This document shows, piece after piece, positions 1-64,000 of a DNA stretch of 64,000 bases (positions are counted from its first letter, which is position 1; every line of letters begins with the position of its first letter). Under the pieces are notes generated by a model. It worked only from the letters and a program-made list of their open reading frames with translations. It was not told where the DNA came from and made no database searches. The position numbers were made by a program, and so were the translations under genes. The stretch is from Gilvimarinus algae (GTDB lineage Bacteria > Pseudomonadota > Gammaproteobacteria > Pseudomonadales > Cellvibrionaceae): positions 186,001-250,000 of the forward strand of contig NZ_JAULRT010000062.1 of assembly GCF_030518215.1 (NCBI RefSeq), given 5' to 3'.

Positions 1-657
1 GCGAGTCAGCTGGTCGTCCGTCAGGTCCAGCTTGCGGCCGCGGATGATCCGCTCGTCCTGGCTGGAAATCAGCTCGCATTCATCGCCCAGGGTAAAGTCG
101 TCCGCCGGGCGGCCGGTTTTGAGCCACTCGGTCATGATAGCAGGTGCCGGGTTATGGGGCGTAAGAGGCACGGCACGCAGTGAGCCAAGCGCATCGCGCA
201 ATGCGCTCATGAGCTCCTCTGCCCGGTTGGCACTGGCGCTGTCGACGACGATCAGGCGCCGGCGCGTGTCGATAAACGCATGGTCAATGCTGGATTTGGC
301 AAATGCCTGAGGCAACAGGGAGAAGGTGATTTCATCTTTGAGATTCTCACGTTCCTTGCGACCCACCGGGCGACCGTCTCGTGCCCGAATCTCACGAATT
401 TTTTCTTCAAGATGTTCTTTTATAACGGCTGAGGGCAGCAGTTTTTCCTGCTTTTTAATGCTGATGGCAATATAACCTCCAGTGCCGTGGGTTAGCGATT
501 GCCCCTCTGGCCCCAGAGGTGATACCCAGCCGTAACGGCTTAGCTCCATCTTGCCGCAGGGTACAAATTGTGCGGCTTCCAGCTTCTCTGCCAAGGTTTC
601 CGGTGTTTCGTCGAAGGGGGCGGCCAGGCGAAATGCCCGAACATTTTTGTACCACAT
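1..657 (-). CDS. rdgC: RdgC, recombination-associated protein (3' end outside window)
   Basis: I translated this frame by hand because it runs off the window edge. It starts at the ATG on positions 657-655 and stays open for 219 codons to base 1. The N-terminus MWYKNVRAFRLAAPF and later segments (GWVSPLGPEG, KSSIDHAFIDTRRRLIVVDSAS, AIMTEWLKTG) match the RdgC family, a ring-shaped DNA-binding protein that restrains RecA-mediated exchange and usually has about 300 residues. About two thirds is therefore present. No strong Shine-Dalgarno precedes the ATG, but the family start at MWF/MWY fixes it. Family assignment is confident from several conserved blocks; the missing C-terminus cannot be judged. 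Confidence 0.93.
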   Translation of the reverse strand, partial: MWYKNVRAFRLAAPFDETPETLAEKLEAAQFVPCGKMELSRYGWVSPLGPEGQSLTHGTGGYIAISIKKQEKLLPSAVIKEHLEEKIREIRARDGRPVGRKERENLKDEITFSLLPQAFAKSSIDHAFIDTRRRLIVVDSASANRAEELMSALRDALGSLRAVPLTPHNPAPAIMTEWLKTGRPADDFTLGDECELISSQDERIIRGRKLDLTDDQLTR

Positions 658-1082
658 AATCTTGCACTTTCTGTGTAGGGTTGGGGGCGCGAGTGTACCA
701 TCCAAGGGCAGCTGGACCTAACGCCCGGTGAGGCTAAAGCGAGGGTGGGTCCATCGCCTAAGGGCTTACGAACTTAGGTGGCTATGAGGTTGCCGATAAT
801 AAGGGGGAGGTTGACGATCATTTGTGCACCCAGGTCTTTAATTTTGGGGTTCTTAGTGGGAGCGTTGAGCGCTGCAAAGCCCTTTGAAGAACGCAGCGAG
901 CCATCTCGGCCTCGGGTACCCTGGTGCGAGCGCGCTGGAGCGCTGCGAGTTGTGCCGGCCCGCGCGGCCCTGAACGGGCTTTTTTGGATTTATTTTCCGC
1001 CGTTTTTTGATGTTTTTTTGTAAGCGGTTGAAATTAAATATCTTTTTGTAAGCTGCCTTTGTGGGATTTTTATTGCAAACAC
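658..1082. other. Intergenic stretch without a supported gene
   Basis: No reading frame here has a plausible start, ribosome site and protein-like composition. The one structure seen is a short stem GCCC-tgaac-GGGC at 967-979 followed by six T (980-985), which could terminate a plus-strand transcript, but no gene lies directly upstream on that strand. The downstream end becomes AT-rich as it approaches the operator region at 1083. Confidence 0.5.
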
Positions 1083-1133
1083 TTGACAACGTTGTCTTAT
1101 AGTCCTAGAGTTAGAGTCGTTGACAACGTTGTC
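1083..1133 (+). promoter_or_regulatory. Promoter with two perfect NagR/LacI-type operators upstream of the GlcNAc kinase
   Basis: The 12-bp perfect palindrome GACAACGTTGTC occurs twice, at 1085-1096 and 1122-1133, with centres 37 bp apart. A candidate -35 box TTGACA (1083-1088) lies inside the first copy and is followed after 17 bp by TAGAGT (1106-1111), so the start of transcription would fall near 1118, just before the second copy. The palindrome resembles the known NagR operator of Alteromonadales and Xanthomonadales (TGACAnCGnTGTCA type). This fits the downstream kinase and nagX genes and the LacI-family gene nearby. Palindromes and spacing are read directly; the NagR identity is inference. 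Confidence 0.8.
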
Positions 1134-1344
1134 TGATTCGTTGCTCAGCAGACTCGCGCAAACCAAAGTTGTTGGTCGCGAATAACCCGAATTTGGTCTC
1201 TCAGCCATTATTATGGGCATTTTAGTGGTTGAGGATCGAATCGTGGTGCCACGGATCGCATCACGTGATACGCAAGGACTGTAAGTATCATCTATCATGG
1301 CTCTCCTTGTGGTTGGTGTCTGAAAGGCACCAACCACCTTTTTT
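1118..1344 (+). ncRNA. Candidate terminated leader RNA or small RNA
   Basis: A transcript from the predicted start near 1118 would meet a strong intrinsic terminator at 1309-1344, giving an RNA of about 227 nt that ends 97 bases before the kinase ATG. No well-supported coding sequence lies within it; a 23-codon ATG frame near 1212 has no ribosome site. It could be a leader whose terminator is conditional, or a free-standing small RNA under the same operators. I do not recognise a known riboswitch class. Confidence 0.35.
1309..1344 (+). terminator. Strong intrinsic terminator inside the nagK leader
   Basis: A perfect 10-bp stem GTGGTTGGTG (1309-1318) and CACCAACCAC (1328-1337) closes a 9-nt loop and is followed by C and six T (1339-1344). 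It lies between the operator-controlled promoter and the kinase start at 1442, so it either attenuates that operon or ends a small RNA. Confidence 0.85.
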
Positions 1345-1441
1345 AAGAGCCTTAAAGCAATTTACAATTGATTTCTTAACAGGGCGCAAGAAGCGGCCTG
1401 ATCCCGGTTCCCGCCGGAGTATTCCAATAAATGAGGTTAAC

Positions 1442-2353
1442 ATGGGCAAAAAGCCTGCATCTGGCGACACTCTGTACCTGGGTATTGACGGTGGCGGCAC
1501 AAAGTGTCGGGCCGTATTGGTCAACGAAAGCAACCAGGTACTCGGTGTTGGTAATGGCGGCCCTTCAAACCCCTATCACGGTGTCACCCGAGCACTGGAA
1601 TCCATCGTTAACGCCACTGATCACGCCTTGCGAAATGCCGGACTCAGTGCTGCTGACAAATCGCGGGTTGTGGCTGGCCTGGGCTTGGCCGGTGTTAACC
1701 TGCCGAGCCTGTTCCAAATTGTTAATCAGTGGGATCACCCCTTTAAAGCCCAGTATCTGACGACGGACCTTCACATCGCTTGTATCGCTGCGCACGAACA
1801 GGACAACGGCGCGGTGATTGTATCCGGTACCGGCTCCTGTGGCTTTGCCCACGTGAACGGCAAATCCTTGACTCTGGGTGCCCACGGCTTCCCCTGTGGT
1901 GATGTTGGCAGCGGTGCCTGGATGGGGCTTGAGTGTGTGAAAGCCGTTCTGCTCGATTCTGACGAGCTGGGCCCAAAAACCGGCCTGACGGAGCTGGTTG
2001 CCGAGCAGTTACAGGCACGGGGCATTATGATTGTTGAGCGCCTCAATGGTGCTAAGTCTAGCGATTACGCCAAACTGGCACCTCTGGTGTTTGCTGCCGC
2101 CGAAGAGGGTGACGAGGTTGCGCTCAGTATTGTTCACACAGGTGCGGACTATCTGACCCAAGTGGCGCGCAAACTCTGGGAATTGCAGCCGCCGCGTATG
2201 GCCATGTTGGGTGGTGTCTCCTCGCGTATTGTGGATTGGATGGATAAAGACATCGCCACGCGTATGTCCGATCCTCTCAATCAGCCAGAATTTGGTGCGG
2301 TGCATTTTGCCCGCAGCCGTTTTATGGCTGAAGCGAGCGTCGCCACCTCCTGA
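1442..2353 (+). CDS. BadF/BadG-type N-acetylglucosamine or glucosamine kinase
   Basis: 303 residues. The phosphate-1 motif DGGGTKCRAVL near residue 16 and the SGTGSCGF and GDVGSGAWMG segments are those of the BadF/BadG/BcrA/BcrD ATPase family, which includes the GspK-type glucosamine kinase and eukaryotic-like GlcNAc kinases. The likely reaction is ATP-dependent 6-phosphorylation of GlcNAc or glucosamine in the cytoplasm. The frame is open upstream, but GAGG at 1433-1436 sits five bases before the ATG at 1442, and the family motif begins just after it, so I chose this start. NagX follows 62 bp downstream on the same strand, and the promoter carries NagR-like operators; both support amino-sugar catabolism. 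Exact substrate (GlcNAc versus GlcN) is not decided by sequence. Confidence 0.88.
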   Translation: MGKKPASGDTLYLGIDGGGTKCRAVLVNESNQVLGVGNGGPSNPYHGVTRALESIVNATDHALRNAGLSAADKSRVVAGLGLAGVNLPSLFQIVNQWDHPFKAQYLTTDLHIACIAAHEQDNGAVIVSGTGSCGFAHVNGKSLTLGAHGFPCGDVGSGAWMGLECVKAVLLDSDELGPKTGLTELVAEQLQARGIMIVERLNGAKSSDYAKLAPLVFAAAEEGDEVALSIVHTGADYLTQVARKLWELQPPRMAMLGGVSSRIVDWMDKDIATRMSDPLNQPEFGAVHFARSRFMAEASVATS

Positions 2354-2415
2354 GGTGGTTCAGGTTTAGTCTGTGCCTGCTGCTCCAGCGGGCGTTGGTG
2401 GTTTAGGTAGTGATT

Positions 2416-3492
2416 ATGGCAAAACAGCGGTATATTGCATTGGATGCGATGCGCGGGCTCACCCTGGCGCTTATGATTCTGGTGAATACGCCCGGCTCTT
2501 GGTCTTACGTTTACGCACCGCTTTTGCACGCCGACTGGCACGGCGCGACCTTTACCGATTATATTTTCCCTTTCTTTTTGTTTATCGTCGGCTCGGCGAT
2601 GTTTTTTTCCAGTCGCTCCCAGCAAGGGATTAGCTACTCTGAGCGCAGCCTAAAAATTTTTCGCCGCACGGCCCTGATGTTTTTGATTGGCCTTTTGCTC
2701 AATGCCTATCCGTTTACCGGTAGCATAGGAGAGCTGCGTATCCTTGGTGTATTGCAGCGTATTGCTCTGGCTTACTGCGCCTGCGCGTTCATTGTCTGGC
2801 TCCCCGGTAAAGCGCGCCTGGCCATTGGTGCTATTTTGTTGCTGGGCTATTGGGCATTGTTGAATCTTGCGGCTGATCCCTACTCTTTGGAGGGCAGCGT
2901 GGTTCGCCAGTTTGATCTTGCCCTGCTCGGCGCCGATCACCTCTGGCAGGGTAAGGGCATTGCGTTTGATCCCGAGGGCTTACTCAGTACTCTGCCCTCA
3001 ATCGTCAACGTGATGCTGGGCTTTGAGGCGGCGCGGGTGTTGATCGGCAGTGAAAATAAGCAGCGCGCTCAACTTCAGCTGTTGGGTGTGGGTATTGTAT
3101 GTATTCTGGTCGCGCTTTTGTGGCACCCGCTCTTTCCGATCAATAAATCACTTTGGACCAGCTCGTTTGTTTTACTGACCTCGGGCGCAGCGATTCTTAC
3201 GCTTTTGGCGCTGGTACAGTTGGAGAAGTTCAGGGCAGTTACGCCAGTGTTGAAAGGTTTTTCCGTGCTGGGTAAAAACCCCCTGTTTATTTACATACTC
3301 AGTATTGTTTGGGTGAAGACTTATTACCTGGTGAGTATTGAGGGGGTATCGGCTTACCAGTATATCTACGAGCAGTTGACCCTGGTGTTCAACGCCTACA
3401 ATGCATCGCTTGTCTTTGCGCTATTGCACGTGGCTTTACTGTGGCTGATTGCTTGGTGGCTTGATCGGCGCAATATCATTATTTCGATTTGA
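2416..3492 (+). CDS. nagX: NagX-like inner-membrane protein (DUF5009 / heparan-alpha-glucosaminide acetyltransferase-like)
   Basis: 358 residues with many hydrophobic segments. The N-terminus RYIALDAMRGLTLALMILVNTPGSWSYVYAPLLHADWHG, read in short pieces, is characteristic of NagX, the membrane protein first placed in the Shewanella/Alteromonadales GlcNAc regulon. Its biochemical role is not firmly established; a transmembrane acetyl-transfer or uptake-related role for chitin-derived sugars has been proposed from homology to the heparan acetyltransferase family. The ATG at 2416 has AGG at 2405-2407, eight bases upstream; a GTG at 2410 is too close to that site. It follows the kinase gene and is most likely co-transcribed with it. 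Confidence 0.88.
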   Translation: MAKQRYIALDAMRGLTLALMILVNTPGSWSYVYAPLLHADWHGATFTDYIFPFFLFIVGSAMFFSSRSQQGISYSERSLKIFRRTALMFLIGLLLNAYPFTGSIGELRILGVLQRIALAYCACAFIVWLPGKARLAIGAILLLGYWALLNLAADPYSLEGSVVRQFDLALLGADHLWQGKGIAFDPEGLLSTLPSIVNVMLGFEAARVLIGSENKQRAQLQLLGVGIVCILVALLWHPLFPINKSLWTSSFVLLTSGAAILTLLALVQLEKFRAVTPVLKGFSVLGKNPLFIYILSIVWVKTYYLVSIEGVSAYQYIYEQLTLVFNAYNASLVFALLHVALLWLIAWWLDRRNIIISI

Positions 3493-3591
3493 TGTCTGCT
3501 GGCTGTTATAGCCTTTTTGTCGGGCGACAGCTATGACTAAACCTTGCTTAACGACTGAATATATTCCGAAGGGTTTTGCTATGAGCCCGGA

Positions 3592-4608
3592 TTAATGCCG
3601 GGCTTTGGTGCTTGACTCGCGGATGATCAGCTCGGGGTAAAACCCTTCGCTCTCAACCTTTTTACCATTGCGCAGCGATTTGATCAGCAGCGATGCCGCT
3701 CTCTGGGCAATGGTGCTGGTAGGCTGGGCGGCAGTGGTGAGGTTGGGCCATGCCTGGCGTGAGAAAGGGCTGTCCTCAAACCCTGCGATGGACAGCTCCG
3801 CCGGCACATCGACGCCTGCGATACGAGCGGCAAACAAGGTGCCCGCGGCAATTTCATCGTTACAGGCAAAAATGGCGGTGGGGTTGCTGCCTTTAGTGTT
3901 GAGCAGTTGCCGGGTTCTCTCTACACCGGATTCGAACGAATAGCTGCCCGGTATAACCCGCTTGGCAGAGTACTTGATCTTGTGGTCTTCCAGAGCCGCT
4001 TTATAGCCAGCCAGGCGCTCGCCGCTTGATTGGTGTTCTTCGTCCCCGCCGAGAAAGGCAATGTCTTTGTGGCCGAGGCCAATCAAGTGCTCGGTGATCG
4101 CGTAGGCCGCGTTGCGGTCGTCAATATAAACACAAGGTGACAAGTCGTCCGGTGCCTTGGCGCCAGACAAAACCCGCACAAATTTTACATTGCGCTCGGC
4201 GATGGCGGCGAGAATGTCGGGGTTTTCTGAAATGGGCGGGGTTAGTACCAGGCCGCCAACACGGCTGCGATCGATCATCTCCAGGACTTCCTGGATGATG
4301 GTGCGGTTGGTTGCATCACAGGGGTGTATCACCAGCTCGTAGCCTTGAGCCCGGCATTCATCCAGAATACCTCTTTGCATGTCGATCACATAGTTACTGT
4401 TGGGGTTGTCATAAATAAACCCAATCGAGGAGGCGGCGCCGCGTAACCCGCGCGCCGACAAGTTGGGGCGGTAGTTGAGTTGCTTTACCGCTTTCCAGAC
4501 GCGCTCCTGAAGCTCCTGCCCTACTGTACCTTCATTGTTGATAACGCGAGAGACGGTTTTAAAGGAGACTCCGGCGAGCTTGGCAACGTCTTTAATCGTG
4601 GCTTTCAT
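3592..4608 (-). CDS. LacI-family transcriptional regulator (candidate NagR or gluconate-type repressor)
   Basis: 338 residues. The N-terminal helix-turn-helix and hinge IKDVAKLAGVSFKTVSRVIN (about residues 4-23) and NYRPNLSARGLR are classical LacI features, followed by a periplasmic-binding-protein-like sensor domain (GGLVLTPP, HKDIAFLGG, PTAIFACND, LSIAGFEDSPFSR). It is transcribed towards nagX and lies downstream of, and on the same strand as, the GntP permease. It could be the repressor acting on the two GACAACGTTGTC operators at 1085 and 1122, or it could sense the GntP substrate. I see no copy of that palindrome around the permease. A 7-bp stem AGCCCGG/CCGGGCT overlaps its stop codon. 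Confidence 0.88.
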   Translation of the reverse strand: MKATIKDVAKLAGVSFKTVSRVINNEGTVGQELQERVWKAVKQLNYRPNLSARGLRGAASSIGFIYDNPNSNYVIDMQRGILDECRAQGYELVIHPCDATNRTIIQEVLEMIDRSRVGGLVLTPPISENPDILAAIAERNVKFVRVLSGAKAPDDLSPCVYIDDRNAAYAITEHLIGLGHKDIAFLGGDEEHQSSGERLAGYKAALEDHKIKYSAKRVIPGSYSFESGVERTRQLLNTKGSNPTAIFACNDEIAAGTLFAARIAGVDVPAELSIAGFEDSPFSRQAWPNLTTAAQPTSTIAQRAASLLIKSLRNGKKVESEGFYPELIIRESSTKARH

Positions 4609-4749
4609 TCTGCGATCTTTTCACTGTGACCTTGTTGGGTTTGTAAAGAGCGATTCCGGCTCTGGGGTGTCACCGCTTGCTTGTTATGGGTTACATCCGA
4701 CACAAGTTTACAACCTTTAACTCACCTAGGCGAGTGTTAATGCGTCAGC

Positions 4750-4786
4750 GGTATTGCACTGCACTTCGGTGGTGCAGCGTAATACC
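4750..4786 (-). terminator. Hairpin downstream of the GntP permease gene
   Basis: GGTATT (4750-4755) pairs with AATACC (4781-4786) and CTGCAC (4759-4764) with GTGCAG (4772-4777), giving a two-part stem just after the permease stop codon. There is no run of T in either direction, so it may be a transcript 3'-end stabiliser or a processing site rather than an intrinsic terminator. Confidence 0.35.
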
Positions 4787-4805
4787 CGGTCGACTTTGCC
4801 AAGGT

Positions 4806-6125
4806 TTAAAGGGTGTGTAAGACACTGTTCAATGTCAGTACGGCGATGATGCCGACAACACCGACGATAGACTCCATGACCGTCCATGACAGTAAAGTCT
4901 GTCTGAGGCTCAAATTAAAATACTCCTTGTACATCCAGAAGCCGGAGTCGTTCACGTGGGAGCACATCAAGCTGCCTGCACCAATCGCCAGGATCATCAG
5001 GTTCGGGTCGACCCCGGTCGTTGCCACTATCGGAGCCATAATGCCTGCAGCTGTCAGGCCTGCTACCGTCGCAGATCCCAGGCAAATGCGGATCAAGGTC
5101 GCCATCAGCCAGCCCAGTAGCAACGGGTTGAGGTCGGCCCCGTCGATCATGGCTGCAAGAGTGTCACTCACGCCACTGATCACAAATACCTGCTTGAGCG
5201 CGCCCGCGCCGGCAACAATCAAAACGATGAGCGCAATGTCCTTGATCGCTTCACTGTAGTAAGACATAAGCGTCGCAATGCCAACTCCCCGCCGTATTCC
5301 CAAGGTGTAGCTGGCCAGTGCTAATGCCAGTAGCATCACCACGAGAGGGTGGCTGGCGAATTGCAGAAGGTTTTCGGTTTCGGGTGAGGGCGCTAAGCCT
5401 GGCAGCACGGTAGAGCTGGCGATCAACACCACCGGAAGCAGCGCTGTGATAAAGCAGTTCCAGCCACCGGGTAGGGAAGAGGCATCCTGCTCTTTGGGGA
5501 TAAAGGTTTTCAGTGGCTCTGCCTTGATGTGTTTTAGCTGAGAGGCAAATACTGGCCCCGCCAATATCATGGTGGGTACGGCAACCACCAGACCGAGCAA
5601 CAGCGTCTTACCAATGTCGGCATTGAACATGGGCACCATGGCGGTGGGCGAGGGGTGGGGCGGCAAAAATCCGTGAGTGACCGACAAAGCGGCCAAAAGC
5701 GGAATGCCCAGGTAGACGGCGGGCAATCCAGATCGATAGACCACGGAGAAGACCAGCGGCACCAGCAGCACAAAGCCCACGTTGTAAAAGAGTGGAATCC
5801 CGACAATAAAGCCGGTCAGCATCAGCGCCCAGGTCATGTAGCGCTTGCCGCAAAGCTGAATCAGCGACTGAGCGATTTTTTGGGCAGCGCCGGTCTCGGC
5901 GATGAGCTTTCCAAACATCGCTCCCAGGCAGACGATCACCACCAGTGCGCCAAGAGTGTTTCCGATCCCCTGTTCAATCGCCGATGGGATGGCGGCCGGC
6001 TCAATTCCAAGGGAGAAACCGGCAAAAATGGAAGCGACAAGAAACGCAAGGAAAGGGTGCAGTTTTAGCCAGACGATCAGCGCGATGAGTAACGCGATGG
6101 TCGCCAGTACAGCGAATATGTCCAT
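4806..6125 (-). CDS. GntP-family gluconate/sugar-acid:H+ symporter
   Basis: 439 residues, about a dozen hydrophobic segments. Motifs such as GAMFGKLIAETGAAQKIA, GIPLFYNVGFVLLVPL and HGFLPPHPSPTA are diagnostic of the GntP permease family, which imports gluconate and related sugar acids with protons across the inner membrane. It starts at the ATG on 6125-6123. The LacI-family gene lies 197 bp downstream on the same strand, a common pairing of permease and specific regulator. No sugar-acid kinase or dehydrogenase is in the immediate surroundings, so the substrate remains open; an amino-sugar-derived acid is conceivable given the adjacent kinase and nagX. Confidence 0.9.
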   Translation of the reverse strand: MDIFAVLATIALLIALIVWLKLHPFLAFLVASIFAGFSLGIEPAAIPSAIEQGIGNTLGALVVIVCLGAMFGKLIAETGAAQKIAQSLIQLCGKRYMTWALMLTGFIVGIPLFYNVGFVLLVPLVFSVVYRSGLPAVYLGIPLLAALSVTHGFLPPHPSPTAMVPMFNADIGKTLLLGLVVAVPTMILAGPVFASQLKHIKAEPLKTFIPKEQDASSLPGGWNCFITALLPVVLIASSTVLPGLAPSPETENLLQFASHPLVVMLLALALASYTLGIRRGVGIATLMSYYSEAIKDIALIVLIVAGAGALKQVFVISGVSDTLAAMIDGADLNPLLLGWLMATLIRICLGSATVAGLTAAGIMAPIVATTGVDPNLMILAIGAGSLMCSHVNDSGFWMYKEYFNLSLRQTLLSWTVMESIVGVVGIIAVLTLNSVLHTL

Positions 6126-6214
6126 GGGCAGCTCTCAGTTATTGTTTTGAATTTTTTGAGCAGTGTATAGCAAGCGGCTGGGAGAGTGAACGCTGCGAGG
6201 GCGCTACCGAGGGC

Positions 6215-7171
6215 TCATCGGCTGGGCTCAAAGGCGTCGCAAAATACGCTGCGCGGTCTGGCGCCAGCGAGGAAACATTGTTTGCGCATCTTGGCAACGA
6301 AGCTGGGCGCACCACACAAATAAATCTGATAATTGTTCAGGGGCGTATAGTCGGCGCGGACCGTCTGGTAAGCATTGGCTTCACGCCAGAGCGCTGAATC
6401 GCCGCCTTTGGCGACCAAGCACTGCAGGTGCACATTGCTGTGATGACGAGCCAGCCGTGTGAGAGCCTGCTGCCAGTAAAGACCCTCGGGTTCGCGTGCG
6501 CAATAGACGATGTGAATGGGGCCAGTGTGAGCGCGAGCGAGCGCCTCTCGGGCGATGCCGTACAAGGGCGCAATGCCCGTCCCCGTACCGGCAAGCAAGA
6601 GGGACTGGTCCGGCTCCGCCTGGTAGGTGCAATCGCCCATAGGCCCCTGAATATTGACTCGATCCCCGGGCGCGAGCTGCTGATCTGCCCAAGCACTGAA
6701 TTGCCCCCCAGCTCTCACCTCGATGTGAAGGCTCAATACGGGATCACTGGGAATACTGGCAATGGAGTAAGTGCGCGCGATTGTCTGATCCCGCCAAACA
6801 TTGATGTATTGGCCCGCGTGGTACGACAGTGGGCAATGCAGTTGCAACTCCAGCACCCTGGGCGAGAGATGGCGTTTGGCCATCACTTCTGCAATGAGCA
6901 ACTCCTCTTTGACCGCGTAGGGGGTAACGGACACATCCGAATCGGGAAAGCAGCTGCAACTTAAAAATAACTTTTTCTCGCGCTGGCTGGCCGATAAGCC
7001 TGCCGTGGCCTGCGCCGGCAGCTCGCCTCGCTCGCAATGCATCAGGCAGGATTGGCAAACACCGGATTGGCAGCTGTAGGGAATGCGGTAGCCGGCGCCT
7101 AAGAGCGCATTAAGGACACTTTGCCCCGCGGTGAGGGCAACGGCTTTGCCATCGATATACACTTTTGCCAT
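6215..7171 (-). CDS. 2Fe-2S ferredoxin / FAD / NAD(P)H oxidoreductase (flavin reductase-like)
   Basis: 318 residues in three parts. The plant-type ferredoxin domain (about 1-85) carries CQSGVCQSC and a later Cys in FLSCSC for a 2Fe-2S cluster. The FAD-binding barrel has RTYSIAS. The NAD-binding domain has GTGTGIAPLYGI and ends in FCDAFEPS. This order matches the electron-transfer subunits of ring-hydroxylating and methane/phenol monooxygenases and CDP-6-deoxyglucoseen reductase-type proteins. No oxygenase partner is adjacent, so the electron acceptor is unknown. I chose the ATG at 7171-7169, which begins directly at the ferredoxin fold; the frame is open upstream to 7300 but would run into the divergent SYLF gene. 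Confidence 0.87.
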   Translation of the reverse strand: MAKVYIDGKAVALTAGQSVLNALLGAGYRIPYSCQSGVCQSCLMHCERGELPAQATAGLSASQREKKLFLSCSCFPDSDVSVTPYAVKEELLIAEVMAKRHLSPRVLELQLHCPLSYHAGQYINVWRDQTIARTYSIASIPSDPVLSLHIEVRAGGQFSAWADQQLAPGDRVNIQGPMGDCTYQAEPDQSLLLAGTGTGIAPLYGIAREALARAHTGPIHIVYCAREPEGLYWQQALTRLARHHSNVHLQCLVAKGGDSALWREANAYQTVRADYTPLNNYQIYLCGAPSFVAKMRKQCFLAGARPRSVFCDAFEPSR

Positions 7172-7294
7172 GGTTGAATATTGCGAAAGACTGCACAGAT
7201 CCCCATTAGGCCATAGAACCGCCGACAGGGTAAACTGTCTGTACAATGAGGCGAGCAGAGGGTGTTCGCCTGATGTTGGCCTATGGAGGCAGCT

Positions 7295-7855
7295 ATGCAA
7301 CGGTTAATGGTTTTTGCGGTTTTGGTTTTACTGTTTGGTAATGCCGCGGCACAGGACATCTATCAGGAAACGGTCAATATCTTCAAAGAGTCGCCTAAGG
7401 TTCAGGTCTTTTTCCAGAATGCCTACGGTTATGCGGTGTTTCCTACCATAGGCAAGGGGGCGGTTGGTATCGGCGGCGCTCATGGCAAGGGGCGTGTTTA
7501 TCAAAACAATCGCCATATCGGCGACACCAGCATGACTCAGCTCAGTTTCGGTTGGCAGCTCGGTGGTCAGGCATTTAGCGAGGTGATCTTTTTTCAGACC
7601 GCCAAGGATCTGGAGCGCTTTAAGCGCGGCGAGTTTGAGTTTGGAGCTCAGGCGAGTGCCGTGGCCATAACCGCCAGCGCCAACGCCAAGGTAGGTACCA
7701 CGGGTTTGGCCGCGGGTGCTTCGGGTACATCGGATGCCGCTGGCGCGCAGACGGCTACCTACAACAACGGTGTGGCTGTCTTTACCCATGCCAAGGGCGG
7801 TTTGATGTACGAAGCGGCACTGAGTGGCCAGAAGTTCAGCTATACCCCTTTGTAG
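7295..7855 (+). CDS. SYLF/Ysc84-domain lipid-binding protein, secreted
   Basis: 186 residues. Residues 1-19 form a Sec signal peptide (hydrophobic core LMVFAVLVLLFGNAAA, cleavage after AAA/AQ). The mature part is a SYLF (DUF500/Ysc84) domain: YGYAVFPTIGKGAVGIGG, GGQAFSEVIFFQT, FEFGAQASAVA, and a terminal FTHAKGGLMYEAALSGQKF. SYLF domains bind phosphoinositides in eukaryotes; bacterial secreted versions are of unknown role, probably membrane-lipid or envelope associated. The ATG at 7295 has GGAGG at 7285-7289, which decides it over the ATG at 7283. The gene ends in a clear terminator. Confidence 0.9.
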   Translation: MQRLMVFAVLVLLFGNAAAQDIYQETVNIFKESPKVQVFFQNAYGYAVFPTIGKGAVGIGGAHGKGRVYQNNRHIGDTSMTQLSFGWQLGGQAFSEVIFFQTAKDLERFKRGEFEFGAQASAVAITASANAKVGTTGLAAGASGTSDAAGAQTATYNNGVAVFTHAKGGLMYEAALSGQKFSYTPL

Positions 7856-7874
7856 CTGAAAGCTCGTCGTTATT

Positions 7875-7899
7875 AAGACCCGTGCTGCACACGGGTCTT
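7875..7899 (+). terminator. Intrinsic terminator after the SYLF gene
   Basis: AAGACCCGTG (7875-7884) pairs perfectly with CACGGGTCTT (7890-7899) around a 5-nt loop; a pyrimidine run TCCCTTT follows. It lies 20 bases after the SYLF stop codon. Confidence 0.8.
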
Positions 7900-8117
7900 T
7901 CCCTTTGAAACCGTCTCTCAAACTTTGTTAAAACCCATGGAGCTGTGACTTCAAGCACTATCGAGCAGTCAATAGGGACGAGGGCAGCCCCTCTGTTCAC
8001 CAGCGGTACCCGCGCCAGTCACCCTTCCCTAAAATGCCCGGCGGCTCCGGTTGCGCTCCCTTTAATGATGGCATATTGTCCTATAAACTGTTTCTAGGGA
8101 TGGACAGGTAGAGTCTG

Positions 8118-11114
8118 ATGGCAGTAAAGGTACAGCTGAATACGCGAGCGCTAAAAGCCCTTCGCACTCAGAAGGGATTAAGCCAGGAGGGTTTGGCAAA
8201 GGCTTGCGAGGCCAAGCAGTTTCGACTGTCCATTGCTACGATCAAGCGGGCCGAGGCCGGCAAGCCTGTGGGGTTTCGCACAGCCAACGAGCTCGCACGC
8301 TTTCACGCCGTTGCTCTGGAAGCCCTTTTGGCCGATTCGCTATCCGGCATGGCTGGTCGGCAGGGGCCCGGCACGGTAAATACCGCCCTTTGGGTGCGCG
8401 TTGAAGACACGTCCATTTTGGATGCGCTGGCAGATTTGATCGGTGCCCGCGGCGCTATTCACCAAGAGCGCCTCGGTAGTCTTCTTCTGGCAGCCTTTGC
8501 AAACAATGATGCCGAAAGTAAAGGGTATCTTCACGCCCATTACGCGGCTCTTGGCGCTTTGCGGTACGCGCGATCCGAGGCGTCCAATATTTACCTCGCC
8601 CTGCAGCTGGCGCCGGGTACGCCTTTCAGTAAACAGAGCTTTTTTCGTCAGGAAACCCTGCAGTGGTTCGCTAGTCTCTCGCCTGAGATTCCCGCCAATA
8701 CCCTGTATGTCAGTGATGATCTCTACGATCTTGCGGCCGATCATTTTCGTTACCGCCCGGCCTCGCGTGCCGGCGTGTGGGAGCTACTAGGCGAGCAGAG
8801 TCTGGATAACTTGCTGCCACTGTCGGGTCGCGAGACGGAGTTGACGCGGGTGCTTGAGTTTTTTGCCGGTGTGGACGATCAGTCGCGGGCAGCGATCATG
8901 CTGCTGCGCGGCGAGGCTGGTATCGGCAAAACTCGTTTGCGCGCGGCGGTGCACGCCGCCCTTGAGCCGCTCGATATCGTGATTGTGAGTATTGATCTTG
9001 AGACGGGCTGGCTGGAGCTGGATCAGGCTCTCGCAGGGTTACTGTTGCGCAGTCTGAACCTCGCTCTCGATGGCTTGGTCAAGCGCGAGGCGTTGCTCGA
9101 CCATGCCAGTAACGGCGATGCGGCGGTGCGGCAGTTCGTCCACACCTTTTTCTTCGATGCAACACAGCCCCGTCAGGAGGTCTGGCCGTCTCACGCAGGG
9201 CTCGACATGTCGCGGCTGCCCGAGGTAGTGGCCAGGGTCTTCGCTTCAGCGCGGGTTTTGTCTGGTTGCCGTCTTGTCCTATCGATGGATAACTTGCATC
9301 TACTCGATACGGCAGGTTTTGAATTTTTTAACCAATTATTGTTGCAGCTTGAGAGTTTGCCCGTTCAGGCCCTGTTGACCTCTCACCCCACACCCGCTCA
9401 AGAGATATTTATGCAGCGCCTGGCGCGGCAGGGCTTTGCTCTGGACAGTGTGTCGCTCGGTCCTTTGGATGAACAGGCCGGCCGGCAAATCTGCCAGGGT
9501 TTTTCCGGTGTGCCCGAAGACTATGCCGAGCGCTGTCTGGATCTTGCTCAGGGCGTGCCACTGTACCTGATTCAATTGATGGGAGCCTACCGTCATGACC
9601 GGGGCGCCTTACCCACCTCGCTTGGGGTGCTTGTAGAGCGAAAGCTCCACCAGCTGACCGGTCCTGAGCGTCAAGCTCTTGAAGTGTTGAGTGTATTGCG
9701 CGCACCTGTGGCATTAGAGGCGCTGCGTGAACTCATGAATGAGCCCTTTTACCAGCCGCATGGCTTGCTCGAGCGTCATCTCATACAGCCCACAATGGAT
9801 GGCCAGTTGCAAATGAGTCACCAATTGGTGCAGCACCTTGTGTATGAAAAGCTCGATTTGGCAAAGAGAGCCAGTTTACACCGGCAGGTAGCAAACTTTC
9901 TTGAGGCGCAGCCCGGGAGATGTCGCGCCGTGGGGGTGCGGCAAATGGCGCATCATTTCTCCCAGGGTGGTGATGACTACAAGAGCGCTTATTACGGCTT
10001 TCGCTGGGCTTCTACCCTGCTGCAACAGGGCCAATACGATGATGCCCAAGTGGTCCTGGAGGAAAGCCTGCAGCGGTTAACACCCTTGACTCACCCGGGC
10101 AGAGACGACCTTGAAGTGGATCTGCAGCTCGCTCTGAGTACTGTGTATAAGGTCAAGTACGGCTGGGTATCCCCGCTTCTAAAGGCAACTTACGACAGAG
10201 TTAACGAATTAAGCCAGCAGCTGGGGGCCGATGCCCGTCAATCGCTGGCACTGTTTGGCCTTTGGACCATAGAGCTTGGAACACTGAACTTTACCGGCGC
10301 TGAGGCCATGGCGCTCAAGCTGTTGACATCGGCGTGCAGTATCGGCGATGCCCAGGGGCAGATGTATGCCCAGGTGGCGTTAAGCAATACGCTGTTTTGG
10401 CGCGGTCGTCATACGGAGGCTGAGCTCGCCGCCGCCTCCGCGCTGACAGGTTTTAAGGAGTCCTATTTGGAATCATCGCTGGCGCTCTTGGGTATGGACC
10501 CAAGGGCGTTGGCGGGATGTTTTGGCGCGCTCTCAGCTTCTTTGGCGGGGCACGAGGCCGAGGCAAGCCATTACCGCGACGCTATGCTGGGGCAGATACG
10601 GGCGATTGACCACGATTTCAGTTTGGCCATAGCCCTGCAGGGCAGCGCCTGGCTTGAGTACCACAGGGACGATGCCGCTGCTACCCTGGCTGAGGCGGAG
10701 CAGCTGGAAGCCTTGGCCAAGGCTCGCAATTTTCCATTTTATCGTGGGGTGGCGGCCCTGTTTGCCAGCTGGGCGCGTCACCGGTTGCACGATGACCCGG
10801 ATGCCGCGCAACATGCTCACGAAGGTTATTGGCGTTGGCTGGCGGCCAGCGGAGACAAAGTGGCCTACTCGCTGTACGGCGTTACACTCGGTTCAATTTA
10901 TGTGGAAAGTGCCCGTTTTCAAGAGGCGCGGGAGCTGCTTGAGCAGTGTATAAAGGTGGCCACCGCACGTGGTGAAGACTGCTACCTGCCTGAGCTTTTT
11001 CGGCTTTTGGCCCTGTGCCCTGGCGAACACAAACGCAGGGCCCTGGAGCAGGGGCTGCTTTACGCCAAAGACTCGCCTTTGTTGAAAGCGCGCCTGGACG
11101 CCTTGCTCGACTAG
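8118..11114 (+). CDS. XRE-type HTH / degenerate nucleotide-cyclase-like / STAND ATPase / TPR signalling protein
   Basis: 998 residues. Residues about 5-70 look like an XRE helix-turn-helix (LKALRTQKGLSQEGLAKACE, SIATIKRAEAGKPV). Residues about 85-225 follow the outline of a class III nucleotidyl cyclase domain but lack recognisable metal-binding aspartates, so I call it degenerate. Residues about 230-500 form an AAA_16/STAND ATPase: GRETELTRVL, Walker A GEAGIGKT, and a Walker B-like RLVLSMDN. The rest (about 580-998) is helical and TPR-like. Cyclase-AAA-TPR proteins are common bacterial signalling scaffolds; here the HTH is added in front. It may act as an ATP-gated transcription regulator, with target unknown. 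Its end is convergent with the racemase-family gene. Confidence 0.75.
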   Translation: MAVKVQLNTRALKALRTQKGLSQEGLAKACEAKQFRLSIATIKRAEAGKPVGFRTANELARFHAVALEALLADSLSGMAGRQGPGTVNTALWVRVEDTSILDALADLIGARGAIHQERLGSLLLAAFANNDAESKGYLHAHYAALGALRYARSEASNIYLALQLAPGTPFSKQSFFRQETLQWFASLSPEIPANTLYVSDDLYDLAADHFRYRPASRAGVWELLGEQSLDNLLPLSGRETELTRVLEFFAGVDDQSRAAIMLLRGEAGIGKTRLRAAVHAALEPLDIVIVSIDLETGWLELDQALAGLLLRSLNLALDGLVKREALLDHASNGDAAVRQFVHTFFFDATQPRQEVWPSHAGLDMSRLPEVVARVFASARVLSGCRLVLSMDNLHLLDTAGFEFFNQLLLQLESLPVQALLTSHPTPAQEIFMQRLARQGFALDSVSLGPLDEQAGRQICQGFSGVPEDYAERCLDLAQGVPLYLIQLMGAYRHDRGALPTSLGVLVERKLHQLTGPERQALEVLSVLRAPVALEALRELMNEPFYQPHGLLERHLIQPTMDGQLQMSHQLVQHLVYEKLDLAKRASLHRQVANFLEAQPGRCRAVGVRQMAHHFSQGGDDYKSAYYGFRWASTLLQQGQYDDAQVVLEESLQRLTPLTHPGRDDLEVDLQLALSTVYKVKYGWVSPLLKATYDRVNELSQQLGADARQSLALFGLWTIELGTLNFTGAEAMALKLLTSACSIGDAQGQMYAQVALSNTLFWRGRHTEAELAAASALTGFKESYLESSLALLGMDPRALAGCFGALSASLAGHEAEASHYRDAMLGQIRAIDHDFSLAIALQGSAWLEYHRDDAAATLAEAEQLEALAKARNFPFYRGVAALFASWARHRLHDDPDAAQHAHEGYWRWLAASGDKVAYSLYGVTLGSIYVESARFQEARELLEQCIKVATARGEDCYLPELFRLLALCPGEHKRRALEQGLLYAKDSPLLKARLDALLD

Positions 11115-11156
11115 GTTACGAACTCCCTCTTATCAAAATATTCGTCACTTCGGCGA

Positions 11157-11912
11157 CTACCCATTCTTGACTGTCTCGCTCTCTGTGAGCGGTGGCGCTC
11201 GATAGGTGCGTTTGCTCTGAGAAATGCCAGAGAGCACTAAGTGCTGCAAAAAACTTATGGCAACCCGGTTGGGATCGAGTACCGGAATGTCAAGATGATT
11301 GCGCTTGAGTCGCTGTCGAACCTGATCTGCAATGCCGATAAAGCCCGTGCAACCGAGAATCAATGCTTCGGCGCCGTCTTCTGTGACAGCGGCATAAGCT
11401 TGTCGGTAGACTCGTTCGGCCGTTTTTTCTGGGTCATCCAGTAACTCACTGACGGGTGCTTTTGCCACTTTGATCGAAGCAAATCGATCCTGCAGTGCGC
11501 CGCTGTAAATGTGTTCCAGCTGCATATCCACGACGCTGTCCAGAATGGTGATGATGGAAAATCTTCGGCAAATGGATAGCGCGGTTGCCGTGTTAGCGGT
11601 GAAGCCGCCGATGATGGGAACGCTCAAGTGTTCCCTTGCGATCTCCACACCGCACATGTCCATGTCTGTGACATAAACTCCCTCACTGCCTTGCGCTTCA
11701 GCCTCTTTTGCAATAGCCAAAACGTATTGAGAGTTTTTTGCCAGATCGCTACGGCTTTGAATGCTGGGTGTTGCTCCCTTCGGTAAGGCTTTCAGAGTGA
11801 CCTTGCTGGCAGGGTGCAGTGCAGGGAAAATGGCTGTTCTTAAGCGCTCTGAGAATAAAGAAAGCGATTCCGTGCTTGGAAAATACACTGGAATAATTAT
11901 CGTCAGGTTCAT
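11157..11912 (-). CDS. Asp/Glu/hydantoin racemase-family protein
   Basis: 251 residues of the Asp/Glu racemase superfamily, seen in the GVYVTDMDMCGVEIAREHLSVPIIGG segment and the C-terminal ALILGCTGFIGIADQ. The second catalytic cysteine (LGCTG) is clear. The first is less so: the usual Cys position after the strand is occupied by DMDM with a Cys two to four residues later, so catalysis by the standard two-Cys mechanism is uncertain. Family members racemise aspartate, glutamate or hydantoins or isomerise maleate. The start at 11912 has AAGGAG upstream on the minus strand. It is divergent from the CDPS fusion gene across a 236-bp AT-rich gap, which raises the possibility of joint regulation and of a D-amino-acid role. 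Confidence 0.82.
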   Translation of the reverse strand: MNLTIIIPVYFPSTESLSLFSERLRTAIFPALHPASKVTLKALPKGATPSIQSRSDLAKNSQYVLAIAKEAEAQGSEGVYVTDMDMCGVEIAREHLSVPIIGGFTANTATALSICRRFSIITILDSVVDMQLEHIYSGALQDRFASIKVAKAPVSELLDDPEKTAERVYRQAYAAVTEDGAEALILGCTGFIGIADQVRQRLKRNHLDIPVLDPNRVAISFLQHLVLSGISQSKRTYRAPPLTESETVKNG

Positions 11913-12148
11913 TTAGATTTCTCCTTATCCTCCGTTTTAAAAATACTAGACAGTAAAAATTTTTCTTGCAATACATTTATGTTTGCTTGTTTATTAATCT
12001 ATAAAAATTTCATTTTTTTCTGGTCGTGGAGTGGAGGATGTTATGTAAAAAATACTTTTAATTATTTTTATGCTCGTTTTTCAGGAATTTATTTCTGTCG
12101 GTATTCTTTTGTCTTAAAAAAGCTTCTATGGAAATGGAGATTTTTGCT
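11913..12148. promoter_or_regulatory. AT-rich divergent control region between racemase-family gene and CDPS fusion
   Basis: This 236-bp stretch is strikingly richer in A and T than anything around it, with long A and T runs. It must hold the start regions of both divergent genes. I cannot assign confident -35/-10 boxes because too many AT-rich hexamers fit. The composition is typical of H-NS/MvaT-silenced or acquired regulatory DNA, which is inference. Confidence 0.5.
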
Positions 12149-13354
12149 ATGTTTTTTCTCGAAGAATTTTCCCGTGTGCTAGACAGTAAGAGAGTTAAGT
12201 TTAAAAAAATAGTGGCATCTGTGTGTTTCTCTGAGCAGGAAATTTCTGGCGGTGAGGTTCTGCATGCACTTCTGATTCAGCATGAAGGTAGGCCAGCCAT
12301 TGCTCTGCTGCCCTCTGATCGGGTTCTCGATTTCCCGGCTTTTGATCGTTTATTTGGTTGTCGGTATTCAGGGGTGTTAAAAGACGGGTGCTGTTCGGAG
12401 GTTTTTCGCGAAGCCGACCTGGCGCATCTTCCTATTTTCATAGACTCGGCGGTTTCCTGTGAAACGGTTAGTATTTATCACGAGTCACCGTATTTCTCTA
12501 TCGAGGTTAGACTGGCAGATGTGCTGAACCGGTTGGGGGCAATGCCTTGTCCTTGCTTTGCGCCAAAAAAATATAAGGTTCGACCCAGGACGGTGTCGCC
12601 GTCATGGAGGAGGGAAGGCCTATTTAATGCTGAGCGCGTGGTGCTCGGTGTGAGTCTTGAAAATGACAAATTTTGTGGTGAGAAACTCAAAGCGCAATTG
12701 CATTGGGTTGCCGGGCGGTTCGAGCACTGCACACTGCTTCTGGGCGATTGGATGCACCATCACACGGTGCGCATGAACGAAGACTGTGATGAGGCTCAGG
12801 CGCTGGCGCGAGCAGAGGCGGTTGCGCGTGACAAAACTCTCGAGCTTGAAGCTCTGCTGCAGAAAATTGAGGGCCGCTGTCAGTTTGAGCTTCTGCCAGG
12901 CTCTGAAGTGGTGATGGCCAGCCCGGATTACCCGGCGCATCGGCGGCAGCTGGAGCAATTGCTAGAGCAGTGTCCGGATTTTGCTTGTTCTGCCAGGCAT
13001 TTTGCCGCCAGCTACGTCAGTCGCCGGGATCAGCCGTTGGAGGCCTTCTATGCTCATTCGAGTGCTTATCTCTTGGATGAATTGGCGCTGTTCGCGTCCC
13101 TTTCCCAGCAGGGGTACCGGGTATTTATCTACCCGGGGGCTATGGCGGTATTTCACGAAATGTCCTGCGGTTTGCATCCGCAAGCCCCCGAGCCTTTGCA
13201 TCAGCTGGTCAGCGTCGAGCTGAAGTTTACCAGCAACGCACAGCACAACCGTGCGGCTTCACCGACGCAAGAGCAAGGCTTGTACCGTAGTTTCGCCGAA
13301 TGGCGCCTCGCGCGAGCTATGGAGGTGCCGACCTTGGGACAGTCGGCCACTTAG
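12149..13354 (+). CDS. Fusion of a degenerate YbaK-like editing domain with a tRNA-dependent cyclodipeptide synthase
   Basis: 401 residues. Residues about 20-130 follow the YbaK/ProX fold: a hydrophobic strand LHALLIQHEGRP, the IALLPSDRVLDFPAFDRLFG block, and a closing strand SIEVRLADVLNRLG. The Lys essential in YbaK is His39 here and the Gly-Pro loop is missing. Residues about 163-362 align by eye with AlbC-type CDPSs: GVSLEN (catalytic-type Ser169 with Asn at +3), QLHWVAGRFEHCTLLLGDW, YLLDELALF (Tyr307/Glu311, like AlbC Tyr178/Glu182), and YPG at 328-330. The Ser-to-Tyr distance (138) matches AlbC (141). CDPSs join two aminoacyl-tRNAs into a diketopiperazine. GGAGA at 12136-12140 supports the ATG at 12149 over 12128. 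Products are unknown. Confidence 0.72.
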   Translation: MFFLEEFSRVLDSKRVKFKKIVASVCFSEQEISGGEVLHALLIQHEGRPAIALLPSDRVLDFPAFDRLFGCRYSGVLKDGCCSEVFREADLAHLPIFIDSAVSCETVSIYHESPYFSIEVRLADVLNRLGAMPCPCFAPKKYKVRPRTVSPSWRREGLFNAERVVLGVSLENDKFCGEKLKAQLHWVAGRFEHCTLLLGDWMHHHTVRMNEDCDEAQALARAEAVARDKTLELEALLQKIEGRCQFELLPGSEVVMASPDYPAHRRQLEQLLEQCPDFACSARHFAASYVSRRDQPLEAFYAHSSAYLLDELALFASLSQQGYRVFIYPGAMAVFHEMSCGLHPQAPEPLHQLVSVELKFTSNAQHNRAASPTQEQGLYRSFAEWRLARAMEVPTLGQSAT

Positions 13355-13585
13355 CGCGACTGAAGGGCGTTTCTGAAGATATGGCGCGTAAATGATACCA
13401 AAGTGATACCAACAGCCAAATGCCCTTTCAATATACTGCTCAGACCAGTCAGGCCGGGGGCATCTCCGGCCGCTTTTGCGCTGGCAGATAAGCTTGTGAA
13501 GGAATCACCAGCCAGCGGGCAGGCACAGGACGCGCAGCCCATACAATAAGAGGGGCCCGGAAAGTGGCAGGGCGGCCCGACAGCG

Positions 13586-14833
13586 GTGATTGAATTGGCA
13601 GACCAGATCGGTAACAGCTCGGCGTCGCGCAGTGCGCTCTTTGAAAGAATACGCGGCGGACGCATCTCCTCCCCCATGCAACAGCTCAACCGACAGTGGA
13701 ACCTGTATGTGCAGGGGCTCTGGGGGGTGGACACCAGTCAGTCGGTCTTTCAGGTGGTCACCGGTGAGCCGCCGCCGGGCTGTGAAGGCGATGCGCGGCT
13801 CTACTGGTTTGCTGACCAGGTGCCCAGTGACAGCTCAACGGGGGGCTACGACCGCTACGGCATCACCAGCTCCCAGGCCTACAGTGAGCTTTTGTTTTCT
13901 CTTTTGCCTCAAGATGGTGGCGAGCTGCGCGCGGTGTTGTCCGAGGGCTACAGCGACTGGGTGAGATACCGCTCCCAGTATTACAGCGGTAGCCTCGGGC
14001 AAAAGGTCTTGGATCAGGACGCGCTGTTTCGCAAGTGGGCCGCCCGTAGCCTGTCGCCCAAGGTGGCGCGTCACGCTATTTCGGTATTTACTCAGGCGCA
14101 ACTCACCAGTTTTAATCTGGCAATTGATGCCCTCGCCGATCCCTCCGCCCGTATTTTTTGCCCCGATGAGACAGGCCGTCAGATGCCGCTGTTCCGCTAT
14201 TCCGGCTCTGCGCAAGCAGTCCAGTCCGTCTTTGCCAGCTCAGACCCCGTCGGTCATTTTGCCTTTGATTCCGGCGAGATAGCGCAGCGCGCCAGCCACG
14301 CCTGGGCCGATGAGCGCGAACGTGGTTTTAGCCGGCTGTGGCGCTGCCGCGATTTGTCCCAAGACAAGAATATCCAGGCGAAAGCGGAGGGCGCCAGGGT
14401 CACTGTGCATGGCCGCCTGGGAAGGGTGGCACAAATTGAAACTGCCCCCCTGGGCTGGTTTGATCCGCGTATGGTGAAGATGGCGTACCGTCACCCCGGC
14501 GACCATCGTATCTGGGACGTGAGGGGCCGCTACGATTGGCAGAGTCTGTTCGCCCAGCCCGACGGGGCCTTATCGCGTTTTGTATCCTCGCTGGTGCTGG
14601 TGGAAGAGGGACGGTTTACCCTGACCGTGCACGCGCCGTTTACCCGCGCTGAATTCGAGGCCATCAGCGCCAGTGCGGGTCTGCCCTGGCCGCTGCTGCA
14701 AGTGCATGATAACCGGGCAGTGGAATGCCGCTATCGGCAGGATCTGGATGGCTCCATCTCTTGCGATTTCGTGGCCCGCCCGGGTTACCAGCACGTCTGG
14801 GGGCTGACCTACCGCGCTCTGGCGTATTCATAG
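13586..14833 (+). CDS. Uncharacterised 415-residue protein downstream of the CDPS fusion
   Basis: I do not recognise the family. The protein has no signal peptide or membrane segment, is rich in Trp, Tyr and Arg, and contains repeated aromatic patches (DARLYWFADQVP, GYDRYGITSSQAYSELLF, HRIWDVRGRYDWQSLF, YQHVWGLTYRALAYS). The C-terminal half looks like a soluble beta-rich domain. The start is uncertain: the GTG at 13586 is the first start codon in the frame after a TAA at 13547-13549, has no clear ribosome site, and an ATG at 13676 is an alternative. It follows the CDPS gene after 231 bp on the same strand, so co-function is possible but not shown. Confidence 0.6.
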   Translation: MIELADQIGNSSASRSALFERIRGGRISSPMQQLNRQWNLYVQGLWGVDTSQSVFQVVTGEPPPGCEGDARLYWFADQVPSDSSTGGYDRYGITSSQAYSELLFSLLPQDGGELRAVLSEGYSDWVRYRSQYYSGSLGQKVLDQDALFRKWAARSLSPKVARHAISVFTQAQLTSFNLAIDALADPSARIFCPDETGRQMPLFRYSGSAQAVQSVFASSDPVGHFAFDSGEIAQRASHAWADERERGFSRLWRCRDLSQDKNIQAKAEGARVTVHGRLGRVAQIETAPLGWFDPRMVKMAYRHPGDHRIWDVRGRYDWQSLFAQPDGALSRFVSSLVLVEEGRFTLTVHAPFTRAEFEAISASAGLPWPLLQVHDNRAVECRYRQDLDGSISCDFVARPGYQHVWGLTYRALAYS

Positions 14834-14857
14834 GGGCGGTTCTAGGTACTGTCGGGG

Positions 14858-14903
14858 TTTACCTTTGGATGACAATTCCCTAAAATGAACGAATGTTCAT
14901 TTT
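14858..14903 (+). promoter_or_regulatory. tetR promoter and TetR operator 1
   Basis: AAAATGAAC-GAAT-GTTCATTTT at 14882-14903 is a perfect inverted repeat with 9-bp arms and a 4-bp centre. A TAAAAT -10 box (14881-14886) overlaps it, with TTTACC (14858-14863) 17 bp upstream. The core TGAAC-N4-GTTCA recurs before the efflux operon at 15599, which indicates autoregulation by the TetR protein encoded just downstream. Confidence 0.82.
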
Positions 14904-14919
14904 TGTGTGTTGTTGATTC

Positions 14920-15546
14920 ATGGCCGACGACAAACGCCGAGCGATTCTTTACGCGACTCTCTGTCTACTGTCCGAGCGCGGCTTTCATGGCTTTTCCATG
15001 AAACAGCTGGCGGAGAGGGCCGGGGTTGCCGCTGGTACCATCTATCTCTATTTTCGCGATAAAGAAGACCTGATCCGACAGTTATACCAGGACATCATCT
15101 CCGAGGTCGCGCGGCGGGTGTTTGTCGACCACGACACTTCTTTACCGCTGTACGAGCAATACCGGCGTATGATGCTAAACCTCTGGACCTTTCATCTGGA
15201 GTGTCCGGAGATCATGCTGAGTAAAGTCCAGTTTGACTCCATGCCACCGGACTTGCTGTTTGGCCAGCGCGGTAAAGAGATGGCGGTATTGCTCGATCAG
15301 CGCGACGACGTGCTCGATGTCTTTAAGCCGATGATGGAGCTTTACCAGCGAGGTCGCGACAGTGGCGAGCTCAAGCCTTTTTCCGATGAAATGCTCTCGG
15401 CATTGTGCATTGATCCGGTGTGCGCCCTGGCTCGTGAGCATTATTTGGGCTTGCTGCACATCAATGAAGAGCAGCTGTCGGCCGTAATCGATGCCACCTG
15501 GGATGCCATCCGCTGGCACCCTCAACCGACGGTTAATCCCGTTTAA
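14920..15546 (+). CDS. TetR/AcrR-family repressor of the adjacent RND efflux operon
   Basis: 208 residues. The N-terminal helix-turn-helix is canonical for TetR proteins: AILYATLCLLSERGFHGFSMKQLAERAGVAAGTIYLYFRDKEDLIRQLY, read in parts, residues about 8-55. The C-terminal half (about 60-205) is a helical ligand-binding domain without further recognisable motifs. The gene lies 133 bp before the efflux adaptor on the same strand. Its own promoter and that of the pump both carry TGAAC-N4-GTTCA palindromes, so it very likely represses both and is released by a pump substrate. The ATG at 14920 directly precedes the HTH; the ribosome site is weak. Confidence 0.9.
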   Translation: MADDKRRAILYATLCLLSERGFHGFSMKQLAERAGVAAGTIYLYFRDKEDLIRQLYQDIISEVARRVFVDHDTSLPLYEQYRRMMLNLWTFHLECPEIMLSKVQFDSMPPDLLFGQRGKEMAVLLDQRDDVLDVFKPMMELYQRGRDSGELKPFSDEMLSALCIDPVCALAREHYLGLLHINEEQLSAVIDATWDAIRWHPQPTVNPV

Positions 15547-15570
15547 CATTCTCAAAGTTTTGTTAGCCAG

Positions 15571-15614
15571 GTGACGAGCGGCGTTTATTTACGTGATAAT
15601 GAACGTTCGTTCAT
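15571..15614 (+). promoter_or_regulatory. Efflux-operon promoter and TetR operator 2
   Basis: ATGAAC-GTTC-GTTCAT at 15599-15614 is a perfect palindrome with the same TGAAC-N4-GTTCA core as the tetR site. It overlaps a GATAAT -10 box (15595-15600); GTGACG at 15571-15576 is a candidate -35 with an 18-bp spacer. Repressor binding here would block RNA polymerase. Confidence 0.8.
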
Positions 15615-15679
15615 ACCCGGTAGATTCCTTAAAGACGTAGCCGCTGGTGCCTTTTGCACCACAAGACAAGGAGCAGCAA

Positions 15680-16858
15680 ATGTTGTCCAACTTTTTTCGC
15701 CGCGAAGCGACCCGCCTGAGTCGACCTGCTATTGCCCTGGTAATGGCAGCGGTGTTTTTGACGGCCTGTGAAGAGCAGGCGCAAACGCCGGGCGGTGCGG
15801 GCGCTGCGCCGCCACCGACGGAGGTGGAAGTTGTCACCCTCAAAGAGCAAACGGTGACCCTGAGCAACGAGCTGCCCGGCCGGGCGGTTGCGTTTCGCAA
15901 GGCTGAAGTGAGGCCTCAGGTGAGCGGTATCATCGACAAGCGCCTGTTTACCGAAGGCGGTAGCGTTGAGGCCGGCGAACAGTTGTATCAGATTGATCCG
16001 GCTCGCTACGAAGCGGCGGTGGCCAATGCCAGGGCGCAACTTGCTCGGGCGCGCGCGACCCTCGCCACCACAGAAGCGAGGGAAAAGCGCTACAAAAACC
16101 TGTTGACGGACAAAGCCGTCAGTCAGCAAGAGTACGACGACGCACTGTCGGCCTTTGAAGAGGCGAAAGCGAGTGTAGCCGTCAGTGAGGCGGCGCTGCG
16201 CACCGCGGAAATTGATTTGCGCTATACCGAGGTTAAGGCGCCGATCAGCGGTCGCATCGGGGTGTCTTCAGTGACCGAGGGTGCTCTGGTATCGGCTCAG
16301 CAAGCGGCAGTATTGGCCACTATTCATCAGCTCGACCCCATCTACGTGGATGTTTCTCAGCCTGCCCGGCGTATCCTCGAAATGCGCCAGCAGATCATGC
16401 AGGGCTCCTTGGCCGAGGCAGACTCTCCCAGCGTGCAGCTGATTCTTGAAGACGGCAGTGTCTATGAGCACGAGGGCAAGTTGCAGTTTGCCGATATGAG
16501 TGTGAACGAGACCACAGGCACTGTGGTTGTCCGTGCGTTGTTTCCCAACCCGGACAGCCTAATTCTGCCGGGCATGTTCGTTCGTGCTCAGGTGACCGAG
16601 GGCGTGCGCGAAGGTGTGATCTTAGCGCCTCAACGCGCCGTCACTCGCGATCGCGAGGGCAATGCCTCGGCCATGGTCGTGACCGCCGAGGGCGTGGTCG
16701 AGCCGCGTCCCTTACGCGCAAGCCGGGCAATCGGCAGCGATTGGCTGGTTGAAGAGGGGCTGGCTGCCGGCGATCGCGTCGTTGTGACTGGCCTGCAGAA
16801 AATCCGCCCCGGTGCGCCGGTCAATGCAATAGAAGCGGGCAGCGCTCAGGGGGAGTAA
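15680..16858 (+). CDS. RND efflux periplasmic adaptor (AcrA/MexA family), lipoprotein
   Basis: 392 residues. The N-terminus ends in the lipobox LTAC (ALVMAAVFLTACEE), so the mature protein is lipid-anchored on the periplasmic side of the inner membrane. The biotinyl-lipoyl-like halves, the coiled-coil hairpin (about 95-165, rich in Ala and Glu) and the ITRDREGNA and VVTGLQKIRPGAPV segments match AcrA/MexA. It links the RND pump to an outer-membrane channel; no TolC/OprM gene is present here, so the channel must be encoded elsewhere. AAGGAG at 15668-15673 fixes the ATG at 15680. The RND gene starts three bases after the stop codon. Confidence 0.94.
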   Translation: MLSNFFRREATRLSRPAIALVMAAVFLTACEEQAQTPGGAGAAPPPTEVEVVTLKEQTVTLSNELPGRAVAFRKAEVRPQVSGIIDKRLFTEGGSVEAGEQLYQIDPARYEAAVANARAQLARARATLATTEAREKRYKNLLTDKAVSQQEYDDALSAFEEAKASVAVSEAALRTAEIDLRYTEVKAPISGRIGVSSVTEGALVSAQQAAVLATIHQLDPIYVDVSQPARRILEMRQQIMQGSLAEADSPSVQLILEDGSVYEHEGKLQFADMSVNETTGTVVVRALFPNPDSLILPGMFVRAQVTEGVREGVILAPQRAVTRDREGNASAMVVTAEGVVEPRPLRASRAIGSDWLVEEGLAAGDRVVVTGLQKIRPGAPVNAIEAGSAQGE

Positions 16859-16861
16859 ACC

Positions 16862-19800
16862 ATGGCGAAGTTTTTTATTGATCGCCCGGTTTTTGCCTGG
16901 GTGATCTCGATCATCATTATGCTGGCCGGCGTGCTGGCCATTGAGACCTTACCTGTCTCCCAGTACCCCGAAGTAGCGCCACCAGCGGTCAGCATCCGTA
17001 CTACCTATCCAGGTGCTTCTGCCAAGGTAGTGGAAGACTCGGTGGTGCAGATCATCGAACAAAACATGACGGGTATCGACAATGTCCAGTACATGTCGTC
17101 TACCAGTGATTCGTCCGGTACCGGTGAAATCACCATTACCTTTGACGCCGGCACCGACCCGGATATTGCTCAGGTTCAGGTACAGAACAAACTGCAAGGC
17201 GCCATGACCCTGCTGCCGCAAGAAGTTCAGCAGCAGGGCATTCGCGTGAACAAGTCGTCGTCTGGTTTTTTGATGGTGCTCGGGTTTGTGTCTAACGACA
17301 ACAGCCTGGATAAGTACGACCTGGCCGACTATGTGGCGGCGAATGTGCGCGAGCCTCTGAGCCGTGTCAGTGGGGTTGGCAGCATCACCATTTTTGGCTC
17401 GCAGTACGCGATGCGCATTTGGCTCAACGCCGACAAGTTGGCCACCTACAAACTGACGACCGTGGATGTGGTCAACGCCATTCGTGCGCAGAACGTTCAG
17501 ATTGCCGCTGGTGAACTCGGTGGTGCGCCGGCGGTGCCAGGGCAGGATGTAAACGCCAGCATTGTGGTGCAGTCGCGCCTGGAAACCCCCGCCGAGTTCC
17601 GCAACATTTTGTTGCGGGTCAATGAAGACGGCTCCCAGGTACGCATGGGCGATGTGGCACGGGTCGAACTTGGGGGTGAAAACTACCAGTTTGAAACCGA
17701 GTATAATGGCCAGTCGGCGACCGGCCTCGCGATTACACTGGCCTCCGGCGCCAATGCACTGGAGACCGCTCAGGGCGTGCGTGACCGCATTGCTGAACTC
17801 GAACCCTTCTTCCCCAACTCCATGGAAGTGGTATATCCCTACGACACGACACCTTTTGTGAAGTTGTCCATCGAAGGGGTAGTGCATACCTTGATTGAAG
17901 CGGTTGTGTTGGTGTTCCTGGTCATGTATCTGTTCCTGCAGAACTTCCGCGCTACCTTGATCCCCACCATTGCCGTGCCCGTGGTATTGCTGGGTACCTT
18001 TGCCATCTTGGAGGCCTTTGGTTTTAGCATCAATACGCTCACCATGTTCGCCATGGTGTTGGCCATCGGTCTGTTGGTGGATGACGCTATTGTGGTGGTG
18101 GAGAACGTCGAGCGTGTGATGCACGAGGACAAGTTGCCGCCGCGCGAGGCGACGCGAAAATCCATGGGACAGATTACCGGGGCACTGGTGGGCATTGCGC
18201 TGGTGCTGTCGGCCGTATTTGTCCCCATGGCCTTTTTCGGTGGCTCTACCGGTGTAATCTATCGCCAGTTCTCCATTACCATTGTGTCTGCCATGGCCCT
18301 GTCGGTACTGGTGGCCTTGACGCTTACGCCCGCGCTCTGCGCCGTTATGCTTAAACCAGGCGAAGAAGGGCACTACGACAAAAAGGGCTTTTTCGGCTGG
18401 TTTAACCGCTTTTTCGATCGCTCCTCGACAGGCTATCAGAGCAGCGTCAGCCACATTTTGGCGCGCAAGGGGCGGTACATGGCCATCTACATTGCCATCG
18501 TTGTCGTGTTAGCACTGCTCTTTGGCCGGTTGCCGGGCTCTTTCCTGCCCGACGAAGATCAGGGCATTATGTTCACCCAGATGACGCTGCCGGTAGGTGC
18601 CACCAAAGAGCGCTCTATTGCCGTCATGGACAATATTGAAAACTACTACCTGAACCAGGAAGAGTCAGTGGTGAACTCGGTCTTCTCGGTCATTGGGTTT
18701 AGTTTCAGCGGCCGTGGCCAAAACAACGGCATCGCCTTTGTCAAACTCAAAGACTGGGATGATCGCACCGAGGACGGTCAGGACGTGCAGTCTTTGGCAG
18801 GGCGCGCCATGGGCTTTTTCTCTACCATTAAAGAAGCGATGGTGTTTGCCTTTGTTCCTCCGGCCATCACCCAATTGGGCACTTCGTCGGGCTTCAGCCT
18901 GCAGCTCAAGGACCTCGGGGGGCAGGGACATGAAGCTTTGATGAATGCGCGCAATCAGCTGCTGGGCATGGCCTCACAGGAGCAGGAGCTGGTGGCGGTT
19001 CGTCCGAACGGTCAAGAAGATACGCCCCAGTTCAAGCTGGATGTGGATCTGGAAAAAGCCTCGGCACTGGGCATTTCCATTGATCAGATTAACAGCGTTT
19101 TCTCCACGGCCTGGGCGGCGTCCTACGTGAATGACTTTATCGACCAGGGCCGTATCAAACGTGTTTACGTGCAGGGCGATGCGCCTTTCAGAATGATGCC
19201 CGACGATGTCGGTAACTGGTATGTGAAAAATGCCGAGGGCGAGATGGTACCTTTCTCGGCTTTCTCCACGGGGCGTTGGATCTACGGTTCACCGCGCCTT
19301 GAGCGGTACAACGGTGTTTCGGCGGTGAATATTCAGGGCCAGGGTGCACCGGGCGTCAGCTCCGGCCGAGCCATGGAAATCATGGAGTCCTTGATGACCA
19401 AGTTGCCACCCGGTTTCGGTTTCGAGTGGACAGGCATGTCCCTACAGGAGCGCGAGTCGGGCGATCAGGCACCGCTGTTGTACGCGCTGTCGATTCTTGT
19501 GGTGTTCCTGTGCCTGGCAGCGTTGTATGAAAGCTGGTCCGTGCCTTTCTCGGTGATGCTGGTGGTACCGCTCGGGGTCTTGGGTGCGGTGCTCTTTGCC
19601 ATGGCTCGGGGGTTGTCGAACGACGTTTACTTCCAGGTGGGTCTGTTGACGACGGTCGGCCTGTCGGCGAAAAACGCCATTTTGATTGTGGAGTTCGCCA
19701 AGTCGCTGTACGAGGAGGGTATGGATTTGATGAAGGCGACCATGGAGTCGGTGCGTATGCGTTTGCGCCCGATTATCATGACCTCCCTGGCGTTCGGGCT

Positions 19801-19993
19801 CGGGGTCACGCCATTGGCCATCAGCACCGGCGCCGGCTCTGGTTCGCAAAATGCCATTGGTACGGCGGTACTCGGGGGCATTATCTCGGCCACTTTCCTC
19901 GCTATTTTCTTTGTACCCCTGTTCTTCGTGGTGGTCTTTAAACTGGCAGAGTGGGTGTCGCCTGGGAAAAGTAAATCCCGGTCAAACCCTTAA
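16862..19993 (+). CDS. RND efflux pump inner-membrane transporter (AcrB/MexB, HAE1 type)
   Basis: 1043 residues, the usual size for HAE1 pumps. The start [23 protein letters not shown], the [18 protein letters not shown] segment (TM4, with the paired Asp residues of the proton relay), [13 protein letters not shown], and the second-half [15 protein letters not shown] are all diagnostic. It trimerises in the inner membrane and exports drugs, detergents or aromatic compounds with the adaptor encoded immediately upstream. All key residues visible by eye are intact. The operon is closed by a strong terminator at 20015. Confidence 0.96.
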
Positions 19994-20014
19994 TTAACTG
20001 AGAGTTGAAGTGAT

Positions 20015-20041
20015 AAGAGCGGCCAATGGCCGCTCTTTTTT
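20015..20041 (+). terminator. Intrinsic terminator of the RND operon
   Basis: AGAGCGGCC (20016-20024) pairs with GGCCGCTCT (20028-20036) around a 3-nt loop, followed by five more T. It sits 22 bases after the pump stop codon. Confidence 0.9.
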
Positions 20042-20163
20042 GTTGAGCTTGGTTTTTGTCGGTATCGGCTCTGCCGTTTAGCGTCAGTCAGCTCAGGGAG
20101 TGGCAGTCCGACACCATTATCTAAGTAGGCAGGGGGTTAGTAAGCGCGCGGATTGACACCTGC

Positions 20164-24522
<4,359 letters not shown>

Positions 24523-24615
24523 TAGGGTCCCGAGCGTAGAAGTCACTGTGTGGTTCCACTATAGCGCAATCGGGACAGGCTTGAAAAAGGCAGCCCCGGC
24601 GGGGCTGCCGAAGGG

Positions 24616-27600
24616 CTAATCCTCGCGGACGAACACCGCCGTAGTCAGTGGCGGCACGGACAGGCTGGCGCCGTCGGCACTGGCTGTACGGGTGAGCGCA
24701 TCGGCCGAGCCCAGTTGCACAGGGTGCAAGCGCAAGGTGCCAGCAAGCGGCGTGCTCACTGTTACTGGGTTGGCGGATGGATTAAACACCACCACCAGAG
24801 CGCTGTAGAGCGGATCACGGTTTTGGCTGTCGGCGATACTCATCACCAGCAACCCCGGTGCCTGTTCCGGCCCGGTGTTGTGGAACCTCAGCTGAGTGTT
24901 GACGGCATCGGCTGTTGGTAGACGAAACAGCGCTGAGCTGCTGCGAATACGGAGCCACTCTTTAAACAGAGTCCTGGCCTGGGCGATGTCACTTGCGTTG
25001 GGCTTGGCGTTAGGGTCACCGATGATCTGGCCGATCAGGTCCCAGTTACTGCCGTCTTTGTCTTCGCGAGGCAGGCCCTTGTTCCAATTGTTGTCCTGCC
25101 CGGTGAAATCCACCCGGTTGAACCAGTCGCCCGAGTCGTAGCTGTCGCGCTGCATGGATTTGGAGCGCAGCAGCTCGGCACCCATGTGAATAAAGGGCAC
25201 GCCCTGCGCGAGCATAGGCAGGCTCAGGGAAAAGTTCTGCATACGCACCCGCTCGGCGCTGGTCATGGGCGTTGGCGCTTTGTATTGCAGGTTATCCCAA
25301 AGCGTTTGATTATCGTGTTTGGAGATATAGTTGATGCTCTCTTGCGGGTCCTCGGTGTAACCGGTATTGAGATCAAAATAGGGGATATCAATGCCGGTGA
25401 CTTCTTCACCGTGGCGGTTGGTCAGCGGATAACTTTTCAGGCTGCCCGCGAGGTTGACGCGTAACCGGTCGGCCAGATCAATCAGGTTGCTGGCCTCGGT
25501 ATCACCGCCGGTGTTGAGCTCGTTGGCAAAGTGATACAAGCCCGTGCCATAGCCCTGATTGGCTCGCAGGGCGGTGCCGCTGTCAAAGGGGCCGCCGCCG
25601 CGCACCGCATCGCGAAGGCGGTCGTTAAAGGTGCCCACCCCTGTGCCCGCCATATTCACCTGAACGGCGTTGACGCCCCGGCGGTTGTCGACCACTTCTC
25701 CGAAGTTCCAGCCCTCGCCGTAGAAGTAGGTGTCGGCATCCACCGCCTGTACGGCCGCCAGAGCAGCGAGAATATTGTCGCGCATATGATGGCCCATCAG
25801 GTCAAAGCGAAAACCGTCTATGCGGTAGGCATCGGCCCAGACCACCAGCGAGTCGACCATCAGTTTTTCCATCATGCGGTGTTCGCTTGCCGTATTGTCG
25901 CAGCAGCTGGACGTTTCCACCGCCCCAGAGAGTTCGTTGCGTCGGTGGTAATACCCCGGTACCAGTTTATCCAGTACGGATTTATCCCCCAGGCCAGAGG
26001 CGTTGGTGTGATTGTAGACCACATCCATCACAACCCTTAGCCCCATCTCGTGCAGCGCCTGGACCATAGCGCGAAACTCGACAAGACGGGTAAAACCGCT
26101 CTGGTCGGTGGCGTAACTGCCCTCGGGCGCGGTGTAGTGCAGCGGGTCATAGCCCCAGTTAAACGAGTCCAGCGAGCGAAGATCATTCATCAGTGACTGG
26201 GCATCACCAGTGGCCGGATCGAAACTTTCCAGCGCCTCGCTGAGCTTGGTGCCTGCGGAAAACTGATCGCATACTGGCGCCGTCTGGTTGAGTGTGCACA
26301 GATCACCCACGGTATCGGTGATGTCGACCCGCTCACCGGCGTTTTCATTAATGGTGGCGATATCAAACGTGGGCAGCAAGTGGACGGTGTTCAGCCCCGC
26401 CTGTTGGAGCTCGCCCAAGTGGATAACCGGCACACTGTCGCTGTCGGTAAAAGCCAGGTACTTTCCGCGATACGCCGGATCGGTGCTTTGGTCCAGGGCC
26501 GAGAAGTCGCGAATATGCACTTCGTAAATAATGTGATCTTCCGGTGCTGCCAGTGTGGGTACGCTGTGGCTCTGCCAGCCAGAGGGCATGGTGTCGGCCC
26601 GAGACAAATCCACTACCTGACTCAAGGCACTGTTTTGCGCAAGGTTAAGCGAGTAGGGATCGGTGCTGGTCAGGCTCTCTTGCTGATCGCTGCGGTAGTG
26701 ATAAATCGTGAAGGCGTAGCGGTAATAGTGGCCGTGCAAATCGCTGGCGTTCGTGGCACGCCAGACGCCGTACTCGCCTTTGCTCATCGCTTGAGTCGAG
26801 CTGGGCTCACTGTGCTCGGCGCTGGCAAAAATTTCCACCCGCATATCGGTTGCGGTGGGCGCCCAAACGGCAAAGTGAGTCTCGCCGCTTTCAATCCAGG
26901 CGCCCAAGCGTGCGTCAGTGGCAAAGTAGGCGTCGAGAGCCCCCTGGGTTTGCACGCTGGTCGCCTTGAGTAACTTGCCTTGGCTATCAAAAGCGGCGGC
27001 GACCAGCTCGCCGGCGAGCCAGGTGTCGGCGTTAAGGGTCTGGGTGTCCAGTTGCCAGGCGGACCAGTCTGCCAGATGGGGAAATTTTCCGGCGGTGGCG
27101 CTATCCAGGGTAGTTGCTGACAAGACGCTAAACTCGCCGCCGATGAGCGTATTATTCTCCACCCGAATCTCGCCTTGTTGGTCGGCGTACAGGCGAACTT
27201 CGGCGGTCTGTTCCGGGGCATTCCAGAGCAGAGTGTTGGTATTGACCCAATGAGCGCTGAAGCTCGCCAGTGTCACCTGCGCCGGGCCGGCATCGCCTGA
27301 ATAGGTCAGGGTGCTGGATCCATGCGCGGTATAGGCAATGTTGCCCAGAGAAAGATCCATTACCAGGTCGGCATCGCCCAGCGCTTTGGTGTCGCCTGAG
27401 TGCAGAATAAAGTTGATGCAGCCGCCCGGCTCGTTCAAATCGAGAAGGTAGTAGGCGCCGCGTTCGCTGTCGATGCCGCTAGGCGGCATGGGGTTGTCCC
27501 AGGTGATGCCATTGATGGTGTTATCGGCGAGGGCATTACAGTCACCGCCGTTCCATAAGTGCAGGCCCCAGTCATCGTAAAGTGCATCATCGCGCTGATA

Positions 27601-28179
27601 GAAAATAGCCGCCTGGGTATCGCTTAAGGTAAAGGGCAGGGGGGCTTCGCCGCTGTCATCTTGCGGGTAGTGAATATTGGATAAACCGTGCTCGGTGAGC
27701 GCGACAGAGCCGCGGCTCAAATCCATCATCAAGTCGTTTTGCCCCAGAGCTTTGTCGTCGCCGGCGTGGACAATAAAATTAATGCAGCCGGCGTCTTCAG
27801 CGGGCGCGTTTAAATCCAGGACATAGTAGGCGCCATAAAGCTCGTCGACACCCGTAGGCAGCATGGGGGTGCCCCAGGTAACACCCTCGACGGCGGATTC
27901 GGCCAGGGCGTTACAGGCGTCATTGTTCCAAAGGTGCAGCCCCCAGTTGTCATAGTTGCCGTCTTCGCGTAGGTAGAAAATAATCGCCTGATCGTCTGCG
28001 AGCGCTACGGGCAGTTCGATACTCGGCGCCGAGCTTGAAGAGCTTGAGCTGCTGGACATCTCGCTGGAGCTGCTACTGGCGAGGCTGGAGGATGAAACAT
28101 TATCGTGGACATTGGTGCCGCCGCCACAGGCGCTTAACAGCGCTGCGGCGATCAGGCAACAGAGTTGCATGGATCGCAT
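24616..28179 (-). CDS. pulA: Pullulanase-type alpha-1,6-glucosidase, lipoprotein with two CBM41 modules
   Basis: 1187 residues. The signal ends in the lipobox LSAC with Cys18, followed by a serine-rich linker (about 29-50). Two tandem CBM41 (PUD) repeats span about 55-300, each with the pattern IIFYLR/IFYQRDD...YDDWGLHLWN. A CBM48-like domain (about 425-525) precedes the GH13 catalytic domain with YDPLHYTAPEGSYATD, GFRFDLMGHH (nucleophile Asp), YFYGEGWNFG (acid/base Glu) and SKHDNQTLWD. It cleaves alpha-1,6 branches of pullulan, starch or glycogen at the cell surface. AGAGG five bases upstream supports the ATG at 28179. Its upstream region has a striking twin palindrome, probably its operator. 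Confidence 0.95.
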   Translation of the reverse strand: MRSMQLCCLIAAALLSACGGGTNVHDNVSSSSLASSSSSEMSSSSSSSSSAPSIELPVALADDQAIIFYLREDGNYDNWGLHLWNNDACNALAESAVEGVTWGTPMLPTGVDELYGAYYVLDLNAPAEDAGCINFIVHAGDDKALGQNDLMMDLSRGSVALTEHGLSNIHYPQDDSGEAPLPFTLSDTQAAIFYQRDDALYDDWGLHLWNGGDCNALADNTINGITWDNPMPPSGIDSERGAYYLLDLNEPGGCINFILHSGDTKALGDADLVMDLSLGNIAYTAHGSSTLTYSGDAGPAQVTLASFSAHWVNTNTLLWNAPEQTAEVRLYADQQGEIRVENNTLIGGEFSVLSATTLDSATAGKFPHLADWSAWQLDTQTLNADTWLAGELVAAAFDSQGKLLKATSVQTQGALDAYFATDARLGAWIESGETHFAVWAPTATDMRVEIFASAEHSEPSSTQAMSKGEYGVWRATNASDLHGHYYRYAFTIYHYRSDQQESLTSTDPYSLNLAQNSALSQVVDLSRADTMPSGWQSHSVPTLAAPEDHIIYEVHIRDFSALDQSTDPAYRGKYLAFTDSDSVPVIHLGELQQAGLNTVHLLPTFDIATINENAGERVDITDTVGDLCTLNQTAPVCDQFSAGTKLSEALESFDPATGDAQSLMNDLRSLDSFNWGYDPLHYTAPEGSYATDQSGFTRLVEFRAMVQALHEMGLRVVMDVVYNHTNASGLGDKSVLDKLVPGYYHRRNELSGAVETSSCCDNTASEHRMMEKLMVDSLVVWADAYRIDGFRFDLMGHHMRDNILAALAAVQAVDADTYFYGEGWNFGEVVDNRRGVNAVQVNMAGTGVGTFNDRLRDAVRGGGPFDSGTALRANQGYGTGLYHFANELNTGGDTEASNLIDLADRLRVNLAGSLKSYPLTNRHGEEVTGIDIPYFDLNTGYTEDPQESINYISKHDNQTLWDNLQYKAPTPMTSAERVRMQNFSLSLPMLAQGVPFIHMGAELLRSKSMQRDSYDSGDWFNRVDFTGQDNNWNKGLPREDKDGSNWDLIGQIIGDPNAKPNASDIAQARTLFKEWLRIRSSSALFRLPTADAVNTQLRFHNTGPEQAPGLLVMSIADSQNRDPLYSALVVVFNPSANPVTVSTPLAGTLRLHPVQLGSADALTRTASADGASLSVPPLTTAVFVRED

Positions 28180-28249
28180 AAGTTCCTCTCACTGATGTTA
28201 TGGTTATTGGCGAAAGTGAGAGTACGACAAGCACAAACAGCGGCGAAGA

Positions 28250-28283
28250 TGCATACGTATTCATTGTCATGAATACGTATGCA
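28250..28283 (-). promoter_or_regulatory. Twin LacI-type operator upstream of the pullulanase gene (34-bp inverted repeat)
   Basis: TGCATACGTATTCA (28250-28263) and TGAATACGTATGCA (28270-28283) are two near-palindromes around ATACGTAT, with centres exactly 20 bp apart. They are mirror images, so together they form one inverted repeat with 15-bp arms and a TGTC centre. They lie about 70-105 bp upstream of the pullulanase ATG and just after the stop codon of the ABC permease. There is no T run, so termination is the less likely role; a dimer or tetramer repressor binding two helical turns apart is more likely. Confidence 0.7.
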
Positions 28284-28298
28284 GTTAAGTAGATCAGC

Positions 28299-29060
28299 TT
28301 AGCTTTTTAACTTGTAACCGGTTTTGAAAATCCAGGTTATGATTGAAATAAATATCAGCATAAACAGCAGGATCATACCGAGGCTGATGCCTAGGTGCAC
28401 ATCGGCGTTGCCGTAAAAGCTCCAGCGAAAGCCACTGACCAAATACACCACCGGGTTGAGCAGGGTCACCTTTTGCCACAACTCGGGTAGCATATTGATG
28501 GAATAAAAAGTCCCACCCAAAAACGTGAGCGGTGCAATCACCATCATCGGGATGATTTGCAGCTGCTCAAAGCTGTTCGCCCAAAGCCCAATCAAAAAGC
28601 CGAGCAGGCTAAAGGTCAAGCAGGTGAGTACCAAAAAGCCAAACATCCATAGAGGATGCTCAATGGAGTAATCCACAAACAGGCGCGCGGTGATCAGGAT
28701 GATCACGCCGAGAATCACCGATTTGGTGGCGGCGGCGCCGACGTAACCGACAACGATTTCCAGAGTTGAAACAGGCGCTGATAAAATCTCGTAAATGGTG
28801 CCGGTAAACTTGGGCATATAAATACCAAAGGAAGCATTTGATGTGCTCTCGGTCAGTATGGTCAGCATGATTAGCCCGGGGATAATAAACGCGCCATAGC
28901 TGATGCCGTCAATTTCCACGATGCGCGAGCCTATGGCCGAGCCGAAAACAATAAAATACAACGAGGTGGACAGAACCGGCGAGGCAATGGATTGCATCAG
29001 CGTGCGCCAGGTACGCGCCAGTTCAAACAGATAAATGGCTTTGACACCGTGCAGGTTCAT
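28299..29060 (-). CDS. ABC-2 type exporter permease (YadH-like)
   Basis: 253 residues with six hydrophobic segments. [49 protein letters not shown] and [15 protein letters not shown] closely follow Escherichia coli YadH, the membrane half of an ABC-2 exporter of unknown substrate. Its start overlaps the stop of the ATPase gene by four bases (ATGA), so the two are translationally coupled. The whole operon begins with the hemerythrin-like gene and sits behind a SoxR-type promoter, which suggests an export role under redox-drug stress. Confidence 0.92.
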
Positions 29061-29983
29061 TGTTTCTCCTCCACCAGCGAGACAAATATTTCCTCCAGCG
29101 AGCTTTGCTTGGTCGACAGATCGCTGTATTCGATGCCCGCCTCCTGCAGTTGCCCCAGCAGTTGTGACACACCGCTGTCATCTGCGGCAGTGGTGTACTG
29201 ATACACCAAGGTGCGGCCGTCTTGTGTGAGGCTAACGGCGTCGCTGTTGACGTTAGTGGGCAAGCGGGCGATGGGGCGTGCCAGTTGCACGGTCAGGGTT
29301 TTGCGGCCCAGCTGCTTCATCAGCGCGTGTTTTTCTTCCACCAGGACAATCTCGCCCTTGTTGATCACCCCGATTCGGTCGGCCATATCTTCTGCTTCTT
29401 CGATGTAGTGAGTCGTGAGAATGATGGTGACGCCATCTTCGCGCAGCTTTCGGATCATGGCCCACATGTCCCGGCGCAGCTCCACATCCACCCCGGCGGT
29501 CGGTTCATCGAGAAAGAGAATCTTGGGTTCATGCGCCAGTGCCTTGGCGATCAGTACCCGTCGTTTCATACCGCCGGACAGCGCCATAATGGTTGAGTCA
29601 CGCTTATCCCAGAGCGACAGATTCTTCAGCAGTTGTTCCAGATAATTGTCGTCGGGCGCACAGCCGAACAGACCCCGGCTGAATTTTACGGTGGCCCAGA
29701 CGGTTTCAAAGATATTGACGGCCAGCTCTTGGGGTACCAGGCCGATACGTTGGCGAGCTTCGCGATAATCCCGCAGTATATCCAGTCCGTCGGCGGTGAC
29801 TTCTCCGCCCGAGGCGTTGACGATGCCGCAAATAATACTGATCAGTGTGGTTTTGCCGGCGCCGTTGGGCCCGAGCAGGGCAAAGATTTCGCCGCGTTTG
29901 ATCTCAAGGTCAATACTTTTAAGCGCGCAAAACCCGGATTGATAGGTTTTGTTGAGGCTGCGTACCGCAATAATGGGTTCCAC
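29057..29983 (-). CDS. ABC exporter ATP-binding protein (YadG-like)
   Basis: 308 residues from the GTG at 29983, preceded by AAGGAG at the right distance. Walker A is [10 protein letters not shown], the signature LSGGMKRRV, Walker [14 protein letters not shown], and the switch His is in TTHYIEEAE. The sequence is close to E. coli YadG. The C-terminal 80 residues (from about 225) are a family-typical extension. The frame is open upstream to 30094, but an upstream start would overlap the hemerythrin-like gene and add non-family residues. It energises the permease encoded directly downstream. Confidence 0.93.
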
Positions 29984-30015
29984 AGAGGCTCCTTGTTCGA
30001 GTGTCATGGCTTGGG

Positions 30016-30588
30016 TCACCGGCTCATCTCCAAAGACAGTGACCCGTTTGAGGGTGCGACCCGGCCCGCGTGCGCACCGCCGGTGCCGAGCCATTCCCGT
30101 CGGGTGGGAGGGGCTTGCATTAACAGGGTGCAGGCGAGGCTTTCAACCGGTGACAGTTGCCGCATAAGCGCTGGCAGCAGCACCCGCTCTTCCAGATCCA
30201 GATGCAAAAGATACTCACCGACAAAGCGGTTCCAGTCAAGGTAGAGCCGCTCAATCAGCTCACAGTGTCTGTGCTCCGGCAGCGCTTGTGCGGTGCTGGC
30301 CTGGGCGCAGAGTTGCTGTAATTGCGCACCGAATTTGAGGTGATCGTCTTCCATGCGGTTGGCCATGGCGGGATCGTAGTCGCGCAGCAGGCTTTCCAGC
30401 GCGCTGTCTTCCTGATGGCTGTGGGTATTGAGCAGCTGGCGGATTTCCGCCAGTTTACTGATGATCTCATCGATTCCTGCGGCCGGATGGCTCAGCAATG
30501 CCGAAACGGCAAACAGCTCAGCCCGCAGGGTTTTGTGTATGGCAGCAATGGCGTTGCCCATAAACAGGGGGTTGGTATTGAAAGTCAT
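30016..30588 (-). CDS. Hemerythrin-like HHE-domain protein
   Basis: 190 residues, mostly helical. The His and Glu positions in [40 protein letters not shown] and [17 protein letters not shown] fit a four-helix hemerythrin/HHE bundle that binds a di-iron or haem-type site and senses or scavenges O2, NO or peroxide. The ATG at 30588 has AAGGA upstream; the frame is open further to 30651 but that part includes the promoter. It is the first gene of the operon with the YadGH-like exporter and is divergent from soxR, with the SoxR box in its promoter. Confidence 0.85.
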
Positions 30589-30636
30589 TGCGGTGTCCTT
30601 TTGTTGGCTTGCCTTACTTGTATTGCGTCGGGTCGG

Positions 30637-30667
30637 ATGATAAAACCTCAAGTTAAGTTAAGGTCAA
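30637..30667 (-). promoter_or_regulatory. SoxR-dependent promoter of the hemerythrin-exporter operon
   Basis: On the minus strand, TTGACC (30667-30662) and TATCAT (30642-30637) are separated by exactly 19 bp, the long spacer typical of MerR/SoxR-activated promoters. Within the spacer and -35 lies CCTCAAGTTAAGTTAAGG (30646-30663, plus strand), whose left half is identical to the E. coli soxS box CCTCAAGTTAACTTGAGG and whose right half matches 7 of 9. The divergent soxR gene starts 25 bp away, so the same site can also control soxR. Confidence 0.88.
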
Positions 30668-30687
30668 TAGCCGAGCCGCGTTAAATC

Positions 30688-31173
30688 ATGTCTTTTTTAT
30701 CCCCCGATTCTCCCCCACCAAAAGTGGAGCTGACCGTAGGCGAAGTGGCCAAGCGCAGTGGCCTGGCGGTGTCGGCCCTGCACTACTACGAGTCGCGCGG
30801 GCTGATTTGCAGCTGGCGCACCGGCGGTAACCAGCGCCGCTACCACCGCCGCGTATTGCGGGTGCTGGCCATGATCAAGGTGGCCCAGCGCACCGGCATC
30901 GATCTCGATACCATTGCCGATGCCCTGGCCGAACTGCCCGCAGACCGGATACCCAGCCACACCGACTGGCAGCGCTTGTCGGCCCGCTGGCGCAAGGTGC
31001 TGGATGCGCGTATCTCAGCCTTGACCGCTCTGCGCGACCAGCTCGATTCCTGTATCGGTTGCGGCTGCCTGTCACTGGCCGACTGCCCGTTGCGCAATCC
31101 GGGTGACGCCATAGCGAGCGAGGGCCCGGGGGCACACTTTCTCGATCTCAACGAAATCGATGAGCCGCGCTAG
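30688..31173 (+). CDS. soxR: SoxR, redox-sensitive MerR-family activator
   Basis: 161 residues. The MerR helix-turn-helix is [26 protein letters not shown]. The C-terminal metal site [12 protein letters not shown] has the C-x2-C-x-C-x5-C spacing that binds the SoxR 2Fe-2S cluster, followed by PLRNP. SoxR is activated when redox-cycling compounds oxidise the cluster. No soxS gene is near, as in most bacteria outside enterics, where SoxR directly activates pumps and detoxifying genes. The box at 30646-30663 points to the divergent hemerythrin-exporter operon as a direct target. Confidence 0.96.
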
Positions 31174-31460
31174 CGGTATTGCCACGGCTGCTCAGAAATC
31201 GTGTTACCCAGCTAATCGAATGACGAACCAGCGAATCGACATGTGACAGCGTCCGGTATCGCTCGGCGTCAGACTAAGACAGATTTGCGTCAGAATATGA
31301 CGTATATTGTGGTTAGCATGTCGCCGGTAATGAAAAGACATCGCCTCAGCACTGGCAAGATTTTCCGCAGCGGCTGATACCGCGATTTGAAGTTTTCTGA
31401 GGTATCGGAGTGCTCGCCCCGGTGCGCAGAGCGCCGAGTATGGTTTGCAGAGAGTGAATT

Positions 31461-32456
31461 ATGGCCAACACCGCCACTCGTCTTATTAATCTGATTATGC
31501 TGCTCCAGCGCGAGCCGAACACGCCCGCCTCAAGGCTGGCCAGCTCGCTGGGTGTTTCCGTGCGCACCATTCAGCGCTATATCACCATGCTCGAGGATAT
31601 GGGCGTGCCCGTCTACGCCGAGCGCGGGACCCAGGGCGGCTATTCTCTGGTGCGCGGCTATCGTATGCCACCGTTAATGCTATCCGCTGAAGAGGCGGTG
31701 GCGGTGTATCTGGGGACTTCCATGGTGGAGAGGCTCTGGGGCAAACTGTTTCGCCCGGCGGCAGAAAGCGCTATGACCAAAATAGAAAGTGTGCTGCCCG
31801 ATGACCAGCTGCGCGATATCAACTGGGCGCGCGCGAGTTTGCTGACGCGCGGACTGCCGCGTATGAACCCGGGTGTGGACGAAGAATGGTTTCAGGCCTT
31901 GTGCAGTGCCACCCAGCGCTGCCAGCAGCTGGAAATTGTCTACCGCAGTCGCGGCAGTGCTCATCCGCTGCGCCGTTGCATAGATCCTTACGCTCTGATC
32001 TACAGCTGGGGTCAGCAATACTGCATTGCATTTTGCCACAGGCGCGGAGAAATCCGCTCGTTTCGTGTCGACCGCATCGAGGGCCTGCGGGCCACGGGCA
32101 TGAGCTTTTCGCGCCCCGAGAACTTTAATCCCGATGATTATTTCAGCTTGGCAACCAGCGATGCGCCCCCGGTTGATGTGACCTTGCAATTCCCCGCCGA
32201 ACACGCGCTTATGGCGAGAGATCACCCGTGCTGTTGGGATAGCCTTTCACAGAACGATGACGGTTCGGTTACCGTGCGCTTTACCAGCTCTGACCTGGAG
32301 ATGGCCGCTTGCCGGGTGATGAGCTTTTTACCCCAGGCGCGCCTGCTGTCGCCGCCACCGCTGATTGAATTGGTGCGGAAAAAAGCCGCGGCCATTGCCT
32401 GCGAATACACCACTGTGATTGCCAAGGAGCCCGACTATGCCAGTGCCCATCATTAA
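31461..32456 (+). CDS. YafY-type HTH/WYL-domain transcriptional regulator
   Basis: 331 residues. The N-terminal winged helix (RLINLIMLLQ, SLGVSVRTIQRYITMLEDMGVPVYAERGTQGGYSLVRGY, residues about 7-70) is the DeoR/HTH_11 type of YafY proteins. The middle and C-terminal parts form WYL and WCX domains (LEIVYRSR, RCIDPYALIYSWGQQYCIAFCHRRGEIRSFRVDRIEGL). WYL domains sense ligands, often nucleic acid fragments or second messengers. The stop codon lies 20 bases inside the cupin gene, so the two are coupled and the cupin is the likely partner or target. Confidence 0.92.
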   Translation: MANTATRLINLIMLLQREPNTPASRLASSLGVSVRTIQRYITMLEDMGVPVYAERGTQGGYSLVRGYRMPPLMLSAEEAVAVYLGTSMVERLWGKLFRPAAESAMTKIESVLPDDQLRDINWARASLLTRGLPRMNPGVDEEWFQALCSATQRCQQLEIVYRSRGSAHPLRRCIDPYALIYSWGQQYCIAFCHRRGEIRSFRVDRIEGLRATGMSFSRPENFNPDDYFSLATSDAPPVDVTLQFPAEHALMARDHPCCWDSLSQNDDGSVTVRFTSSDLEMAACRVMSFLPQARLLSPPPLIELVRKKAAAIACEYTTVIAKEPDYASAHH

Positions 32457-32952
32457 TTTAGGCGAGTTGACACTCACCCCGATGCCGCCGGGTATGGCTC
32501 CCGAGGGGGCCGCCTGCGAAAAATACGGAGCCACCATGGCTTATATAGGTGCGCAGCTGGGGGCGCGTCAGCTTGGGTACAATGTGACGCAAGTGGAGCC
32601 GGGAAAGAGCGCGTTTCCCTTTCACTGTCACCGTGTCAATGAGGAGATGTTTTTTATCCTGGCCGGAGAGGGGCAGTTGCGCCTGGGCGAGGATCAGCAC
32701 CCCATTCGCAGTGGCGATATTATTGCCTGCCCGGCGGGTGGGCCGGAAACGGCTCACCAGATTATTAATACTGGCAGTGAGCCGCTGCGGTTTCTGGCGG
32801 TGAGCACACGCAAAACGCCAGAGCTTGCCGAGTATCCCGACAGTGGCAAATTTGGCGTTATGGCCCAGTACGCCGGTGACGACGGCAAACCACAGATGTT
32901 TTTACACGTCGGCACCCGCGAGCAAAACCTGCCCTATTGGGACGGGAACTAG
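32437..32952 (+). CDS. Cupin-domain protein
   Basis: 171 residues forming one conserved cupin barrel. Motif 1 FPFHCHRVNEEMFFILAGEG supplies the two His and the Glu of the metal site, and motif 2 is GGPETAHQIINTG. The rest (EKYGATMAYIGAQLG at the start and MFLHVGTREQNLPYWDGN at the end) matches small cupins often found beside WYL regulators. Function is unknown: sugar isomerase, dioxygenase or ligand-binding. The ATG at 32437 has AAGGAG at 32424-32429 and overlaps the regulator's 3' end. It is convergent with the SnoaL-like gene; their stop codons share the bases CTAG at 32949-32952. Confidence 0.9.
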   Translation: MPVPIINLGELTLTPMPPGMAPEGAACEKYGATMAYIGAQLGARQLGYNVTQVEPGKSAFPFHCHRVNEEMFFILAGEGQLRLGEDQHPIRSGDIIACPAGGPETAHQIINTGSEPLRFLAVSTRKTPELAEYPDSGKFGVMAQYAGDDGKPQMFLHVGTREQNLPYWDGN

Positions 32953-33371
32953 GGCGTTAAGTCGAACAATGCTTGACCCGTGTCCATATCAAAAGGCGCG
33001 GAAAAGTGCTCGTGAAAAACCCGCCAACGATCGGTTTTGCGCCAGCAAATGGTGGCGCGCATCCAGGAGGTTTTAAGCTCGCCGTTATCCTCGGCGCCGC
33101 AGTTGAGCAACGAGTGACAAATACCGAGTGAGTCGTTGGCGACAATGCTAAGCTCGGGCATGTCAAAGACCATGGGCCCGGGGCAGTGCTCCACACACAT
33201 TTTCCAGTGCTCGCGGTAGGCATCCAGGCCGACAAATCTCAGGCCCACCACCGCGTCATAGGAGACAATATCCTCGGCGTAGTTGGCCATAATGCCTCCC
33301 ATATCCAGGGCGCGGCAGGCCGCCAGCCAGGTTTTGGTTAGGGTGTGAATCTCGTGTTCGGCGGTGTTCAT
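32949..33371 (-). CDS. SnoaL/NTF2-like protein of the ECF42 regulon
   Basis: 140 residues with the NTF2-like cone: an N-terminal helix pair (TKTWLAACRALDMGGIMANYAEDIVSYD), then strands ending in WRVFHEHFSAPFD. Proteins of this type bind small hydrophobic ligands or act as isomerases. The start overlaps the end of the VOC gene by four bases, so the two form one operon. The operon promoter at 33837-33865 matches the ECF42 pattern, which places this gene under the adjacent sigma factor. The actual substrate is unknown. Confidence 0.88.
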   Translation of the reverse strand: MNTAEHEIHTLTKTWLAACRALDMGGIMANYAEDIVSYDAVVGLRFVGLDAYREHWKMCVEHCPGPMVFDMPELSIVANDSLGICHSLLNCGAEDNGELKTSWMRATICWRKTDRWRVFHEHFSAPFDMDTGQALFDLTP

Positions 33372-33793
33372 GATGAGGCCCCCTGATCCAGCGGATCGCA
33401 GTTAACCATCCACTTAATGCCGAACTTGTCGGTGAACAATCCGAAACGTTCGGCCCAAAACGTTTTCTCCAGCGGCATGTGAATCTCGCCGCCGGCGCTG
33501 AGTTTGGTGTAGGCGCTCTCGGCCTCGGCCACCGAGTCCACCTGCAGTGCCACGCTGATACCCTGAGGGGGGTGATAGTTGCCGGGTGGGGCATCGGAGG
33601 CCATGAGCATGGACTCGCCAATGTTAATGCAGGCGTGCATGATTTTGTCGTCCCAGCTGGCCTCCACCGGGCTGCCGCCGGGGGTGTCGCCGTAGCGCAT
33701 CATGGCCTCGACCGGCAGGCCGAGGCACTGGCTGTAAAATGTAAAAGCCTCGGCGCAGTCGCCGTCGTAAAACACATAGGGGTTGACGTTCAT
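33368..33793 (-). CDS. VOC-superfamily protein (PhnB/YjdN-like)
   Basis: 141 residues. NPYVFYDGDCAEAFTFYSQCLGLPVEAMMRYGD, ACINIGESMLMASD and AERFGLFTDKFGIKWMVNC are typical of PhnB-like members of the vicinal-oxygen-chelate fold (glyoxalase/bleomycin-resistance superfamily). Such proteins frequently sit in ECF42 clusters. AAGGAG lies upstream of the ATG at 33793. It is the first gene of a two-gene operon with the SnoaL-like protein, behind a TGTCGA-N17-CGA promoter. Confidence 0.9.
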   Translation of the reverse strand: MNVNPYVFYDGDCAEAFTFYSQCLGLPVEAMMRYGDTPGGSPVEASWDDKIMHACINIGESMLMASDAPPGNYHPPQGISVALQVDSVAEAESAYTKLSAGGEIHMPLEKTFWAERFGLFTDKFGIKWMVNCDPLDQGASS

Positions 33794-33836
33794 CCGCTAA
33801 TCTCCTTGGTGGGTGGTTGTGCTTGTTTTGTATCCA

Positions 33837-33865
33837 TTGTCGAACGCCAGCACCGCTTTTCGACA
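33837..33865 (-). promoter_or_regulatory. ECF42-type promoter of the VOC/SnoaL operon
   Basis: On the minus strand, TGTCGA (33865-33860) and CGACAA (33842-33837) are 17 bp apart. The same -35 and the same CGA start of the -10, with the same 17-bp spacer, occur before the YCII gene (34357-34329). This matches the published ECF42 promoter pattern (TGTCGA ... CGA). Confidence 0.82.
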
Positions 33866-33889
33866 GTATCAATAGCGATGATCTGCTTA

Positions 33890-34237
33890 TTAATCCACTT
33901 GCAATTGCCTGACCGGGCGCACCTCAATGCTACCGACCCGAGCCGGGGGAATGCCCTGGGCGATGCGCAGCGCCTCGTTGAGATCGCGTGCCTCAATCAT
34001 GTAAAAGCCGGCCAGCTGTTCTTTGGTTTCGGCAAAAGGACCGTCAGTGATCTGCACTTCACCGGAGCGCACCCGCACCGTGGTGGCCGTGTGGACACTT
34101 TGCAGGGCTTCGCCCGCGACCATGTGGCCACTGCGTACCAGTGACTCGGCGTAGGCGGCGCATTCGCTGTCCTTCGGGCTCTCGGGCAGGCCGTGCAGGT
34201 CTTGCTCGTCGCTGTAGACCAGACATAAATACTTCAT
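33890..34237 (-). CDS. YCII/DGPF-domain protein of the ECF42 regulon
   Basis: 115 residues. MKYLCLVYSDEQDL at the start and TDGPFAETKEQLAGFYMIE near residue 70 contain the DGPF motif that defines proteins associated with ECF42 sigma factors. The fold is YCII-like (ferredoxin-like), with proposed small-molecule or enzymatic function but none proven. The ATG at 34237 has GAGG eight bases upstream; the open frame further upstream to 34408 contains the promoter and is rejected as coding. Confidence 0.92.
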   Translation of the reverse strand: MKYLCLVYSDEQDLHGLPESPKDSECAAYAESLVRSGHMVAGEALQSVHTATTVRVRSGEVQITDGPFAETKEQLAGFYMIEARDLNEALRIAQGIPPARVGSIEVRPVRQLQVD

Positions 34238-34328
34238 GGGGTATTCCTCAAGTTGGGTAACAGGCGGTTTGGGTAATGGGCGCTCGGCGACGGTTTGTGA
34301 GCCGCTGATCGCCGAGAGGGTTACTGCT

Positions 34329-34357
34329 TTATCGTCCGCCGACCTGTCGAATCGACA
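34329..34357 (-). promoter_or_regulatory. ECF42-type promoter of the YCII gene
   Basis: On the minus strand, TGTCGA (34357-34352) and CGATAA (34334-34329) with a 17-bp spacer lie about 90 bp upstream of the YCII ATG and just beyond the sigma-factor stop codon. It has the same architecture as the second promoter at 33837-33865. Confidence 0.82.
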
Positions 34358-34389
34358 CCGAGAAGAAATTTTTTCCTGACAGGTCGTGT

Positions 34390-35634
34390 TTATAACCGCT
34401 GGTGACACGCGGCCATCTGGCGCTCTATGTAACGTCGCTCCGGCGCCTGGTGGGTGAGCTCCAGTGCTCGCCGGTAGCTGTGCCCGGCATCGGCGTAGTG
34501 ACCAAGGCGTCGCTGCAACTCGGCGCGCGCGGCAAAGGCAGGGAAATACTGCGCCAGAGCGGGATTAGCAAGTAGCCTATCCACGGCCGCGAGTGCGGCA
34601 TCGGGCCCCTCGACCATCGCATTGGCAACGGCCCGGTTGAGGGCAATCACTGGGGAGTTCTGCCGCGCCAGCAGCGCATCGTAGAGGCCGACAATTTGCG
34701 GCCAATCGGTGTCTGACCAGCTCGGCGCTTCAGCGTGAATGGCGGCAATGGCAGCCTGCAGGGCGTAGGGGCCGGAGGTCGGGCCAGTCAAAGCGCGGCG
34801 CACCAAGGCGCAGCCCTCGGCGATCTCGCCCGTTTGCCAGAGGGAGCGGTCTTGATCTTCCAGCAGGATGATATCCCCGTCCTTATCGTAGCGGGCGTCG
34901 CGTCTTGAGTGTTGCAGCAGCATAAGTGCCAGCAGGCCGCGCACTTCGGCCTGGGGCAAGAGCTCCAGTACCAGCCGGCACAAACGGATGCCCTCGCCGG
35001 CCAAGTGACGGCGCACCAGATCGCTGCCACTGCTGGCGCTGTAGCCCTCGTTAAACACCAAATAGATAACTTGCAACACAGAGTCGAGCCGCCCTGGCAG
35101 CTCGGAAGGCCCCGGCACTTCATAGGGAATGGCGGCGGACTGAATTTTGCGCTTGGCACGAACGATGCGCTGAGCAATGGTGGCCGGTTTGGTGAGAAAG
35201 GCGGCGGCGATCTCTTCAGTGGTCAGGTCGCACACCTCGCGCAGGGTGAGGGCTGTGCGGGCTTGTGGGTTCAGGCTTGGGTGGCAGCAGGTAAAAATAA
35301 GGCGCAGACGATCGTCCGGCAGGCGGTCATCATCGCTGAACGGTGCCTCTTGAGGATCGATTGGCGCTTCATCAAGCAAGTGCTGCATACCGGCAAAGCG
35401 CCGCTGGCGGCGTATTTGGTCAATGGCTTTAAAGCGGCCGGTGGAGACCAGCCAGGCGGTGGGGTTGTCCGGTATGCCGTCGCGCGGCCACTGCTCCAGA
35501 GCGCAGGTAAAGGCCTCGTGTAGCGCCTCCTCGGCCAGGTCAAAGTCCCTGAGCAGCCGGATAAGGGTGGCCAGCACTCGCCGGGAGTGCGCCTTGTACA
35601 CCTGTTGCAATTCGGATGTGATGTCAGTGGCCAT
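34390..35634 (-). CDS. ECF42-group RNA polymerase sigma factor with C-terminal TPR-like extension
   Basis: 414 residues, over twice the length of a simple ECF factor. Sigma region 2 (about 10-80) includes LAEEALHEAFTCALEQWP and PTAWLVSTGRFKAIDQIRRQRR; region 4 (about 115-165) includes LTLREVCDLTTEEIAAAFLTKPATIAQRIVRAKRKI. The C-terminal 230 residues (DUF6596/TPR-like, LVFNEGYSASSG, ALNRAVANAMVEGP) are the hallmark of ECF42, which uses this extension instead of an anti-sigma factor. Together with the DGPF, VOC and SnoaL-like genes and two matching promoters, it forms a complete local regulon. The inducing signal is unknown. Confidence 0.95.
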   Translation of the reverse strand: MATDITSELQQVYKAHSRRVLATLIRLLRDFDLAEEALHEAFTCALEQWPRDGIPDNPTAWLVSTGRFKAIDQIRRQRRFAGMQHLLDEAPIDPQEAPFSDDDRLPDDRLRLIFTCCHPSLNPQARTALTLREVCDLTTEEIAAAFLTKPATIAQRIVRAKRKIQSAAIPYEVPGPSELPGRLDSVLQVIYLVFNEGYSASSGSDLVRRHLAGEGIRLCRLVLELLPQAEVRGLLALMLLQHSRRDARYDKDGDIILLEDQDRSLWQTGEIAEGCALVRRALTGPTSGPYALQAAIAAIHAEAPSWSDTDWPQIVGLYDALLARQNSPVIALNRAVANAMVEGPDAALAAVDRLLANPALAQYFPAFAARAELQRRLGHYADAGHSYRRALELTHQAPERRYIERQMAACHQRL

Positions 35635-35773
35635 AAGATGCGCACATCGGTAAAAGTGGGCTCATCGTATATCCAAACTCAGGTTGTAACAAATCCGCCT
35701 GTCGCAGGTCTATCATACATTGAGCGCCGGACGGTGCTTAGCTGCCGGTCGTAGACGTCAACCAAGAGGGCTT

Positions 35774-36772
35774 ATGTTAATCAAACAGACGGAATCCGTA
35801 TCTGAAAACGATGTGACCCCCGAGGCGGTCTACCGCGACCGGCGCCGGTTTATGCGCATGGCACTGGCTGGCGGTGCATTGGCGGCGGCGCCCCTGGCAG
35901 GTGCCAAGCCCAGCTTTGTGGCCGATGCACCTGTGCAAACCGGTCCGGCCTGGCTTTCGCAGCGTATCGAGGAGGCCCAGGCGCAGCAAACGCCTGTGGA
36001 AGATAAACTTACCCCCTACGAGCATGTCACCAGCTACAACAATTTCTACGAGTTTGGCTACGACAAGTCCGATCCGGCCAAACACGCCTCAGCGCTCAAG
36101 CCTCACCCGTGGAAGGTGGAAATTGCCGGTCACGCGGAAAAAACCGGACGCTTTAACCTGGAGGACTTGCTCGGCAAAGTGACCTTGACCGAGCGGGTCT
36201 ACCGTCTGCGCTGCGTCGAGGCCTGGTCCATGGTGATTCCCTGGGTGGGGTTTGAACTTGGCGAGTTGCTCAAGCAGTTTCAGCCCAGCAGTAAAGCTAA
36301 GTATGTCGCGTTTGAGACGCTCTATGCCCCCGAGCAAATGCGCGCCCAGGGCAGCGCGTTCAGCACCATCGACTGGCCCTATCGCGAAGGGCTGCGGATG
36401 GACGAGGCCATGAACCCGCTCACCCTCTTGGCGGTGGGCTTGTATGGCAAGGTGCTGCCCAATCAAAATGGTGCGCCACTGCGCCTTGTGGTGCCCTGGA
36501 AGTACGGGTTTAAAAGTATTAAATCCATCGTCAAGATTGAATTCACCGAAAAAGAGCCGCCTACCAGTTGGAACATCAGCGCGCCCAACGAGTACGGCTT
36601 TTACGCTAACGTGAATCCCAAGGTCAGCCACCCGCGCTGGTCGCAGGCAAGTGAGCGGCGCCTACCGAGCGGCTTGTTTAGCCCGAACATTATCGACACC
36701 CAAATGTTTAACGGTTACGGCGAGCAGGTGGCGCACTTGTACAAAGGCATGGACCTGAGAAAGTACTATTAG
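35774..36772 (+). CDS. msrP: MsrP, periplasmic molybdopterin methionine-sulfoxide reductase catalytic subunit
   Basis: 332 residues. A Tat signal with DRRRFMRMALAGGALAAAPLAGA near residue 24 directs export of the folded Mo-cofactor protein. The catalytic domain carries YEHVTSYNNFYEFG, YRLRCVEAWSMVIPWVGF (with the Mo-ligand Cys), and the C-terminal NPKVSHPRWSQASERR. MsrP (YedY) repairs oxidised methionines in periplasmic proteins with electrons from MsrQ. AGAGGG upstream supports the ATG at 35774 over an in-frame upstream extension. The msrQ gene follows after nine bases. Confidence 0.96.
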   Translation: MLIKQTESVSENDVTPEAVYRDRRRFMRMALAGGALAAAPLAGAKPSFVADAPVQTGPAWLSQRIEEAQAQQTPVEDKLTPYEHVTSYNNFYEFGYDKSDPAKHASALKPHPWKVEIAGHAEKTGRFNLEDLLGKVTLTERVYRLRCVEAWSMVIPWVGFELGELLKQFQPSSKAKYVAFETLYAPEQMRAQGSAFSTIDWPYREGLRMDEAMNPLTLLAVGLYGKVLPNQNGAPLRLVVPWKYGFKSIKSIVKIEFTEKEPPTSWNISAPNEYGFYANVNPKVSHPRWSQASERRLPSGLFSPNIIDTQMFNGYGEQVAHLYKGMDLRKYY

Positions 36773-36781
36773 GCGGTGAAA

Positions 36782-37390
36782 ATGGTGGCAGTACTCTGGC
36801 GTCGACTGGGTATCGCGGCCGCTTCACTCCTGCCGTTTGCCTGGATAACTTACCGAGCCATTACCCAGCAACTGGGGGCGGACCCGGCCAAAACCATCGT
36901 ATTATTTACCGGCGAGTGGACCCTGTATTTTCTGTTCATGACTTTGTCGGTCACGCCTTTGGTACGCTTGGCAAAATGGCGCTGGCTAATGACGCACCGG
37001 CGGATGCTCGGGCTCTTCGCACTCTTTTATGCGCTTTGTCACCTGGCGGCCTATCTTGTGTTTATTCTCGGTCTGGACTTCTCGCGCTTTGCCGCTGAAT
37101 TGGTCAAACGACCCTACATTACCGCGGGCTTTCCGGCGGTTCTGATTCTCATCGCCTTGGGTGTCACTTCGACCAAAGCGATGATGAGACGCCTTGGCAA
37201 GCGTTGGCAACCGTTACACCGCCTAGCTTACTTGGCGCTATCGCTCGGTTGGGTGCACGTATTTTGGCAGATCCGTTCCAGCTACTTCGAAGCGGCGGTA
37301 TACGGCGCCATCACGGGGGTTCTCTTGGGGTTGAGGGGTTACTGGAGTTGGAAAAGGGCGCAAAACGCCCGGTCCGTATCGACTCCTTAG
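36782..37390 (+). CDS. msrQ: MsrQ, haem b membrane subunit of the MsrPQ system
   Basis: 202 residues, with about six membrane segments of the ferric-reductase-like type. WTLYFLFMTLSVTPL, MTHRRMLGLFALFYALCHLAAYL, and WQPLHRLAYLALSLGWVHVFWQIRSS include the His residues expected to bind haem b. MsrQ takes electrons from the quinone pool or flavin reductase and passes them to MsrP. AGG at 36771-36773 favours the ATG at 36782 rather than the GTG at 36776. Confidence 0.95.
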   Translation: MVAVLWRRLGIAAASLLPFAWITYRAITQQLGADPAKTIVLFTGEWTLYFLFMTLSVTPLVRLAKWRWLMTHRRMLGLFALFYALCHLAAYLVFILGLDFSRFAAELVKRPYITAGFPAVLILIALGVTSTKAMMRRLGKRWQPLHRLAYLALSLGWVHVFWQIRSSYFEAAVYGAITGVLLGLRGYWSWKRAQNARSVSTP

Positions 37391-37710
37391 GCGCTCTGCC
37401 CTGATAGCACCTCGCTCAACTGTCGGCTCGGCACCGTGCCTCGAACCATTTCCCCTAAAAATTAAAGCCTTGGCCTTAGTTTTGGCCCAGGCATCCACCG
37501 GTGCGGCAGAAGGCGTTCACCGGTATGGTTTTCAGGTCGGATGCGGGGCATGGGTGCTCTCGACCTTGCTTTTTTCTTTGTTAACGTTAACACTAAGAGG
37601 GTTGTCTATCGGTGCCTGCCTAAGGGAGCGGTGGTCTGCCCGCCATCATCAGCGCGCCTCACGAAGGATAAAAATAACACCCCGTCCATCGGGCTCGTGT
37701 GAACACAGCC
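37391..37710. other. Intergenic region before the AraC-type regulator
   Basis: This 320-bp stretch contains no supported gene. Its notable element is the perfect palindrome at 37579-37592, listed separately. I see no strong terminator for msrPQ and no clear -35/-10 pair for the regulator. Confidence 0.5.
37579..37592. promoter_or_regulatory. Perfect 14-bp palindrome, LacI-type operator candidate
   Basis: TGTTAACGTTAACA is a perfect palindrome centred on CG, the symmetry typical of LacI-family operators. It lies about 120 bp upstream of the AraC-type regulator gene. The matching regulator is not evident in the window; the only LacI gene here is at 3592-4608. Confidence 0.5.
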
Positions 37711-38838
37711 ATGCAATTTCTTGAGACGCTGAACAGGCCGCTGTTCAATCTGTACGATTTCACCCTCTGGATGACGGCACTTCAGTGCTTGATTTTTGCG
37801 GTGCTCTTGCAGTGCCGACGCGAGAAGTCGGCCAGTCATCACTTGTTATCCTTGTTTGTCGCCTCCATAGGGCTGGGTCAGCTGGCGTTTTTTCTGACCT
37901 ACAACCCTTATCTTTCCGGGATTCTGTCGCACCTGGGGCAGTGGAGTTTTGCGCCCCCGGCACTAGTTTTCTACTTGCAGGGGCCTTTGCTCTTTCATTA
38001 TTTGCGTGCGCTCACCTTTGGCCGCCACCGCTTTCGGTTCATGGATTTGCTCCCTCTGGGCCTTTGGGCAGTGGCGAGTAGTCTGAGCCTGGTGTTATGG
38101 AATGAGACGCTGGAGCTATGGTTGTGGCGCCCCTTTGTATTGGTTGGGGCTGTGGGTTTCATTGTTTCCACGGCCTATGGTCTGGCGAGTATGGCGGTCA
38201 TACGGCGTTACTCTGAGCGCCTGAAAGACCAGTTTTGCACTGTTGAGAGCCTGGACTTTCTCTGGCTGAAGTTTTTCGCCTGGGGCTTCTTGTTTATCTG
38301 GTGTATGCAGGTGCTCCCGCCTTTTACCTACCACACGGCGCCTTGGGTGGTGCAGGAGGTAATTACTCACTTGCCGAGTATTGTCGAGCTGATCATGGTC
38401 AGTTTTGTGATTGTCGCTGGGCTTTTATACGCGCGGCGAATGGAAAAGGTGACCGAGGAGCCCGAGTGGGGAGAGCCGCGCAGTGATGCTTTGCCGCCCA
38501 CAGGTGAAATGCTGCGCGAGCTCGACCAACGTATGCGTGCTGAGGCGCTTTATGCCAAACCGCGGTTGAACATAGAGCGGCTGGCTGGGCAGCTGGATAT
38601 GCCTCCGCGCCAGCTTTCTCATTTGATCAACCACTATTTCCACAAAAACTTTTTCGAGTTTATCAACGACTACCGCCTGGAGCAGGTTCAGATCCGTTTG
38701 CGCTCACCCGGCTGGCAGGACAAGTCGGTGCAAGAGATTTACGAATCCGTCGGCTTTCGCTCCAAGTCTTCCTTTTTTACGTTGTTCCGCAAAGCAACGG
38801 GCATGACACCGACGCAGTACCGCGCGGCAGATCAATAG
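37711..38838 (+). CDS. AraC-family regulator with seven-helix membrane domain
   Basis: 375 residues. The first 245 contain seven hydrophobic helices (for example FTLWMTALQCLIFAVLLQ, LLPLGLWAVASSLSLVLW, IVELIMVSFVIVAGLLYA). The C-terminal AraC domain (about 275-375) has IERLAGQLDMPPRQLSHLINHYFHKNFFEFINDYRLEQ and VGFRSKSSFFTLFRKATGMTPTQYR. Such one-component membrane regulators are common next to carbohydrate genes in Cellvibrio-type bacteria and Bacteroidetes; here the GH26-like gene lies just downstream. A GTG at 37699 is an alternative start; neither has a good ribosome site. Confidence 0.9.
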   Translation: MQFLETLNRPLFNLYDFTLWMTALQCLIFAVLLQCRREKSASHHLLSLFVASIGLGQLAFFLTYNPYLSGILSHLGQWSFAPPALVFYLQGPLLFHYLRALTFGRHRFRFMDLLPLGLWAVASSLSLVLWNETLELWLWRPFVLVGAVGFIVSTAYGLASMAVIRRYSERLKDQFCTVESLDFLWLKFFAWGFLFIWCMQVLPPFTYHTAPWVVQEVITHLPSIVELIMVSFVIVAGLLYARRMEKVTEEPEWGEPRSDALPPTGEMLRELDQRMRAEALYAKPRLNIERLAGQLDMPPRQLSHLINHYFHKNFFEFINDYRLEQVQIRLRSPGWQDKSVQEIYESVGFRSKSSFFTLFRKATGMTPTQYRAADQ

Positions 38839-39126
38839 CGCGCATAAAGTTGAAACCGAGTTCGAGTTTGCTCGCAAGGTTCGAACCCCACGCCGCTATC
38901 GGGACCGTTCCCTTAGAGGCTTCTTGGCCGCCAGAGCAGGCAGGGTGCGATTTTCAGGGCTTGTTCGTGTTGTTCTCTTTCTTCCCCCGGCGGTAAAAAC
39001 AAACTCCTTTTTTAGTTCAGACAGTCAAACTGGCCACCAAATCACCATTGTGGTTTTCTCAGTATACGCGAGCCTGGGAAGGGCACGCCTCATTCTCACT
39101 CAAGGACGCCACAACAGGTGACAATA

Positions 39127-41253
39127 ATGTATAGATTCCTGAAACTTGCCGCGGCATTGCCGGTGCTTTGCACCGCCAGCGCCGGTGCGGCGATTGACTC
39201 GGGCGCGGTGAATCTGCCCGCCGATGACAAAGTCCTCTATATTCTGGGCCAGGACACCACGACCCTGCGCGATTACAAAAATCAGGTCTTGAGCCAAAGC
39301 GGCAGCAGCGCGCCCGTGCCTGGCGGGGTCACGCTCTACACTTCCATTTTGCCGACTGAAATTCACGGCAACACAGCACCGGACAATGCAAGTCTCTATG
39401 TCAGCGGTATAGAGGGACCTCCGGTAGATACGGCCAATGGCGAAGTCAATTTTGCAGAAACTCTGGGTGACTACGACGCCTTGGCCACTGGTGAACCGGT
39501 GGCACTGGCCGTTGGCCTCTACTTGTCGGATGAGTGGGCCAACTGCGGTAATCAGCCGCTGCGGGCCATTGCCGGCACAGCTGACACTGACGTCGGCAGT
39601 GCCAGCGACCCTACTTCTTTGACCTATCAATACCGCTACGCCATCGACCGCATGTTGCAGTATTTTAAAAGTCAGGGCCGCGCGGTCTATCTGCGAATAG
39701 GCTACGAGTTCGATGGTCCTTGGAATTGTTACAACCAAGACTTCTACAAACAGGCCTATCGCTGGATCGCCGAGCGCATTGATACTATCGGCGCTACCAA
39801 TGTTGCCACCGTCTGGCAGGCGGCGACCTATCCTGACAACGGCGATGCCACGTACCATTTTGATGCGGGTAACAACCCCTACCAGCATTACAGCGACTGG
39901 TATCCGGGTGATGATGTTGTCGACTGGGTGGGCATCTCATTCTTTGCTGGCAGCGACTATCTCAACTATCAATGGTCCTGTCAGGATGGCTCCAAGCCAT
40001 GGACTGTACCGGATACCACACCGCGGCTCTTGCAAAATACGCTGGTGGATTTTGCTCGCGATCACGGCAAGCCTGCCATGATTGCCGAGTCGGCTCCCCA
40101 GGGTTTTGATTTGGCGGCCAACACCTTCAGCTGCGTTGCTGCACGCACCAATACGCAGAGCTTTGCCAGCTCTGCGGCTATGTGGGATGCGTATTTTGTG
40201 GACTACTTTGATTGGATTGAACAGAACGCCGATCAGGTTCGCGCCTTCTCCTACATCAATACTGATTGGCAATCGCAGGGCCGCTGGTATTGTGCGCTGG
40301 GAGCCTCTGCCTGCGCAGCTGGTTACTGGGGAGTGACCTCGTTGCAGGCCGATTCGTTGATACTTGATCGCTTCAATAACCGTGTGTCGCAGTCGCTCTA
40401 TGCGACCGGCGCTGACGGTGGTACCGGCCCGGCACCAGACCCAGACCCCAACCCAAACCCGCAGCAAGCGGCCTACACCAGCCAAAGTATTCCCGGCCGG
40501 ATCGAAGCGGAATACTTTGATCTGGGTGGCTCGGGTATTGCCTACAGCGACGCGGATGCGGACAACAACGGCGGCGCTCTGCGCCCCACGGAGGCAGTGG
40601 ATTTACAAGCCACCAGCGATGACAACGGCCAGAACCTCGGCTGGACTGAAAACGGCGAATGGCTGGAGTACACTTTGGACGCGGTTGCCGCAGGCACTTA
40701 CGACATACGGGTCCGCTTGGCCACACCCAATCCTGCGGGTAATCGCGCACTGAGCCTGACTCTGGGTGCTGATAATTTGGGCACTGTGGCTGTGCCCCAG
40801 ACCGGTGCCTGGCAAAATTGGCAGACGGTAACTCTGCCGGCGGTGGAGGTTGCCGGCGGTGCACAGCAAGTGTTGCGCCTGGGCGTGATCGGCGGTCAGT
40901 TCAATGTTAACTGGGTAGAATTTGTCGCTGTCGTCACGCCGCCCGTTGATCCCGAAAATCCTGTGGAGCCGGGAGGCAGCGACTGTACGGACTTTGGTAT
41001 TGCTTACAGTAACGATCAGACCATGGTGCTCTACCACGAGGATCGCGGTTGGAATGGCAGCTGGAGCTATCTGTGTCTCAATGGTGATTGCCGTCAGGCA
41101 AACCGTGCCAACGGCTTTTTCACCCGCGAGGTGGAGGGCAGCTTGGGTCAGAGTTATGCCGTCGAATTTAAGGTGCAGCAAAACCCGGCCCCGGGACAGT
41201 TTATTGCCGGTGCCGAGACGTTCACCTTCACAACGGCTTGCGGTTTGCCCTAA
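39127..41253 (+). CDS. Secreted GH26-like (clan GH-A) glycoside hydrolase with CBM6 and a Cys-containing C-terminal module
   Basis: 708 residues. A Sec signal spans about 1-22. The catalytic domain (about 25-420) has LRIGYEFDGPWNCYN (candidate acid/base Glu, cf. HEMNG in GH26), YPGDDVVDWVGISFF, and AMIAESAPQG (candidate nucleophile Glu), a clan GH-A pattern nearest GH26; I am not certain of the family. A Pro/Asp linker leads to a CBM6-type module (RIEAEYFDLGGSGIAY, GENGEWLEY-like segment, about 455-600). The last 90 residues form a module also found in the next gene (WSYLCLNGDCR). AGGTGA five bases upstream supports the ATG at 39127. Substrate is probably a beta-mannan or similar polysaccharide. 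Confidence 0.8.
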   Translation: MYRFLKLAAALPVLCTASAGAAIDSGAVNLPADDKVLYILGQDTTTLRDYKNQVLSQSGSSAPVPGGVTLYTSILPTEIHGNTAPDNASLYVSGIEGPPVDTANGEVNFAETLGDYDALATGEPVALAVGLYLSDEWANCGNQPLRAIAGTADTDVGSASDPTSLTYQYRYAIDRMLQYFKSQGRAVYLRIGYEFDGPWNCYNQDFYKQAYRWIAERIDTIGATNVATVWQAATYPDNGDATYHFDAGNNPYQHYSDWYPGDDVVDWVGISFFAGSDYLNYQWSCQDGSKPWTVPDTTPRLLQNTLVDFARDHGKPAMIAESAPQGFDLAANTFSCVAARTNTQSFASSAAMWDAYFVDYFDWIEQNADQVRAFSYINTDWQSQGRWYCALGASACAAGYWGVTSLQADSLILDRFNNRVSQSLYATGADGGTGPAPDPDPNPNPQQAAYTSQSIPGRIEAEYFDLGGSGIAYSDADADNNGGALRPTEAVDLQATSDDNGQNLGWTENGEWLEYTLDAVAAGTYDIRVRLATPNPAGNRALSLTLGADNLGTVAVPQTGAWQNWQTVTLPAVEVAGGAQQVLRLGVIGGQFNVNWVEFVAVVTPPVDPENPVEPGGSDCTDFGIAYSNDQTMVLYHEDRGWNGSWSYLCLNGDCRQANRANGFFTREVEGSLGQSYAVEFKVQQNPAPGQFIAGAETFTFTTACGLP

Positions 41254-41440
41254 CCGCGCTTCCCAGCGCGTTCTTTGACGCGCTGGGAATATTCGCACAA
41301 AGCGGGTTTGACTTTGAGCGATGGAACCGGTGTTGCGCAAAGTCGAACTTGTCCGGCGATGACCGGCTGCGTAGGTTTTTTAGAGCGGGCAGGGTGGACC
41401 CACCGCCTGATCGGATAACAATAATTTAAGGGTAATGATT

Positions 41441-44161
41441 ATGTCTTTGAAACACTCTCTCGGTATGGCATTGCTTGTCTTAGCCGCGTTGGCCGCGCAG
41501 GTGTCGGCCAACCCCATTGCTGTGAGCCTGACCGACGGTGACCGTCTGCACCTTGAATATAGCTTCAATGAACAAAAGTCCGGCGGTATGTGGTTGTCAG
41601 CCTATGAAAACGGCCAATGGTCGTTCACGACAATCAGCAACGCCCAGGAGACAAACTTGGGTGGTGGGCGGTGGCAATACGGCTATACCAGTGCGATTGA
41701 ATGCGATACAGGCGACGCCGTGTCGCTGCGTATCCAAGGTAACTACGCTAGTGTGGATTGGTTACCAGGACCGGGCTCCGACGACTTTCAGGACGTCGAT
41801 TGCGCAGCACTGCTTTCGGGTACTGGCTCCAGTGTGTCCAGTTCGAGCTCATCGAGCAGTTCTTCCAGTTCTTCCAGTTCTAGCAGCGTGGCGCTGCCCT
41901 CCGCGGCACCTGTGGTAAACGCCGATGCCAGCGATGGCAGTGTAGCGCTCTCCTGGAACAGTGTGGTCGGCGCCGGCTCCTACCGGATCGACTATGGATA
42001 CACCACGGCGGCTCTGGATAACAGTGCCACAACCAGCGCTACCGCCTACACAATCAATGGCTTGAGTAACGGCGTCGATTACGATTTCGTGGTCAGTGCC
42101 GTCAACACCGGTGGCGAGCGCGCCTCAGGTCGATTAACTGTCGCGCCCGGGGCCGTGGGCGGAGGAGCGACAGCGGGTTCGGTGTTTGGCCTGGACAGTG
42201 ACGGTACGGTCTATCACGCCGATGGCGGACAAACTGGCGGCTGGGTCTATCTATGTTTGAACAGTGATTGCCGTGCCGCCAGTTTGGTGTCCGGGCGCTA
42301 TCAATACACTTTTGCTGGCGTCACTGCCGGGCAGCGCTATGACCTGCAGTTTAAAATTCAAGACGATGCCAGCAGTCAGTGCATCGCCGATGCCCTGAGT
42401 CTTACACCTGGTGGCGGTGTCAACACCTCGCCCTGTGCACAGACAGGCGGTTCAGGAGGGAGTGGGAACGATGGCGGCACCGGCGGAGATAATGGCAGTG
42501 GTGCCGGTAACGGCTTTGGCAGTGCCGGCGGAGTGCACGTGGACAATGGCGTAGTGGTAGCCAATGTAGCCGAACGATACCGAGTGCGTCACGAGCTCTC
42601 AGGCAACGACTTTAACAACTATAACGTGGAGTACTGGCGGGCTAGATTCGGCGCCCTTGAGCTGCGTGATTACACGCGCGTCGAGGCAGCCAGCCAGCGT
42701 TTGGGAGCGTGCGGCACTACCGACCCCTGTGTGGTGGTGCGACTGGACAGCGCCGTGCCCCTGTCCATGACCGATGCCGGCGGGAACAATAAAGACTGCA
42801 ATCAGCAATCGCCCAACTTTCGCTACCATAAAATTTACGGTGACGAGACCAACTTCTACTACGGCTATGTCATGGACCTGATTCTGCCAAACGGGAGTGT
42901 GGTCCCTGCGTGCAGTGCATCTCAGGCTCAGCGTGCCAGTGCCACCGCCTGGCAGGCGGTCATGCGCCCCGACAGCAATATTCCTCGGGATTTCTTTCAT
43001 GGTGCTCAACTAGAGTTTGAGGTCACTATTAATTTCGACCGGGCTCAAGTGACCGGTGATAACGTCAATTACTATGGCCAGACTTTCCGCTATGTGCTTG
43101 GAGAGGGGTTTGTTGTGAATAATCAGGATCCGGCGATCGGGCCTGTGGGGGTAAACGATGCTTTTGCTAAATTGGGCGGCGATACCACAGTGCCACATTT
43201 GTCCGAAACCGGTGGGCCTCAGCGGCGTTTGTCGTTTATGCAGCACGCCTACAACATGGGGCCAGACAATATTCAGGATTGGCTTGAAGGGCGTCGGCTA
43301 TTCCACACGGATTTTGCATCCGGAGCTCATATTGAGCAGTTTATGCCGGGTCCCCAAGCCATTGGCGGCAACTTGCCGTTTCCGTCCATGGCGGGTAAGG
43401 CGACCAATGCCATACAGACGAGCTGTACCGAGTGTCACACCAATAACAGCGTCGGCCAGATGCAGCCGGGTCAGATTGTTGTGCCGCCAAAAATGATTGG
43501 TTTGGGTTTACTTGAGGCCATTCCCGATAGCCAAATCGAAGCTTGGGCGTTAGACAATGGTGGGGCCGTGAGCCGAGTGACGCATCGAGGTGAGCAGCGG
43601 ATTGGCCGCTTTGGCTGGCGCGCCGATACCGCTACAGTCGAGCACCAGGTGGCTAAAGCTCTGCATGACGATATGGGGGTGGGCACAGGTATTGATGATT
43701 TCGGTCCCGCCGAAATTACGCAGGCCGAGCTTGATGACCTGGTCGCTTACTCCTCTCTGGTTGCCGTGCCGGTTTCGCGAGCCAATCTTGTCGCCTCGCC
43801 GGGTCTGGCTAGCTTTGAGAGTTTTGGCTGCGCCGACTGTCACAAGCCCACGGTCACTACCGCAAGTACGGCCCGTTTCTCTGAAGTGGCTGGACAAACC
43901 ATTCATCCCTTTACCGACTTGCTTTTGCACGACCTTGGTGAGGGTGAGTTTCGCACGGCTCCGCTGTGGGGGCTGGGGCTGTCTGCCTATGTGTCCAGCG
44001 GCAATTCTGGCGCCTTGAGCTTAATGCACGATGGTATGGCCGGCTCGGTTGACGAGGCAATACAGCGCCACAATGGCGCCGCGAGCGATGCCAAGGCGGC
44101 GTATAACAGCGCCTCAAGTAGCACGCGTCAGGCGTTGGAGCAATTTTTAATGGATTTGTAA
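41441..44161 (+). CDS. Secreted modular di-heme oxidoreductase (DUF1111/DHOR) with carbohydrate-binding-like and FN3 domains
   Basis: 906 residues. After a Sec signal (1-25) come an unassigned beta module (about 26-125), a poly-serine linker, an FN3 domain (about 155-235), a module shared with the upstream GH26-like protein (WVYLCLNSDCR, about 245-325), a Gly/Asn linker, and a DHOR domain (about 370-906). The latter has two haem motifs, CTECH at 662-666 and CADCH at 797-801, and VVPPKMIGLGLLEAIP. DHOR proteins resemble MauG/CcpA peroxidases. Fusion to polysaccharide-type modules suggests extracellular redox chemistry on carbohydrate, perhaps feeding LPMOs. AAGGG at 41428-41432 supports the ATG at 41441. 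Confidence 0.88.
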   Translation: MSLKHSLGMALLVLAALAAQVSANPIAVSLTDGDRLHLEYSFNEQKSGGMWLSAYENGQWSFTTISNAQETNLGGGRWQYGYTSAIECDTGDAVSLRIQGNYASVDWLPGPGSDDFQDVDCAALLSGTGSSVSSSSSSSSSSSSSSSSSVALPSAAPVVNADASDGSVALSWNSVVGAGSYRIDYGYTTAALDNSATTSATAYTINGLSNGVDYDFVVSAVNTGGERASGRLTVAPGAVGGGATAGSVFGLDSDGTVYHADGGQTGGWVYLCLNSDCRAASLVSGRYQYTFAGVTAGQRYDLQFKIQDDASSQCIADALSLTPGGGVNTSPCAQTGGSGGSGNDGGTGGDNGSGAGNGFGSAGGVHVDNGVVVANVAERYRVRHELSGNDFNNYNVEYWRARFGALELRDYTRVEAASQRLGACGTTDPCVVVRLDSAVPLSMTDAGGNNKDCNQQSPNFRYHKIYGDETNFYYGYVMDLILPNGSVVPACSASQAQRASATAWQAVMRPDSNIPRDFFHGAQLEFEVTINFDRAQVTGDNVNYYGQTFRYVLGEGFVVNNQDPAIGPVGVNDAFAKLGGDTTVPHLSETGGPQRRLSFMQHAYNMGPDNIQDWLEGRRLFHTDFASGAHIEQFMPGPQAIGGNLPFPSMAGKATNAIQTSCTECHTNNSVGQMQPGQIVVPPKMIGLGLLEAIPDSQIEAWALDNGGAVSRVTHRGEQRIGRFGWRADTATVEHQVAKALHDDMGVGTGIDDFGPAEITQAELDDLVAYSSLVAVPVSRANLVASPGLASFESFGCADCHKPTVTTASTARFSEVAGQTIHPFTDLLLHDLGEGEFRTAPLWGLGLSAYVSSGNSGALSLMHDGMAGSVDEAIQRHNGAASDAKAAYNSASSSTRQALEQFLMDL

Positions 44162-44184
44162 TAAACGGCTTTGACTGGCTGATA

Positions 44185-44204
44185 ATGGCGCCTTCTGGCG
44201 CCAT
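44185..44204 (+). terminator. Hairpin terminator after the di-heme oxidoreductase gene
   Basis: ATGGCGCC (44185-44192) pairs with GGCGCCAT (44197-44204) around TTCT; CTCTTT follows. It lies 24 bases after the stop codon. Confidence 0.7.
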
Positions 44205-44303
44205 CTCTTTACCTGCTCCGGGCATTAACAAAATCACACAGAAACTTTGGCGGCTTTGGTTAAGCTATGCAAAATACATTGCGCTTTTCCAGGGGAGGTT
44301 TCT

Positions 44304-46649
44304 ATGCGTGCGTTGTTAATAATGGTGGCCATGACGGCCGGGCTCGCCGCTTGCGGTGGATCTTCATCGAATACATCGGACAATGCCGGCCCCGTTGACC
44401 CGGGTGCGCCCGAAGTGAACTACGCTGCGCTTAAACCAATTGAGCCTACCGAGGCGGGGCTCACCCGGCTTGAGGGCGAGGCCTTTGAACGCTTTGTCAA
44501 AAACGGCTTGCGGCTGCAAACCAGCGGTTATGGCTATACCCATTATCCGAGCAACAACGATGACTTGGACTTTTCGGCAGGGGCACCGGAGGCTGACGGC
44601 GGCGGTAACTACTCGCAAACCAATGTGCACATTGCTGGCGTCGATGAGGCCGATAGTGTCAAGTACGATGGACGGCACTGGTTTGTCGCCTATGAGCCCT
44701 CAAGCTATAACGGTGAGTTGCCCGGATTGCAACTCGTTGCAACCGACCCTGCGGTGCCCGATGCGAGCGTCGTGGGTACCTTTAGTTTCGAAGCTCAGCA
44801 GTGGGGCAGTGCCACGGCGATTTATCTGCAAAAGGATGGCGAGGTCGCCAGCCATGTGGTGGCGCTGCGCTCACAATGGGGCAGCATTGAGGGGGTTATG
44901 CCCGGCGCTGTTCCGTCGTTTGTCTCGAATGATTCTCTGGAGATCTGGCCGGGCCCTGTGAACAGCCAGGTGCGTGTGGAGTTTATTGACGTTAACACGC
45001 CGTCTTCGCCCAGTTTAACCAACACCATCAGTCTTGATGGCAGCTTGATCGATAGCCGGCGAATCGGCAATACGCTTTACCTGATTACGCGCTACGACCC
45101 TTGGTTTTTCCCGCTTGAAATAGAGCGCTCCTCGTCCGATTCACGCACGGCAAATGAAGCCGCCCTGGCCGATGCGAAGCTCGCCGACTTGCTCCCCAAG
45201 TATCGTCAGGGCAGTGCTGAGGCGCCGTTAAGCGTAGCGTGTTATACCCAGGAAGACACACAGGATATCCATGGTTTCCACTCGATGGTGAACATTACCG
45301 CCATCGACTTAAGCGGTCAGTCTATTGTGTCCAGCGAATGCCTGAGCACCGGGGTGGATTCGCTCACCATGAGCCAGAACGCGCTCTACCTGACCGGCAC
45401 CCTCTGGCAAGAAAACGAAAAAACCGTGATTCATAAATTCTCGCTGGAAGAGAGTGGGGTGGCCTACGCTGCGACCGGCAGTGTGCCCGGGTCGATTCGA
45501 TGGGATGCACCCTACCGGGTCAACGAACATGGTGAGGATTTACGGGTTGTCTCCACAGACCACACTGACGGTATTTCTCATCACCTGTACATTTTGCGGC
45601 AATCGGGCAATGTATTGGCACCGGTGGCCCAGCTGCCGAATGCCGAGCGACCTGCTCCCATTGGTAAGCCGGATGAAGACATTTTTGCTGTGCGCTTTGA
45701 CGGTGATCGTGCCTATGTGGTGACTTTCCGCCGTGTTGATCCACTGTACGTTCTCGATTTGTCCGATAGCCTCGATCCTAAGATTACCGGTGAGCTCGAG
45801 GTGCCTGGCTTTGCGACTTATATACACCCCATTAACGAGAACTACTTGTTTACCCTGGGACAGGACGCGGACGGTGAAACCGGTTGGACGCAGGGGATAA
45901 AAACCCAGTTGGTGAAAGTGAGCGGTGGCACTCCACAGTTGGTGGGTGAGATGCTTATCGGCGACAGATACAGTCATAGCGAAGCGCTCTATGATCTGCG
46001 TGCCCTCAACCTACTGGAAGCGGGTGAAGGCGCGGTGCGTGTTTCCTTCCCCGTATCGGTGTACGGCACGGCCGGTGGTGAGTACAGCGAGTGGCAGTAC
46101 AGCGGCTTGCAAATGCTTGAGCTGAACGGGCTTGATTCTGAGCAAGGCACTATGCAGGACAAAGGGGTGCTGATTGCCGAGGCGGCCACTCATTCGCACC
46201 ATGATTACAACGGTGGTGTGCGGCGCGGCCTGCTGCATGACAACGCTGTTTACTATGCCCACGATAACCAAATTTGGTTTAGCCAATGGGGCGCAGCGGA
46301 CGCACCGCAGGGACCAATTGGAGGCGACCCTATTGCCTGCACTGAGCAGATTGTCTATGGCCTTGAGGTGTACGTTAGCGGTCAGTTTATGCAGCCAATC
46401 GATAATTGCGACGCCCAAGTGGTAGCGGTGGACGGTGATTACTCCGAAACGCTAACAGCTGACTACCGGGACAGTCTCGGGTCATGCGTGTTCTACGGCG
46501 CTGCGGAGCGAGCCGGTAGCTACACCATCACCGCGTCTTTAGACGGCTACGAAACCCAGGTGTCGGAGGGTGTGGTGGTATCGCAGGACGTTTGCCACGT
46601 CCAGCCCCGGTCCTTGATGTTGCAGCTTTGGCCGAGTGCTGAGTTGTAA
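44304..46649 (+). CDS. Beta-propeller-domain lipoprotein, copy 1
   Basis: 781 residues. The signal ends in LAAC (MTAGLAACGG), giving a lipoprotein. The long domain that follows (QTNVHIAGVDEADSVKYDGRHWFVAY, VEFIDVNTPSSPSLTNTISLDGSLIDSRRIGNTLYLITRYDPW, DPLYVLDLSDSLDPKITGELEVPGFATYIHPI) is the secreted beta-propeller family with the VDEADxVKYDG signature (Pfam Beta_propel type). Its function is unknown; propellers often bind protein or glycan. The C-terminal about 110 residues form a small beta domain with Cys residues (YGLEVYVSGQFMQPIDNC). GGGGAGG at 44292-44298 fixes the ATG at 44304. A diverged paralogue follows 182 bp downstream. Confidence 0.87.
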   Translation: MRALLIMVAMTAGLAACGGSSSNTSDNAGPVDPGAPEVNYAALKPIEPTEAGLTRLEGEAFERFVKNGLRLQTSGYGYTHYPSNNDDLDFSAGAPEADGGGNYSQTNVHIAGVDEADSVKYDGRHWFVAYEPSSYNGELPGLQLVATDPAVPDASVVGTFSFEAQQWGSATAIYLQKDGEVASHVVALRSQWGSIEGVMPGAVPSFVSNDSLEIWPGPVNSQVRVEFIDVNTPSSPSLTNTISLDGSLIDSRRIGNTLYLITRYDPWFFPLEIERSSSDSRTANEAALADAKLADLLPKYRQGSAEAPLSVACYTQEDTQDIHGFHSMVNITAIDLSGQSIVSSECLSTGVDSLTMSQNALYLTGTLWQENEKTVIHKFSLEESGVAYAATGSVPGSIRWDAPYRVNEHGEDLRVVSTDHTDGISHHLYILRQSGNVLAPVAQLPNAERPAPIGKPDEDIFAVRFDGDRAYVVTFRRVDPLYVLDLSDSLDPKITGELEVPGFATYIHPINENYLFTLGQDADGETGWTQGIKTQLVKVSGGTPQLVGEMLIGDRYSHSEALYDLRALNLLEAGEGAVRVSFPVSVYGTAGGEYSEWQYSGLQMLELNGLDSEQGTMQDKGVLIAEAATHSHHDYNGGVRRGLLHDNAVYYAHDNQIWFSQWGAADAPQGPIGGDPIACTEQIVYGLEVYVSGQFMQPIDNCDAQVVAVDGDYSETLTADYRDSLGSCVFYGAAERAGSYTITASLDGYETQVSEGVVVSQDVCHVQPRSLMLQLWPSAEL

Positions 46650-46831
46650 AGTGCAATCCGTCAATGCAGCTTTTGCATGGTGAATTGAAGTTGTTGGCGC
46701 CTTAGGGCCTCATTTTACAAGTTTGCACAGACTTCAGAACTCGAAGTGCTAGTCTGGTAACGCATAATTTTTGTCTCAGGTGCCAAGTGATAGTTGTCAG
46801 TGTGGCATTCTAGCTTACATAGGAGGTGGCT

Positions 46832-49369
46832 GTGAGATCGCTGTACATGTTTGTTTTAGTGATGTTTTTATCGGGTTGTGGAGGTTCTTCAAGCTCAGGT
46901 GTAAGTCAACCGCCTGGTGCTTCTGTTGGCAGTTCATCTCTTTCTGTTTCCTCCAGCAGTGATGCCCTGGATGAGTCTTCCTCGTCAGTGGTATCGTCGT
47001 CCTCTGAGCCGTCGTCGAGTTCGGCCTCCTCGCATAGTTCATCGAGCACGTCATCTTCCTTGGTTTCCTCGAATGAATCTTCGAGCATGTCCTCTTCTTT
47101 GGCGTCGTCCGACAACTCGTCCTCTAGCGAGGCCATTGTGCGAGATTACTCCGCTTTGAAGCCTAGCCAGCCGACGGAGTCGCCATTGGTCAGAATCAAT
47201 AGCGATCAATTAACTCGGTTGATAAAAAATGGTCTGCGTCTCCAGCTTTCCAGCTACGATTACCCTTTAAGTGAAGAGCTGGAGGCCTATGAAGACAACA
47301 GTGATTTTTCGCCGCGCCCACCTGCACCTCCTGCGCCTTCGACGGATTCATCCTTCTCTGAGACCAATGTGCATGTGGCAGGCGTGGATGAGGCGGATGT
47401 TGTTAAATACGATGGTAAACATTGGTTTATCGCCTACCCCGATCGTGGTGACGAAAACCCCGCAGGCATCCAGATTGTGGCTACGGAGCCGGAAGTTCCC
47501 GACGCCGAGATTGTCGGCCGGTTTGACTTTGAAGGCTCTCAGTGGGGAGACAGTGCAGCCCTATTTTTAACAGAGAGTGACGGACAATCCTCTGAGATCG
47601 TCAGCTTGCGAGAGCAGCCGGGAAACCTTGACCCCATTATGCCTACAGCCCTGCCTGTGTGCATTACAACGCCTTGGTTTGAACCGGCCAACGGGAAGAT
47701 TAAAGTTGAATTTATTGATGTGAGCAATCCGGGCTCTCCGAGTGAGGCTGGAGAGCTAACCATGGATGGCCGCCTGATAGACAGTCGCCGCATTGACAAT
47801 ACCCTTTACCTTGTTTCGCGTTTTGATCCCTGGGTAACAAACCTTGGTTTTGAACACAATGAGGGTAGCCGCGAGCAAAACGAAGCGCTGTTGCAGCAGG
47901 CTACACTTGAGGAAATTGTCCCAAACTATACCAAGGGCGGTGTTTCCCGGCCTCTGAGTGACACCTGTCTGGCGCAAAGTGATGTTGAGGAAACGAGCGG
48001 CTTCCACTCGTTGGTCAATCTCACGGCTATTGATCTAGAGTCTAAAACGGTGGTTTCCAGTGAATGTGTCGCCACAGGCGTCAAGTCGATGGTTATGAGC
48101 CCAGAGTCTCTCTATTTGACCGGCACGGTGTGGGCTGATGACTACAATCGCACAGTTATCCATAAGTTCGATCTAGAGGCGATGGGCGTTGTGTATGCGG
48201 CGACAGGAAGTGTACGCGGCTCGGTTAATAATGACGCACACTTTAGAATTCATGAGCACGAGGGGCTGCTCCGGGTTTTGTCAACCGAATGGACGCCTGA
48301 TTGGCGCAGACTGCACCGGTTGTCGATTTTGAGTCAGTTCGACCAAGCACTTGAAACCATTGCCAGCTTGCCTAACGAGACTCGCTCTGAGCCGATTGGA
48401 AAGCCAGATGAAGACGTCTACGCGGTGAGATTTACGGAAAACCGCGCTTACGTTGTGACTTTCCGCCAGGTTGACCCTTTGTATGTTCTGGACTTGACCG
48501 ATCCTTTAGACCCTTTTATTGCTGGATCATTGGAGGTTCCCGGTTATGCCACTTACATTCATCCGTTGAATGATCGCTTCTTGTTTACCCTGGGGTATGA
48601 GGTAGACCCGGAAAATGGGATGGATTTGGGTATAAAGGCGCAGTTGGTCAACATTGATGATGGCGTGCCGACCTTGTCCGGGCAACTGGTTATAGGTGAT
48701 GCCGGCACCTACAGTGAGGCCTTGGATGATTTGCGAGCACTCAATGTGTTAAAGATGGATGAAAGCACCACCCGAATAAGCTTTCCTGTTCATGTAAACA
48801 GTTCATCGCAATTTTCCGGCAATTACACGGGGTTGCAGATGATCGAGTTAAAAGGGTTGAATTCGGCCGCGGGGCAGCTGAGAAGCGAAGGTATGTTATT
48901 AGGTGGAAACCTCCAGTCCGCCTCTTTTCTCACGGGCGAAAGACGTGGTTTGCTCCACGGTGACGCTGTTTTCTATACCATTGATGAAGTCATCTGGGCG
49001 ACGCTTTGGGGCAGCGATGAGCCGCCAAGAGGCCCCATTGGTGGTGGCCCCGTGGGATGTACTGATCATATTGAGTTTGGTCTTGAGGTGTATGTCAGCG
49101 GCCAGTTCATGCAGCCAATCGATAACTGCGGCGCCCAAGTGGTGGCGGTGGACGATGATTACACCGAAACGCTGAGGGCTGAATACCGTGAGAGTTTGGA
49201 TGCCTGCGTTTTCTATGGGGCACCGGAGCGGGCGGGGCGTTACACCATTACTGTGTCTTTAGACGGCTACGAAACCCAGGTGTCGGAGGACGTGGTGGTG
49301 TCTCAGGACGTTTGCCATGTCCAGCCCCGGTCGTTGATGTTTCAGCTTTCGCCCAGCGCTGATTTGTAA
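46832..49369 (+). CDS. Beta-propeller-domain lipoprotein, copy 2, with long serine-rich linker
   Basis: 845 residues. The signal ends in LSGC. A serine-rich linker of about 80 residues (roughly 25-105) separates the anchor from the propeller domain, which copies the layout of the preceding gene: ETNVHVAGVDEADVVKYDGKHWFIAY, GRLIDSRRIDNTLYLVSRFDPW, DPLYVLDLTDPLDPFIAGSLEVPGYATYIHPL. Both copies end in nearly identical C-terminal domains, and the nucleotide identity there is much higher than in the N-terminal half. AGGAGG at 46821-46826 points to the GTG at 46832. The linker may hold the domain away from the membrane. Role unknown. Confidence 0.87.
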   Translation: MRSLYMFVLVMFLSGCGGSSSSGVSQPPGASVGSSSLSVSSSSDALDESSSSVVSSSSEPSSSSASSHSSSSTSSSLVSSNESSSMSSSLASSDNSSSSEAIVRDYSALKPSQPTESPLVRINSDQLTRLIKNGLRLQLSSYDYPLSEELEAYEDNSDFSPRPPAPPAPSTDSSFSETNVHVAGVDEADVVKYDGKHWFIAYPDRGDENPAGIQIVATEPEVPDAEIVGRFDFEGSQWGDSAALFLTESDGQSSEIVSLREQPGNLDPIMPTALPVCITTPWFEPANGKIKVEFIDVSNPGSPSEAGELTMDGRLIDSRRIDNTLYLVSRFDPWVTNLGFEHNEGSREQNEALLQQATLEEIVPNYTKGGVSRPLSDTCLAQSDVEETSGFHSLVNLTAIDLESKTVVSSECVATGVKSMVMSPESLYLTGTVWADDYNRTVIHKFDLEAMGVVYAATGSVRGSVNNDAHFRIHEHEGLLRVLSTEWTPDWRRLHRLSILSQFDQALETIASLPNETRSEPIGKPDEDVYAVRFTENRAYVVTFRQVDPLYVLDLTDPLDPFIAGSLEVPGYATYIHPLNDRFLFTLGYEVDPENGMDLGIKAQLVNIDDGVPTLSGQLVIGDAGTYSEALDDLRALNVLKMDESTTRISFPVHVNSSSQFSGNYTGLQMIELKGLNSAAGQLRSEGMLLGGNLQSASFLTGERRGLLHGDAVFYTIDEVIWATLWGSDEPPRGPIGGGPVGCTDHIEFGLEVYVSGQFMQPIDNCGAQVVAVDDDYTETLRAEYRESLDACVFYGAPERAGRYTITVSLDGYETQVSEDVVVSQDVCHVQPRSLMFQLSPSADL

Positions 49370-49587
49370 CCTTACAGCGGCGTCAATTTTAACGCCGTTG
49401 CGACAACCAGACCCTGCAGCGCGACACGAGCGCCCTGGCTGGGTCTGGCCCCTCCTTGTCGGCCTTTTTCGCTTTACCCTCAGCGCCTGGGCTCGCTCTG
49501 GCGCGATGGGGGCGAGTCTGGCTATACTGTCCGGCCTGGGCACTTGCGATAATCACAACCCACTCGGGTGCCCGCAAGGAGGATTGA

Positions 49588-50052
49588 ATGAACGAATGGC
49601 TTGATTCGGGCCTGCCCGTCTGGCTGTGGGTGGTCATCGGTTTTGCATTGGCAGCCCTCGAAATACTACTCCCCAGTTTTTTTATGCTTTGGTTGGGCGT
49701 CAGCGCCATTATTGTGGGGTTGGTGAGCTGGTTTGTCCCCCTGTCTTTTGCCGCTCAGCTACTGGTTTGGGCGATATTCTCCCTGGTCTGTCTGCTGGCC
49801 TGGTTCAAGTGGGTTGCGCCGCGAATGAAAGACAAGTCCCGCTCCGGTATGGCCATGGAGAGAACCCTGGGGCAGGTGGGTATAGTGCTTGAATATAACC
49901 CGGCGAGTGGTCGGGGTCGCCTGCGTTTTTCCGCTCCAATACTGGGGGAAGACGAGTGGCGGTTTATCAGCCAGGAGCCGCTCAGCCCGGGTGATCGGGT
50001 CAGCGTTACCGACTTTTCCGGTAACGATCTTATTGTCAAAGCTAATCACTAG
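49588..50052 (+). CDS. NfeD-family membrane protein
   Basis: 154 residues. Three hydrophobic segments (WLWVVIGFALAALEILLPSFFMLWLGVSAIIVGLV and LLVWAIFSLVCLLAWF) precede a C-terminal OB-fold (LGQVGIVLEYNPASGRGRLRF, LSPGDRVSVTDFSGNDLIV). Short NfeD proteins work with SPFH/stomatin proteins in membrane microdomains and membrane-protein quality control. The SPFH gene follows after ten bases, the standard pairing. A GGAGG-like site (AAGGAGG) lies just before the ATG at 49588. Confidence 0.95.
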   Translation: MNEWLDSGLPVWLWVVIGFALAALEILLPSFFMLWLGVSAIIVGLVSWFVPLSFAAQLLVWAIFSLVCLLAWFKWVAPRMKDKSRSGMAMERTLGQVGIVLEYNPASGRGRLRFSAPILGEDEWRFISQEPLSPGDRVSVTDFSGNDLIVKANH

Positions 50053-50062
50053 GAAAAACGTT

Positions 50063-50914
50063 ATGGATGCCTTGATTACGGTTGTTGCTATTGTCGTATT
50101 GGCCATTATTGTCATTACCCGTGGAGTGCGCATTGTGCCGCAGGGGCGCAAGGATGTCGTGCAGCGCCTGGGTAAATACCACACGACCCTGACGCCAGGG
50201 TTAAATCTGATTATTCCGTTTTTTGACACTGTGGCCTATAAAGTCACCACCAAAGATATTGTGCTGGATATTCCGTCTCAGGACGTGATTACCTACGATA
50301 ACGCGGTGATCATTGCTAACGCGGTGGCTTATATCAATATCGTCAGCCCGGAAAAATCCGTGTACGGGGTTGAAGACTACACCATCGCTATTCAAAACCT
50401 GATTCAGACTTCGTTGCGCTCCATTATTGGTGAAATGGCTCTGGATTCGGCCCTCTCCTCGCGCGACCAGATCAAGGCCAAACTGAAAGAGTCCATTTCA
50501 GACGATATTGCCGACTGGGGTATTGTGTTGAAAACGGTTGAGATTCAGGACATTAACCCTTCACCCACCATGCAGCAGGCCATGGAAGAGCAAGCGGCTG
50601 CCGAGCGTCAGCGCCGCGCCGCTGTTACCCGTGCCGAAGGGGAAAAGCAGGCGGCGATTTTGGAAGCGGACGGCCGTCTTGAGGCTTCCAGGCGCGATGC
50701 TGAGGCTAAAATCGTGTTGGCCGATGCCTCCGCCCGTTCCATTAAAGTCGTGACTGAGGCGGTAAAAGACGGCGACGAACTGCCCGTTATGTATCTGCTG
50801 GGTGAAAAATACATCGAGTCCATCAGCGATTTGTCCACATCGCAAAACTCGAAAACCGTGGTTTATCCGGCAGATCTTGCCAACGCCTTTAAAGGCATTT
50901 TTGGCCGCAGTTGA
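50063..50914 (+). CDS. SPFH/stomatin-like protein (QmcA type)
   Basis: 283 residues. An N-terminal membrane helix (ALITVVAIVVLAIIVI) is followed by the SPFH domain: GVRIVPQGRKDVVQRLGKYHTTLTPGLNLIIPFFD, VLDIPSQDVITYDNA, LRSIIGEMALDSALSSRD, and an Ala/Glu/Arg-rich coiled coil (EEQAAAERQRRAAVTRAEGEKQAAIL). It is homologous to QmcA/YbbK and stomatins, forms oligomeric membrane assemblies and pairs with NfeD. AGGAAA lies before the ATG at 50063; the frame is open upstream inside nfeD but this is the family start. Confidence 0.95.
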   Translation: MDALITVVAIVVLAIIVITRGVRIVPQGRKDVVQRLGKYHTTLTPGLNLIIPFFDTVAYKVTTKDIVLDIPSQDVITYDNAVIIANAVAYINIVSPEKSVYGVEDYTIAIQNLIQTSLRSIIGEMALDSALSSRDQIKAKLKESISDDIADWGIVLKTVEIQDINPSPTMQQAMEEQAAAERQRRAAVTRAEGEKQAAILEADGRLEASRRDAEAKIVLADASARSIKVVTEAVKDGDELPVMYLLGEKYIESISDLSTSQNSKTVVYPADLANAFKGIFGRS

Positions 50915-50915
50915 T

Positions 50916-51635
50916 TTAAAAGGTTATTTTGTATTCCAGTCCCGCCGCAAAGTTGTTGACGTCACTGCGGCGGTATTGGTTGATGCGATATTCCCCCACC
51001 AGATACAGCCTGTCCCACAGCCGATAACCAAGTTGCGCCTCCGCCACCACAGGGTTTGACGGAAAGCCCGTCGGCAAGTCCTCGTTAAAGGTGTGATCCA
51101 TAAAGCCTCCCAGATACAAGCGCTCGCTCAGGTAGGGCATGCGTAGGTAAAAGGCGTGCTCGAGTTGCCAAACATAGGCGCTACTGTGGTCAAATTGGAC
51201 AAAGTGGAGATTCAGGGTGTAGTTCAGGTGTAGGTATTCAAACAGTGCTCGGCTAAACCCGGTGTCATGAGCGCGCCAGCGCACACCCAAGCGCAGCTTA
51301 TCGTTGTCCTCGCCGCTGGCAAAGGCCGCCTGGGCGGTGAGGTCAAGCCCGTAGGAAGCCCCGGTTTTCCAGTATAGGCTCTGCTCGGCGTAGTAACCAG
51401 TGGTATCGGTACCATCGTTTTGGCCGGCGAGGTTGATAAACCCAAAGTAGGAGAGCCGACCGGGCAGGGTAGAGGCGGTGTTCAACGTAAAGACACTGTC
51501 GGTATCCACATCGCTTTGGTAGGGATAGAGGTTGAAATCCAGCATGCCACGGGGGGTAAAGGCCTCGCTCTGGGCGTGGGTGGGCAGTAGGAGGCTGGCC
51601 AGTAGCCATAGGGTCGTGGTCAAACGGGCACACAT
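50916..51635 (-). CDS. Outer-membrane beta-barrel protein of unknown function
   Basis: 239 residues. Residues 1-23 form a Sec signal (TTTLWLLASLLLPTHAQSEA). The mature protein is built of alternating polar/aromatic strands (RLSYFGFINLAG, SLYWKTGASYGLDLTAQAAF, FEYLHLNYTLNLHFVQFD) and ends in an aromatic residue (YKITF), typical of outer-membrane barrels. I cannot assign a family; the FTPRGMLDFNLYPYQ start recalls small uncharacterised porin-like proteins. The ATG at 51635 has AGGA upstream. It converges on the stomatin-like gene with one base between stop codons. Confidence 0.75.
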   Translation of the reverse strand: MCARLTTTLWLLASLLLPTHAQSEAFTPRGMLDFNLYPYQSDVDTDSVFTLNTASTLPGRLSYFGFINLAGQNDGTDTTGYYAEQSLYWKTGASYGLDLTAQAAFASGEDNDKLRLGVRWRAHDTGFSRALFEYLHLNYTLNLHFVQFDHSSAYVWQLEHAFYLRMPYLSERLYLGGFMDHTFNEDLPTGFPSNPVVAEAQLGYRLWDRLYLVGEYRINQYRRSDVNNFAAGLEYKITF

Positions 51636-51779
51636 GGAGATTTTCCTTGAGGTAATTTTACTCAAAGTGTAGACGCCTCCGTGTCATATGGCGGAAAAAT
51701 CTTCTGCCGAACCTGCGGTTTTGGCTGCCAAGCGCTACACTTATAGACAATCAGATCAGGGATTTACAGGAGGTAGGCG

Positions 51780-54479
51780 GTGGATGCACAGTGGTTGGGA
51801 TTTCTGAGCCAGGATTATATGCCCCACGGGCACTGCTACCTCTGGCGGCCGTCCATACTTTGGACTCACGTCGCCTCAGACGTCGCCATCGCCGCCGCCT
51901 ATTTCAGCATCCCGGCGGCCTTGCTGTATATTCGCCGTAAGCGAGCGGATTTGCTTTACCCCTCCTTGTTTACGCTCTTTTCCCTGTTCATATTGCTGTG
52001 TGGCTTGACGCACTTATACAGCATCTACACCATTTGGGTGGGCAGCTATGGCGTTCACGGGGTGATCAAAGCGGGGACGGCTGTGATCTCGGTCGCCACC
52101 GCTGTCGTGCTTGCCTACTCGCTTCCCAGGATTGTCGCGACCCCGTCTTTTGAACAATTGCGCCGTGCGGTGGAATCTGCCAACCGTGAGAAGCTCGATC
52201 GTCTGGCGCTTCAGGCACAATACGAAAATGAGCGCAATTTGCGCGATGCCGCCAACGCCTCCCCAGTGGGGCTGATGGTGGTGGGGCAAAACGGCGAGAT
52301 CACCATGGCCAATGATGCCCTTTGCGAGCTGTTTGGTTACGCCGAAGGGGAGTTGACGGGGCAGAACATAGAAGTCTTGATTCAGGGCAGCATAAAAACC
52401 TCTCACCGTCAGTTGGTCGATCAGTTTTTCCAGTCCGCCAGCTGGAGTCGAGCTATGGCCGAAGGGCGGGTGGTGCAGGGCGTGCATAAATCTGGCACCC
52501 GCATTCCCGTGGAAATTAAACTTAATAAAAAGATGCTCGACGATCACCTGCGCGTATTTGTTGCAGTGACGGATATGTCAGAAAAGCTGGCCTCACAAAA
52601 ACGCTTGTCAGAGGCCAACAATCGGTTTGAGAGAATTACCGGGGCGACTCGTGACGGTTTGTGGGAGTGGGATTTAAGTAGCAACAAACTGTGGTGGTCA
52701 CCGACATTGTGGCAGCTTTTTGGTTATAGCCAGCCACCGGCGGACGTGAATATGAACCTTTGGGAGGCTCATATTCACGAAGCCGATAGAGCTCTATTTT
52801 TTGCTGCCCTGGACCGTCATATTGTCGGCTCTGAGCCCTTTGACATCGAGTTTCGTGGTTTGCAAGTGGACCGCAGTGTGCGTTGGTTTCGGGCCCATGG
52901 GGAAAGTGTGGGTCAGCGGGGTACGGCCCACCACTACATGTGTGGCTCACTGGAAGACATTCAGCATCGCAAAGATCTGGCAAACAGCCTTGAAGAAAAA
53001 AACCAGTTTCTCGAGTCAATCTTCAGCGGCACCTCTTACGGTGTCTTTGTACTCGACTGCCTGCGTGATGGCAAACAGGTGTTTGCCGCCGCTAACCCCG
53101 CCATTGAAGAGGCATTGGGATGTCGCGAAAGCGATCTGCTCGGGAAAACCATCCTCGATTTGGCACCCGGGATGATGCCAAACGAGGATGCACAGGTGAT
53201 TGATCGGCGCTACAAGCGCTGCTTTGATACCGGGAAACCCCTGACTTATGTTGAAAATGTGGAGCTCAAGGGACAATCTACTTGGTGGAAAACCGCACTC
53301 TATCCGCTAATGAACAGCGTCGGTAATATTTATCGGATTATAGGTTCGTCTACAGAAATTACCGATTTAAAAGACGCGGAGAAAAAGCTCTCTGAAAGCG
53401 AGAGCTTTCTTAAATCTGTGGTGGATATGTCCCTGTGCGGCTTGTACATCTATGACTTTGAAAAACAGGCGAATGTGTTTATCAACGATCGCTATACCGC
53501 CATCACTGGTTACGACAAAGATGATTTTGCCTCCATGCAGAGTATGGAAAACTTGTTCCACCCCGACGACTGGGAAAAGGTGACCGAACATATGACGAAA
53601 GTGGCGGCCATGGAAGATCAGGGGGTTTTGCCGCTTGAGTATCGGTTCAGACACAAGCAGGGGCATTGGATTTGGTGCTTTAGCTATGATTCGGTGTTTA
53701 CCTGGAATAACAAGGGTAGTCCAACGCAAATGTTGGGGTCGTTTATCGATATCTCCGAAATGAAGCGGTATTCAGAGCAGCTGCAGGAGTCCAACATCAA
53801 TCTGGAGCGCTTCGCCTACCTGGCCTCGCACGATTTGCAAGAACCGCTGCGCAAGATAGTCTCTTTTGCCACCCAATTGGAGCACAACCCGTCAGCCGCT
53901 TCGCTGGATGAAGAGGCCAGCTACGCGGTAAGCCGAATGGCAGAGTCGGCCCGGCGTATGAAGCAGCTGGTGCAGGATATACTGCAGCTTTCCCGCGCCG
54001 CCTCGTCCAGTTTGCAGCGAGATACGGTGATGCTATCGGTTTTGATCGAGGGGATTAAGGAAGAGTTGTCCGAACTCTTAGCGGACAACCAAGCGCAGGT
54101 CGAGCTTGAGCAAGATGGGCCCTTGAGTGTTGATGCAGGGCTTTTTGGCCAACTACTGAAAAACCTGATTGAAAATGCCATTAAATATCATCGGGACGGC
54201 GTCAGCCCGCACGTTTCCCTGGCAGTTGAATATAATGAAAATAGCGGTTCGGGCCGTACCGCGAGAGTAACGGTACAGGACAACGGCATCGGGTTCTCTC
54301 AGGAGTACGCAGAGAAAATTTTTCTGGCCTTTCACCGACTCAACAGCCGCGACCGCTACCCTGGCAATGGCATAGGCCTGGCCATCTGTGAGAAGATAGC
54401 GAAAGCCCATGAAGGTGAAATATACGCCGAATCGGAGCCGGGCAAAGGGGCCAGGTTCACGATAGAGCTACCTCAATAA
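51780..54479 (+). CDS. Sensor histidine kinase with ethylene-receptor-like membrane domain and four PAS domains
   Basis: 899 residues. The N-terminal about 125 contain three membrane helices with [21 protein letters not shown] and [20 protein letters not shown]. These match the plant ETR1 ethylene-binding segments (SDFFIALAYFSIP and LCGATHL), including the Asp and the copper-ligand Cys and His. Four PAS domains follow (about 155-660), then [19 protein letters not shown] (HisKA with the phospho-His) and an ATPase with LIENAIKYH and [20 protein letters not shown] at 51768-51773 supports the GTG at 51780. A single-domain response regulator follows 45 bp downstream. Similar receptors in cyanobacteria bind ethylene; the ligand here is inference. 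Confidence 0.9.
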
Positions 54480-54524
54480 AGAGAGATTCTAAAAAAGCGC
54501 ACCACCGATAAAAAGGAGTTTAGA

Positions 54525-54977
54525 ATGCCCGAAAAATCCTACACGGTCTGGATGGTCGATGACGACATCGACGATGTCTTTCTGGCGAAATCGGCTGCTA
54601 AGCAATTAGAGAGCCGGGTGGATTTGGTCAGCCTGTATTCCGGTAAGGAGCTGTTGGAGGCCATAGAAGCGACTCAGTCTTCCGAGCTGCCGGATCTGGT
54701 CTTGCTGGATTTGAATATGCCAGGCATTAGCGGTCAGGAGGTGCTGGCAAGGCGCTACCAATCATCTGGTAAATTAACCTTGGTGCCTTTCGTTGTTCTG
54801 TCTACCTCGGACAGTGGCGCTGAGGTCGTCAACTGTTACGAGTCCGGTGCCAGCGGTTATGTAGTCAAGCCTTCGGAATTTACTGACTTTGTCGTCGTGC
54901 TGTCCCGCATATTTGATTTTTGGTTGCTTACTAACACCAGTACGCGGCGCGCTCATCAGTCTGCGTCGAACGATTAG
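54525..54977 (+). CDS. Single-domain response regulator
   Basis: 150 residues with a receiver domain only: acidic pocket WMVDDDIDDVFLA, phospho-Asp in DLVLLDLNMPGISG, the switch Ser/Thr in VVLSTSDSG and the Lys in GYVVKPSEF. There is no output domain, so it acts by protein contact, as in Rcp1-type regulators paired with phytochrome or ethylene-receptor-like kinases. AAAAGGAG precedes the ATG at 54525. It is certainly the partner of the kinase directly upstream by position. Confidence 0.94.
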   Translation: MPEKSYTVWMVDDDIDDVFLAKSAAKQLESRVDLVSLYSGKELLEAIEATQSSELPDLVLLDLNMPGISGQEVLARRYQSSGKLTLVPFVVLSTSDSGAEVVNCYESGASGYVVKPSEFTDFVVVLSRIFDFWLLTNTSTRRAHQSASND

Positions 54978-55168
54978 CCCACCGCTACACTCTGGCCCGC
55001 GGTTGTGCCTTCGCGGGTCTGTGGCCTGCCCCTTGATCCAGACGTTCTGCGCGCCATCCCTCCATTTCGGCCATTTCTGCTTTTATCCCCCCCCTGTATC
55101 GATTCAGCGAGAGAGTTCGGATAGGTTACGCGCACGCACTCAGCTCACGCGCTATTGAAAATTTAAAT

Positions 55169-55187
55169 GTTAATAGTTATCATTTAT
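55169..55187 (+). promoter_or_regulatory. Fur-box-like site before the TonB-dependent receptor
   Basis: GTTAATAGTTATCATTTAT matches 13 of 19 positions of the Fur consensus GATAATGATAATCATTATC and lies about 34-52 bp upstream of the receptor ATG. Placement and target fit iron repression. Confidence 0.55.
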
Positions 55188-55220
55188 TATCTTTCGATAA
55201 CGCTGTTCCTTGGGGGGACT

Positions 55221-57374
55221 ATGACTGTTTTTAGACACCCTCTGGCCGCTGCCATTTTGGCTGTGGTCAGTTGTTCCGCGCCTTTTGTTTACGCTGCTGA
55301 TACCGCTGAGAATGACAATGAGGCTTTGCCAACCATTAACGTGCGCGGCGTGGCCGACAGCTCAGATGCCTATACCGTGGGATCGGCAAGCACGGCCACC
55401 GGCCTTGGATTGTCCGCCCGTGAAACACCCCAGTCTATGACGGTAGTCACCCGCCAGATGATCGAGGACATGAATTTAGAGTCCCTCACCGATGTGGTCA
55501 ACTCGGTTACCGGTGTCTCCGCCAGAGAGCTCGATAGCTCGCGTCAAAGCTTTTCGGCGCGCGGCTTTAGTATAGATAACGTCCAGATCGACGGTGTGCC
55601 CATGACCTACTCTTCAGGCTGGAGCGCGGGGGAAACTCAGTCGAGCACCGTCATTTACGATCGGGTAGAGGTGGTGCGCGGTGCCACCGGCCTGATGACC
55701 GGTGCCGGTAACCCTTCAGCGGCTATTAACCTGGTTCGCAAGCACGCGGTGGACAAAGAACTGACGGGTAAAACGTCTCTGCGCCTTGGCCGTTGGAACA
55801 GCGTGCAGGGTGAGCTGGATGTGACTACACCGCTCAATCGCTCAGGCAGTGTGCGCGCCCGAGTGGCAGCCAGTTACAAAGAGGCCGACTCCTACATCGA
55901 TTGGCGCGAAGAAAAAACCGGTGTTTTCTACGGCATTGTCGATGCCGATCTCACCGACTCTACCCGCTTGAGCGTCGGCGCCAGTTATCAGGACAACGAG
56001 CCCACGGCGTCCAGTTGGGGCGGTTTACCCGTTTGGTATTCTGATGGCACCCGCACCGACTGGCCGCGCAGTAAAAATATCGGCACCAAGTGGACCAGCT
56101 GGGCCTCCACCAACACCACGTACTTTGCCCATCTGTTGCACCAGTTCGATAACCAGTGGATTGCCGAGCTTCGCTACGATCACAATGAAAACGACGGCAA
56201 GCTTAACTTGCTCTATACCTCGGGCACTGTCGACAAAGAAACCGGCCTGGGCTTGAGCCCGTCTATTAGCCGCTACGATAACACCCGCGAGCAGGACAAT
56301 ATGACGCTGCGCGTGAACGGGCCTTTGTCGCTGTTTGGGCGCGAGCATGAGCTGGGCGCGGGTGTGGTGCGCACCGATCAGAACTTTGTCGCCAATCGCT
56401 ACAATCGCGGCGAGCAGGCCGACATCGGCAACTTCTTCGAGTGGGACGGCAACTACCCCCAGCCCCAGTGGCTGGGCAGCTACGAGTACGACAAACGCGA
56501 CACTGTGGAAACCGCCGCCTATGTGGTCAGCCGCTGGTCGCTGGCCGATCCACTCAAGCTGATTCTGGGCGCGCGTTACAGTGACTGGGACGCTGAGGGT
56601 TTTGACTGGCGCGGGCCCTATGAGTACGGCAACGACAATGTGATCACACCCTACGCTGGCTTGGTGTACGATTTTGCTGAGCACTACACGGCCTACGTCA
56701 GTTACACTGAGATTTTCAACCCGCAAAACAGCAAAGACGCCAATGGTGATCTGCTCGACCCGGTTGAAGGCGCCAACTACGAGGCCGGTATCAAGGCCGA
56801 ATTTTACGATGGCCAACTGAACCTGGCGGCGGCTGTTTTCCGTATCGAGCAGGACAACGTCGCTCAGGCCGATGGCGACAACCTGGTGCCCGGCACTGAC
56901 GATCAGGCATATTACGGCGCCCAGGGGGTGGTCAGCGATGGTTACGAACTGGAAGCCAGCGGCGAGTTGGCACCGGGCTGGAGTCTGAGCGTTGGTTGGT
57001 CCTCTTTTACGGCGGAAGACGCCGACGGCAACCCCGTCAACACCAACCAGCCGCGCAAGTTGCTGAACCTTTTTACCAAGTACGAGCTGGATGCCTGGGT
57101 GAACGGCTTGTCCATCGGCGCCGGGGTAAACTGGGAAGACGAAAACTACACCGATGCTACCAATCCGGTAACCGGCGATGCCGAGCGCCTGACGCAGGAG
57201 GCCTTCACCTTGGTTCGGCTGATGGCCAACTACGAGTTTTCAGATCAACTGTCGGTACAGTTCAATATCAACAATGCGCTGGATGAAACCTACTACAGCC
57301 AGATTGGTTTCTACAGTCAGCTGGCCTATGGCGCGCCGCGCGATTACGAGCTGTCATTGAACTACCGTTTCTAA
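55221..57374 (+). CDS. TonB-dependent ferric-siderophore receptor
   Basis: 717 residues. A Sec signal (about 1-27) is followed by a TonB-box-like PTINVRG, the plug domain (ETPQSMTVVTRQMIEDMNLESLTDVVNSVTGVSA, DRVEVVRGATGLMTGAGNPSAAINLVRK), and a 22-strand barrel ending in DYELSLNYRF with a terminal Phe. The pattern is that of the FhuE/FpvA/PupB branch for hydroxamate or mixed siderophores. It takes up ferric siderophore across the outer membrane using TonB energy. GGGGGGA at 55212-55218 supports the ATG at 55221; the Fur-like box upstream indicates iron repression. No siderophore synthesis genes are adjacent. Confidence 0.94.
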   Translation: MTVFRHPLAAAILAVVSCSAPFVYAADTAENDNEALPTINVRGVADSSDAYTVGSASTATGLGLSARETPQSMTVVTRQMIEDMNLESLTDVVNSVTGVSARELDSSRQSFSARGFSIDNVQIDGVPMTYSSGWSAGETQSSTVIYDRVEVVRGATGLMTGAGNPSAAINLVRKHAVDKELTGKTSLRLGRWNSVQGELDVTTPLNRSGSVRARVAASYKEADSYIDWREEKTGVFYGIVDADLTDSTRLSVGASYQDNEPTASSWGGLPVWYSDGTRTDWPRSKNIGTKWTSWASTNTTYFAHLLHQFDNQWIAELRYDHNENDGKLNLLYTSGTVDKETGLGLSPSISRYDNTREQDNMTLRVNGPLSLFGREHELGAGVVRTDQNFVANRYNRGEQADIGNFFEWDGNYPQPQWLGSYEYDKRDTVETAAYVVSRWSLADPLKLILGARYSDWDAEGFDWRGPYEYGNDNVITPYAGLVYDFAEHYTAYVSYTEIFNPQNSKDANGDLLDPVEGANYEAGIKAEFYDGQLNLAAAVFRIEQDNVAQADGDNLVPGTDDQAYYGAQGVVSDGYELEASGELAPGWSLSVGWSSFTAEDADGNPVNTNQPRKLLNLFTKYELDAWVNGLSIGAGVNWEDENYTDATNPVTGDAERLTQEAFTLVRLMANYEFSDQLSVQFNINNALDETYYSQIGFYSQLAYGAPRDYELSLNYRF

Positions 57375-57386
57375 TTCATCCTTCTT

Positions 57387-57407
57387 CGGGGCAAGGGACT
57401 TGCCCCG
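57387..57407 (+). terminator. Hairpin terminator after the siderophore receptor gene
   Basis: CGGGGCAAG (57387-57395) pairs perfectly with CTTGCCCCG (57399-57407) around GGA; CCTTTTCC follows. It lies 13 bases after the stop codon. Confidence 0.8.
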
Positions 57408-57431
57408 CCTTTTCCTGCTACACTTGCACGG

Positions 57432-59582
57432 ATGAATCAAGCAGCTCTTACCACCCTCAATAACACCTTTGGCTATGATGCCTTTCGCGGGCAACAAGCC
57501 GAGATCATCGACACAGTCATTGCCGGTAAAGACGCCCTGGTGCTTATGCCCACCGGGGGCGGCAAGTCCTTGTGCTATCAGATTCCAGCGCTGGTGTGCG
57601 ATGGGGTGGCAGTCGTGGTCTCGCCGCTTATTGCCCTGATGCAAGACCAGGTGGACGCCCTGGCTCAGCTGGGTATCAGCGCCGCCTATCTAAACTCCAG
57701 TCTGGCTTTTGATGAAGTCCGCGCCGTCGAACAGGGGCTGCGCCAGGGCGAGATTAAAATGCTCTACATCGCCCCAGAGCGATTGATTCAGGCGCGCACC
57801 CTGGAGATGTTGCACCAGCTGAATATCTCGCTGTTCGCCATTGACGAGGCGCACTGCGTGTCCCAGTGGGGGCACGACTTTCGCTCGGATTACCTGCAAC
57901 TGAGTTTGCTGCACCAGCAGTTTCCCAAGGTGCCACGCATTGCGCTCACCGCCACGGCGGATGATCGCACCCGCGCCGAAATTATCACCCGCCTGCAGCT
58001 TGAGCAGGCGGCGCAGTTTGTCAGCGGGTTTGACCGTCCGAACATTCAGTACCGCATAGAGCAAAAAAACAACGCCCGGCAGCAACTGCTGCGTTTTCTC
58101 CACAATGAACACCCGCAAGATGCCGGTATTGTCTATTGCCTGTCGCGTCGCAAGGTTGAAGAAACCGCTAACTGGCTCGTCACTCAGGGATTTACCGCCC
58201 TGGCCTATCACGCCGGCCTGCCGGCGGCGACCCGCCAGCAACATCAAGAGCGTTTTTTGCGCGAAGAGGGCGTGATCATTGTTGCGACCATTGCCTTTGG
58301 AATGGGCATCGACAAACCCGACGTACGTTTCGTCGCGCACCTGGACCTGCCCAAAAGCATAGAGTCCTACTATCAGGAAACCGGGCGCGCCGGGCGCGAC
58401 GGCAATCCCGCCACCGCTTGGATGGCCTACGGTGTGCAAGATGTGATTAAGCTCAAGCAGATGCTCAGCCAATCCCAGGGCTCGGATGAGCACAAGCGGG
58501 TTGAGCATCACAAGCTCGATGCCATGCTCGGATTGTGTGAAATCACCAGTTGCCGGCGCCAGGCGCTTTTGTCGTATTTTGGCGAGCGCGAACACGCCCC
58601 GTGCAACAATTGCGATACCTGCCTGACTCCGCCAGTGACTTACGAAGGCACAGTGGTAGCGCAAAAAGCGCTCAGCTGTTGTTATCGCACGGGCCAGCGC
58701 TTTGGGGTAAATCATTTAATTGATGTGCTCTTGGGCAAGGCCACGGACAAGGTGACGCAGTTTGGTCACGATAAACTCAGCACCTTTGCCATTGGTCAGG
58801 AGCTGGATGTGAACCAGTGGCGCTCGGTGTTTCGCCAGTTGGTTTCCCGCGGCCTGATGCAGGTGGATGTGGCCGGTTTTGGTGGTTTGATGCTGACGGA
58901 AAAATGCCGTGCGCTGCTCAAGGGCGAAGACACCATCGAACTGCGACGCGACACCAAAGTCAGCGCCGAGCGCAAATCCTCCCGCACCAGCGCTGGTGGC
59001 TCGCTCACCGGGCCCGATAAAGCCCTGTGGGAGAGTCTGCGCCAGTTGCGCAAACGCCTGGCCGATGAGCAGGCTATACCGCCTTATATGATCTTCCATG
59101 ATGCCACTTTAATGGAAATGGTCAGCCATCAACCTGTCAGCGTAGAGGCGTTGTCGCGAATCTCCGGCGTCGGTGCCAGCAAGCTCGAGCACTATGGCGA
59201 GGCTTTTGCCGAGGCTATTGACGCCCATGTGCAGAGCCTCAGTGAATACCAGGGCAGTGCCGAAAACGTCAGGGCCACAGAGCACGAAACCTTTGCGCTG
59301 TTTAAAGCCGGTATGAGCGTGGAGGCTATTGCTCGTCAGCGGGATCTGACCGATACCACCGTCTACACGCACTTAGCGGGCCTGATTGAGCAGGGCCAAC
59401 TGGACGTCGCCGAGGTGGTGGAGCTGCCCGAGCAAGAGCTAGACGCCATTATTGATGTCATGCTCGCGCACGATGACGAGCCTTTCAAGCTTAAGCCAGT
59501 GTTTGATGCGCTTGACGGCGCTTACAATTACGGCGTGCTGCGCTGCGTTCGGGCTGTACTAGTGCGTGAAATGGGCGAGTAA
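57432..59582 (+). CDS. recQ: RecQ, ATP-dependent 3'-5' DNA helicase
   Basis: 716 residues. Walker A is [15 protein letters not shown], the DEAH box is [18 protein letters not shown], and [10 protein letters not shown] is motif VI. A Zn site ([12 protein letters not shown] and CNNCDTC), the winged RQC domain ([19 protein letters not shown]) and an HRDC domain (about 525-600) follow; the last 110 residues are a helix-turn-helix-like extension seen in many gammaproteobacterial RecQ proteins. It unwinds stalled or recombining DNA. HAD, Nudix and SET genes follow with 3 bp, -4 bp and -4 bp spacing, so this is the first gene of a tight operon. Confidence 0.97.
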
Positions 59583-59585
59583 CTC

Positions 59586-60242
59586 GTGCGGACGGTGTTG
59601 TTTGATCTGGATGGAACCCTGCACGATAAAGCGGCCAGCCTGCAAGCCTGTGCGGTTGATATGCACACTCGCTTCACACCTTCTCTCGCGCGCGAGAGAT
59701 TCATCGCCCGTTTTGTCGAAGAAAATGGCGTTATCCAACCCAAGGAAGAGGTGTTTGCACGCTTGGCCTGCGCGTTTGATTTACCGGCCGGTTTGGCAGA
59801 GCAGATGCGCCAGGACTTCGATAGGAACTTCGCTCGGTTCTGCCGTGGCTACCCGCAGGTTAAGCCGGTGCTCAGCGGCTTAAAAGAGCGAGGCTACCGC
59901 TTGGGAGTGGTGACCAATGGGCGGGATTCTTTCCAGCGCAGCAAAATTGCGTCGCTCGGCATTGAACCCTACTTTGACGTAATTCTTACCTCCGGTGAGC
60001 TGGGCATTAAAAAACCAGACCCGCGCATTTTCCGCGCCGCCCTGAGCGCGCTTCAAGCCGAGCCCGCGGATACGGTCTTCTGTGGTGATAGCCTGGAAGC
60101 CGACATGATACCGGCCAATGCTCTGGGTATGACCACCTTCTGGAAAACCGAGAGGGTTGAACCACTGCCTGCCTCGGTGGATTTGCAGTTTTCCCATTTC
60201 AGCGAGTTTTTACCGCTAATCGATAAGCGACCCCCTCCATGA
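59586..60242 (+). CDS. HAD-superfamily phosphatase (YjjG/Gph-like)
   Basis: 218 residues. HAD motif I is VLFDLDGTL at the N-terminus, motif II is GVVTNGRDSFQ, and motif III/IV are GIKKPDPRIF and VFCGDSLEADMIPA. The cap is C1-type helical. It should hydrolyse small phosphate esters in the cytoplasm, perhaps noncanonical nucleotides as YjjG does. It begins with a GTG three bases after the recQ stop codon and overlaps the Nudix start by four bases. Confidence 0.92.
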   Translation: MRTVLFDLDGTLHDKAASLQACAVDMHTRFTPSLARERFIARFVEENGVIQPKEEVFARLACAFDLPAGLAEQMRQDFDRNFARFCRGYPQVKPVLSGLKERGYRLGVVTNGRDSFQRSKIASLGIEPYFDVILTSGELGIKKPDPRIFRAALSALQAEPADTVFCGDSLEADMIPANALGMTTFWKTERVEPLPASVDLQFSHFSEFLPLIDKRPPP

Positions 60243-60655
60243 TCGATAAAGTTCACAAAGCCTGTCCGGTGGTCTTGCGTCGCCGGCCTCACCTTGAAAT
60301 CATGGTCTTCCGCCATCCGCTGGCGGGTATTCAGTTGGTCAAAGGCGGTGTGGAGGTTGGAGAGTCCGTGGCGGCTGCCTGCGAGCGGGAGTTGCTGGAA
60401 GAGTCCGGTCTTGTGGCGTGGGCGACAAAATCGCTAGGTACTTTGCCGTTGGGTGAGCCGGCGAGCGTCTGGGAATTTTATCAAATGACCTTGGAGGCCG
60501 ATCAGTTGCCGGAGCGGTGGTCGTTTGATACCGAAGATGGTGGTGGACTGCGGTTTGACTTTTTCTGGCACCGACTGGATCAACCGGAGAGCGCTGATTG
60601 GCATTCAATGTTTTCTGCAGCGCTGGCGCATATACGGGAAAGAGTAAGCCAATGA
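60239..60655 (+). CDS. Nudix hydrolase
   Basis: 138 residues. The Nudix box GGVEVGESVAAACERELLEESGL fits the G-x5-E-x7-REUxEExGU pattern completely. The fold clears nucleotide or coenzyme diphosphates. Its coupling by 4-bp overlaps to an HAD phosphatase upstream and a SET protein downstream, behind recQ, hints at nucleotide-pool sanitation linked with DNA maintenance, which is inference. Confidence 0.93.
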   Translation: MIDKVHKACPVVLRRRPHLEIMVFRHPLAGIQLVKGGVEVGESVAAACERELLEESGLVAWATKSLGTLPLGEPASVWEFYQMTLEADQLPERWSFDTEDGGGLRFDFFWHRLDQPESADWHSMFSAALAHIRERVSQ

Positions 60656-60948
60656 AAAAGACGTTAAAAGTGAAAGACAGCGGTATTCACGGCAAAGGCT
60701 TGTTTGCGACCGAAGCGATTAAGAAAGGCACGCTACTCGGTGTTTGCAAAACCCGTAAAACCGTGCGCGATAGTGCCTATGTGCTGCATACCGATAAAGG
60801 ACCGGTGGAGGTCACCTGTCGGCTCAAATACATCAATCACAGCAGTCAACCCAACGTGGCCTACTACGATGATTTATCGGTAGAGGCACTGCGCACTATC
60901 AAACCCGGAGAAGAGCTGACTCACCACTATGGCGAGGAATGGGAGTAG
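60652..60948 (+). CDS. Small SET-domain protein
   Basis: 98 residues consisting of a minimal SET fold: GIHGKGLFATEAIKKGTLLG at the start, YINHSSQPNVAY (the NHS-type S-adenosylmethionine motif) and PGEELTHHYGEEW at the end. SET domains transfer methyl groups to protein lysines; minimal bacterial versions have mostly unknown targets. The ATG overlaps the Nudix stop codon (ATGA). A long GC-rich hairpin closes the operon. Confidence 0.9.
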   Translation: MKKTLKVKDSGIHGKGLFATEAIKKGTLLGVCKTRKTVRDSAYVLHTDKGPVEVTCRLKYINHSSQPNVAYYDDLSVEALRTIKPGEELTHHYGEEWE

Positions 60949-60955
60949 AGAGACT

Positions 60956-60978
60956 GCGGCGGGGCCCGGCCCCGCCGC
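60956..60978. terminator. GC-rich hairpin between convergent SET and peroxiredoxin genes
   Basis: GCGGCGGGGC (60956-60965) pairs perfectly with GCCCCGCCGC (60969-60978) around CCG. There is no T run on either side, so it may stop convergent transcripts imperfectly or stabilise 3' ends. Confidence 0.55.
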
Positions 60979-60982
60979 TCAT

Positions 60983-61642
60983 CTACTTCGGTTGCTTTGC
61001 TGTGCGCAGGTAGGGTTTGATGATATTAAAGCCCTCCGGGAATTTCTTCCTGGCGTCTTCGTCGCTCACGCTGGGTGGGATAATAATGTCATCCCCGGGT
61101 TGCCAGTTCACCGGTGTCGCCACAGTGTGCTTGCCGGTCAGTTGTATGGAATCGAGCAGGCGCAGGATCTCGTTGAAGTTGCGGCCACTGGTCATGGGGT
61201 AAATCAACTGCGCTTTGATCTTTTTATCCGGGCCAATCAAAAATACGGCGCGCACGGTGGCATTATCGGCGGCGCTGCGCCCACCCGCATCGCCGGCCTC
61301 GTCGGCGGGCAGCATGTCGTAGAGCTTGGCGACGTTTAAATCGGTATCGCCGATCATGGGGTAGTTGGGGTAGGTGCCTTGGGTTTCCTCAATGTCTTTG
61401 GCCCACTTGCTGTGGTTATCCACCGGGTCCACCGACAGGCCGATAATCTTGGTATTGCGCTTATCAAACTCCGGCTTAAGCTTGGCCATATAGCCGAGCT
61501 CGGTGGTGCACACCGGGGTGAAGTCTTTGGGGTGAGAAAACAAAATCGCCCAGCTATCGCCGATCCATTGATGAAAATCGATTTCACCTTCTGTGGTTTG
61601 TGCGGTAAAGTTCGGGGCGGTACTGCCAATACGCAGTGACAT
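60983..61642 (-). CDS. 1-Cys peroxiredoxin (Prx6 subfamily)
   Basis: 219 residues. The peroxidatic motif is FTPVCTTELG with the Cys near residue 46; the C-terminal extension typical of Prx6 includes HTVATPVNWQPGDDIIIPPSVSDEDARKKFP. It reduces H2O2 and organic hydroperoxides in the cytoplasm. GGAG precedes the ATG at 61642; the upstream open frame to 61738 is not family sequence. It is divergent from dsbB across 189 bp. Confidence 0.96.
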   Translation of the reverse strand: MSLRIGSTAPNFTAQTTEGEIDFHQWIGDSWAILFSHPKDFTPVCTTELGYMAKLKPEFDKRNTKIIGLSVDPVDNHSKWAKDIEETQGTYPNYPMIGDTDLNVAKLYDMLPADEAGDAGGRSAADNATVRAVFLIGPDKKIKAQLIYPMTSGRNFNEILRLLDSIQLTGKHTVATPVNWQPGDDIIIPPSVSDEDARKKFPEGFNIIKPYLRTAKQPK

Positions 61643-61831
61643 AATCGGAGCCTCCTTGAAAGGGGTGTTCACAAGTAATCGGCTCCATCCTAACCAATCA
61701 TAGGGGCAGGGCAAAATGACATTTAGCGATAAGCTCATGTCCTCGTGAGCTATAAATGCGCTGGCGCCATCGCTCTAAACTTTTCAGCGCCCAGCGGGTC
61801 ATAGCAGATTATCTTTAAGGTAGAAAAAATC

Positions 61832-62356
61832 ATGGGTAAATACGTAGGGCGTCTTTTGCAAGCGGCCGGTTGTCGCTACTTCTGGTGGTTCGTAGCGGGA
61901 CTGATGCTGGCACTGGAAGGAGGCGCACTCTATTTTCAGCATGTACTGCACTATTATCCCTGCGAGCTGTGCATTTATGTGCGTGTGTGGGTGGCGGCGA
62001 TTTTTATATTATCCCTGCTGGCACTTGGGCTAAAGCGCTGGTTTTGGGGGCAAGTGCTTGTCAGCTTGGTTGGCCTAGGCTTAAGCATTGGGTTGGCGTT
62101 GGAAACCTGGGGACTGATACAGGTCGAGTATGGGATCGGCAGTGGAGGCGCCTGTGGTTTTAAGGCCAATTTTCCCGAGTGGGCACCTTTGGATACCTGG
62201 ATGCCCTGGATGTTCGAGGTGCAGGACTTATGTCAGGCAACCCCGGAATTTTTCTGGGGCGTATCTATGACCCACGGGTTGATTGTGACAAGTGCGGGAT
62301 TGATAGCACTTTTTTTGTGTGCTGTGATGGGAGCAATTTTTCGGCGAGGCGCATAA
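61832..62356 (+). CDS. dsbB: DsbB-family disulfide bond formation protein
   Basis: 174 residues with four membrane helices. The first redox pair is in YYPCELCIYVRVW, and the second pair is in the periplasmic loop (GGACGFKANFPEW and VQDLCQATPEFF). DsbB reoxidises DsbA and passes electrons to quinone. The Arg after the first pair (YVRVW) fits the quinone-binding role. No dsbA lies alongside. The lipoprotein gene downstream is 41 bp away. Confidence 0.93.
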   Translation: MGKYVGRLLQAAGCRYFWWFVAGLMLALEGGALYFQHVLHYYPCELCIYVRVWVAAIFILSLLALGLKRWFWGQVLVSLVGLGLSIGLALETWGLIQVEYGIGSGGACGFKANFPEWAPLDTWMPWMFEVQDLCQATPEFFWGVSMTHGLIVTSAGLIALFLCAVMGAIFRRGA

Positions 62357-62397
62357 TTTAGTCTGCGGCTTACCTAGTGATTACAAGGGAGTGAGTC

Positions 62398-62859
62398 ATG
62401 TACAGACCAATCGGTGTACTCAGTGTAATAAGCCTGCTGGCGGCCTGCGGTGGATCGGATTCTCACCAAAGCGTGGATTTTGAACCCATTGACTGCCCTG
62501 GAGTGTCGTCCCATTCGGCGTATGAGGATGAAGTGACAGAAGTGTTTGACACGTCCCACGCCTTTCGCGAATGGTACCTGGCCACCAATTTGAATGAGCA
62601 GGTGACCACGCCCGAGGTGGATTTTGATCAGCGGCAGGTGATCGCTATTAACACCGGGTTCAAGCCCTCTCTAAGTTATTCCGTGCAAATCAGTCGTATC
62701 GAAGACGAGGGGGATCACTTGATGGTGCACTATGTGGACACCGGGCCGCTCTCCTGTGCTGCGGATGCAGCCATCTCCTATCCCTATTGTGTTGTCGTAA
62801 TCGACAAGACCGCAAAAGCCGTGCGTTTTGAAGGCGAGGTAGTGGACGGTTGCGATTGA
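62398..62859 (+). CDS. Small lipoprotein with PrcB-like C-terminal domain
   Basis: 153 residues. The lipobox is LAAC (SLLAACGGSD). The mature part ends in a beta domain with RQVIAINTGFKPSLSYSVQISRI and YPYCVVVIDKTAKAVRFE, resembling the PrcB_C domain of protease-complex subunits. Two Cys pairs (including SCAADAAISYPYC) could form disulfides, matching its position after dsbB. GGGAG precedes the ATG at 62398. Function is unknown. Confidence 0.8.
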   Translation: MYRPIGVLSVISLLAACGGSDSHQSVDFEPIDCPGVSSHSAYEDEVTEVFDTSHAFREWYLATNLNEQVTTPEVDFDQRQVIAINTGFKPSLSYSVQISRIEDEGDHLMVHYVDTGPLSCAADAAISYPYCVVVIDKTAKAVRFEGEVVDGCD

Positions 62860-63155
62860 GCACAGAATGAGAGTGCCCTCCATCGATCTCTCACCCTGTT
62901 GCCGGGGTAAAGCGGCGCGCTCTCGCCATTGTCTGGCCGCGCTCGCCGTATTTGTAGGGCAGGCAGCACCTCGTTCCCTTGGCGCGTTTTCAATCTGCCG
63001 TCGGGGTTGATCCATAGCCCTTCGCGGGAATGCGCTCGTTGGCTTGGCGCCCGTCCGCAACCGTTCTTTATCGCCTTGCAATAGTCCTCCTGAGCGAATT
63101 TCAGTTCGCGCGCCGCGCCAATGCGCGCAAAGCCTAAGTTGTGTGTCGCCGCCAT
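62784..63155 (-). pseudogene. Truncated metE start (cobalamin-independent methionine synthase remnant)
   Basis: From the ATG at 63155, with GGGAGG five bases upstream, the first about 28 residues THNLGFARIGAARELKFAQ and neighbours are those of MetE. After EDYCKA the frame carries non-MetE sequence until a stop at 62784, which overlaps the end of the lipoprotein gene on the other strand. A normal MetE has about 760 residues. The divergent gene is a MetR-type regulator, the classical neighbour of metE. I read this as a metE whose body was deleted, leaving promoter, ribosome site and first codons. Confidence 0.75.
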
Positions 63156-63232
63156 CAATGCCTCCCATGTCAGGTGGCCGCAGTCTAAGCCCTGTTAACC
63201 ATGACTAATAATGGTATTATTTTGTTTTTATA

Positions 63233-63245
63233 TGAGACTGGCTCA
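63233..63245. promoter_or_regulatory. MetR-box-like palindrome at the metR start
   Basis: TGAG-ACTGG-CTCA has the same half-site spacing as the MetR consensus TGAA-N5-TTCA and overlaps the first base of the regulator's ATG. A site in the metE-metR gap is expected for MetR autoregulation. Confidence 0.5.
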
Positions 63246-64000
63246 TGAATAAAATCCTCGAGCGACATCATCTGGATATACTCAGGGCGATTGAGAGAGA
63301 GGGCACCCTTACCCGGGCGGCGGATAAGCTTCACCTCACCCAGTCGGCCCTGAGTCATTCGGTCAAAAAGCTTGAGCAGCGTCTGGGCACTTCTTTATGG
63401 GAGAAGGAAGGGCGTCAGCTGCGCCTGAGCGCGGCTGGCCGCTATCTTCTGGGGCTGGCCAACCGTCTTTTACCGCAGTTCGAGCATGCCGAGGCGGTGG
63501 TGGCTCAGATAGCCGCTGGCGAACGGGGTACTTTACGCATAGGTATGGAATGCCACCCCTGCTACCAGTGGATGCTAAAGATAGTGGGCCCTTACCTACA
63601 GGCTTGGCCCAGAGTCGATGTGGACGTCAAACAGCAGTTTCAATTTGGCGGTATGGCCGCGCTTTTTGGCCACGATATCGATCTGCTGGTCACCCCCGAC
63701 CCCCTGCACAAGCCGGGAGTGGTTTTTACCCCGGTGTTTGATTACGAGCAGGTATTGGTTGTGAAGGCCGATCACCCGCTGGCCCAAAAGCCATTTGTTG
63801 AGCCACAGGATCTTATCGATGAGCTGCTCATTTCCTACCCCGTACCCATTGAGCGGCTGGATATTTACAGCTGTTTTCTGATGCCCGCGGGCGTCGCGCC
63901 GCGGCGGCACAAGACCATTGAAACGACGGATATTCTTTTGCACACCGTGGCCGCCGGGCGAGGAGTTGCGGCGCTGCCGCGCTGGCTGGTGGCTGAATAC
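63245..64000 (+). CDS. MetR-like LysR-family regulator (3' end outside window)
   Basis: I translated this frame by hand; it is open from the ATG at 63245 to the window end (252 codons). The N-terminal HTH is HLDILRAIEREGTLTRAADKLHLTQSALSHSVKKLEQRLG. The effector domain closely follows MetR: LRIGMECHPCYQWM, VVKADHPLAQKP, LISYPVPIERLDIY, GRGVAALPRWLV. MetR activates methionine genes with homocysteine as co-inducer. The divergent metE here is only a stub, so this regulator must act on other targets or be in decay; it is intact as far as seen. Confidence 0.9.
   Translation, partial: MNKILERHHLDILRAIEREGTLTRAADKLHLTQSALSHSVKKLEQRLGTSLWEKEGRQLRLSAAGRYLLGLANRLLPQFEHAEAVVAQIAAGERGTLRIGMECHPCYQWMLKIVGPYLQAWPRVDVDVKQQFQFGGMAALFGHDIDLLVTPDPLHKPGVVFTPVFDYEQVLVVKADHPLAQKPFVEPQDLIDELLISYPVPIERLDIYSCFLMPAGVAPRRHKTIETTDILLHTVAAGRGVAALPRWLVAEY

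Follow-up and report, generated by a model that had tools for sequence, protein, structure and literature searches.

A cyclodipeptide synthase joined in one reading frame to an N-terminal region of YbaK-type tRNA-editing ancestry in Gilvimarinus algae

We report that a 64,000-nucleotide stretch of the Gilvimarinus algae genome (contig NZ_JAULRT010000062.1; the whole stretch is referred to as the window) encodes, in a single open reading frame (ORF), a cyclodipeptide synthase (CDPS) preceded by a region with ancestry in the YbaK family of aminoacyl-tRNA editing proteins. The fusion is real: the frame is free of stops throughout its 408 codons from ATG 12128, and the same domain order is present in one 389-aa ORF of a second genome, from the same taxonomic order (L006/L047). 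This bears out the one-gene fusion proposed in an earlier reading of the DNA letters (hereafter the sequence-only reading). An alternative start, ATG 12149, with GGAG upstream (by eye), gives a 401-aa form, and residue numbers follow that form unless the 408-aa form is named. The explanation that we favour, tentatively and at somewhat less than an even chance, is a CDPS with a catalytically dead acceptor-arm docking module in front, the product of which would then be epimerised by a neighbouring racemase. The features of the locus are listed in Table 1.

Table 1. Coordinates of the fusion gene, its landmarks and its neighbours in the window
Feature	Position	Strand	Basis or remark
YbaK-like/CDPS fusion ORF	12128..13354	+	Open reading frame, domain searches
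Degenerate YbaK-like N-terminal region, residues about 1-100	12149..12448	+	Profile searches, alignment, shuffles
His39 codon, at family Lys position	12263-12265	+	Alignment
CDPS domain, residues 138-362	12560..13234	+	Pfam/NCBIfam, PDB sequence match, Foldseek
Ser169	12653-12655	+	CDPS landmark
Asn172	12662-12664	+	CDPS landmark
Tyr307	13067-13069	+	CDPS landmark
Glu311	13079-13081	+	CDPS landmark
Tyr328-Pro329	13130-13135	+	CDPS landmark
Asp/Glu/hydantoin racemase family protein (PF01177), 251 aa	11157..11912	-	Pfam; divergent from CDPS gene
HTH + AAA_16 (STAND-like) + TPR protein, 998 aa, probably regulator	8118..11114	+	Domain matches
415-aa protein without family match	13586..14833	+	Homologue in Photobacterium jeanii
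Insert with four genes (regulator, racemase, fusion, 415-aa protein)	7856..14919	.	Sister-species comparison

The identity of the C-terminal half as a CDPS, also claimed in the sequence-only reading, is secure. The fusion protein scores 82.8 bits with TIGR04539 (cut-off 45; E 2.4e-23; the match covers residues 163-363 in 408-aa numbering) and 34.6 bits with PF16715 (cut-off 27), and its best PDB sequence match is 9j61 (E 2.7e-28; AlbC E 0.0012). The AF2 model (A11, computed from a two-sequence alignment) has a mean pLDDT of 58 over the whole protein, with ten-residue block means in the CDPS part that are mostly 70-95 and, in the few lowest blocks, 50-64. Using this model Foldseek ranked 9j61 first (E 4.1e-16; TM 0.88 when normalised by target length) and all 44 matches with E up to 0.001 were CDPSs, pointing to the CDPS-type Rossmann fold. 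Ser169, Tyr307, Glu311, Tyr328 and Pro329 are invariant in a six-sequence alignment and, together with Asn172, lie at the positions first assigned to them. Ser169, Tyr307, Glu311 and Tyr328 are the equivalents of the CDPS residues Ser37, Tyr178, Glu182 and Tyr202 (PMC7566563).

With respect to subfamily, Tyr328-Pro329 provides the Tyr-Pro of the 202-203 equivalent, which is an XYP-type mark, and the strand motifs KVRP and LKFTS fit in part (by eye) the KphiXF and L(R/K)FKK consensus described for beta-2 and beta-7 of XYP-CDPSs (PMC7566563). The position-40 equivalent is Asn in 5 of the 9 CDPS-group rows (the window, L003, L006, L010 and 9j61) and Ser in the other four (L005, L008, L043 and L133). 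Since Asn is this frequent in the group, and since the X of XYP is by its name presumably an open first position, Asn with Tyr-Pro is no mixed mark; the suggestion that the protein mixes subfamily features was rejected on these grounds. The closest solved relative, 9j61 from Streptomyces sapporonensis, has the same fold, the catalytic Ser/Tyr/Glu/Tyr set and the Tyr-Pro motif at 29-31% identity (structural alignment) but, unlike the window fusion, is a 249-residue chain without an N-terminal domain. Judging from the organism, which is described as a bicyclomycin producer (PMC6934819), 9j61 would be the bicyclomycin CDPS (cyclo-Ile-Leu). By its relatives, the window CDPS is predicted to synthesise a cyclodipeptide, i.e. 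it is probably a bacterial enzyme that builds small cyclic peptides from charged tRNAs.

The first 145 residues (408-aa form) have no match in Pfam or NCBIfam, PF04073 being absent at E up to 10, and match the YbaK-like structure 3op6 weakly (phmmer, E 0.0099). Profile searches, which place the CDPS half above family cut-offs directly, reached YbaK from this region through intermediates. Searched against 4,884 ORFs including five targets, a profile of 10 standalone YbaK proteins gave E 0.013 for the window region, the same 10 with L006 gave E 0.0023, and the 10 with one HDOD-linked YbaK domain (L004) gave E 1.9e-6; with this last profile the best of the remaining ORFs, leaving aside targets and members of the CDPS group, had E 0.63. 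None of 2000 shuffles scored as high as the real sequence under any of the three profiles (about 1300-1360 of them received a score), and in the reciprocal search the L004 YbaK domain retrieved the window ORF at E 2.7e-5. The YbaK intermediates had come up in searches whose query was the window protein or an alignment containing it; L004, L018 and L021 are PF04073 members on their own (E 1.6e-8, 4.4e-27 and 1.1e-28, respectively). Among the sequences compared, the window domain comes closest to the YbaK portion of a YbaK-HDOD protein (25.4 bits). Fusions of a YbaK-like domain with an HDOD signalling domain are encoded at L004 1405-2790 and at L149 372-1817.

With hhalign, residues 5-74 were the only ones aligned to YbaK (probability 84-95%) and residues 76-137 have no recognisable YbaK likeness; the likeness is thus shown for about half of the region. 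For about residues 5-74 YbaK ancestry is shown by computation, so the YbaK-type N-terminal half of the sequence-only reading stands for that segment and not for the residues that follow. Structure prediction combined with fold search, informative for the CDPS half, added little here: in residues 3-70 the order of helices and strands is YbaK-like by eye at pLDDT mostly under 50, and the N-terminal part modelled alone has a mean pLDDT of 47 and, with this low-pLDDT model, gave no Foldseek match at E 0.001.

A Gly-X-X-X-Pro loop is a motif of the YbaK/INS editing family. Members of the YbaK/ProXp/INS family (PF04073) have this loop and a Lys. In the multiple alignment, the window copy carries His39 in place of this Lys and has a deletion where the Gly-Pro loop would be, in agreement with the degeneracy noted earlier; the Lys is retained in L006, L005, L010 and L004. 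In ProXp-ala, K45 contacts A76 and is required for binding and deacylation, and its loss is described as dramatically impairing both (PMC10164551). Because the A76-seating Lys and the Gly-Pro loop are lost, deacylation is most likely absent, and we class the N-terminal half as a degenerate YbaK-like domain rather than as a deacylase.

Relatives were searched for with the window protein or its alignments in overlapping sets of 97, 390, 369, 5, 397, 140, 42, 15, 248 and 20 genomes (E limits 1e-3 for the 97, 1e-5 for the 390 and 369, 1e-10 for the 20 and 1e-20 for the others), and four N-extended members of the CDPS group were found: the window protein, L006/L047, L005/L048 and L010/L046. The YbaK domain of L006 is nearly intact, with the Lys and a PFG loop (3op6 E 6.7e-16; PF04073 E 2.5e-5, 24.8 bits, just under the 25.5 cut-off), and the CDPS of the same protein scores 51.5 bits with TIGR04539 (cut-off 45); hence the two halves are not separate genes in all homologues. 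The 358-aa L005/L048 protein has an eroded N-terminal part, weak as YbaK (E 0.034, 0.0019 and 1.8e-4 with the three profiles), in which the Lys is retained in LAK, while the 324-aa L010/L046 protein carries a stub of about 100 residues without support as YbaK in the profile searches (E 0.10-0.25). Since the domain is absent in L003, L043, L133 and PDB 9j61, and a stub in L010, it is dispensable in the group. The CDPS of L134 (Okeania) is interrupted by stops. For seven other CDPSs of the class with longer frames the best YbaK match had E 0.18 or worse; their CDPS starts within residues 17-57 and the extra part is C-terminal. A profile scan of genome contigs with the CDPS alignment gave no match, scans of viral contigs revealed no relative of the searched proteins, and tblastn against plasmids and phages gave no match.

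Other CDPS architectures were seen during these searches. In other genomes of the class, CDPS ORFs reach 392-473 aa through long extensions at the C-terminal end (L153-L157), and L043 1033-2340 (= L045 8313-9620, L052 6546-7853), from a Thiotrichaceae MAG, encodes a CDPS that bears a cyclic-nucleotide-binding domain at its C-terminus (PF00027, E 2.6e-10) and adjoins a racemase gene, an S-Me-THD-like gene and large ATPase-like genes.

The tree of 24 CDPS domains places the four N-extended proteins in one nine-row group (support 99/99), together with L003, L043, L133, 9j61 and the long-branched L008. Neither a clade of the four (p-AU 0.066) nor a clade of window plus L006 (p-AU 0.14) was rejected, and the latter was not rejected in the YbaK tree, which is saturated (p-AU 0.34); one or several fusion events are thus both compatible with the data. 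The window and L006 domains have no significant pairwise similarity, so the kinship of the fused domains rests on the YbaK family as a whole. This lack of likeness, set beside the 25.4-bit match of the window domain to HDOD-linked YbaK, hints at two fusion events.

Within the genus, the fusion protein has no match in 7 other genomes (E limit 1e-3). The gene lies in an insert of about 7 kb, flanked by a Ysc84-like gene and a TetR/RND pump operon. The six sister species compared at this site (6 of the 7 genomes, without G004) lack the insert there, and none of the six stretches matches any of the four genes 8118-14833 at E 1e-8. The site itself is variable: it is empty in three sisters (L143, L144 and L147), where the Ysc84-like gene and the TetR gene of the operon are direct neighbours, and in the other three (L145, L146 and L148) it holds a different insert of two genes.

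The racemase (PF01177, E 4.3e-26) has allantoin and hydantoin racemases as its nearest solved relatives, and Cys87 and Cys188, invariant in four sequences, form a two-Cys dyad. A racemase gene of this type adjoins the CDPS gene in the window, L047 and L045 and is 5.5 kb away from it in L048; the 18 kb of L049 contain no racemase that could be found, and the L046 stretch covers only 4.6 kb. Scanning genome contigs with the racemase alignment, which would miss fusions without a nearby racemase, gave 79 loci, with a CDPS, as judged by our HMMs, in the fetched DNA at one (L052) and at none of the other 78. In the fetched DNA, racemases of this type are far commoner without a CDPS, beside S-Me-THD-like genes where looked at, so the racemase is not CDPS-specific. 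Pairing with an S-Me-THD-like gene (PF06032/PF20906) was seen at L053, L059 and L113 among the loci tested, and also at L048 and L045, suggesting that the racemase may act on cyclic amides in general. Symploca and Okeania (cyanobacteria), two of the 20 racemase-bearing genomes searched out of the 79 loci, have racemase and CDPS on separate contigs. The four CDPS-linked racemases are not joined in a 78-row racemase tree, where the window row is on a suspiciously long branch. At L056 and L054, racemases of the same family adjoin, by eye, genes that are NRPS-like (in Symploca) or PKS-like (in SAR324).

The HTH-ATPase-TPR protein is a probable regulator of the locus. Regulators of the same type are found near racemases of this family at L068 (39% across the whole length), L104, L112, L113 and L114. 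A unit of racemase, S-Me-THD-like protein and large ATPase/TPR regulator recurs in several bacterial families (L053, L059, L068, L104, L112, L113 and L114; the S-Me-THD-like call is by Pfam for L053, L059 and L113 and by eye for the others). The window 415-aa protein has no Pfam match and no meaningful NCBIfam, PHROG or PDB match; in L104 (Photobacterium jeanii) a homologue (25%, E 3e-33) is encoded between the racemase and the regulator. The proteins of L104 7355-8554 and window 13586-14833 are both about 400 aa long, lack a Pfam match and are linked to the racemase/regulator unit.

As to the role of the racemase, NozR, an Asp/Glu racemase homologue, is reported to isomerise cyclo-Trp-Trp (PMC10156859). 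NozR and the window racemase belong to the same broad family, have the two-Cys dyad and are linked to a CDPS pathway; however, NozR is encoded away from its CDPS whereas the window racemase is a divergent neighbour, and the two are likened at the level of the family. By this analogy the window racemase probably epimerises the cyclodipeptide.

CDPS chemistry converts two aminoacyl-tRNAs to a cyclodipeptide via an acyl-Ser enzyme intermediate. In the mechanism that we propose, the window CDPS, with XYP-type marks of the 9j61 group, would take two aminoacyl-tRNAs in this manner, form the acyl-Ser intermediate and yield a cyclodipeptide. The N-terminal domain, derived from the YbaK/INS editing family and most likely devoid of deacylation, would most likely dock the acceptor arm and so help to catch or hold aminoacyl-tRNA; the divergently encoded racemase would then epimerise the cyclodipeptide, and the HTH-ATPase-TPR protein would regulate the locus. 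Strands beta-2 and beta-7 of XYP-CDPSs are reported to bind the acceptor stem (PMC7566563), and since the end of the N-terminal domain is close in front of beta-2, the domain would be next to the acceptor arm, well placed for docking. Docking is our preferred reading of this domain, as far as sequence can suggest, but it meets two objections: loss of the A76-contacting Lys weakens docking as much as catalysis, so that docking would need other contacts, and the low GC3 and degenerate sequence also fit a decaying remnant. The substrate-selecting or tRNA-delivering role suggested in the sequence-only reading is plausible.

The last of these readings, i.e. that the N-terminal region is what remains of a once useful YbaK domain and is now structural or neutral, is unlikely. 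The family Lys and the loop are lost, residues 76-137 are unrecognisable, and the relatives form a graded series from the near-intact L006 over the eroded L005 and the stub of L010 to L003, which has none. Moreover, GC3 is 0.44 in the first 145 codons, while 103 equal segments of other window ORFs average 0.65 (sd 0.058) and go no lower than 0.53; the shift is gradual along the fusion gene, and the low value fits foreign origin or relaxed constraint and is proof of neither. However, the frame has stayed open over about 140 codons, about residues 5-74 still align with YbaK, and if the extension were neutral one would expect its loss or disruption.

Rather doubtful is a sensor function, in which the N-terminal domain would regulate the CDPS, e.g. 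via uncharged or mischarged tRNA, as YbaK-HDOD proteins may do. The closeness of the window domain to a YbaK domain linked to HDOD speaks for it, as does the PF00027 domain on the L043/L052 CDPS, by which a regulatory domain is joined to the same CDPS group elsewhere, but we know of no ligand or function for YbaK-HDOD proteins. We consider it improbable that the region is unrelated to YbaK or that the ORF is an assembly join. There is no direct Pfam match, standalone YbaK proteins alone gave only E 0.013, the structure models are uninformative and the search for intermediates started from the window protein itself; on the other side stand the profile, shuffle and reciprocal results, and a join is strongly disfavoured, and was rejected, because the independent L006/L047 genome has the same order in one ORF. 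Finally, that the domain still edits, hydrolysing unwanted aminoacyl-tRNA so that the right substrate reaches the CDPS, is very improbable: the Lys and PFG loop of L006 and the LAK of L005 make editing possible in relatives, but the window copy has lost both elements, and a Lys-to-Ala change dramatically impairs deacylation in the family members tested (PMC10164551).

The architecture differs from CDPS fusions described to date. Published fusions carry a C-terminal methyltransferase, P450 or ABC-transporter domain, and the Legionellaceae cAA CDPSs an extra C-terminal domain (PMC5816076, Gondry 2018); methyltransferases fused to the CDPS C-terminus are also described by Skinnider 2018 (PMC5767969), and the CDPSs reported by Aravind 2010 are standalone only (PMC2922099). 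These fusions and the window protein are alike in that the CDPS is part of a larger protein, but in the window the partner is N-terminal and of tRNA-editing ancestry. Open-licence papers naming both 'cyclodipeptide synthase' and 'YbaK' contained, in their searchable text, no description of a YbaK-CDPS fusion, so the statement in the sequence-only reading that it knew of none is uncontradicted there; within the open-licence literature we did not find this architecture described, and a description elsewhere is possible.

CDPSs share aminoacyl-tRNAs with EF-Tu (PMC7566563). A wider reading, which we regard as possible though not likely, is that editing domains were joined to CDPSs more than once and from separate lineages of YbaK (the HDOD-linked one for the window, the standalone 3op6 type for L006), as a tethered reader of the acceptor end that would give the enzyme first choice of aminoacyl-tRNA versus EF-Tu; this would define a tRNA-selecting class of CDPSs coupled to an epimerase for cyclodipeptides with D-amino acids. 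How a CDPS chooses its two aminoacyl-tRNAs is still being worked out and the architecture reported here could help to test it, in that the series of near-intact, eroded and missing domains offers tests of whether a second tRNA-reading module alters affinity or product choice. Finally, the neighbouring racemase suggests a compact route, CDPS plus epimerase, to D-configured cyclodipeptides in Gammaproteobacteria.
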